A program made the position numbers and the translations under genes. A DNA stretch of 28,993 nt. It comes from a virus. The notes under the pieces were generated by a model, which was given only the letters and a program-made list of their open reading frames with translations, searched no databases and was not told the origin of the DNA. The DNA is taken from positions 1-28,993 of IMG/VR virus record IMGVR_UViG_3300049216_000571. One strand, written 5' to 3'. Below, one piece after another: positions 1 through 28,993 of this stretch (its first letter is position 1; each line of letters starts with the position of its first letter).

Positions 1-1173
1 TTACTCGACTTGATACAGCCGCATCTTCGGCGTCGCTGCGCTCAAAACACTCACCGCTCCCCGCAGATAATTCGGGTGCAAATGCGCGTAAAGTTCAGTC
101 GTCTTTTGAACGCTATGGCCCAACAGCCGCGCGATCAGGAAAAGATCGACACCGGCTATCGCCATCAGCGAACCCGCCGTGTGGCGCAATGTGTGAGGCG
201 TAACGCCCACTAAACCGGCTCTCTCACATGCCATACGGAAACCGACCTTAATATTGGCGATCGGCCCGTTTCGATAGCTGATCACATAGGGACACATCTG
301 CATCGGTTCACCGGCAGCCGCGGCCTCTTCCTGCAGCTTTTTAAGTTCCTGCCTTTGATCGTTGAGTGCGGTCATCAATGCCTCGCTGATCGGCACGATG
401 GCGCGTCTTTTATTCGTTTGCTGCCGGCCTTCAGGATTCAGATGGATAATCTTGTTGTTAAAATCGATCTGCGCCCAGTTTAGATCAAGGATAGCTCCTT
501 TGCGCGCTCCGGTATTGATCGCCAGCAGCACGAAAAGTTTAACGTGAGACTCTATGCAGTTACTGAGCAGAAGCTCGATTTCTTCTCGCTCCAGATAGCG
601 CGTTTTATTCGGCGCATCCGGAGGCAGCGGTATTTTTGGCGCTGATGTCAATCGCCCTTCCGCAACGGCATGGTTCAGCGCCGTGGATAAAATGCCGAGT
701 TCACGTTTGATCGTCGATGTCGACAGCGGCGCATCGTTTTTGACTCTGACCGTTTCACCATCGGAGTTTTTATAGAACCTAACCTTGCGAGTGCGTTCTT
801 TCACATATCGCTTCGCCAATTGCGGCGTCATGTGCGCCACGGTGCAGTTCGGCCCGAAAAACTTAATCAGGTTCTCGACGGCGCGGCCTGTGAATGAAGC
901 GCTCGCCAATTCCTCGCCGCGCTCTTGCACATACCAGCGAAGAGCGGTTGCGATCAGATATTTATCTGGCGTGAGGATAGGTTGCTGGCTGGCCTTGGCC
1001 TCATAGGCCTTTTCAATCAGGAAGCGGCCGAGTTCTTTTTCAGCTTCGATGCGATCGCAAGTGCCGCTGCTGCGTCGCTTAACCCGTTTTGAACACTCGT
1101 CGTACCAGTAGATGCAATAGTTGGGCTGTCCTTTTTCCCGTCCGATCCAGGGTGCGCGTCTAAGTTTTGGCAT
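1..1173 (-). CDS. int: Tyrosine recombinase, phage integrase
   Basis: A complete 390-residue site-specific recombinase that would integrate and excise the phage genome. The N-terminus (about residues 15-55) looks like the small arm-binding domain common in alphaproteobacterial phage integrases. Residues about 70-170 form the SAM-like core-binding domain. The catalytic domain carries the expected residues: Arg224 (TGARKG), Lys255, His327 and Arg330 (HTLRH), His353 (LGHS) and the nucleophile Tyr362. The gene ends at the first base of the window, so the attachment site probably lies just outside. It is the last gene of a leftward operon, and its first 157 bases overlap the upstream HTH gene in another frame. 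The ATG is supported by N-terminal domain homology. Function is clear; target site unknown. Confidence 0.96.
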   Translation of the reverse strand: MPKLRRAPWIGREKGQPNYCIYWYDECSKRVKRRSSGTCDRIEAEKELGRFLIEKAYEAKASQQPILTPDKYLIATALRWYVQERGEELASASFTGRAVENLIKFFGPNCTVAHMTPQLAKRYVKERTRKVRFYKNSDGETVRVKNDAPLSTSTIKRELGILSTALNHAVAEGRLTSAPKIPLPPDAPNKTRYLEREEIELLLSNCIESHVKLFVLLAINTGARKGAILDLNWAQIDFNNKIIHLNPEGRQQTNKRRAIVPISEALMTALNDQRQELKKLQEEAAAAGEPMQMCPYVISYRNGPIANIKVGFRMACERAGLVGVTPHTLRHTAGSLMAIAGVDLFLIARLLGHSVQKTTELYAHLHPNYLRGAVSVLSAATPKMRLYQVE

Positions 1174-1373
1174 GGCTGTTTTGCCCTCCGTATGTAGTCC
1201 TCGATGTCGGGAAGGTGAAAGCGAAGCGCCCCGCCGATTTTGACGTAGGCTATTTTGCGCTGGTTTCTTAGCCTTCCCACGACCGAAGGAGCTACTTGCA
1301 GTAGCTCCGCGACCTGGTCGATGGTCAGCACCAGAGGGCTTAGAGGATTGCCTTTATCGTGCATCATACGCAC
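1017..1373 (-). CDS. Excisionase-like MerR/HTH_17 DNA-binding protein
   Basis: A 118-residue protein with a winged-helix MerR-type HTH at about residues 16-65 (LTIDQVAELLQVAP, then LRFHLPDIEDYIRR), as in excisionase-family DNA-binding domains. Such proteins bend att-site DNA and set recombination direction. Position immediately before int supports an Xis-like role. The domain ends almost exactly where int begins; the remaining 50 or so residues, rich in Ser, Thr and Ala, are encoded inside int in another frame. The start used is GTG at 1373; ATG codons at 1367 and 1364 are alternatives, and no strong ribosome binding site separates them. It could instead be a transcriptional regulator. Confidence 0.82.
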   Translation of the reverse strand: MRMMHDKGNPLSPLVLTIDQVAELLQVAPSVVGRLRNQRKIAYVKIGGALRFHLPDIEDYIRRAKQPCQNLDAHPGSDGKKDSPTIASTGTTSVQNGLSDAAAALAIASKLKKNSAAS

Positions 1374-1428
1374 CCAACATCCACCAACGCCATTTCTGGC
1401 GAAGAGGACGCATGAGTTTGCGTATGAT
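1363..1428. repeat. 9-bp inverted repeat upstream of the HTH gene
   Basis: ATCATACGC at 1363-1371 and its exact reverse complement GCGTATGAT at 1420-1428 flank 48 bases. The left arm overlaps the first codons of the HTH gene and the right arm lies in its leader. This is seen directly. A role as binding sites for the HTH protein (autoregulation or recombination architecture) is inference only. Confidence 0.35.
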
Positions 1429-1445
1429 ACCTAAGCAATACATCA

Positions 1446-1832
1446 TTATTTCACCGGCTCCTGCCGGTCGGCACTTTCGGCTTCTAACTTCTCATTCAAA
1501 TAATGCAGCACTCGACCGCATAGATTGCGGTCGTCGATGACGGTGTGAATAAAGCAAGCAAAGCTTGCCAACAGAACGGCATCGTCAGAACCGTCCTGAT
1601 CTGAATTCCGTTTGCAATGCGCTTTCCAAACTTCCTGCCAGCAGCCATCGGCCACCTCAAGGCGCTGCGCCAGGTTACGCATCCCTTCCGGCGATACATT
1701 CGGACGCATCGCTGGCCTGCGCGGTTTTGTAACGCGCGGCCGGTTGCTGTTACCCGCAGGGTGAAAGACGAACGCCTTGGCGGCACCGAAAGGCGCATCG
1801 TCTTTCATTTTGAGGGCAACACTAGCCGACAT
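1446..1832 (-). CDS. Hypothetical phage protein, 128 aa
   Basis: I do not recognise this protein. It has a basic, proline-rich N-terminal third (residues 25-45, many Arg/Pro) and a more ordinary helical-looking C-terminal part (about residues 50-115) with several Cys residues. The ATG at 1832 overlaps the end of the preceding gene by 11 bases and has a GCAGGG-like ribosome binding site, which suggests translational coupling. It lies in the leftward operon between the predicted PL promoter and the recombination genes, where temperate phages keep recombination, anti-restriction or regulatory genes. A 73-base gap separates it from the HTH gene. Confidence 0.6.
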   Translation of the reverse strand: MSASVALKMKDDAPFGAAKAFVFHPAGNSNRPRVTKPRRPAMRPNVSPEGMRNLAQRLEVADGCWQEVWKAHCKRNSDQDGSDDAVLLASFACFIHTVIDDRNLCGRVLHYLNEKLEAESADRQEPVK

Positions 1833-2061
1833 GCGTGACCCTGCTCGGCTGATGTGACGGTGAAGGCGTGAAGAGGAAAGTATGTCCGGGTTCCGTTGAA
1901 AGGCTCATGGCCTTTTCAAAAGCCACGACCGCGCGGTTGGCGCTCTTCAGGGCATCGATATCGCGGCCCTGTTTTACAAGGCTGTAGCATGTCAGAATTT
2001 GCTGACGCGCTATCGCCATGTAGGTCTTTGTCGGGCGGTTGAGATAATGGATGATCGCCAT
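1822..2061 (-). CDS. Hypothetical small protein, first gene of leftward operon
   Basis: A 79-residue protein (MAIIHYLNRPT onward) of unknown function, apparently helical (residues 10-50), with a Ser/Pro-rich end. An ATG at 2097 would give 91 residues, but that codon lies inside the operator palindrome and upstream of the predicted PL transcript start, and it lacks a ribosome binding site. The ATG at 2061 has GAGG five to six bases upstream and is preferred. It is the first gene after PL and should be repressed in the lysogen. The position matches that of N or other early regulators in lambdoid phages, but no sequence similarity supports such a role. Confidence 0.55.
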   Translation of the reverse strand: MAIIHYLNRPTKTYMAIARQQILTCYSLVKQGRDIDALKSANRAVVAFEKAMSLSTEPGHTFLFTPSPSHQPSRVTHVG

Positions 2062-2085
2062 TTTTTCCTCGTCAATTTCGTCACC

Positions 2086-2114
2086 ATAATTTGCCATTTT
2101 GGCAAAATAGTCAA
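2086..2114 (-). promoter_or_regulatory. Predicted PL promoter with operator in its spacer
   Basis: On the minus strand, TTGACT (2109-2114) is followed after exactly 17 bases by AATTAT (2086-2091). The spacer is almost entirely the 17-bp palindrome TTTGCC-ATTTT-GGCAAA (2090-2106). Repressor bound there would cover both promoter elements. A transcript starting near 2080 would have a leader of about 20 bases with a GAGG site before the ATG at 2061. The remaining gene-free stretch up to the end of the repressor gene (about 2115-2270) is AT-rich and holds one further degenerate operator and two half-sites (TTTGCC at 2202-2207, GGCAAA at 2259-2264). Confidence 0.62.
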
Positions 2115-2234
2115 CTCAATTGAGAGGATTTATAGTTTCATTAGCATAATATTGATAATAATGGTAAATAAGCGTTTATTTCCGTTTATTAAAGCGCACT
2201 TTTTGCCAGAATTAAAGAATATTTAACCATAATA

Positions 2235-2251
2235 TTTGCCAATTTGACAAC
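2235..2251. promoter_or_regulatory. Degenerate repressor operator copy
   Basis: TTTGCC-AATTT-GACAAC has the same half-site and spacing as the perfect operators nearby, with two mismatches in the right arm. It lies just beyond the 3' end of the repressor gene, 145 bp centre to centre from the PL operator. This would suit cooperative or looped repressor binding, as at lambda OL. No convincing promoter overlaps it. Confidence 0.5.
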
Positions 2252-2270
2252 AAGATTAGGCAAAACGTCG

Positions 2271-2729
2271 TTATTTAGCGCTGGATTTTTTACGCGGGTA
2301 AACGACTAGGGGTTCGGCTTTCAGGTTCTTTTTACGAGCTTTTATGAGGGTTTTGCTGATTTCACGAATCTGCATCACCGTCAAACTTGAGTTGATCGCC
2401 TGATTATACATAAAGCTGGCAATAGCACCGGTTTCATCAGGAGAGACCTTGATTTTAGCCTCTTCAATCGCTTCCAGGACGGCACCGACGACGACTGTCA
2501 TCGTATTCATGTCGGCCTCGGCGGGAAGCTTATGGCCAAAATTCATCGGCACAAGCTCGTTCGCATCGCATTTGAGGATGCGGCTAAAATCAGCTGCAAG
2601 TTCCATGGAAAGGCCGCGCTCACCGCGCTCGATCCGGCTCAAAAAAGAGACCGATATATTTGCCGCTGCGGCAAAATCCTTCGGCTCAAAGCCGGCGGCA
2701 ATTCGAAGCTTTCTGACGTTGTTTTTCAT
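2271..2729 (-). CDS. XRE-family HTH repressor (CI-like)
   Basis: A 152-residue DNA-binding protein. Residues about 4-60 form an XRE/Cro-CI helix-turn-helix (VRKLRIAAG; ISVSFLSRIERGERGLSM as turn and recognition helix). The C-terminal part (residues about 75-150) is unfamiliar, probably a helical dimerisation domain, and ends in a basic tail. No LexA-type Ser/Lys autocleavage motif is visible, so induction by RecA cleavage is not supported. The ATG at 2729 has GGAA six bases upstream; an upstream GTG at 2762 lacks a ribosome binding site. The gene reads left between the predicted PL and PR, as cI does in lambda, and it is surrounded by four copies of one palindrome. The master-repressor role is inferred from this context. 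Confidence 0.85.
   Translation of the reverse strand: MKNNVRKLRIAAGFEPKDFAAAANISVSFLSRIERGERGLSMELAADFSRILKCDANELVPMNFGHKLPAEADMNTMTVVVGAVLEAIEEAKIKVSPDETGAIASFMYNQAINSSLTVMQIREISKTLIKARKKNLKAEPLVVYPRKKSSAK
2659..2675. promoter_or_regulatory. Intragenic repressor operator
   Basis: TTTGCC-GCTGC-GGCAAA is a perfect match to the operator consensus and is palindromic over all 17 bases apart from the central one. It lies inside the repressor gene about 55 bases after its ATG, over codons for a Phe-Ala-Ala-Ala-Ala run. Repressor bound here could act as a roadblock for negative autoregulation or as an anchor for looping to the other sites. Confidence 0.6.
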
Positions 2730-2783
2730 ACCTAATTCCATACCCAAGCGTGCAGCATGCACGTAAACTAGTTAATTAAATGC

Positions 2784-2789
2784 ATTATA
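2784..2789 (-). promoter_or_regulatory. Candidate -10 box of repressor maintenance promoter
   Basis: A consensus TATAAT on the minus strand, 55 bases upstream of the repressor ATG. At 17 bases further upstream stands AAGCGT, a poor -35. A weak -35 is typical of activated PRM-type promoters, but no operator lies at the usual adjacent position (the nearest is 108 bp away), so activation by the repressor is not evident. Confidence 0.42.
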
Positions 2790-2887
2790 ACCCATAAAAT
2801 CGCAAGACGCTTCTATCAGATTAGGACAACCAATATCAAGCAAGTAATTACCTGTAAAATGTTTTTCTTATTCTTACCTTTTTTTGG

Positions 2888-2916
2888 TTGATCTTTTTTG
2901 CCAATTAGGCAAATAT
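2888..2916 (+). promoter_or_regulatory. Predicted PR promoter with operator in its spacer
   Basis: TTGATC (2888-2893), a 17-base spacer, then AAATAT (2911-2916). The perfect operator TTTGCC-AATTA-GGCAAA (2897-2913) fills the spacer, as at the predicted PL. The -10 is weak (three of six consensus bases), so the promoter call rests mainly on the shared architecture. It would drive the rightward primase and helicase operon. Confidence 0.5.
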
Positions 2917-3020
2917 CCCCTCCGCAAAGCGACTGGGTTACCCCCTCATTTTTTCCGGTTAGCGCCTTATAGAGGCGAACCGTCGGGCCAGGAAAAGCTT
3001 TTTGAAAACTAGCTTTAGGT

Positions 3021-3110
3021 ATGACCATGACGGAACGCTCAATACTTGCGGGGACAATTGCGTCCGCCGCAAACACAAGAATAACGACTGGATCATGGAG
3101 GCGCTCATGA
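3021..3110 (+). CDS. Possible short leader ORF coupled to primase
   Basis: A 29-codon frame (MTMTERSILAGT onward, ending RRS) whose TGA overlaps the primase ATG at 3107 as ATGA. Translation through it would deliver ribosomes to the primase start. There is only a weak AGG just before its ATG, and the peptide resembles nothing I know. It may be chance. Confidence 0.22.
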   Translation: MTMTERSILAGTIASAANTRITTGSWRRS

Positions 3111-4096
3111 AAGCTCCTTCATTTTCGGCACAAGAGATTGCAGAGGCGAAGGCCAGACACGATCTTGCCGGTCTGGTTATGCAACGAGTCCAGCTCAAAC
3201 GCGAAGGCGTAAACTGGAAAGGACTTTGCCCCTTCCACACCGAAAAAACGCCGAGCTTTACGGTGACCCCGGCGAGAGCCACTTACCATTGCTACGGATG
3301 CGGCGCCCATGGCGATGCACTTTCGTGGCTTATGCATGTGCATCAGGTGAGTTTCAGGCAAGCCGTCGAGATGTCGCTGCAGCGACCTGTCACCCGGCCT
3401 TTGACTCAGCAGCGTCTCATCCGCACCACAGTTCACAATGCGGGGCCAGCCAAGCCGCCCAATGATTACGACGCGCAGCGTTATCTCCACCGCGCCAGCC
3501 AGATCTGGAATGAAGCTGTACCAGCGACGGGTACACTTGTAGAACGCTATCTCTATGCGCGCGGTCTTATTTTTGAAGACAAGGTGCCGAGCGTCCTGCG
3601 TTTTCATCCCGATTTGCTGCATGAGCCGACACGTCAGCGATTACCGGCGATGGTCGGAGCCGCAACTGATATGAACGGTAAATTTACCGGGATTCACCGT
3701 ACCTATCTTGCGGAAGATGGCAGCGATCAGGCCACCGTTTCAGAAGGCGGCGTCAAGCGCATGCTGGCGAGTTGCTTTGGCTCCTTCATCCAGCTCTCGG
3801 AACCGCAAGGCAACAAACTCATCATCGCCGAAGGCATCGAGACAGCTTTGTCGCTGATGCAATCTTGTCCCGATTACGGCGTGTGGTCAGCAATGACGCT
3901 CGGTAATTTGAAAGCGCCAGTGCCGCGATCCGTTACCGAAATCGTTCTTGCAACCGATAGCGACAACAAAGACCCGCGCATGGCGGCGCGCGTGGTGCGT
4001 GAAGCTGCGGATGCGCATATCAGCCGCGGTCACATTGTGCGCGAAGCGCCGGCACCGGCGGGCAAGGATTTTAATGATGTGCTGCGTGGCGAGTAG
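3107..4096 (+). CDS. DnaG-type DNA primase (CHC2 zinc finger plus Toprim)
   Basis: A 329-residue primase that would make RNA primers at phage replication forks. The N-terminal CHC2 zinc ribbon has Cys41, His44, Cys62 and Cys65 (CPFH, then HCYGCG). After a linker, the C-terminal Toprim domain has the catalytic Glu242 (AEGIETAL), the Asp pair 284/286 (ATDSDN) and the terminal GKDFNDVL motif common in phage and plasmid primases. The protein is shorter than bacterial DnaG and lacks its helicase-binding domain, as usual for phage forms. The start at 3107 is chosen for its GGAGG six bases upstream; longer in-frame starts lack one. It is the first clear gene of the rightward operon, followed by an ATPase likely to be its helicase partner. 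Confidence 0.92.
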   Translation: MKAPSFSAQEIAEAKARHDLAGLVMQRVQLKREGVNWKGLCPFHTEKTPSFTVTPARATYHCYGCGAHGDALSWLMHVHQVSFRQAVEMSLQRPVTRPLTQQRLIRTTVHNAGPAKPPNDYDAQRYLHRASQIWNEAVPATGTLVERYLYARGLIFEDKVPSVLRFHPDLLHEPTRQRLPAMVGAATDMNGKFTGIHRTYLAEDGSDQATVSEGGVKRMLASCFGSFIQLSEPQGNKLIIAEGIETALSLMQSCPDYGVWSAMTLGNLKAPVPRSVTEIVLATDSDNKDPRMAARVVREAADAHISRGHIVREAPAPAGKDFNDVLRGE

Positions 4097-4291
4097 GATC
4101 ACCCCATGGCAAGCCTCGCTCTCTGCCACCGGTCGGGTTTCGGTTTGCCGCTCACGCCGCTTTTTCTCGTTTCCGGTCCCTTAAGTTTTTCCCCCGTCCC
4201 CCTTACGGCAAAAAACGCCGCCTGGGGTGCGTCTTGTTTTTACCGCTCCCTGATCCTGATCAGCCGTTTCCTGAAATTGAGGCTCATGTCC

Positions 4292-6028
4292 ATGTCGCAA
4301 GAGGATAAAATCGCCAAGGCCGTCAAAGACGCCAAAGTCCTCCTCTCGCATGGACAAGCGATCGAGGGCAGCGAAACGGATTCCGGACAACTAAGCGCCG
4401 ATGATCCATGCCCGGTAACGGCGCTCGGCACGCTAGACGGCAATTATTATTTTATCTCGCCGTCGGGCGAAGTGCGGCGTCTGTCGCCGCGCGATTTTAC
4501 CGACAAGTTCCTCGTGAGCATATTCGGCGGCCGCATCGATTGGCTGTGCCGCAATTTTCCAGCCACGACGCGCAAGGGTCAGAAAGATTTTTCGCGCTTT
4601 GAAGGATCGGATGCTTGCGTTGCTCTTATGCGCGCCTGCCATGACCGCGGACTTTACAATCCCAACACGCCCGGACGCGGCCCCGGCGTTTGGCGTGTCG
4701 GCGAATTGCCCATCCTGCATAGCGGTGATGCGATCTGGTATCAAAATCAATGGTTGCCGCCCGGTCAGCAATTTGGCGGCGCCATTTACTCGGCTCGCGC
4801 CGCGCTTGAGCGTCCCGATTTTAATAATCCCTTGACCGCTATTGAAGCTGCAGAACTTCGGCAGTGGTTCAATGCTTGGAATTTTGTCGATCCCATCGAT
4901 GCCGATTTGTTGTTTGGTTTCATGGGTGCGTCGCTCCTTGGCGGCTTTCCACTATGGCGGGCGCATGCCTTTGTCATCGGCGAACGTGGCAGCGGCAAAA
5001 CAAAACTCGGCGAACTCATGATGGCGTGCCTTGGCGCACAAGGCATGTCGCTCAACAATTACACCGAGGCCGGACTGCGCCAATCGCTTGTGAACGAAGC
5101 GCGCGCATTATGTCTTGATGAAGGAGAGCCAGGCAGCGATGGCTCGACAGCGCACCGCATGTCGCAAGTGATAAAGCTCTTACGTCTTTTGTCGGGTGGC
5201 CCCGGTGCGCGTATCGCGCGCGGCTCATCGGCTGGCGTGGCGCAAAGCTATATCGTCACCGGCTGCGTCATGGTGCTCGCCATCAACCCGCCGCCCCTGG
5301 AACCCCAAGATCGCAGTCGAATTATTCAAATTTCGATCAACAAACCGAATAGCACGGGAACGGCTGCCCAAGACATCGATCACTTTATCGATGTTGCCGG
5401 CAAGCGAAGTGCACGCCTGAGAGCGCGCGCCATTCTTGGTGTCGATCGCTTTGTGGAAGCGACAAAGCTGTTTCGCCAGCTTCTTCTCGATAAGGGTTGT
5501 GATGGCAGGCAAGCTGATCTGTTTTCCACTTTGTTGGCAGGACGTTCGATGCTTTTAGAAGACACGGTTCCACACCCGGATGCCGCGCGTTCGCTGGTCG
5601 AACAGTTAGGTCAGCGCCTCAAAGCAATCTTTATCGAAGATGACGAAAGCGGCGACGGCCAGCTGTGCCTTCGGCATTTTCTGGATTCGGCTTGTGAAGC
5701 GATCCGCGATGGAAGGCGTATGACGCTTGGACAAATTATCGCCAAGGAACGTCAGGCTCCTTTCACGCATGAGGGCTTGCTCGAAAGTTACGGGCTGCGC
5801 CTCATGTCGGACGGAACTTTGTTTGTCCCGAATTCCCACACCCAGCTTAACCGCGTTTATCTCTCAACCGCCTGGTCAGGCGGCGGCTGGAGATTTTCGC
5901 TGATGCGTTTGGCTGGCGCAAAGCCATCGCGTCATCCGGTACGTGTCGGCGGCCTCAAAATTCGCGGGCTGTTGATCCCGCCCGATCTTTTGCCTGCCCT
6001 CGACCCCGATCCCCCGGAGCCCCCATAA
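4292..6028 (+). CDS. Phage replicative ATPase / helicase
   Basis: A 578-residue protein with an AAA/superfamily-3-like ATPase core: Walker A GERGSGKT at residues 230-237, Walker B ALCLDE at 272-277, and a later AINPPP...DRSRI stretch that fits sensor-1 and arginine-finger positions. Phage and plasmid proteins of this layout next to a CHC2-Toprim primase act as replicative helicases or primase-helicases. The N-terminal 200 residues are not recognised. The ATG at 4292 has GAGG nine bases upstream; an ATG six bases earlier leaves only three bases of spacing. The in-frame extension back to 4106 would add an implausible hydrophobic N-terminus. The 195 bases before it (4097-4291) show no gene or clear signal. 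Confidence 0.78.
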   Translation: MSQEDKIAKAVKDAKVLLSHGQAIEGSETDSGQLSADDPCPVTALGTLDGNYYFISPSGEVRRLSPRDFTDKFLVSIFGGRIDWLCRNFPATTRKGQKDFSRFEGSDACVALMRACHDRGLYNPNTPGRGPGVWRVGELPILHSGDAIWYQNQWLPPGQQFGGAIYSARAALERPDFNNPLTAIEAAELRQWFNAWNFVDPIDADLLFGFMGASLLGGFPLWRAHAFVIGERGSGKTKLGELMMACLGAQGMSLNNYTEAGLRQSLVNEARALCLDEGEPGSDGSTAHRMSQVIKLLRLLSGGPGARIARGSSAGVAQSYIVTGCVMVLAINPPPLEPQDRSRIIQISINKPNSTGTAAQDIDHFIDVAGKRSARLRARAILGVDRFVEATKLFRQLLLDKGCDGRQADLFSTLLAGRSMLLEDTVPHPDAARSLVEQLGQRLKAIFIEDDESGDGQLCLRHFLDSACEAIRDGRRMTLGQIIAKERQAPFTHEGLLESYGLRLMSDGTLFVPNSHTQLNRVYLSTAWSGGGWRFSLMRLAGAKPSRHPVRVGGLKIRGLLIPPDLLPALDPDPPEPP

Positions 6029-6062
6029 CCGCAAATTACTTCGCATTTTAACTAATTTGAGT

Positions 6063-6330
6063 GTCCCGTCCCGGAGGTGTCCCATGAGCGTCCCTGAAGT
6101 GATCGTCCCGCTGAAACTGTTGAATCGGCATCGTGAATCTGCGTCCGGAATTTCGGGACAGATTTATGCTGCGCTGCACATGCGCGCGCGCATGCGCGTA
6201 TGTGCATACAAGAAAAGAACGTCCCATCGTCCCAACTTCAAAATTACTAATAAAATAGAAATAATAATGTGGGACAATGCGGCATGGGACAGCAGCGGGA
6301 CAGTGTTTTCGAGAAGCGTGGGGGCGTCCC
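6063..6330. repeat. Cluster of GTCCC/GGGAC pentamers, candidate origin or regulator array
   Basis: Twelve copies of one pentamer in 268 bases: GTCCC at 6063, 6068, 6079, 6090, 6105, 6221, 6229 and 6326, and GGGAC at 6155, 6271, 6286 and 6297. About half a copy is expected by chance. Six copies extend to TGTCCC and six to CGTCCC. The cluster starts just after the helicase gene. It also contains a strong hairpin (6175-6206) and an AT-rich tract (about 6236-6270). Iterons, a hairpin and an AT-rich unwinding element next to replication genes suggest an origin. Sites for a regulator of the next gene are the alternative. Confidence 0.5.
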
Positions 6331-6338
6331 ATGGCTAA
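6084..6338 (+). CDS. Doubtful small ORF over the repeat cluster
   Basis: An 84-codon frame (MSVPEVIVPLKLLNRH onward) with an excellent ribosome binding site, GGAGG six bases before the ATG. The first 30 residues look plausible. The rest runs through the alternating GC hairpin and the AT-rich tract and looks unlike a folded protein, and its end overlaps the next gene by 8 bases. It may encode a short peptide, or the GGAGG may be a chance product of the repeats. The product is not recognised. Confidence 0.3.
   Translation: MSVPEVIVPLKLLNRHRESASGISGQIYAALHMRARMRVCAYKKRTSHRPNFKITNKIEIIMWDNAAWDSSGTVFSRSVGASHG
6175..6206. repeat. Alternating purine-pyrimidine hairpin
   Basis: Arms 6175-6187 and 6194-6206 pair over 13 positions with one G-T mismatch (outer TGCACAT and ATGTGCA) around a six-base loop. 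The whole segment to 6210 alternates strictly between purine and pyrimidine for 36 bases, a classic Z-DNA-prone sequence. It lies inside the pentamer cluster. No T-run follows, so it is not a standard terminator. Confidence 0.5.
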
Positions 6339-6834
6339 ATCGAAACGCAAAAATAAAAAGAAAACCGCCGCCATCCGTTACGGTGATTTCGCTACACCGG
6401 AACGCAAACAACATTTTGGAGAAATTAAAACCGAGGTAGTCTATGGGCCTAACGGCATGGCACTGTTTAAGCGTGATCGCGCCATGATTACTTGCCAGCT
6501 CGATATGTGGAAGCGGCGGGAAAAAATGTCGGATTCACTTTTCGATGCAGCCTGGATATATCGGGCAGCCTTTTTGTTTCATGTTTTCGGGATAAAGACC
6601 GACGACCATGCGTCGAGTGGACGGGCCGACGAGATTTCAAAGCTTAACGCCAAAATACATTCCGAGCGGCTTCTGGCCGAAGCGCACAAAGTTCTTTCAC
6701 CGGCACAGGCCGTAGCCGTGAGGGCGATCTGCGGTATGGATGAACCGGCCCATACATCCGATCGCTGGGAAACATTATTGCGTGGTCTGGTCGTTCTCGC
6801 CAAACTCTGGCGCACCGACAAGGGATCAAATTAA
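6331..6834 (+). CDS. Unknown protein in late-regulator (Q-like) position
   Basis: A 167-residue protein with a very basic N-terminus (MAKSKRKNKKKTA), then a predominantly helical body. Around residues 95-160 it has charged helices and ends near LLRGLVVLAKLWRTD, which faintly resembles the C-termini of alphaproteobacterial DUF6456-type phage proteins. I cannot assign a family. It is the last gene before a promoter and intrinsic terminator pair at 6860-6959, exactly where lambdoid phages place the antiterminator Q. The basic N-terminus would suit nucleic-acid binding. The antiterminator or late-activator role is inference from position only. The ATG at 6331 is preceded by a G-rich run seven bases upstream. 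Confidence 0.6.
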   Translation: MAKSKRKNKKKTAAIRYGDFATPERKQHFGEIKTEVVYGPNGMALFKRDRAMITCQLDMWKRREKMSDSLFDAAWIYRAAFLFHVFGIKTDDHASSGRADEISKLNAKIHSERLLAEAHKVLSPAQAVAVRAICGMDEPAHTSDRWETLLRGLVVLAKLWRTDKGSN

Positions 6835-6859
6835 ATTTCATTTTTTTTAAAATTGGTGC

Positions 6860-6887
6860 TTGACGATACCTTCTTTTCTGATATGTT
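6860..6887 (+). promoter_or_regulatory. Predicted late promoter
   Basis: TTGACG (6860-6865), 16 bases, TATGTT (6882-6887), with the extended GC-TTGAC context common in alphaproteobacterial promoters. It lies directly after the 167-residue gene and before all packaging and structural genes. Transcription should start near 6894. A TTGGTGC direct repeat occurs at 6853-6859 and 6904-6910, on either side of the promoter. Confidence 0.62.
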
Positions 6888-6924
6888 TTCGTTAAGTTTG
6901 CACTTGGTGCGAACGAAGCCAAAC

Positions 6925-6959
6925 AAAGCCGCTTGCAACACTCCTGCAGCGGCTTTTTT
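6925..6959 (+). terminator. Intrinsic terminator in the late leader
   Basis: AAAGCCGCT (6925-6933) pairs perfectly with AGCGGCTTT (6948-6956) around a 14-base loop and runs into six T (6954-6959), followed by a second T-rich stretch. It is a standard Rho-independent terminator about 65 bases downstream of the predicted start site and 115 bases before the first late gene. It would block late expression unless antiterminated. Confidence 0.8.
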
Positions 6960-7074
6960 GCTTTTTCCCTTCAAAATCGCGGTTTTTAACACCACCATTC
7001 CTGAGTCAAACGGACTCCAGGAAGGCGGTGTGTAGACGATTCCTAGCAAGCGATAGGAGCGGCGCTGATACGAT

Positions 7075-7362
7075 ATGCCCTGGAAACCGCCGCTGCACCG
7101 CCCTTTCGGATGGCAACCAGAGCAGCGTATTCCGCCCGATAAAGTTGCGCGAAGTTATGGAACCCAGGCATGGCGAAAGCTGGCGGCCTGGATCGTCGCC
7201 CGTGACGGCGGCATCTGTCATCTTTGCGGCCAGCCCGGCGCCAACACCGCCCATCACCTGATCGACAAGCGCGACGGCGGCTCGGACGATCCGTCAAACC
7301 TTCGCGCAATTCATGTCGGGTGTCACAACCGCCTGCACAGCCGGCGGGGTTTAAAAACATAG
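7075..7362 (+). CDS. HNH endonuclease
   Basis: A 95-residue HNH nuclease. Cys48 and Cys51 plus Cys83 and His88 are positioned to hold a structural zinc. The beta-beta-alpha-metal core shows His60-His61 (AHHLID), Asn75 and His84. Small HNH proteins beside terminase genes in HK97-type phages are needed with the terminase for specific DNA cleavage during packaging, which is the likely role. Here, unusually, about 2.7 kb of accessory genes separate it from the small terminase gene. The ATG is preceded by AGGAG at a long distance (about 15 bases). It is the first gene downstream of the late leader terminator. Confidence 0.88.
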   Translation: MPWKPPLHRPFGWQPEQRIPPDKVARSYGTQAWRKLAAWIVARDGGICHLCGQPGANTAHHLIDKRDGGSDDPSNLRAIHVGCHNRLHSRRGLKT

Positions 7363-7428
7363 ACATTTCAATAGTGCGAGCGATTTGGGGTCACACGCAT
7401 CCGTGGCCAAAATAGAGAGGGGGGGGCT

Positions 7429-8679
7429 ATGTTGAAGGTCGAAACATGGCCTGTCACAAGGCTTATTCCCTACGCGCGCAATCCGCGCAAAAACGATTCC
7501 GTTGTCGATAAAATGGCCGCGTCGATCAAGGAATTCGGATTCAAAATTCCGATCATCGCAAAATCGGACGGTGCCGTGATCGACGGACATTTGCGTTTGA
7601 AAGCGGCGCTTCATCTCGGCCTGACAGAAGTTCCCGTCGCTCTTGCCGATGATCTCACCGACGCGCAAATCAAAGCCTTTCGCCTTCTGGCAAACCGTTC
7701 GGCGAATTGGGCGGAGTGGGATGCAGAACTTCTCTCGCTGGAATTACGTGATCTCGAAGAGTTCGGTTTTGATCTTGATCTCACCGGCTTCGATGGTGAG
7801 GAACTGACAAAATATCTCGGCGATGATGCCGCCGAAGGTCTTACCGAAGATGATGTGGTGCCGGAAACACCAATCGAGCCTTTGACCCGATTGGGTGATG
7901 TCTATGTGCTCGGCAATCATCGCTTGCTTTGCGGCGACAGCGCCAGCCTTGCGAATATCGAAAAAGTTCTGGGTGGCGCTCTCGCCGATATGGTTTTTAC
8001 CGATCCGCCATGGAATGTGAATTATGGCGATGTCGAAAAAGGCAACCGCCAGGGCTATCGTCCGCGCAAAATTATGAATGACTGCATGGACGCCGATGCA
8101 TGGGAAAGCTTTTGCACGGATATTGCCGGCAGCCTGTTCGCCGCCACAAAACCTGGCGCAAGCATCTATCTGGTGATGAGCGCGCAAGAATGGCCGGTGA
8201 TTGATAAAGCCTTGAGAGCCAGCAATTTCCACTGGTCAAGCACCGTTATCTGGGCAAAGGATCAGTTGGTATTATCGCGCAAAGATTATCACACGCAGTA
8301 CGAGCCGATCTGGTACGGCTGGAACAATAAGGCCCCGCGCCTTTATCCGATTGCCGATCGCAAACAGTCTGATCTCTGGCAAATCGCGCGGCCAAAAGTT
8401 TCGGAATTGCACCCGACCATGAAGCCGGTCGAACTTGTGGAACGCACCATCCGCAACAGCAGCAAGAGCCGCGATATCATCCTCGATTGTTTTGGCGGCT
8501 CCGGTACCACGCTCATCGCGAGTGAGAAGCTGGGCCGCTCCTGTCGCACGATCGAGCTTGATCCCAAATTCTGCGACGTGATCGTCAAACGCTGGGAAGC
8601 CTATACCGGCCTCACCGCCACGCTGGAATCCCTTGGCCCCGAAAATTCTGTCACGGCGGAACCTATGCGATCGACGTGA
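7429..8679 (+). CDS. ParB-domain / DNA N6-adenine or N4-cytosine methyltransferase fusion
   Basis: A 416-residue two-domain protein. Residues about 1-115 form a ParB/Srx-like domain (ARNPRKN; IDGHLRLKAA). Residues about 150-395 form a beta-class amino-methyltransferase: catalytic motif IV DPPW at 192-195, HPTMKP at 328-333, and the AdoMet motif I DCFGGSGT at 353-360 after it, the beta order. DPPW fits adenine-N6 methylation best, though N4-cytosine cannot be excluded. Such fusions are common in alphaproteobacterial prophages and probably modify phage DNA against host restriction; no cognate nuclease is present. The ATG follows a purine-rich GAGAGGGG. The last residues after the RWEAYTG motif may have been rearranged (see the remnant at 8655). 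Confidence 0.93.
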   Translation: MLKVETWPVTRLIPYARNPRKNDSVVDKMAASIKEFGFKIPIIAKSDGAVIDGHLRLKAALHLGLTEVPVALADDLTDAQIKAFRLLANRSANWAEWDAELLSLELRDLEEFGFDLDLTGFDGEELTKYLGDDAAEGLTEDDVVPETPIEPLTRLGDVYVLGNHRLLCGDSASLANIEKVLGGALADMVFTDPPWNVNYGDVEKGNRQGYRPRKIMNDCMDADAWESFCTDIAGSLFAATKPGASIYLVMSAQEWPVIDKALRASNFHWSSTVIWAKDQLVLSRKDYHTQYEPIWYGWNNKAPRLYPIADRKQSDLWQIARPKVSELHPTMKPVELVERTIRNSSKSRDIILDCFGGSGTTLIASEKLGRSCRTIELDPKFCDVIVKRWEAYTGLTATLESLGPENSVTAEPMRST

Positions 8680-8738
8680 TTGTGCAGCGCTGGAAAGAGT
8701 TTATCGACAACAAAGCCGAAAGATTGACAGATTATTAA
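8655..8738 (+). pseudogene. Frame-shifted 3' remnant of a second methyltransferase
   Basis: In a different frame from the preceding gene, codons 8655-8735 read GGTYAIDVIVQRWKEF then IDNKAERLTDY, ending at TAA. This resembles the conserved end of beta-class methyltransferases and parallels the DVIVKRWEAYTG stretch of the intact gene. It has no start and no catalytic motifs. It looks like the tail of a replaced or duplicated methyltransferase gene left at a recombination junction. The assignment rests on one short motif. Confidence 0.5.
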
Positions 8739-8755
8739 GAAAATCTTCACTCCGG

Positions 8756-8773
8756 CCGTAATAGTCTGTACGG
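8756..8773. promoter_or_regulatory. Inverted repeat before the DUF488 gene
   Basis: CCGTA (8756-8760) and TACGG (8769-8773) form a perfect short palindrome with an 8-base gap, 20 bases upstream of the DUF488 ATG. An isolated TTGACA lies at 8724-8729. These may be a private promoter or operator for the two-gene cassette, but no -10 box sits at proper spacing. Confidence 0.25.
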
Positions 8774-8792
8774 TGAAAAGACTGGAGGCGGC

Positions 8793-9266
8793 ATGAAACG
8801 GACGATTTCGACCATTGGCTATGAAGGCGCGACGATTGAACAATTCGTTGCGGCGCTTAAACACGCCTCGGTCGATCTTCTGATTGATGTCCGCGACATA
8901 CCATTGTCCCGCAAAAAAGGCTTCTCGAAAAACCAGTTGGCTGAAGTTCTGCGTTCATGGGGCATTGAATATGTCCATCTGCGCGGCCTTGGCGATCCGA
9001 AGGAAGGCCGTGAAGCGGCGCGTTCAGGTAATTATGCTTTGTTCGAAAAGATTTTCGGCAAACACATGCGCTCCGCTGTAGCCGGCAGAGATTTGGATAC
9101 AGCATCGCAGCTGGTGCGCGGCAACCGGGCCTGTCTCATGTGCTTTGAAGCCGACCCTGAAAAATGCCATCGCACCATCGTTGCTGATCATCTTTCTAAC
9201 ATGACGGGATTGACGATAACCCCTCTTGCCGTTCAGGATGTTCGGGTCGGCAGAATCGCCGCCTAA
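8793..9266 (+). CDS. DUF488 family protein
   Basis: A 157-residue DUF488 protein with the family landmarks in order: TIGYEG at residues 6-11, LIDVRDIPLSRKKGFSK at about 30-46, HLRGLGDP, and the C-terminal CLMCFEADPEKCHR block with three cysteines, then the VADHL helix. The biochemical activity of the family is not established to my knowledge; the conserved Cys and Arg-rich motifs suggest a catalytic or metal-binding site. The gene has a GGAGG site eight bases before its ATG, its own 113-base upstream gap, and is followed after 20 bases by an unknown gene that probably works with it. Both are accessory additions between the methyltransferase and the terminase. Confidence 0.88.
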   Translation: MKRTISTIGYEGATIEQFVAALKHASVDLLIDVRDIPLSRKKGFSKNQLAEVLRSWGIEYVHLRGLGDPKEGREAARSGNYALFEKIFGKHMRSAVAGRDLDTASQLVRGNRACLMCFEADPEKCHRTIVADHLSNMTGLTITPLAVQDVRVGRIAA

Positions 9267-9286
9267 ATTTTTCCTCCGGTCTGGTC

Positions 9287-10054
9287 ATGTCCAATTTTGA
9301 AGGCACTTCCGAAGCTATCATTCTCGTCAAAGCGTCACCGCAAGTCGGCAAGAAACACGGCGAAACCGTTTGCTGCGCCGGTGTCAATGATGCGGGCGAA
9401 TGGGTCAGGCTCTATCCCGTCACTTTTCGCACACTCGACCAGGCCAAACAATTTCGCCGGTGGGATCGTATTCGCTTTCGCTGGAAAAAACCGGATGATG
9501 ATACGCGGCCTGAAAGTATGCGTGTCGATCACGAGTCCATAGAAGTCATCGGCGAACTGAAACAAAGAGAGCGGCTCAGTTTTCTGCAGCGCCTTGAAGT
9601 CGGTTCTATCAACAAAGTAAAAGCGGATGGGAAGTCACTGGCCTTGCTGCGCCCAAGGGATTTAAAATTTTCGATTGAAAGAAAGTCGGCCGAGGCGTTG
9701 GAAGAAGAGCGGGCGAAATTCAAAAACATCGCTTCGCAGTCCGATCTATTTCATACGGTTCAGATTATCCCTTACGAGCCATGCCCATACCTTTTCAAAT
9801 ACAATTATGTCACGGATGACGGCGAACGCACTGGCACTTGCCAGGATTGGGAAACAGACGCCACGTTTTTCAATTGGAGCCGTCATTACGGCGAACAGTC
9901 AGCGCTTGAGAACATGCAGCGTGTATTCGGTGAGGAATATCCGAATAAGGGCATGGTGTTCGCTATGGGAACGCATTCGCTTTATCCCGACACCTGGTTA
10001 ATCAATGGCATCATCCGCTTGGATGAAATCAGTCAAATGAGCCTCGGCTTTTAA
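9287..10054 (+). CDS. Unknown protein paired with DUF488
   Basis: A 255-residue protein without a family name that I can give. The N-terminal 100 residues look like a beta-rich domain (ETVCCAGVNDAGEWVRLYPV, then FRRWDRIRFRWKKP). The middle (about 110-150) is charged and helical. The C-terminal part contains Cys166, Cys188 and a DWETDATFFNW motif, and ends with PDTWLINGIIRLDE. My recollection is that similar N-terminal GEWVRLYP sequences occur beside DUF488 genes elsewhere, which would make this a conserved two-gene unit; this could not be checked. It follows the DUF488 gene by 20 bases and has no strong ribosome binding site, consistent with coupling. A defence or counter-defence role is only a guess. 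Confidence 0.72.
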   Translation: MSNFEGTSEAIILVKASPQVGKKHGETVCCAGVNDAGEWVRLYPVTFRTLDQAKQFRRWDRIRFRWKKPDDDTRPESMRVDHESIEVIGELKQRERLSFLQRLEVGSINKVKADGKSLALLRPRDLKFSIERKSAEALEEERAKFKNIASQSDLFHTVQIIPYEPCPYLFKYNYVTDDGERTGTCQDWETDATFFNWSRHYGEQSALENMQRVFGEEYPNKGMVFAMGTHSLYPDTWLINGIIRLDEISQMSLGF

Positions 10055-10111
10055 GACCGGCTTACATTGATCATCCGGGCGGCCTGATAAACTGTCCCGG
10101 AGGTGTAAGTC

Positions 10112-10576
10112 ATGTCGGGACGTAAACCACTGCCAACACATCTCAAGCTGGTCAAAGGTACTGCCCGGCCCCATCGCTTGAACCCGAATGAGTTGAAGCC
10201 GCCCTTGATCGTGCCGGAACCGCCGGAACATCTCGACGAACGCGCCAAGGCCAAATTCAAATCCATGGCCGCGATGCTGGCAAAGTACGGTGTGATGACC
10301 GAACTCGATGCCGGTGCGATCTCGCGTTACTGCATCGTCTGGTGCCGCTGGCTGGACGCCGAAGCCGAGATCAAACGCCGCGGCCCCATAGTCAAAACCA
10401 CGGGTGAAAATATTATCCAGAACCCGTTTCTGGCTGTCGCTAACAAATGCATGATGCAGATGGCGCAGATTGAAAGCGAGTTTGGCCTAACTCCATCCTC
10501 GCGTTCGCGTATTCGCATGGAACAGCAAAGCGACACTGTTGATCCGTTCGAAGAGTTTTTGAACCGTGGCAAATGA
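10112..10576 (+). CDS. Terminase small subunit, P27 family
   Basis: A 154-residue small terminase of the phage P27 type. It begins with the typical GRKPLPTHLKLVKGTARPHRLN, followed by a proline-rich linker (residues 28-42), a helical body (LDERAKAKFKSMAAMLAKYG...LDAGAISRYC) and the NPFLAVANK and FGLTPSSRSR motifs. It recognises phage DNA and recruits the large subunit for packaging. GGAGG is nine bases before the ATG, within a 13-base sequence that also precedes the ATG at 6084. Its stop overlaps the large-subunit GTG. Confidence 0.95.
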   Translation: MSGRKPLPTHLKLVKGTARPHRLNPNELKPPLIVPEPPEHLDERAKAKFKSMAAMLAKYGVMTELDAGAISRYCIVWCRWLDAEAEIKRRGPIVKTTGENIIQNPFLAVANKCMMQMAQIESEFGLTPSSRSRIRMEQQSDTVDPFEEFLNRGK

Positions 10577-12269
10577 GGAAAAGAAAAAACCACGCAAGAA
10601 AATCCCTTGCCCGGTTAGAACCTACGCACGCACCGTCATTCAAGGCAAAATAACGGCTGGCAAACTTGTCAAACTTGCCTGCAAACGTCATCTCGATGAT
10701 CTGAAGAACGGCAAAGAGCGCGGCCTAGTGTGGGACGGCGCTGCGGCTTTACACGCGATTACCTTTTTCAGCCATTTGCGGCATTCGACTGGCGAATGGG
10801 CTGACCAGCCATTTGAGCTATTGCCTTGGCAAATCTTTGTCATCGGCTCGCTCTATGGCTGGAAAAAACTGGACGGTCTGCGGCGCTTCCGAACCTCTTA
10901 CGTCGAAGTCGCGCGCAAGAACGGAAAATCGGTGCTTTTGGCTGGCACTGCGCTTTATGCCTTAGTCGCGGACGGTGAACTTGGCAGCCATGTCTATGCC
11001 GCGGCAACAACTCGTGACCAAGCAAGAATTATTTTCGGCGAAGCCGAACGCATGGTCGATGCCAGCCCGCCTTTGCGGGCGCGGATAACGCGCACCGTCA
11101 ATAACCTTGCGGTGATCCCGACCTCATCTTGGTTTCGCCCTTTATCGGCGGACGCCACAAAAATGGATGGCCTCAACGTTCATTTTGCCGCCGTCGATGA
11201 AGTGCATGAGCATCCGAATGCCGAAATCATACAAAAACTCAACACCGCGACTGGAGCACGGCGCGAGCCATTGATTTTTGAAATCACGACGGCTGGATAT
11301 AACCGCCAGTCAGTCTGTTTTCAGCATCACGAATTTTCGATCAAGGTTCTCGAAGGCACTGTGCCGCGTGAAGCCGCCGATAGCTGGTTCGCCTTTATTG
11401 CGACGATAGACCCTGGAGATGATTGGACAAACCCCGACGTCTGGATCAAGGCTAATCCGAGCCTTGGCATAACGGTCAAAGTCGAAGATCTGAAACGCCA
11501 GGTCGACGAAGCGCGCGAAATGCCCGCACAGCAAAATGCGATCCGCCGTCTTCGCCTCAACGAATGGACGGAACAAGTCACGCGCTGGATCGATATGGGC
11601 GTGTGGGCCGATGGCGCCGAACCGATCAACGAGGATGAGCTTGTCGGCAGGCCATGTTATGGCGGCCTCGATCTTGCCCGTGTCAACGATCTTTCGTCGC
11701 TGGCGCTTGTCTTTCCGCCGGAAGAGCCAAACGAAAAAGTCAAAGTGATCTGGCGGCATTGGTGTCCGGAAGAGGATATTTTGCGGCGCGTCCGTCGTGA
11801 CCGCGCGCCTTATACCGTCTGGCGCGACAAAGGCTTTTTGATTCCGACTGAAGGCAACACCACGGACTTCAAATTTCTTGAAACCGAAATTCTGTCGCTG
11901 GCCGCCAAATTCAATATTACCGAGATTGCCTATGACCGCACCTTTGCCGGTGAACTTGTCCGTAATCTTCAAGACGAAGGTGTCACCATGGTTGAATTCG
12001 GTCAGGGCTTTATCAGCATGGGGCCAGCCGCCGCCGAACTGATGCGCCTTTTAATTGGCCGTACTTTACAGCATGGCGGTAATCCTGTCGCGTCATGGTG
12101 CGCTTCAAATGTTTCGGTGCGTCGTGATCCTGCCGGAAACGAAAAACCCGATAAAGAACGCTCGTCGGAAAAAATTGACGCGATTGTCTCGGCAATCATG
12201 GCAATCGGTAGGATGCAGACTGCACAAGGCGGCTCGATCTATGAAGACCGCGGCCTTTTGTTGATCTAA
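10566..12269 (+). CDS. Terminase large subunit
   Basis: A 567-residue packaging ATPase and nuclease (Terminase_1-like). The ATPase half has a Walker A variant ARKNGKS at residues 116-122 and Walker B FAAVDE at 207-212. The C-terminal RNase H-like nuclease half has acidic positions in GGLDLARVNDL, in EIAYDRTFA and in KIDAIVSAI near the end. It cuts concatemers and drives DNA into the prohead through the portal. The start is GTG at 10566, overlapping the small-subunit gene by 11 bases, and the next in-frame Met is much later. Portal follows with no gap. Confidence 0.95.
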   Translation: MANEEKKKPRKKIPCPVRTYARTVIQGKITAGKLVKLACKRHLDDLKNGKERGLVWDGAAALHAITFFSHLRHSTGEWADQPFELLPWQIFVIGSLYGWKKLDGLRRFRTSYVEVARKNGKSVLLAGTALYALVADGELGSHVYAAATTRDQARIIFGEAERMVDASPPLRARITRTVNNLAVIPTSSWFRPLSADATKMDGLNVHFAAVDEVHEHPNAEIIQKLNTATGARREPLIFEITTAGYNRQSVCFQHHEFSIKVLEGTVPREAADSWFAFIATIDPGDDWTNPDVWIKANPSLGITVKVEDLKRQVDEAREMPAQQNAIRRLRLNEWTEQVTRWIDMGVWADGAEPINEDELVGRPCYGGLDLARVNDLSSLALVFPPEEPNEKVKVIWRHWCPEEDILRRVRRDRAPYTVWRDKGFLIPTEGNTTDFKFLETEILSLAAKFNITEIAYDRTFAGELVRNLQDEGVTMVEFGQGFISMGPAAAELMRLLIGRTLQHGGNPVASWCASNVSVRRDPAGNEKPDKERSSEKIDAIVSAIMAIGRMQTAQGGSIYEDRGLLLI

Positions 12270-13619
12270 ATGAAATTGCCCGGCATCTTCAGCGCGCTTG
12301 GCCGAGCCTTCGCGCCAAAGCAAACGCGCGCCTCTGCCGGTGTACCGTCATACGGGATGATCCCGCCACTTGGTTCGGTGCCAAGCGCATCGGGCCTGAT
12401 GATCTCTCAGGCAACGGCGATGGCGGTGTCTGCCGTCTATGCCTGCGTATCGATCCGCTCCAAAGACGTAGCCCGTTGTACGCCACGTTTGTTTGTGCCG
12501 AACAAGAATGGCGGACGCGATCTCGTCAAAGATCATGTTATCGCCAAACTTTTCGCCAGACCGAACCGCCAGCAGACCTGGTTCGAATTCTGGCAACAGA
12601 TGATGAATGGCTATCTTTTGCGGGGCAACGCCTACGCCGCCATACTGCGTGATCGCCGCGGCAACCCTGTCGAACTCATACCGATCAATCCCGATGCCGT
12701 CATGGTTCTTGAGGCATCGGACGGCTCGATTTTTTACAACGTCAACCGTATCGGCCTCTGGCAGATCGCCATGCTGCGCAATATGCCTGTGGCCGTTCCT
12801 GAAGAGGATATGTTCCACCTCCGGGGCATGAGTTTCAATTCACTGGTCGGCACGTCGACCATCGGACTTGCCCGCGACGCCATCGGCCTTGCGATGGGGC
12901 TTGAACAACAGGCTTCTCGGTGGGTTGGTAATGGTGCCCGCCCCTCTGGTGTGCTGAAAGCCAAAACGCGGCTGTCGGAACCTGCCGCCATGCGCTTGAA
13001 ACAGCAATGGCAGTCCTTTACCGGCGGTCTTCAGAATGTCGGCCAGACAGCGGTGCTTGAAGAAGGCGTTGAATGGCAGCAGGTGCAGCTGACGTCCGTC
13101 GATCTCGAATTTATCCAACAGCGCAATTTGCAGATCGCCGATATCGCCCGTTTTTATGATGTGCCTTTAAGCCGCCTCAGCGTGATTGGCGGCGGCGCTT
13201 CCAAAATTACGCCCGCCGAAGAGGAGCAAGCCTACGTCAACCACACAGTGATGCCCGATCTTGTCATCGCCGAACAAAAGTTTGCTCAAGTTTTCGGTCT
13301 CGGCGATGAAGGTATTGAAGTCGATTTTGACGAAGGTCAATTGCTCCGCGCCGACATCATGACCCGTTACAACGCGGCACGCCTTGGAGTCCTCACCGGC
13401 ATCCTGACACCTAACGAAGTTCGCCGATCCGAAGGACTGCCACCAATGGAAGGTGGCGACAAACTGATGGTGCCCGCCAATACCGCAGCCCTTGGCTCCG
13501 ATATGACCGGCACTGCACCGGATGGAGCCGGACGTCCTGATAGCGGCACCTTGCCAGAACCCGGCGTTGCAACGAGCGGTGATCCCGATCCGCAACTCGA
13601 CCCGCAAGGCGAACTGTAA
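12270..13619 (+). CDS. Portal protein, HK97 family
   Basis: A 449-residue portal subunit; twelve would form the ring at the capsid vertex used by the terminase and connector. Typical features are ATAMAVSAVYACVSIRSKDVA near residue 50, LLRGNAYAAILRDRRGNPVELIPI at about 115-140, the stem and wing region with QIADIARFYDVPLS, and a Gly/Pro/Asp-rich tail after residue 400. Length and position between terminase and protease match HK97-type phages. The ATG directly follows the large-terminase stop, indicating coupling. Confidence 0.95.
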   Translation: MKLPGIFSALGRAFAPKQTRASAGVPSYGMIPPLGSVPSASGLMISQATAMAVSAVYACVSIRSKDVARCTPRLFVPNKNGGRDLVKDHVIAKLFARPNRQQTWFEFWQQMMNGYLLRGNAYAAILRDRRGNPVELIPINPDAVMVLEASDGSIFYNVNRIGLWQIAMLRNMPVAVPEEDMFHLRGMSFNSLVGTSTIGLARDAIGLAMGLEQQASRWVGNGARPSGVLKAKTRLSEPAAMRLKQQWQSFTGGLQNVGQTAVLEEGVEWQQVQLTSVDLEFIQQRNLQIADIARFYDVPLSRLSVIGGGASKITPAEEEQAYVNHTVMPDLVIAEQKFAQVFGLGDEGIEVDFDEGQLLRADIMTRYNAARLGVLTGILTPNEVRRSEGLPPMEGGDKLMVPANTAALGSDMTGTAPDGAGRPDSGTLPEPGVATSGDPDPQLDPQGEL

Positions 13620-13636
13620 TTTCCGGAGAATAATTC

Positions 13637-14527
13637 ATGACGATGATACGCGCGGCCGTCTCGGCACAAATCAACACGCTGGGCGAAAACGAGGTTGAAG
13701 TCATTATCTCGACTTCGGCCTTGGCACGCGATGGTCACATTTTGGAGCCTTCCGGCTGCGATCTGACAAATTACCAAGCCAACCCGATTGTTCTTTGGCA
13801 GCACAATCCGGATGTGCCGGTCGGTCGCGCCAGCGAGATCGCAGTAGCCAGCGACAATATTCGTGCCCGCATAACCTTTGCGCCCAACGGTATTTCACCG
13901 AAGGCTGACGAAGTGCGCGGCCTCGTCAAAAACGGAATTGTGTCGGGTGTGTCTGTCGGCTTCGACGTTATCGATGCCGAACCTCTCGATGAAAAACAAC
14001 CGCGCGGCGGCCAACGCTTTACGAAGTGGGAGCTGCTGGAAGTTTCATTTTGCTCTGTGCCTGCCGATCCAGGCGCGGCGGTAACAGCACGGGCACAAAC
14101 ACAGGAGAGAAACGCCATGACTACACAGACACGCGCAGGAAAGAAACTTTCCGCCGCAACCAAAAAGCAACTCGATGATGCGCAAGACCATCTTGAACGC
14201 GCCATGGAACGCCACAAGCAGCTTGGCGATCACATGAACGAAATCGAGGAACAGAGCGACGGCGACAACAGTTCTGGCCCGGATATTGCTGATCTCCATG
14301 AGGATGCGAAAGACGCTCATCGCTCATTAGGCCGATCCTTAAAGGCCTGCCAACGCTGCGTCCGCGCGGCTATGAAAAATACCAAGCCGCCCGCACCATC
14401 GGAAGAGGACGAAGAAGACGACACAGAAACTTCCGCCGGCGACGGTCACGAGGACGACGACGATAAGCGCAACGCCGATTATCGCCGCCGCAAAGCTGAA
14501 CTGAAAGCCTTGTCCCGGAAAAGCTGA
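13637..14527 (+). CDS. HK97-type prohead protease fused to scaffold-like domain
   Basis: A 296-residue protein. Residues 1-155 are an HK97 gp4/U35-type serine protease: VLWQHN holds the likely catalytic His, GIVSGVSVGF the Ser, and ELLEVSFCSVPADPGA the conserved acidic strand. After residue 160 it changes to a highly charged, helical segment (HLERAMERHKQLGDHMNEIEEQ) and an acidic stretch around residues 250-275 (EEDEEDD, HEDDDD), like a scaffolding protein. The protease would mature the capsid and remove scaffold. The major capsid protein gene follows. An in-frame ATG at 14117 with its own ribosome binding site separates the two parts. Confidence 0.9.
   Translation: MTMIRAAVSAQINTLGENEVEVIISTSALARDGHILEPSGCDLTNYQANPIVLWQHNPDVPVGRASEIAVASDNIRARITFAPNGISPKADEVRGLVKNGIVSGVSVGFDVIDAEPLDEKQPRGGQRFTKWELLEVSFCSVPADPGAAVTARAQTQERNAMTTQTRAGKKLSAATKKQLDDAQDHLERAMERHKQLGDHMNEIEEQSDGDNSSGPDIADLHEDAKDAHRSLGRSLKACQRCVRAAMKNTKPPAPSEEDEEDDTETSAGDGHEDDDDKRNADYRRRKAELKALSRKS
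14117..14527 (+). CDS. Nested scaffolding protein from internal start
   Basis: An ATG in frame with the protease, nine bases after AGGAG, would yield the last 136 residues alone: a basic start (MTTQTRAGKKL), a coiled-coil-like middle and a very acidic region with a basic C-terminus. This matches lambda Nu3, which starts inside the C protease gene and acts as free scaffold. The site falls exactly at the junction of protease and scaffold domains. The product is inferred, not proven. Confidence 0.55.
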   Translation: MTTQTRAGKKLSAATKKQLDDAQDHLERAMERHKQLGDHMNEIEEQSDGDNSSGPDIADLHEDAKDAHRSLGRSLKACQRCVRAAMKNTKPPAPSEEDEEDDTETSAGDGHEDDDDKRNADYRRRKAELKALSRKS

Positions 14528-14635
14528 TTTCAGACGGCGCCGAAGATGTGCCGTTTGATGCCCCCACCCGCCCTTGGGCAAGGCGTTATAGACCGTCGCG
14601 ATGACGGCCTGTCCCTCTAAGATGGAGCCCTACAT
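14525..14635 (+). promoter_or_regulatory. Duplicated leader upstream of major capsid gene (copy A)
   Basis: The intergenic sequence from the protease stop to the capsid ATG resembles that before the major tail protein gene (18350-18448). The best-conserved part is 14569-14627. A CGCCCTTGGGCAAGGC block matches the other copy at 15 of 16 bases, ACCGTCG-GATGACGGC at 16 of 17, and both end GATGGAG, the ribosome binding site. CCGTC (14593-14597) and GACGG (14603-14607) form a five-base-pair hairpin with loop GCGAT. CCTT and AAGG flank another small hairpin. Likely an RNA element for high expression; no promoter is evident. Confidence 0.6.
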
Positions 14636-16054
14636 ATGTCTAAAATCGCCGAACTGTTGCAACTGCGGGCACGCGCCTTCGATGAATTCAAGGCACTTGC
14701 CGAAAAAGCTACTCTCACCGAAGCCGAGCAAGCGGACTATGAAACAAAGAAACGAGCCGTCACCGATCTTGACGCGCAAATTTCTCGTGCCAAAGAAGCG
14801 CAAATGCTCTCCGCAAGCACCGCGCAGCCGGTTGCCGGACAAGAAACGGCGGAAGGGAAAGTAGCGGCCAAAGTCGAAACTGACAAATACGTCAAAGAGC
14901 GAAGCCTTGTCATCGGTGGCGCAGCCAAGATGATGGCCTATGGCGGCGGCAATCTCTTTAACGCGCGTCAGGCCTCAGCCGAAGTCTACGGTGAAAGCCA
15001 TCCTGTCACCCGCGCTCTGGTTGCATCGACTGGCCCAGCCGGTGGTTTCATCGTTCCGCCTGATTACATGAACGAGATCATCGAACTGCTGCGTCCGAAC
15101 GCAGTTGTGCGTGGATCAAACCCGCGCGTCATCCCGATGCCTCGTGGGACGATGACATTGCCCGGTCAGGCAAGTCCGGCGACTGCCAGCTATGGTATGG
15201 AAGGTCAGCAGATCGCGTCGTCTCAGCAGACGCTTCGGCAGATCGTCGCCAGCTTCAAGAAACTGACGGCACTGGTGCCGATTTCGAACGATCTGATGCG
15301 TTATGCCGATCCGGCGATCGACGCGATGGTGCGTGACGATCTTGTCGAGGTGATTGCGCTTCGTGAAGACCTTGCATTCCTTTTGGGTGATGGCACACAG
15401 GCGGCACCGATGGGCTTCACCGGCTTTGCCAATTTGTGGGCAACATCACAAGGGGGTACGGCGGGCGTGTGGAGCAGTACGGCGGACTCAACGGCTGCGG
15501 TTAACGGCTCTGCCGGTAATCCGCTGCTTGGTCAGAATGGCGGCAACTTCATCACGTCGAACGAAACCTACAGCGAAACAACGGTCGTCAACGAACTAAC
15601 GGGCATGATCAACCGGCTGGATACCGCTAACGTGCCTGATCGCCGCCGTGTGTGGTTCTTCCATCCGCGAACCTACAACTACCTGTTTGGTTTGCTGAAC
15701 GCGATGGGTCTCTATGTCTTCCGCGACGAATTGTCGAAGGGCACGCTCTACGGCTATCCGTTCAAGAAGACCACCCAGATCCCGACAAATATCTGGGATG
15801 CAACCGGCACGAACCATGATTGTTCGTTCATTATCTTAGCTGAGATGAACGAAACCATGATCCTGGATTCGATGAGTCTCGAACTGGCTGTATCGCGCGA
15901 AGGCACCTATGCAGATGCCAACGGCAATACTGTGTCGGCCTTCCAGTTCGACCAGACCCTGATCCGGGCCATTGCCGAACACGACTTCCAGCTGCGGCAT
16001 GACTCCGGTTGCGCCGTTCTGCAGTTCGTTCGCTGGGCACCGGCCATTCAATAA
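14636..16054 (+). CDS. Major capsid protein, HK97 family
   Basis: A 472-residue HK97-fold capsid subunit. Residues 1-60 are a coiled-coil delta domain (LLQLRARAFDEFKALAEKA and following), about 60-125 a linker probably removed by the protease, and from ALVASTGPAGGFIVPPDY (about 127) the mature shell fold: N-arm, spine helix (PNAVVRGSNPRVIPMPRG), LTALVPISNDLMRYADPAI and FLLGDGTQAAPMGF. It ends in ETMILDSMSLELAVSREGTY and FDQTLIRAIAEHDF. Order and length agree with siphophages with T=7 heads. GGAG lies eight bases before the ATG, in a leader shared with the tail protein gene. Confidence 0.96.
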   Translation: MSKIAELLQLRARAFDEFKALAEKATLTEAEQADYETKKRAVTDLDAQISRAKEAQMLSASTAQPVAGQETAEGKVAAKVETDKYVKERSLVIGGAAKMMAYGGGNLFNARQASAEVYGESHPVTRALVASTGPAGGFIVPPDYMNEIIELLRPNAVVRGSNPRVIPMPRGTMTLPGQASPATASYGMEGQQIASSQQTLRQIVASFKKLTALVPISNDLMRYADPAIDAMVRDDLVEVIALREDLAFLLGDGTQAAPMGFTGFANLWATSQGGTAGVWSSTADSTAAVNGSAGNPLLGQNGGNFITSNETYSETTVVNELTGMINRLDTANVPDRRRVWFFHPRTYNYLFGLLNAMGLYVFRDELSKGTLYGYPFKKTTQIPTNIWDATGTNHDCSFIILAEMNETMILDSMSLELAVSREGTYADANGNTVSAFQFDQTLIRAIAEHDFQLRHDSGCAVLQFVRWAPAIQ

Positions 16055-16111
16055 CAGGCCGATCAGGCGCCGGTTATTTCTAAAACACTCTCTCAAACTT
16101 GGAGGTAAATC

Positions 16112-16549
16112 ATGGGTTTTTCTGCTCAACATAACATCGGCTCGTATGTCGTACCCATCACGAGCGTCTTTCCTGAAAGCGCATCCGCTGGAACCATCAA
16201 TGGTTCCAGCATCGACCGTCAGTTGCACAACCTGCCAAATTCCTGCGTTCTGCATCAGGTGGTCGGTGCCGAAAGCGGTGCGCCTTCGGCGGTCAGCGTG
16301 CAGACCAAGCTACAGGACTCGCCAGATAACTCGACATGGAACGATTACAAAGCCGGAACAACGACCGTTCAGGAAACGGCGGCGATCACTGCCGCTAGTT
16401 CCGAGAATACGGCCGCTATCGATCTCGGCGGCGCCAATCGCTTCATCCGCGCGGTGACGATTGTCTCCTTTACCGGAGGCACGTCGCCCGCAATCTTGGT
16501 TGCGGCGGACATCATTCTTGGCGGCGAACGCGAACTGGCGGCGGTGTAA
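16112..16549 (+). CDS. Probable capsid decoration protein
   Basis: A 145-residue, mostly beta, Ala/Ser/Thr/Gly-rich protein without recognised catalytic motifs. It follows the capsid gene after a 57-base gap with its own strong GGAGG site seven bases before ATG, which implies high expression. Small proteins at this position in HK97-type phages are often head decoration or structural proteins. Sequence features such as VQTKLQDSPDNSTWNDYKAG resemble a jelly-roll-like structural domain seen in phage proteins. The function is inferred from position and composition. Confidence 0.6.
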   Translation: MGFSAQHNIGSYVVPITSVFPESASAGTINGSSIDRQLHNLPNSCVLHQVVGAESGAPSAVSVQTKLQDSPDNSTWNDYKAGTTTVQETAAITAASSENTAAIDLGGANRFIRAVTIVSFTGGTSPAILVAADIILGGERELAAV

Positions 16550-16552
16550 CCC

Positions 16553-16738
16553 ATGAAGATGGTCGAATTCACCCGTGACATGCGTCCGCAGCGCGCGGGT
16601 GAAAAGCGTGTCGTGCCCGACGCTGTGGCTGAAAAATTGATTACGGCTGGCGACGCTAAACCCGTCGCCAGCGTTTTCGACAAAGACATGAAGTCAACAA
16701 CAGGCGGTCGCACTTATAAGACCCGTAAAAAGGCCTGA
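16553..16738 (+). CDS. Small conserved-type head module protein, 61 aa
   Basis: A very short basic protein (MKMVEFTRDMRPQRAGEKRVVPD onward, ending KTRKKA). The pattern of a short beta N-terminus, a DAVAEKLITAGDAKPV helix and a basic tail is common in small phage proteins placed between capsid and connector genes. The function is unknown. It sits four bases after the preceding gene and two bases before the next, so it is clearly in the operon. Probably a minor head or assembly factor. Confidence 0.65.
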   Translation: MKMVEFTRDMRPQRAGEKRVVPDAVAEKLITAGDAKPVASVFDKDMKSTTGGRTYKTRKKA

Positions 16739-16739
16739 C

Positions 16740-17426
16740 ATGCCGGTACGGATCGTGTCCACCGTATTGACCGCGGCGTCAAGCTATGACCTGACGACGC
16801 TCGACAATATCAAGGACGATCTTGCCATTCCGACCAATGATACATCCAGTGATACGACGCTTGCGCGATACATCACGGAGCAATCTTTGATGGTGGCGCA
16901 ATACTGCAATCGGGTCTTTCCGATTGAAACGGTGCAGGACGTTATTTATCCCTTCCGCGACCCCTATCCCTACCAAGTGACCGGCATGATGCCGGAACTC
17001 CAGCTTTCCCGCTGGCCGATAGTCTCGGTCACTTCGGTAACGGATACGGTAGCGGTTAATACCAGCAATACGCTCATTGCTGATACCGATTACATAGTCG
17101 ATGAAGCGCGTGGCTGGCTGACAAAAATCGACCCGAACACCGGCTACCCGACCGGCTGGAGCCCGGATCAATACACGATTGAATATGTTGCGGGGTATTT
17201 TGAAGCCGGAAGCGGAACACCGCCTGCCGATCTTGAAATGGCCGTTTTGCGCATGGTGACGGCACGATTTAAAGCCCGCGGGCGTGACCCATTCTTGCGT
17301 ACCCAGGGTGAACCTGGCGTTGGCAATGAAAGTTATTGGATTGGCGCATTACCAGGGCAAACCGGCCCATTCCCGCCGGACATTGCCGCCGTTCTTGAAA
17401 AATACCGTGTGCCTCTCGCCACATAA
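16740..17426 (+). CDS. Head-tail connector protein, gp6-like
   Basis: A 228-residue protein of the HK97 gp6/phiE125 gp8-like adaptor group: an N-terminal helical part with LTTLDNIKDDLAIP and ARYITEQSLMVAQYCNRVF, a central beta insertion with RWPIVSVTSVT and DYIVDEARGWL, and a C-terminal IEYVAGY...DLEMAVLRMVTARFKARGRDP. It would form the ring under the portal. Position after the capsid genes and before the tail-completion gene agrees. The ATG follows the preceding stop by one base. Confidence 0.85.
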   Translation: MPVRIVSTVLTAASSYDLTTLDNIKDDLAIPTNDTSSDTTLARYITEQSLMVAQYCNRVFPIETVQDVIYPFRDPYPYQVTGMMPELQLSRWPIVSVTSVTDTVAVNTSNTLIADTDYIVDEARGWLTKIDPNTGYPTGWSPDQYTIEYVAGYFEAGSGTPPADLEMAVLRMVTARFKARGRDPFLRTQGEPGVGNESYWIGALPGQTGPFPPDIAAVLEKYRVPLAT

Positions 17427-17437
17427 ATAGGTGCGTC

Positions 17438-17926
17438 ATGGAATTTAACGCTATCGTCACAGGCGACCGCGAAGTCGGCGCGCGTTTCGAGAAATGGCCG
17501 AAAGAAATTCATGACGCGCTTTATCAACGCATCGTCAGATTGACGAAAGACTTATACGAAAGAGTGCTTTCACTCGTTCCTGAACGAACCGGCGAGCTAC
17601 GAAGTGAAATCATTTCCAAAGTTTACAACGATCCCGAAAGCATTAAAGGCGTCGTAACGCTGGGCGGCAAACTTACCAAAAACGAAGCCATCAAAGCCGC
17701 TGCGCTGGAATATGGCGCTCACGGTCGCGCCAAAGTCAGAAATTACAAACGCACGATTACAGAAGCCTTTGGCCGTTCTATTTCACCCATGAGCATTCAG
17801 GTGCAGCCTTATGTGCGCCAGGTCAATATTGAAGAACGATCTTACATGCGAGGCGGCTTAGCCGGAATCAGAGAAGAGGCAACCAAGGAATTAACCGAAG
17901 CTCTCAACGAAGCATTTAAGGATTAA
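17438..17926 (+). CDS. HK97 gp10-like head-tail / tail completion protein
   Basis: A 162-residue protein with features of the HK97 gp10 family: a helical RIVRLTKDLYERVLSLVPERTGELRSEI segment near residues 30-55, a beta-rich middle, LEYGAHG near residue 88, and a final alpha-helix (IREEATKELTEALNEAF). Members join the connector to the tail tube or complete the tail. The gene lies between the connector and the tail-terminator-like gene, four bases from the latter. Family assignment is by pattern recognition only. Confidence 0.75.
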   Translation: MEFNAIVTGDREVGARFEKWPKEIHDALYQRIVRLTKDLYERVLSLVPERTGELRSEIISKVYNDPESIKGVVTLGGKLTKNEAIKAAALEYGAHGRAKVRNYKRTITEAFGRSISPMSIQVQPYVRQVNIEERSYMRGGLAGIREEATKELTEALNEAFKD

Positions 17927-17929
17927 GAC

Positions 17930-18352
17930 ATGCGCGAAGAAATTATTGCCGCGCTGTTCGACCTTGCTTTGACAGCGACAACTTTCAATACAAGCAATCG
18001 GCGTCTTCAACTCTGGAGTAAGGTCGCGTCGTTCCCGGCACTGTTCATTCAATCCGTCGGAACACATTATCCGCCACGCGACGTGCGCGGTCTTCCGCCG
18101 AAGCGCACGATCACAGCTGAACTCTGGGTTTACACAGATGTGGGCAAAGACCCGAATGCCAATCCTGAAGAAGCCTTAAACGATATCATCGACGCTCTCG
18201 AAACAGCGATCGCGCCACCCATGGTCGGTGGCGTTCAAACGCTTGGCGGCCTTGTGTCCCATGCTTGGATCGAAGGCGACATTGAACAATTCTCCGGCGT
18301 GCTGGACGGCATCGCCAAAGCAATCATCCCTGTGAAAATTCTTATTCCCTGA
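17930..18352 (+). CDS. Tail terminator-like protein
   Basis: A 140-residue protein resembling tail terminators of siphophages (lambda gpU, HK97 gp11, DUF3168-like). An N-terminal helix (REEIIAALFDLALTA) is followed by beta strands (PALFIQSVGTHYP, RTITAELWVYTD), a central helix (PEEALNDIIDALETAIAP) and terminal strands (HAWIEGDIEQF; AKAIIPVKILIP). It would cap the tail tube and bind the head connector. Position immediately before the major tail protein fits. No individual motif is decisive. Confidence 0.72.
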   Translation: MREEIIAALFDLALTATTFNTSNRRLQLWSKVASFPALFIQSVGTHYPPRDVRGLPPKRTITAELWVYTDVGKDPNANPEEALNDIIDALETAIAPPMVGGVQTLGGLVSHAWIEGDIEQFSGVLDGIAKAIIPVKILIP

Positions 18353-18448
18353 TTTCCCCGGCCCAACCGGTGGAATGCCCTGTCTCGCCCTTTGGCAAGG
18401 CTTCCGCACCGTCGTGATGACGGCGCTTCCCTTCGATGGAGTTTACCC
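18350..18448 (+). promoter_or_regulatory. Duplicated leader upstream of major tail gene (copy B)
   Basis: The partner of the leader before the capsid gene. Both start with CTGATTTC at the upstream stop codon, share an ATGCCC block, then CGCCCTTTGGCAAGGC (18386-18401), ACCGTCGTGATGACGGC (18408-18424) and GATGGAG (18435-18441), seven bases before the ATG at 18449. The CCGTC/GACGG hairpin (18409-18413 with 18419-18423, loop GTGAT) is retained with a changed loop base. Confidence 0.6.
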
Positions 18449-19222
18449 ATGCTACAGCAATACAACTTCGGCGCCGGAACCTTGTTTCTGGTGCGCACCG
18501 ATATCGCCGTGCCGACGCCAACACGCATCGGCACCTTGCAGGACGTCAGTGTTGATATGTCCTTCGAAGTTAAAGAGCTTTATGGGCAATATCAGGCACC
18601 TGTTGCTGTCGCGCGCGGCCAGCAAAAGATAACCGGCAAAGCCAAGATCGCCAATCTGAACGCCCGTCAGCTGAACGACGCCTTTTTGGGGCAGACGCTG
18701 AACGTCGGCGAACAAATCACCATCGTCGATGAAGGCGGCCCAAACGGAACGCCCATTCCGAGCAGTTCGCCTTATCACATCATCGTGGCAAACGGCTCGG
18801 CCATGTCATCCGGAACGCCCGGCGTAGACCTCGGCGTTTTTAATGCCGCAACCGGCATTCAGATGACGCGCGTCTCAACCGGCCCGACTACTGGCCAATA
18901 CTCATGCGATATGACGAGCGGCACTTACACCTTCGCCGCGGCTGATGAAGGCATCAATGTTCTGATCTCATACGCTTATTTTGAGACGATGACGGGCAAC
19001 CGGATCACGGCGGTTAACCAGCTGATGGGGTCTTCGCCTCAGTTCCAGATGAAATTGAACAACAACTACGCTGGGAACAATTTGTCGCTGACTCTTTACG
19101 CGGCCATACCGACGAAAATGAGCTGGGATTTCAAGAATGAGGATTTCACCGTCCCCGACTTTGAATTCTCGGCCTTCACCGACAGCCTTGGCCGCTTCTT
19201 CGACTGGTCGAGTACGCTCTAA
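18449..19222 (+). CDS. Major tail protein
   Basis: A 257-residue tail tube subunit. It has the typical N-terminus (MLQQYNFGAGTLFLVRTD), the LQDVSVDMSFEVKELYGQYQ and KITGKAKIANLNARQLN segments, a central beta-sandwich with a Gly/Ser-rich loop, and the end FTVPDFEFSAFTDSLGRFFDWS, all usual for lambda-V-like or phi-Nils-like tube proteins of alphaproteobacterial phages. The start at 18449 has GGAG seven bases upstream; a longer in-frame start at 18392 lies in the leader. The stop overlaps the endolysin ATG by one base (TAATG). High expression is suggested by the shared leader. Confidence 0.87.
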   Translation: MLQQYNFGAGTLFLVRTDIAVPTPTRIGTLQDVSVDMSFEVKELYGQYQAPVAVARGQQKITGKAKIANLNARQLNDAFLGQTLNVGEQITIVDEGGPNGTPIPSSSPYHIIVANGSAMSSGTPGVDLGVFNAATGIQMTRVSTGPTTGQYSCDMTSGTYTFAAADEGINVLISYAYFETMTGNRITAVNQLMGSSPQFQMKLNNNYAGNNLSLTLYAAIPTKMSWDFKNEDFTVPDFEFSAFTDSLGRFFDWSSTL

Positions 19223-19686
19223 TGCCCGGCAACCGGCAGGCCTTTCTCGACATGCTTGCATGGTCGGAAGGCACGACGACGATTACGGAAAGCGACAACG
19301 GCTATAATGTGCTGGTCGGATCAACGCCGTCGCATCCTCTTCTGTTCGATAGCTATGCCGATCATCCGCGCATTTTGAATGCCGAACTGGATTCGACGGC
19401 TGCAGGCCGTTACCAGCTGCTTGCCAAGTATTTTGATGCTTACAAGCAGTTGCTCAAACTGTCTGACTTCTCACCGACGTCACAGGATTTAATCGCCGTT
19501 CAGCAAATTACCGAACGGCGGGCGATGGCCGATATCGCTGCAGGCAATATCATCACCGCCATCCTGAAATGTTCAACGATCTGGGCCAGCTTGCCCGGAG
19601 CGCCGTATGGACAGCGCCAGAACAAATTGAGCGATCTGTTGGCCGTTTATCAAAAGGCCGGCGGCTCTCTGTCTTCCACTTCCTGA
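19222..19686 (+). CDS. Lambda R-like endolysin (lytic transglycosylase)
   Basis: A 154-residue homologue of the lambda R endolysin (GH104-type lytic transglycosylase), which cleaves peptidoglycan glycan strands. Shared blocks are FLDMLAWSEGT with catalytic Glu16, NGYNVLVG, FDSYADHPR, STAAGRYQLLAKYFDAYK, FSPTSQDLIAVQQI and CSTIWASLPGAPYGQ. The length is the same as lambda R. No signal peptide or anchor is seen, so release depends on a holin. It is placed between the major tail gene and the tail chaperones, not after the tail genes, and is translationally coupled to the tail gene. A tail-associated role is possible but less likely than lysis. Confidence 0.93.
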   Translation: MPGNRQAFLDMLAWSEGTTTITESDNGYNVLVGSTPSHPLLFDSYADHPRILNAELDSTAAGRYQLLAKYFDAYKQLLKLSDFSPTSQDLIAVQQITERRAMADIAAGNIITAILKCSTIWASLPGAPYGQRQNKLSDLLAVYQKAGGSLSSTS

Positions 19687-19769
19687 ACCGACATTCCTGA
19701 AACAACCGACTTCGCGTTTACGCGGCGCGTGCTGCCGGTTGCTCTCAACATGCCGCGCTGGAGAAACAC

Positions 19770-20213
19770 ATGAGCATCCTTACAAGCGTTGAACAGTTTT
19801 TTGAGAATTTGTGGAATAACGTCCTCAAGCCGGACGTTGAGGAAGCAGAACAAGTGGTCGATACTTTCTTTGTGTCCGCTGAATCGGCTGTTGAAAATGA
19901 ACTCGGCGTCGCAGGCCTCAAGATCGTGACCGATGCCGTTGCCGCTGCTGAAAATGCGGGTGGAACCGGCGTTCAGAAACTGGCTGCAGCAACAGCTTCG
20001 ATTGTTTCTAACCTGTCCGCTGCAAATATCCTCAATGTGGCGACAAACACTATCAATGTCGCAATCGAAGCCGCCGTTGCCGCGATGAATTCTGCGGAAA
20101 CACCAAGTGGCGGATCACAGGCATTGAGCGATCCATCCCAAGCTACCGGCAATGACAACAACAGTGGTTCAACCGATGCCAACACCGGTACCACAACGTC
20201 ATCGCCCAAATAA
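19770..20213 (+). CDS. Unknown protein in lysis cassette, 147 aa
   Basis: The first 105 residues are helical and Ala/Val-rich with an aromatic N-terminus (VEQFFENLWNNVLKPDVEEAEQ); AENAGGTGVQKLAAA resembles the central part of some phage small lysis-associated proteins. The last 40 residues are a low-complexity tail of Ser, Thr, Asn and Gly. No clear transmembrane span is visible. It lies between endolysin and a membrane protein, so a role in lysis is plausible, but I do not recognise the family. GGAG is eight bases before the ATG. The 83-base gap upstream contains small inverted repeats (CGCG-TTTA-CGCG). Confidence 0.6.
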   Translation: MSILTSVEQFFENLWNNVLKPDVEEAEQVVDTFFVSAESAVENELGVAGLKIVTDAVAAAENAGGTGVQKLAAATASIVSNLSAANILNVATNTINVAIEAAVAAMNSAETPSGGSQALSDPSQATGNDNNSGSTDANTGTTTSSPK

Positions 20214-20235
20214 GAAAACAGACAAGGAGATAACT

Positions 20236-20601
20236 ATGAGCGCCCTCAGCCTTATCACTGCTGCGATTAAAAACTTTCAGCCCACGACAAGTGTTCTGGC
20301 TGGGGGCGCCGCTAGTATCATTACCTGTGCCATCGGTGCCGTTCTCGTCGCTGCTGGTGTTGCCATCCCGCCAATAGGCATTCTCGGCCTGACGGCGGCA
20401 ACGCCTTTGACCATGACAATGGTTATGAGCGCCGCTGTGCCTATCGGCCATGTCGTGACGGCGCTTGTTCCGGACAGCGTCAATCAGCAATTGAACGGAC
20501 TCGCGCAGAAACTACAAGTCGATGTTGCGAAGCTTAAAAGTTTTATTCCGCAGGAATATTACTCGGACGACGATTTTCCGAAGGATCGGAACGGCGTTTG
20601 A
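20236..20601 (+). CDS. Holin-like small membrane protein
   Basis: A 121-residue protein with two long hydrophobic segments at about residues 19-43 and 47-78, separated by a Pro-Pro turn, and a charged C-terminus (QVDVAKLKSF, DDDFPKD). Size, topology and its place after an endolysin suggest a holin that permeabilises the inner membrane. The start at 20236 has AAGGAGAT six bases upstream; an earlier in-frame start would add a Pro/Thr-rich stretch overlapping the previous gene. Its TGA overlaps the start region of the methyltransferase. Confidence 0.68.
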   Translation: MSALSLITAAIKNFQPTTSVLAGGAASIITCAIGAVLVAAGVAIPPIGILGLTAATPLTMTMVMSAAVPIGHVVTALVPDSVNQQLNGLAQKLQVDVAKLKSFIPQEYYSDDDFPKDRNGV

Positions 20602-21164
20602 ATGGCGTGGCTTTATCTTCCGCTGGTAACAGACACCATGCTGGCGGCGGGAAAGCCGTATTCGGACTTTCACTCTGTGCTGGCGCCGGAGGCCTCGATC
20701 TCGGACTCCACATCGCCATGCCCGGATATAGAACTATTTGTTATGTCGAGCGGGACGCCTACGCCGCAGCCACTCTCGTGGCGCGGATGGAAGACAAGGC
20801 CCTGGATCAAGCGCCTGTCTGGGACGACCTTACAAGTTTCGACGGCAAACCGTGGCGCGGCCTCGTGGATATCGTTCATGGCGGTTATCCATGCCAACCT
20901 TTTAGCGTCGCCGGACGAAAACTCGGCGATAAAGACCCACGACACCTCTGGCCCCATATCCGACGCATCGTCGCCGAAATCGACCCGCCGCTTTGCTTCT
21001 TCGAAAATGTCGGCGGACATTTACGATTGGGCTTCGAACAAGTCGATGATGACCTTCGATCGATGGGTTACCGTGTTGCGGCTGGCTTGTTTGCAGCGGA
21101 GGAAGTCGGCGCTCCCCATAGACGAGAACGATTGTTCATCCTGGCCTACCGCCACAGCAACTGA
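20598..21164 (+). CDS. DNA (cytosine-5) methyltransferase, catalytic half
   Basis: 188 residues holding most C5-methyltransferase motifs: motif I FGLSLCAGAGGLDLG (residues 22-36), an acidic motif II ERDAY, motif IV GGYPCQPFS with nucleophile Cys99, motif VI ENVGG (136-140) and motif VIII GAPHRRERLFILA (171-183). It stops immediately after motif VIII, so the target recognition domain and motifs IX-X are missing from this frame. The start is TTG at 20598 (or GTG at 20607), overlapping the holin stop. A one-base shift near 21140 would continue into the target-domain-like sequence in the other frame. It may be half of a split enzyme, a frameshifted gene, or affected by a sequencing error. Confidence 0.85.
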   Translation: MNGVALSSAGNRHHAGGGKAVFGLSLCAGAGGLDLGLHIAMPGYRTICYVERDAYAAATLVARMEDKALDQAPVWDDLTSFDGKPWRGLVDIVHGGYPCQPFSVAGRKLGDKDPRHLWPHIRRIVAEIDPPLCFFENVGGHLRLGFEQVDDDLRSMGYRVAAGLFAAEEVGAPHRRERLFILAYRHSN

Positions 21165-22131
21165 CTCAAGGGTCAATGAAGCCAGGCCGCCAGAAAAGAT
21201 GATCCGTAAAGATGGCCGGAATGTTTTGCGCACCCCTTCGCTTGCTGAAACCGTTTTGCAGCCCCTGGATTTTCCATACACAAAACAAGATCTCGACTTA
21301 GCGCATCAAGAACTTCCTTATCAGGTTGCCAAAGCCCATTGGCCGACAGCGACGGCAACTGATGGCGAAAAAGGTGGCCCGAATAGTCGGCATGGTAACG
21401 GCACTCTGCATTTGGCCGCCGCCGCAGTTCAAACACTCTGGTACACGCCGAATTGTCCGAACGGCGGCCGAACCAATCCGGCTGATATGTCTTTGACCGG
21501 CGCAATGCCAGACGGGCGAAAACGACAAGTCGGCCTTGAAAATCAGGCGCGGTTTGTATGGCCGACGCCGATGGCTAATCCGAACACAAACCGGCAAACG
21601 AAACCAACACCTTCACAAATGAAAGGCGAGCATGGCCTCAATCTGGCGATGGTCGCGGTTCAATCCTCATGGCCGACACCGCGTACATGCGCCGGCAAAA
21701 GATCAAGTGGCAGCAATCGAACTGAAATTGTGAATTCGTGGGCGACGCCGCAAGCGCATGACGTTGCGCAAGGCAATCCTGAAAGAGTTGGACGCTTTGG
21801 AACAAAAGCTGGCGGTCGAAACTTAACCGATGAAGGTGTCGCATGGGCAACGCCGATGAGCCGCGACTGGAAGGACGGGGCGGCAACGTCGGACAACGTG
21901 CCGACCAACTCGATCCTTGGCCGCCAGGCCCCACGGAGCATGAAAGATGGGAATGCATCGACCCTCAGCTTAAACCCGCTGTTTGTCGAGTGGCTTATGG
22001 GATGGCCTATCGGGTGGACAGATTGCGCCTCTGCGGTAACGGCGTCGTCCCACTGGCTGCAGCTTATGCGTTCCGAACTCTCGCGGCTGCTGCAGGCGTC
22101 GACGTCTGACCAGCTCGATCTTTTCGCTTAA
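20602..22131 (+). CDS. Frame +1 ORF with methyltransferase variable / C-terminal region
   Basis: Open for 509 codons from an ATG at 20602. Only the part from about 21142 (residue 181) onward looks like protein: repeated WPTATATD-type units (residues 181, 247, 319 and on), WATPQAHDVAQGNPERVGRFG, WATPMSRDWKDG, and a conserved end LNPLFVEWLMGWPIGWTDC followed by QLDLF. Such WPT-repeat regions and the MGWPIGWT end are typical of the variable C-terminal part of phage C5-methyltransferases. The first 180 codons overlap the catalytic half in another frame and look like its shadow. Most likely the real product begins by frameshift or re-initiation near 21110-21142. Confidence 0.6.
   Translation: MAWLYLPLVTDTMLAAGKPYSDFHSVLAPEASISDSTSPCPDIELFVMSSGTPTPQPLSWRGWKTRPWIKRLSGTTLQVSTANRGAASWISFMAVIHANLLASPDENSAIKTHDTSGPISDASSPKSTRRFASSKMSADIYDWASNKSMMTFDRWVTVLRLACLQRRKSALPIDENDCSSWPTATATDSRVNEARPPEKMIRKDGRNVLRTPSLAETVLQPLDFPYTKQDLDLAHQELPYQVAKAHWPTATATDGEKGGPNSRHGNGTLHLAAAAVQTLWYTPNCPNGGRTNPADMSLTGAMPDGRKRQVGLENQARFVWPTPMANPNTNRQTKPTPSQMKGEHGLNLAMVAVQSSWPTPRTCAGKRSSGSNRTEIVNSWATPQAHDVAQGNPERVGRFGTKAGGRNLTDEGVAWATPMSRDWKDGAATSDNVPTNSILGRQAPRSMKDGNASTLSLNPLFVEWLMGWPIGWTDCASAVTASSHWLQLMRSELSRLLQASTSDQLDLFA
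21843..22109 (+). CDS. Methyltransferase motif X fragment in the original frame
   Basis: An 88-codon frame, the same as that of the catalytic half, nested in the WPT-repeat ORF. It reads NADEPRLEGRGG, PWPPGP, then MAYRVDRLRLCGNGVVPL with AAAYAFRTLA, a good match to motif X of C5-methyltransferases. GAAGG lies six bases before its ATG. A TGA at 21831 separates it from upstream sequence. It could be a separate small subunit, as in natural two-subunit C5 enzymes, or a relic of an undivided ancestor. Confidence 0.5.
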   Translation: MGNADEPRLEGRGGNVGQRADQLDPWPPGPTEHERWECIDPQLKPAVCRVAYGMAYRVDRLRLCGNGVVPLAAAYAFRTLAAAAGVDV

Positions 22132-22155
22132 CCCCAAAAAACCAGGAGTATTGAT

Positions 22156-22515
22156 ATGAGCAATGATCAAACGATCACCCTCGGTGGTCGTGAATTTCCC
22201 GTTGCGCCCTTAACGCTGGGGCAGTTACGTCAGGCAGGCCCAGCCTTCACACGCATCGGCATAGATACGCCTGAGGGCATGGGCGCGCAGTCCACAATTA
22301 TTTATCTCGCCATGCACGCAGCCAATCCCAAAGTGACCCCCGCCGAAGTGGACGGAATTGTCGGCGTGACCTTTCCCGAACTGAAACAGGCCGTCGAAGT
22401 CGTTGCCAGACTGATGGGCGTCGAAATGCGGGCTATCGAACCGGGGGAAGCACAGCCGGTGGCTCCGGCAACAGCCTCGCCAACCTCGACTGGATCGACA
22501 TCTACGGCGTCCTGA
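22156..22515 (+). CDS. Tail assembly chaperone, G-like
   Basis: A 119-residue protein placed directly before the tape measure gene. The N-terminus is of the form found in alphaproteobacterial G-like chaperones (TITLGGREFPVAPLTLGQLRQAGPAF), followed by a helical part (VTFPELKQAVEVVARLMGVEMR) and a Pro/Ala/Ser/Thr tail that has little character, as expected for sequence after a frameshift point. It would coat the tape measure protein during tail assembly. AGGAG is seven bases upstream of ATG. Confidence 0.85.
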   Translation: MSNDQTITLGGREFPVAPLTLGQLRQAGPAFTRIGIDTPEGMGAQSTIIYLAMHAANPKVTPAEVDGIVGVTFPELKQAVEVVARLMGVEMRAIEPGEAQPVAPATASPTSTGSTSTAS

Positions 22516-22649
22516 TGACCGCTTGCGGATATACAACAGCCGAAATCGATGCGCTTCCCTTTCCTGCCTATCTCGATCTCCTCGCATATTGGCGCCGAAA
22601 CCCACCCGCACATACGCTGCTGAAATGGTTCGTCGGCTTTAAGGCTTGA
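22156..22649 (+). CDS. Tail assembly chaperone GT fusion by -1 frameshift
   Basis: Shifting -1 at the G-run (22443-22449) joins 97 residues of the G-like protein to a 67-residue extension ending at 22649, total about 164. The extension has a Gly/Ser linker (GSTAGGSGNS), then WIDIYGVLMTACGYTTAEID and LPFPAYLDLLAYWRRNPP and an FVGFKA end, resembling T-domains of alphaproteobacterial phages. It lacks its own start codon, and its stop is three bases before the tape measure ATG. This is the lambda G/GT arrangement. The exact shift site is inferred. Confidence 0.78.
22443..22449 (+). promoter_or_regulatory. Candidate -1 slippery site
   Basis: G-GGG-GAA in the zero frame of the chaperone gene. The P-site GGG codon re-pairs perfectly after a -1 slip, and the Glu tRNA would read GGA with a G-U pair. 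It precedes the frame switch needed to enter the T-domain. Both frames are open well upstream, so the position is the best candidate, not proven. Confidence 0.5.
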
Positions 22650-22652
22650 ACC

Positions 22653-25600
22653 ATGGGTAATGTTGTCGCCTCCACCCTTACCGTCAAAATCGATGACTTG
22701 ACAGCAAAGCTTGCTGTTGCACGCGCGGAATACAAATCGACACAAACGTCATTGCGCGATTTGGCTTCGGAAATGAGCAAGACCGCAGCCCCTTCACAAG
22801 CCATGAAGGACAATTTGGCATCGGCGGCACAGGCCGCAAATGCCGCCCAAGCCAGTGTCTCTAAATTAAGCAGCGCGGTTGAAGCTAATCGGGCGGCGTT
22901 GGCGCGGCAATCCGGTGAAGGTGAACATAACGCTCAAATCTTCCGCGAAAAACTGGTTCTCGCGCATGAAACCTTAATCGGTTCTTATAAGCGCGGGGCT
23001 GGGTCACTTATTGTGCTGTCCGAACGCACGGGCGGGCTTGGCGGCGCTCTCGCCACATTGGTGACGCCGATTACCGCCACAGTTGGCGCTGTTCTTTTGC
23101 TCGTCGGTTCTTTTGCTAAGGCGGCCGGCATTGCCGAACAGTGGCAGGAGTCCTATGGCGAAATAAAAGCAGCGCTCGATGCAACGGGTGCCAGTTTTGG
23201 CGTCACAAACGCGCAGATTGGCACCACTATAGATGCGCTTCGCCAGCTTCACGGCGTTAATACTGAAATAGCGACCGAAATGGTCGAGTTGTTTTCGCGA
23301 CAACGAGACATTGGCGTCAATTCTTATGTTCAGCTTGGTCAGGCCGCCGCCGGTTATGCAAGGGTCACGGGCACGGATGTTTCCAAAGCATCGCAAGAGC
23401 TGGTTTCGGCGCTCGATGGCGGATACGACGCAATTACGAAACTGGACAATCGCTTTTCCTTTCTCTCAACGTCGCAGGCGCAAGCGATCCATGACTTTGA
23501 CGAAAGTGGCCAGAAAGCTCAGGCATTTGCAGTCGCAATCGGGGCATTACAGGCGAAATTCGGGCCACTGGTCAATGACGGTCTAACGCCGCTTCAATTA
23601 GGCGTAAACGATCTCAAAGACGCATGGCAGGGTTTGACCCATGCCATAGGTGAAAGTAGCTGGCTCACAAGTTTCAATGAAAGCCTCGGCCATGTTTTAA
23701 GCGGCCTTGGCATCATGATCGACCGGCTGCATGGCGCTAAGACCGCAGCTGAAGGTTTTACGGCACCGTCACTTTCGGTTCCATCGGCTGGAACACCGGC
23801 CTCTGCTGACGGCGGTGCCGAGCAGCTGCGCATTCTCCGTGAAATTCAGGACGAAAATCTTAAACTTAAAGCGGATGATGCCGAGCGCGGCCGTATCAAA
23901 CAGGAATTAGCGCGCGACGAAGAAGCCCTGAAATCCGCGACCGGTGGCGAAGCCACAATTATTCAGGACAATATCGCCCTTCTCCAGAGGCAACAGCGCG
24001 AATTGAATAATCGCGTTGGTTCCGGGCAATTGCAGGGGCTGCGTGACGAACTTGAACAGGAAGTTGCGCAGCACCGTTTGGCTGGTGAGCAAGAGAAACA
24101 ATACGATCTGGCATACTGGCAATCGCATCTCGACCAGGTTCAGGCCGGTTCCAAGGCGGAAATCGAAATCCGCAAAGAAATCTCCTCCCTTCAGCATGAC
24201 CTTTCCAGCAAGGCGCTGTCAGATGAATGGCAGAATTTCTCCGAGAATATGCGCCTCAAGATCGACGCATCGAAAAGCAATGTTGCCCAGCAGATCGCAC
24301 TCGCCAATCAATGGGTGCAGGAAGGCCAGGCTCTTTACGGTAACGATATCAAGAATTACAAAGCCGCGCTCGACGAGAAGACGCGCCTTGTGCAACAGCA
24401 ATCGCAGGATGAACGCAAAATCCGCGAAATCGCACTCGCAAGCACGGCAGAAATCGAAAAGATTGATCTAGCTGGTGCGCCTGCGCCGAAAGGCAAAAGT
24501 AGTATAGTTGACTCTCTTTTTGGCGACGTCGACGGCAGCGGAGCTAAAGCTGATCTCGACCGCCGCATGGATGCCCTAAAAGCGGAATACGCGGCTAAAC
24601 AGGCTGAATTTAACGACGTCATCAGCGGAAGCGACAGCACACCGGTTCAAATCGCCGAGGCTCAGGCCAAACTTGCAGCAGCCAACGAGCAATATGCGGT
24701 CGACACCCTCAATCTCAACAAGCAGGCCTCGCAACAGGTAACGCAGGCTTGGACGAGCGCCTTTGAACCTATCGAACATGCTTTCGACTCCTCGATCGAA
24801 GGCATGCTGCGCGGAACACAGACGCTGCAGGATGGTATGCGCAAACTCGCGCAAAACATCGTGATGAGCTTTATCCAGTCCGGCATTAAACAGGCTTTCT
24901 CTGGTCTCGCCTCACAGATAGCGAGCCTTACCGGTGGTGCAATGGGTGCCGGTGGCCCCATGGGCGGCATCGGCTCCGCCTTGGGAATGGGAAAAGGGGC
25001 AATTGGCGCAGGAAGCCAAACGGCACAAACCACAGCGCTAACGGCCAACACAACTGCCTTAACGTCACTCACGGCTTCTTTGACCGGCAACACCGCCGTC
25101 ACGACCATGAATTCGGCCACGACAACGGCTGGAACTGCAGCTACGACCAGTAATACGGCCTCACAAACAACAAACCTCGTCGGCAACACGCTGCAAACCG
25201 ATGCCAATACAGCAGCGGTTGGCGCAAATACAGCTGCGCTTTCGACGGCTTCCGCAACGGGCGGCGGCGGAGGTGGAGGCGGATTAGGCAGTATTCTCGG
25301 TATGGTCGGCATGCTGGCGATGTTCGACAAAGGCACTGACAGCGTTTCGCATGACATGGTCGCGCAAATCCATAAAGGTGAAATCATCGTCCCTGCTGCG
25401 CAATCGGCTGATATCCGTTCCGGGAAATCGATGCTCGGCTATGGTGGTCATCAGAGCATGATGCTGCCGAATGATGCGGCTGAGAATATGCGTCACGCAA
25501 ATTCAAATGACGCGCCGGGTGGAAGCACCATCAACAATAAGTCTTCCGGCGATACCAACTTTCATTACGCACCGACGATCAACGCCAAAAGCAATGTCGA

Positions 25601-25688
25601 TCTGAACTCCGTGCTGACACAGCAAGGTTCGACCATGCGTCGCTGGCTCTCCAATCAGGCGCGTAACGGAGCGTTCAAAAATAATTGA
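22653..25688 (+). CDS. Tail tape measure protein
   Basis: A 1011-residue protein that sets tail length and is packed inside the tube. Residues 1-90 are coiled-coil and Ala-rich, 137-156 a hydrophobic span (TPITATVGAVLLLVGSFAKAAG), and 160-330 a lambda-type tape-measure N-domain (MVELFSRQRDIGV, ISKASQEL-like segments). Long charged coils extend over about 390-620. Residues about 785-870 form a low-complexity Thr/Ala/Asn region (TTALTANTTALTSLTASL) followed by a Gly run, and the C-terminus has FDKGTDSVSHDMVAQIHKGEIIVP. At the usual 1.5 angstrom per residue the tail would be about 150 nm. It follows the chaperone extension by three bases. Confidence 0.93.
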   Translation: MGNVVASTLTVKIDDLTAKLAVARAEYKSTQTSLRDLASEMSKTAAPSQAMKDNLASAAQAANAAQASVSKLSSAVEANRAALARQSGEGEHNAQIFREKLVLAHETLIGSYKRGAGSLIVLSERTGGLGGALATLVTPITATVGAVLLLVGSFAKAAGIAEQWQESYGEIKAALDATGASFGVTNAQIGTTIDALRQLHGVNTEIATEMVELFSRQRDIGVNSYVQLGQAAAGYARVTGTDVSKASQELVSALDGGYDAITKLDNRFSFLSTSQAQAIHDFDESGQKAQAFAVAIGALQAKFGPLVNDGLTPLQLGVNDLKDAWQGLTHAIGESSWLTSFNESLGHVLSGLGIMIDRLHGAKTAAEGFTAPSLSVPSAGTPASADGGAEQLRILREIQDENLKLKADDAERGRIKQELARDEEALKSATGGEATIIQDNIALLQRQQRELNNRVGSGQLQGLRDELEQEVAQHRLAGEQEKQYDLAYWQSHLDQVQAGSKAEIEIRKEISSLQHDLSSKALSDEWQNFSENMRLKIDASKSNVAQQIALANQWVQEGQALYGNDIKNYKAALDEKTRLVQQQSQDERKIREIALASTAEIEKIDLAGAPAPKGKSSIVDSLFGDVDGSGAKADLDRRMDALKAEYAAKQAEFNDVISGSDSTPVQIAEAQAKLAAANEQYAVDTLNLNKQASQQVTQAWTSAFEPIEHAFDSSIEGMLRGTQTLQDGMRKLAQNIVMSFIQSGIKQAFSGLASQIASLTGGAMGAGGPMGGIGSALGMGKGAIGAGSQTAQTTALTANTTALTSLTASLTGNTAVTTMNSATTTAGTAATTSNTASQTTNLVGNTLQTDANTAAVGANTAALSTASATGGGGGGGGLGSILGMVGMLAMFDKGTDSVSHDMVAQIHKGEIIVPAAQSADIRSGKSMLGYGGHQSMMLPNDAAENMRHANSNDAPGGSTINNKSSGDTNFHYAPTINAKSNVDLNSVLTQQGSTMRRWLSNQARNGAFKNN

Positions 25689-25696
25689 GGCTCACT

Positions 25697-26686
25697 ATGG
25701 CCCTGATCAAATGCGCCGGATTTGATTATCTAACGCCGCTGGCTCCGGCTGCTCAATTGGCAAGCCTCGGTTTTACGAATGCGACGATATTTCCAGGGCA
25801 AGGCCGGGCCGGTGGTGGCGCAGCACGATTAGGACAATGCAATTTGCCGTCACGGCTTGGTACTTTTTATTGCGGTTTTGCGATCTTCAATCCGCCGAAC
25901 GTCACAGTCGATTTTAACGACACGACGAAAGGCACAAATTTCAGTCTCAAATTTACGTCGGCGGGCGCGATTGTTTTTACCCCGCAATCATCCGGGAATG
26001 CGGTGGCCTCTGCGCCGATGGCGGTTATACCCGGCGCTGTGTGGCAATATATTGAAGTTTATGGCGTCATTTCCCCGACCGCAGGCGCTTGCACCGTGCG
26101 CGTCAATGAGACTGTCGTTTTATCGGCGGTGTCACAAAATACCGCATCCGGCAGCATCACGCTTTCAACCGGCGTCGATCAACTTGATTTCGGCACGCTC
26201 GGTGCTGATATGGTCGATGATTTTTATATCTGCGACAACACAGGGTCATCGCTGAACAATTTTCTCGGCAATGTCCGCGTCCCGGCGCAAACCCCAAATG
26301 GGGTCGGCGCTTCCACCCAATGGACGCCAACCGGATCGGCTTCCTTCAACTGGCAATTGGCCAGCAATCCTTACATGGATGATAGTTCTTACGTTTCGTG
26401 CGCGACGCCGGGCGATATTGATCTTTATACGGTCTCGCCGGTTGCCAACGCGCCGCAAATCCTAGCTGTGCAAAGTATTGTCGTGGCGCGGCAGGACGAT
26501 TCCGGCCAGCGCCAGGTTAAATCCGTAATTCAATCGGGATCGGTGCAGGCCACTGGCGCTGTCGTCAATACGAACGGCAGTTACGCCGGTCACACGGATA
26601 TTTTTACGTCCGATCCCAATACCGGCAGCAGCTGGACTTACGGAGCGGTGAACGCCCTTCAGGTCGGCGTCGAGCTTGTGACTTAA
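25697..26686 (+). CDS. Tail protein with lectin-like domain
   Basis: A 329-residue, mainly beta protein. Residues about 30-200 look like a concanavalin/LamG-type jelly roll (GTFYCGFAIFNPP, WQYIEVYGVI, CTVRVNETVVLS, FGTLGADMVDDFYICD), a fold used by tail and fibre proteins to bind surface sugars. A C-terminal part has ILAVQSIVVARQDDSGQRQVKSVI, resembling a structural domain in other phage tail proteins. The ATG at 25697 has GAGG six bases upstream; a TTG at 25685 in frame overlaps the tape measure stop and is less likely. It occupies the distal-tail position. Adhesion is inference. Confidence 0.7.
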   Translation: MALIKCAGFDYLTPLAPAAQLASLGFTNATIFPGQGRAGGGAARLGQCNLPSRLGTFYCGFAIFNPPNVTVDFNDTTKGTNFSLKFTSAGAIVFTPQSSGNAVASAPMAVIPGAVWQYIEVYGVISPTAGACTVRVNETVVLSAVSQNTASGSITLSTGVDQLDFGTLGADMVDDFYICDNTGSSLNNFLGNVRVPAQTPNGVGASTQWTPTGSASFNWQLASNPYMDDSSYVSCATPGDIDLYTVSPVANAPQILAVQSIVVARQDDSGQRQVKSVIQSGSVQATGAVVNTNGSYAGHTDIFTSDPNTGSSWTYGAVNALQVGVELVT

Positions 26687-26691
26687 CACCC

Positions 26692-27525
26692 ATGTCCGCG
26701 CGTGTCGATTTTGTTGCCGCTGAATCCGCAGCGAAAGGCACCGCGCCTGTCCGCCTCGATCTTGCCGCAGCGGAAGCACTCGCAAACAGCTTTCAACCGG
26801 TACGGCAATCCTATGTCGGCACTGAACTCGCCGCCAAAGGCGATGCACCGGTGCGGCTTGGCTATGTCGCCATCGAAGTTCTTGTCCTTGTCGGGAGTCC
26901 GCCCACTGTGAGTACTGAAAAGCTGCCATTAGCTCCCGGTCTTACCTGGAGCGTTCATGTTTCGCCAAAGTTCAATACGCGCGTGGCAAGCCATGTGTCG
27001 GGACGCGAAATCCGCACGGCATGGCAGCAATATGCCATTTACGATCTGACGCTTTCTTTTGATGTGCTGCATGGCGATGCCACGCAGGAAATTCAAACTT
27101 TGATGGGGTTTTTTCTGGCGCGGCAAGGCCAGTACGATACTTTTCTGCTCGACCTCGGTGCTGTCACGCAAAATTCGGCGGACAGTTACGTCACAACTGG
27201 AGCGCAAGGCACAGGTGACGGCACAACGACTGTCTTCACGCTTTTGCGGACAGTCGGCGAGGCGGCAGAACCCGCAGGTTATGTGTTCCACGCAGATTTT
27301 ACCGCTGTCTATGTAGCTGGAACCTTACAAGACCCCGACAGCTATACATTCACATCACCTAACCAGCTGGTATTCAACACGGCTCCAGCGAACGGCGCTC
27401 AGATCACAGCGACGTTCCGTTATTATTTTATCTGCCGCTTTGCGACCGATCAGCAAGACTTCGAGGAATTTATGACAAACCTCTGGTCGCTACATGAACT
27501 CAAGCTGACAACGGTGATCCCATGA
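26692..27525 (+). CDS. DUF2460-like distal tail protein with N-terminal repeats
   Basis: A 277-residue protein. Residues 4-71 consist of four tandem 17-residue repeats, each starting with Arg and with Glu at position 8 (Arg4/Glu11, Arg21/Glu28, Arg38/Glu45, Arg55/Glu62); the first three end in Pro-Val. The rest (from about 75) resembles DUF2460/GTA gp12-like proteins: PLAPGLTWSVHVSPKFNTRV, DLTLSFDVL, LMGFFLARQGQYDTFLLDL, GDGTTTVFTLLR and YTFTSPNQLVFNTAP. These make a hub between tail tube and tip. Stop and next start overlap as ATGA. Confidence 0.78.
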   Translation: MSARVDFVAAESAAKGTAPVRLDLAAAEALANSFQPVRQSYVGTELAAKGDAPVRLGYVAIEVLVLVGSPPTVSTEKLPLAPGLTWSVHVSPKFNTRVASHVSGREIRTAWQQYAIYDLTLSFDVLHGDATQEIQTLMGFFLARQGQYDTFLLDLGAVTQNSADSYVTTGAQGTGDGTTTVFTLLRTVGEAAEPAGYVFHADFTAVYVAGTLQDPDSYTFTSPNQLVFNTAPANGAQITATFRYYFICRFATDQQDFEEFMTNLWSLHELKLTTVIP

Positions 27526-28400
27526 AGTCGGCACCATCAGCGGTTATCTCGGCACTGGCGAATAGCCGTGAACTTGCCTTTGCCGATTGTTTTACGATTA
27601 CTCTGGCCGACGGCACGATTGCCCGGTACACGAACGCGCAATATACGGTCACGATCCCGGTTTCAGGCAATCCATCGCTGGTCTATGTCGCTGGCGATAT
27701 CCTGATCGATGGCCTGAAACTGAAGCAAACCTGTGGCGTCGATATCGACGAACAGCAGCTGGACATTTCTTTTAAACCGACATCGACCATTGCTGGTTTG
27801 GCTTGGCCGATTGCGGTACGCGAAGGCCGTTTTGACGGTGCCACGATCGAAAGGGCACGGGCCGTCCTAACAGAACCGGGTGGAACCGTCATAGGAGACG
27901 CGGCCGTCATTTCTTTTCATGGCCTTGTGGCGACAGTGGACAATATCGGCCGCCTCAGCTGCAAAATGACCGTCAAATCGATGCTGAACAAGCTGGCCGT
28001 CGATATGCCGCGCGACATCTGGCAGCCGAGTTGCCTGAACACGCTCTATGACGGGCTTTGCACGATGGTCAAATCGTCCAATGGCGCATCCGGCACGGTG
28101 GGATCGAGTCCATCTCTGACTTTTATACCTTGGACAGGGTCGGCAGCGGATACTTACGATCAAGGAACAGTCACTTTTGAAAGCGGCGCTAATGTCGGCG
28201 TCTCGCGCACGGTGCGCCAGTCGACAACATCAGGTCTCTATTTAGCGCGACCTCTCGATTATGTGCCGACGGCAGGCGACAGCTTTGTTGTCTACAAAGG
28301 CTGCGACAAATCGATGACGACGTGCCAGTCGCGTTTCAACAACCTCGCCAATTTTCGCGGTTTTCCTTTTGTGCCGCCTCCCGAATTGTCGATGTATTGA
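27522..28400 (+). CDS. Tail tip protein, DUF2163 / BR0599 family
   Basis: A 292-residue protein of the DUF2163 plus phage BR0599 C-terminal type (GTA gp13-like). It has the N-terminal FADCFTITLADGTIARYTN, a beta-rich middle with VDIDEQQLDISF and MPRDIWQPSCLNTLYDGLC, and the diagnostic Cys-rich end YKGCDKSMTTCQSRF, NNLANFRGFPFVPPPE. These are tail hub components in alphaproteobacterial phages and gene transfer agents. Gene order with a DUF2460-like gene before and NlpC/P60 after is exactly that of the GTA cluster. Confidence 0.9.
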   Translation: MKSAPSAVISALANSRELAFADCFTITLADGTIARYTNAQYTVTIPVSGNPSLVYVAGDILIDGLKLKQTCGVDIDEQQLDISFKPTSTIAGLAWPIAVREGRFDGATIERARAVLTEPGGTVIGDAAVISFHGLVATVDNIGRLSCKMTVKSMLNKLAVDMPRDIWQPSCLNTLYDGLCTMVKSSNGASGTVGSSPSLTFIPWTGSAADTYDQGTVTFESGANVGVSRTVRQSTTSGLYLARPLDYVPTAGDSFVVYKGCDKSMTTCQSRFNNLANFRGFPFVPPPELSMY

Positions 28401-28406
28401 GCCAGC

Positions 28407-28847
28407 ATGTCGGAAGCCGAACAACGCGCAGCTGTGGTCAAAGAGGCCAGGCGCTGGATCGGCACGCCTTATCATCATCAGGCCGATGTGCTGGGTGCCG
28501 GTGTCGATTGCGGCATGCTGCTGGTGCGCGTTTATGTCGATACCGGGGTTGTTCCAAAATTCGATCCTCGTCCTTATTCCGTTCAATGGCATCTGCACCG
28601 CGACGATGAACGATATCTCGGCGCGATGATGGCCTGTTCGGCGGAAGTCGAAACGCCAGAACCTGGCGACATGGCTGTGTGGAAGATCGGTCGTTCTTAT
28701 GCCCATGGCGCAATCGTCGTCGGCTGGCCGCTCGTTGTTCATGCCTATCAGCCTGAAGGCATGGTGGTGGAATCCGATATCTCGCTGCCCAGCCCGCTCT
28801 CGGAAAACAAGAACCGCCGTTACTTCAGCCCCTGGAGGCGTCCATGA
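28407..28847 (+). CDS. NlpC/P60 family cell wall peptidase (tail-associated)
   Basis: A 146-residue NlpC/P60 peptidase. The catalytic Cys35 is in GAGVDCGMLLVRVY, His100 in SYAHGAIVVGWP, with a polar third residue probably His112. RRWIGTPYHHQ at the start is typical. It likely cuts stem-peptide bonds to help the tail tip through the cell wall on infection (GTA gp14-like). The gene lies between the BR0599-type gene and the tip protein, and its stop overlaps the following ATG as ATGA. Confidence 0.92.
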   Translation: MSEAEQRAAVVKEARRWIGTPYHHQADVLGAGVDCGMLLVRVYVDTGVVPKFDPRPYSVQWHLHRDDERYLGAMMACSAEVETPEPGDMAVWKIGRSYAHGAIVVGWPLVVHAYQPEGMVVESDISLPSPLSENKNRRYFSPWRRP

Positions 28848-28993
28848 GTTGGCTCTTCGGCGGTGGAAAATCGGCAAAGCCTGAATTCACCGACATCTCA
28901 ATCAATACATCGATTGCCACCTTGCCGGTGCCGATGATCTGGGGATGCGCGGCGGGTGCCATAAATCTGCTCTGGTATGGCAATTTTCAGGCG
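28844..28993 (+). CDS. Tail tip / host specificity protein, 5' end only
   Basis: The first 50 codons of a gene that runs off the window (MSWLFGGGKSAKPEFTDISI and following). GGAGG is six bases before the ATG. The hydrophobic INTSIATLPVPMIWGCAAGAINLLWYGNF segment resembles starts of phage tip proteins that carry an N-terminal pore-entry pattern (IQTSSSSVPVPIVYG-like). Position after NlpC/P60 predicts the large tail tip or host specificity protein (GTA gp15/lambda J-like). The rest is unseen. Confidence 0.75.
   Translation, partial: MSWLFGGGKSAKPEFTDISINTSIATLPVPMIWGCAAGAINLLWYGNFQA

Follow-up and report, generated by a model that had tools for sequence, protein, structure and literature searches.

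Overlapping same-strand reading frames in phages probably encode a C5-cytosine methyltransferase as separately started polypeptides

The window, meaning the whole stretch of DNA analyzed here, is the IMG/VR virus contig IMGVR_UViG_3300049216_000571 (28993 bases), which carries terminase, portal, head, endolysin, holin, and tape-measure genes. Its methyltransferase locus has the holin region on one side and tail genes on the other. The methyltransferase is flanked by two ORFs (20152-20601 and 22156-22515), neither of which had a PHROG match, and the second directly precedes the tape measure gene. The following features were identified at the locus.

20598..21164, + strand: alpha-N, catalytic part of a C5-cytosine methyltransferase with motifs I-VIII (PF00145, phrog_363)
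20602..22131, + strand: beta, a 509-aa ORF in the +1 frame (frame 1; homologous ORF in all distinct loci, stop depletion)
20602..20622, + strand: beta N-terminus MAWLYLP (motif conserved in relatives; ATG 4 nt from the alpha start)
21142..21969, + strand: putative target-recognition modules, confined to the beta frame and marked by seven W-x-T-(P/A) boundaries (beta third positions vary)
21832..21836, + strand: Shine-Dalgarno-like GAAGG ahead of the motif-X ORF (GAAGG or GAGGG in 7/8 split loci)
21843..22109, + strand: candidate gamma, the C-terminal alpha piece with motif X and its own ATG at 21843 (phrog_29583 match, constraint, ATG in 8/8 split loci)
21969..22026, + strand: dual-coding core, beta LNPLFVEWLMGWPIGWTDC over alpha LKPAVCRVAYGMAYRVDR (both frames conserved; ratios for the 3' region, R3, below)

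As originally predicted, motifs I-VIII were found in frame 3, in an ORF that starts at TTG 20598 or GTG 20607 and stops at 21164, just past motif VIII. This frame matched PF00145 (E 6.9e-32, residues 24-187), and alpha-N matched phrog_363 (E 4.6e-50). Frame 3 contains GYPCQPFS (20883), ENV (21003), and HRRER (21117), and C5 motifs I, IV (PCQ), VI (ENV), and VIII are all present in the catalytic domain. In an alignment of 79 alpha sequences, the PCQ and NV columns were invariant, as were the G and N of motif X (GNxVxP), which reads GNGVVP at 22035-22052 of the window in frame 3. Substitutions in alpha-N fell mostly at third codon positions.

The ATG of beta lies 4 nt past the TTG of the frame-3 ORF, and beta remains open across alpha-N, the modules, and the motif-X segment. 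The W-(P/Y/A)-T-(P/A) boundaries begin at 21142, 21340, 21439, 21559, 21670, 21739, and 21844 in frame 1, and across these modules the alpha frame contains 14 stops. The WPT region had been placed in frame 1 from about 21142; the boundaries do begin there, but the ORF itself opens over the whole of the catalytic domain. At the 3' end, LNPLFVEWLMGWPIGWTDC (21970-22026, frame 1) overlaps LKPAVCRVAYGMAYRVDR (21969-22022, frame 3), which continues into GNGVVP. The claim that both frames are recognizable at the 3' end therefore held, but the overlap spans the whole gene and is not limited to that end. The predicted ATG and GAAGG of the frame-3 motif-X segment were also present.

We searched for relatives of beta in viral contigs (about 250 loci) and GTDB genomes (85 bacterial loci), retaining the best 80 and 79, and ran two extra viral scans with the catalytic part and the motif-X part as queries. 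After removal of duplicates, 238 distinct loci remained. In every one of them (238/238), beta occupied the +1 frame with respect to the catalytic part, and in 207 of the 238, motifs I-VIII and X were found in a single uninterrupted ORF, denoted alpha. Typically, two ORFs of about 245 to 500 aa overlap each other nearly end to end. One additional locus has the identical layout plus a +2 match. In 13 loci, the window included, motif X stays in the alpha frame but is carried by a separate ORF. In six loci (L053-L055, L100, L103, L104) it is found in the beta frame, an arrangement like that of M.AquI, while in four others (L056, L061, L074, L138) beta is nested within alpha, which also carries a LNPDWVEWLMGFP segment where it was read out. 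L025 possibly holds two tandem or recombined copies: about 1.5 kb separates its catalytic part from a second set of beta and motif-X matches, and the frames differ.

To ask how often the second frame would be open by chance, we shuffled synonymous codons so that one protein stayed the same and counted the stops arising in the other frame. Over the catalytic region, 3 beta stops were observed against 285 expected. Over the linker between motifs VIII and X, no alpha stops were observed against 490 expected, in a set of 201 loci chosen for an intact alpha; the fair figure, given this selection, is 207 intact loci among the 220 with motif X in frame 0. The depletion of second-frame stops was thus about 100-fold relative to synonymous permutation. 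It was also found in a divergent sample of one locus from each of 51 clusters under 70% identity, with 12 catalytic-region stops against 115.7 expected and a stop-free linker in 44 of 46 clusters against 9.2 expected. Among loci fetched by alpha-side queries only, 4 stops were observed against 76.6 expected, while the +2 control frame of such loci had 211 against 320. The control genes flanking the same loci were at expectation (341 stops vs 342.6). The synonymous permutation and the control genes rule out openness by chance through high GC content, and 21 loci under 55% GC are open as well, where about 1.5 with an open linker would be expected. Because the layout recurs in 207 of the 238 loci, second-frame stops are depleted, and the control genes are at expectation, the two-frame layout is more than chance.

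We then analyzed selection on each frame in 83 locus pairs, with each locus used once and changes classed by their effect on both frames. Such pairwise ratios model transition bias and phylogeny only incompletely; the alpha value in the module region (R2) serves as an internal control. Where modules have been exchanged, the module region of a pair may differ in age from its two ends, in either direction. In the catalytic region (R1), the ratio was 0.19 for alpha and 0.57 [0.50-0.62] for beta, compared with 0.78 [0.61-0.98] in the same pseudo-frame of control genes; over the catalytic domain, constraint on beta thus exceeds that in control genes by only a modest margin, and the two confidence intervals almost meet. 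In R2, beta was at 0.35 [0.29-0.41] and alpha at 1.02 [0.95-1.09]. In the 3' region (R3), the two were nearly equal (beta 0.43, alpha 0.42), and neither frame evolves neutrally, as a check of selection on both 3' frames in homologs had been proposed to decide. Both ends of the gene are therefore constrained in two frames, while the middle of alpha is open yet without amino-acid constraint, like a linker.

We considered whether beta looks conserved over the catalytic domain only as a shadow of alpha, and this is partly true: the beta profile also matches the +1 frame of single-chain enzymes. For this reason we relied on stop depletion, the N-terminal motif, and the control ratios. In the dual-coding core, the consensus of 199 loci is LNPxFVE(W/A)LMGWPxGWT in beta and L(E/K)PAV(R/C)RxADGLAxRVDRLR in alpha; these loci were picked via the beta motif, so the beta-side conservation there is by choice.

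The original prediction held that a single one-base change near 21140 would fuse the first two parts, but every relative has the same +1 relation, which does not fit a local lesion or read error there. Decay or sequencing error of a single-chain gene, as the 14 frame-3 stops between motifs VIII and X might suggest, is hardly credible. The same frame relation occurs in all relatives, from many assemblies; motifs I-VIII and X share a frame, so that no single indel accounts for the layout; and all pieces are under purifying selection. The frame layout of the relatives, selection, and the linker stop counts rule this explanation out. A functional split enzyme rather than decay, as had been suggested, agrees with the frame relation and with purifying selection on both 3' frames, the clade of the window included.

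We found a MxWLYxP-like motif opening beta in the +1 frame of 175 out of 227 loci, and in only 2 and 0 in the other frames. The starts of alpha and beta are mostly spaced by 4 nt, or by 2 or 5 nt where their order is reversed, and ratios in the leader were 0.53 [0.42-0.68] for beta and 0.66 [0.52-0.85] for alpha. By these sequence criteria, beta has its own conserved start.

This start bears on the possibility that programmed ribosomal frameshifting yields a single chain, with a +1 shift past motif VIII into beta and a -1 shift near LNP back to motif X. The parts would then fall in the normal order of a C5 enzyme, single-chain forms exist in actinophages, and a C-TTA-AAC heptamer is found at the LNP codons of all eight loci with a split alpha (8/8). 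However, this heptamer also encodes conserved residues and re-pairs poorly in the -1 frame. Two shifts would be required, the conserved start and N-terminal motif of beta would be useless if beta were reached by shifting only, and a stop-free, unconstrained alpha linker in 207 loci would be pointless if ribosomes left alpha there. We give frameshifting a small chance, and the frame-switching target domain put forward originally is likewise the less likely option, given the start and N-terminal motif of beta. Separate starts remain the preferred reading.

Mycobacterium phage Rita has a single-chain enzyme whose variable region matches the beta modules and the LNP segment in frame, and beta is for this reason most likely the target-recognition part. 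Pfam and NCBIfam searches with beta alone returned no family, its AlphaFold model was poor (mean pLDDT 52.7), and a PDB structure search with this poor model gave no match. The target-recognition domain (TRD) between motifs VIII and X is thus present by homology, in the beta frame, and the beta model is too poor to show its fold or to speak for or against this assignment. In the AlphaFold model of alpha (from L007), the catalytic part was confident and matched M.HhaI and M.HaeIII with Foldseek, while residues 200-380 were disordered (pLDDT about 34-50). The missing family and poor fold would also suit a beta that overlaps the methyltransferase by position only and does another job, for example in anti-restriction or regulation. 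We regard this as very improbable: single-chain phage C5 enzymes carry homologs of the modules and the LNPxFVEWLMG segment in their in-frame variable region, and an ordered recognition domain is missing from the alpha model itself.

The modules repeat and are common to distant loci. One of them, ARPPEKMxRKDGRNVLRTPSLAETVLQxxDFPYTKQDL, was found at 21168-21300 of the window and in the otherwise distant loci L056, L061, L053, and L007. Because one module is common to the window and to distant loci, module exchange between phages is suggested. At the module joints (21142-21844 of the window, and related loci), the DNA is TGGCCGACGCCG or close variants, which translates to WPTP in the beta frame and to (L/V/M)ADA or something close to it in the alpha frame; this repeated DNA could be a seam for module exchange. 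Multispecific phage C5 methyltransferases have several exchangeable recognition modules with different target sites, and the repeated modules here may be of this kind.

The two precedents named in the original prediction, M.AquI and M.EcoHK31I, are fitting ones. The small ORF of M.EcoHK31I lies in another frame of its large ORF. Both of its polypeptides are required, the large one carrying motifs I-VIII and X together with the predicted TRD, and the small one carrying motif IX (PMC3404938). An alpha with motifs I-VIII and X on one chain and a partner in an overlapping frame was likewise found in 207 of the 238 relatives, and the best reading for the family is a two-polypeptide C5 methyltransferase resembling M.EcoHK31I. 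In contrast to M.EcoHK31I, beta here spans nearly all of alpha, starts beside it, and carries several modules that appear exchangeable; the TRD would lie in beta rather than in the large subunit; and in the window alpha is in two pieces, separated by 14 stops, rather than on one chain. M.AquI is a natural two-subunit C5 enzyme in which motifs I-VIII are apart from IX-X (PMC3404938). Motif X there is with IX in the second subunit, whereas in the window motif X is in frame 3 and beta in frame 1. Gordonia phage Float294 gp62/gp61 and the six loci with motif X in the beta frame resemble M.AquI. In Float294 (L277, 1597-2830), two adjacent 'DNA methylase' genes overlap by 14 bases and are split after motif VIII as in M.AquI. 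Rita gp76 is a single-chain C5 enzyme with the same parts in the same order and LLPTP modules, but everything is in one frame.

A phage C5-cytosine methyltransferase built from separately started polypeptides of overlapping genes is probably what the locus encodes. In most of the family, alpha would consist of motifs I-VIII and motif X connected by a long linker free of amino-acid constraint, while beta, in the +1 frame with a start a few bases from that of alpha, would carry exchangeable recognition modules together with the LNPxFVEWLMGWPxGWT segment. Alpha and beta would assemble into a single enzyme, alpha providing the chemistry and SAM binding and beta the DNA specificity, which the modules would set. 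Protection of the phage DNA from host restriction would be a likely benefit. We infer translation, assembly, and activity from the observed frame layout, its conservation, the constraint on each frame, and the homology of each piece.

The clade of the window (the window, L002, L003, L004, L006, and L107-L109) differs in that alpha is split, with 4 to 14 stops in the linker. In the window, 14 linker stops were observed against 11.1 expected, about neutral, as in most clade members; fewer than expected were found in L004 (8 vs 13.4) and L006 (4 vs 8.6). The alpha-frame pNN/pSN of alpha-N in this clade was 0.11. In the motif-X frame from WPPGP on, the alpha NN/SN was 0.33 [0.13-0.65], and beta over the motif-X segment was at 0.40 [0.15-0.87], both from six related sequences that are not independent. 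The motif-X frame thus appears to be under constraint in this clade. An ATG precedes the motif-X piece in all eight split loci, with a Shine-Dalgarno-like GAAGG or GAGGG in seven and CGAAAG in L006. Both the ATG and this site fall on conserved beta codons, which in part forces their conservation. Across the family, only 115 of 740 module boundaries have an A in front of TGG, so the ATG is not simply forced by beta.

It is conceivable that no motif-X piece is made in this clade, in which case the conservation would reflect the overlap with beta, and the enzyme would be dead or independent of motif X. The sample is small and beta does constrain the same bases, but we consider this unlikely. The alpha NN/SN was taken among beta-nonsynonymous sites, and the same ratio is at unity (1.02) in the linker, where only beta is constrained. 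All split loci also keep an open motif-X frame and its ATG. Because the alpha linker is lost, the enzyme in the clade of the window would have three pieces, alpha-N (motifs I-VIII), beta (recognition), and gamma (motif X, from ATG 21843), and the simplest reading of the split clade implies this third polypeptide. On balance, we lean towards a C5 enzyme of three polypeptides within a widespread and largely unrecognized class of full-length same-strand overlaps in which one frame is a stop-free, unconstrained linker. If true, the three-piece form shows how far nature can divide a methyltransferase.

Gene callers usually dismiss long overlapping genes on the same strand. Apart from the Paenibacillus larvae phages described below, the phage records we examined annotate one of the two ORFs, mostly alpha, as does the record of an E. 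coli prophage; in Pseudomonas phage phPA-G and Komagataeibacter phage phiKX1 the annotated ORF is beta. This suggests that many phage methyltransferases annotated as complete may lack an annotated recognition subunit, and the annotated gene expressed alone could fail or mislead specificity assignments. As a large comparative case, the family also allows both frames to be tested: some regions are under dual constraint, and in another one frame is kept open without amino-acid constraint. Our literature search returned no paper describing the layout as a class, but covered subscription papers poorly and so is weak evidence of novelty.

In GenBank, a nested +1 ORF was annotated by the depositors of Paenibacillus larvae phages (Diva 'g49 internal gene', g49/DIVA_50; Bloom, BLOOM_56/57, the ORF being BLOOM_57). 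These phages share with the family a +1 ORF in the C5 methyltransferase gene, W(G/A/P)TP modules, and LNPDWVECLMGFPIGWTD, and differ in that beta is only nested, starting inside alpha. The nested ORFs lie at 1201-1905 in Diva (L274) and 801-1505 in Bloom (L276). In the available part of the published account, the layout is annotated without discussion (PMC6070908). Salmonella phage S9-5 (L189) has an unannotated 246-aa +1 ORF at 1942-2682, starting MSWLFSQ, over an annotated DNA cytosine methyltransferase. Copies close to this phage gene were found in only 4 E. coli genomes in a search for near matches. In the E. coli PT62 prophage (L275, 1501-2238), the DNA is 94.6% identical to the S9-5 copy and the methyltransferase alone is annotated.
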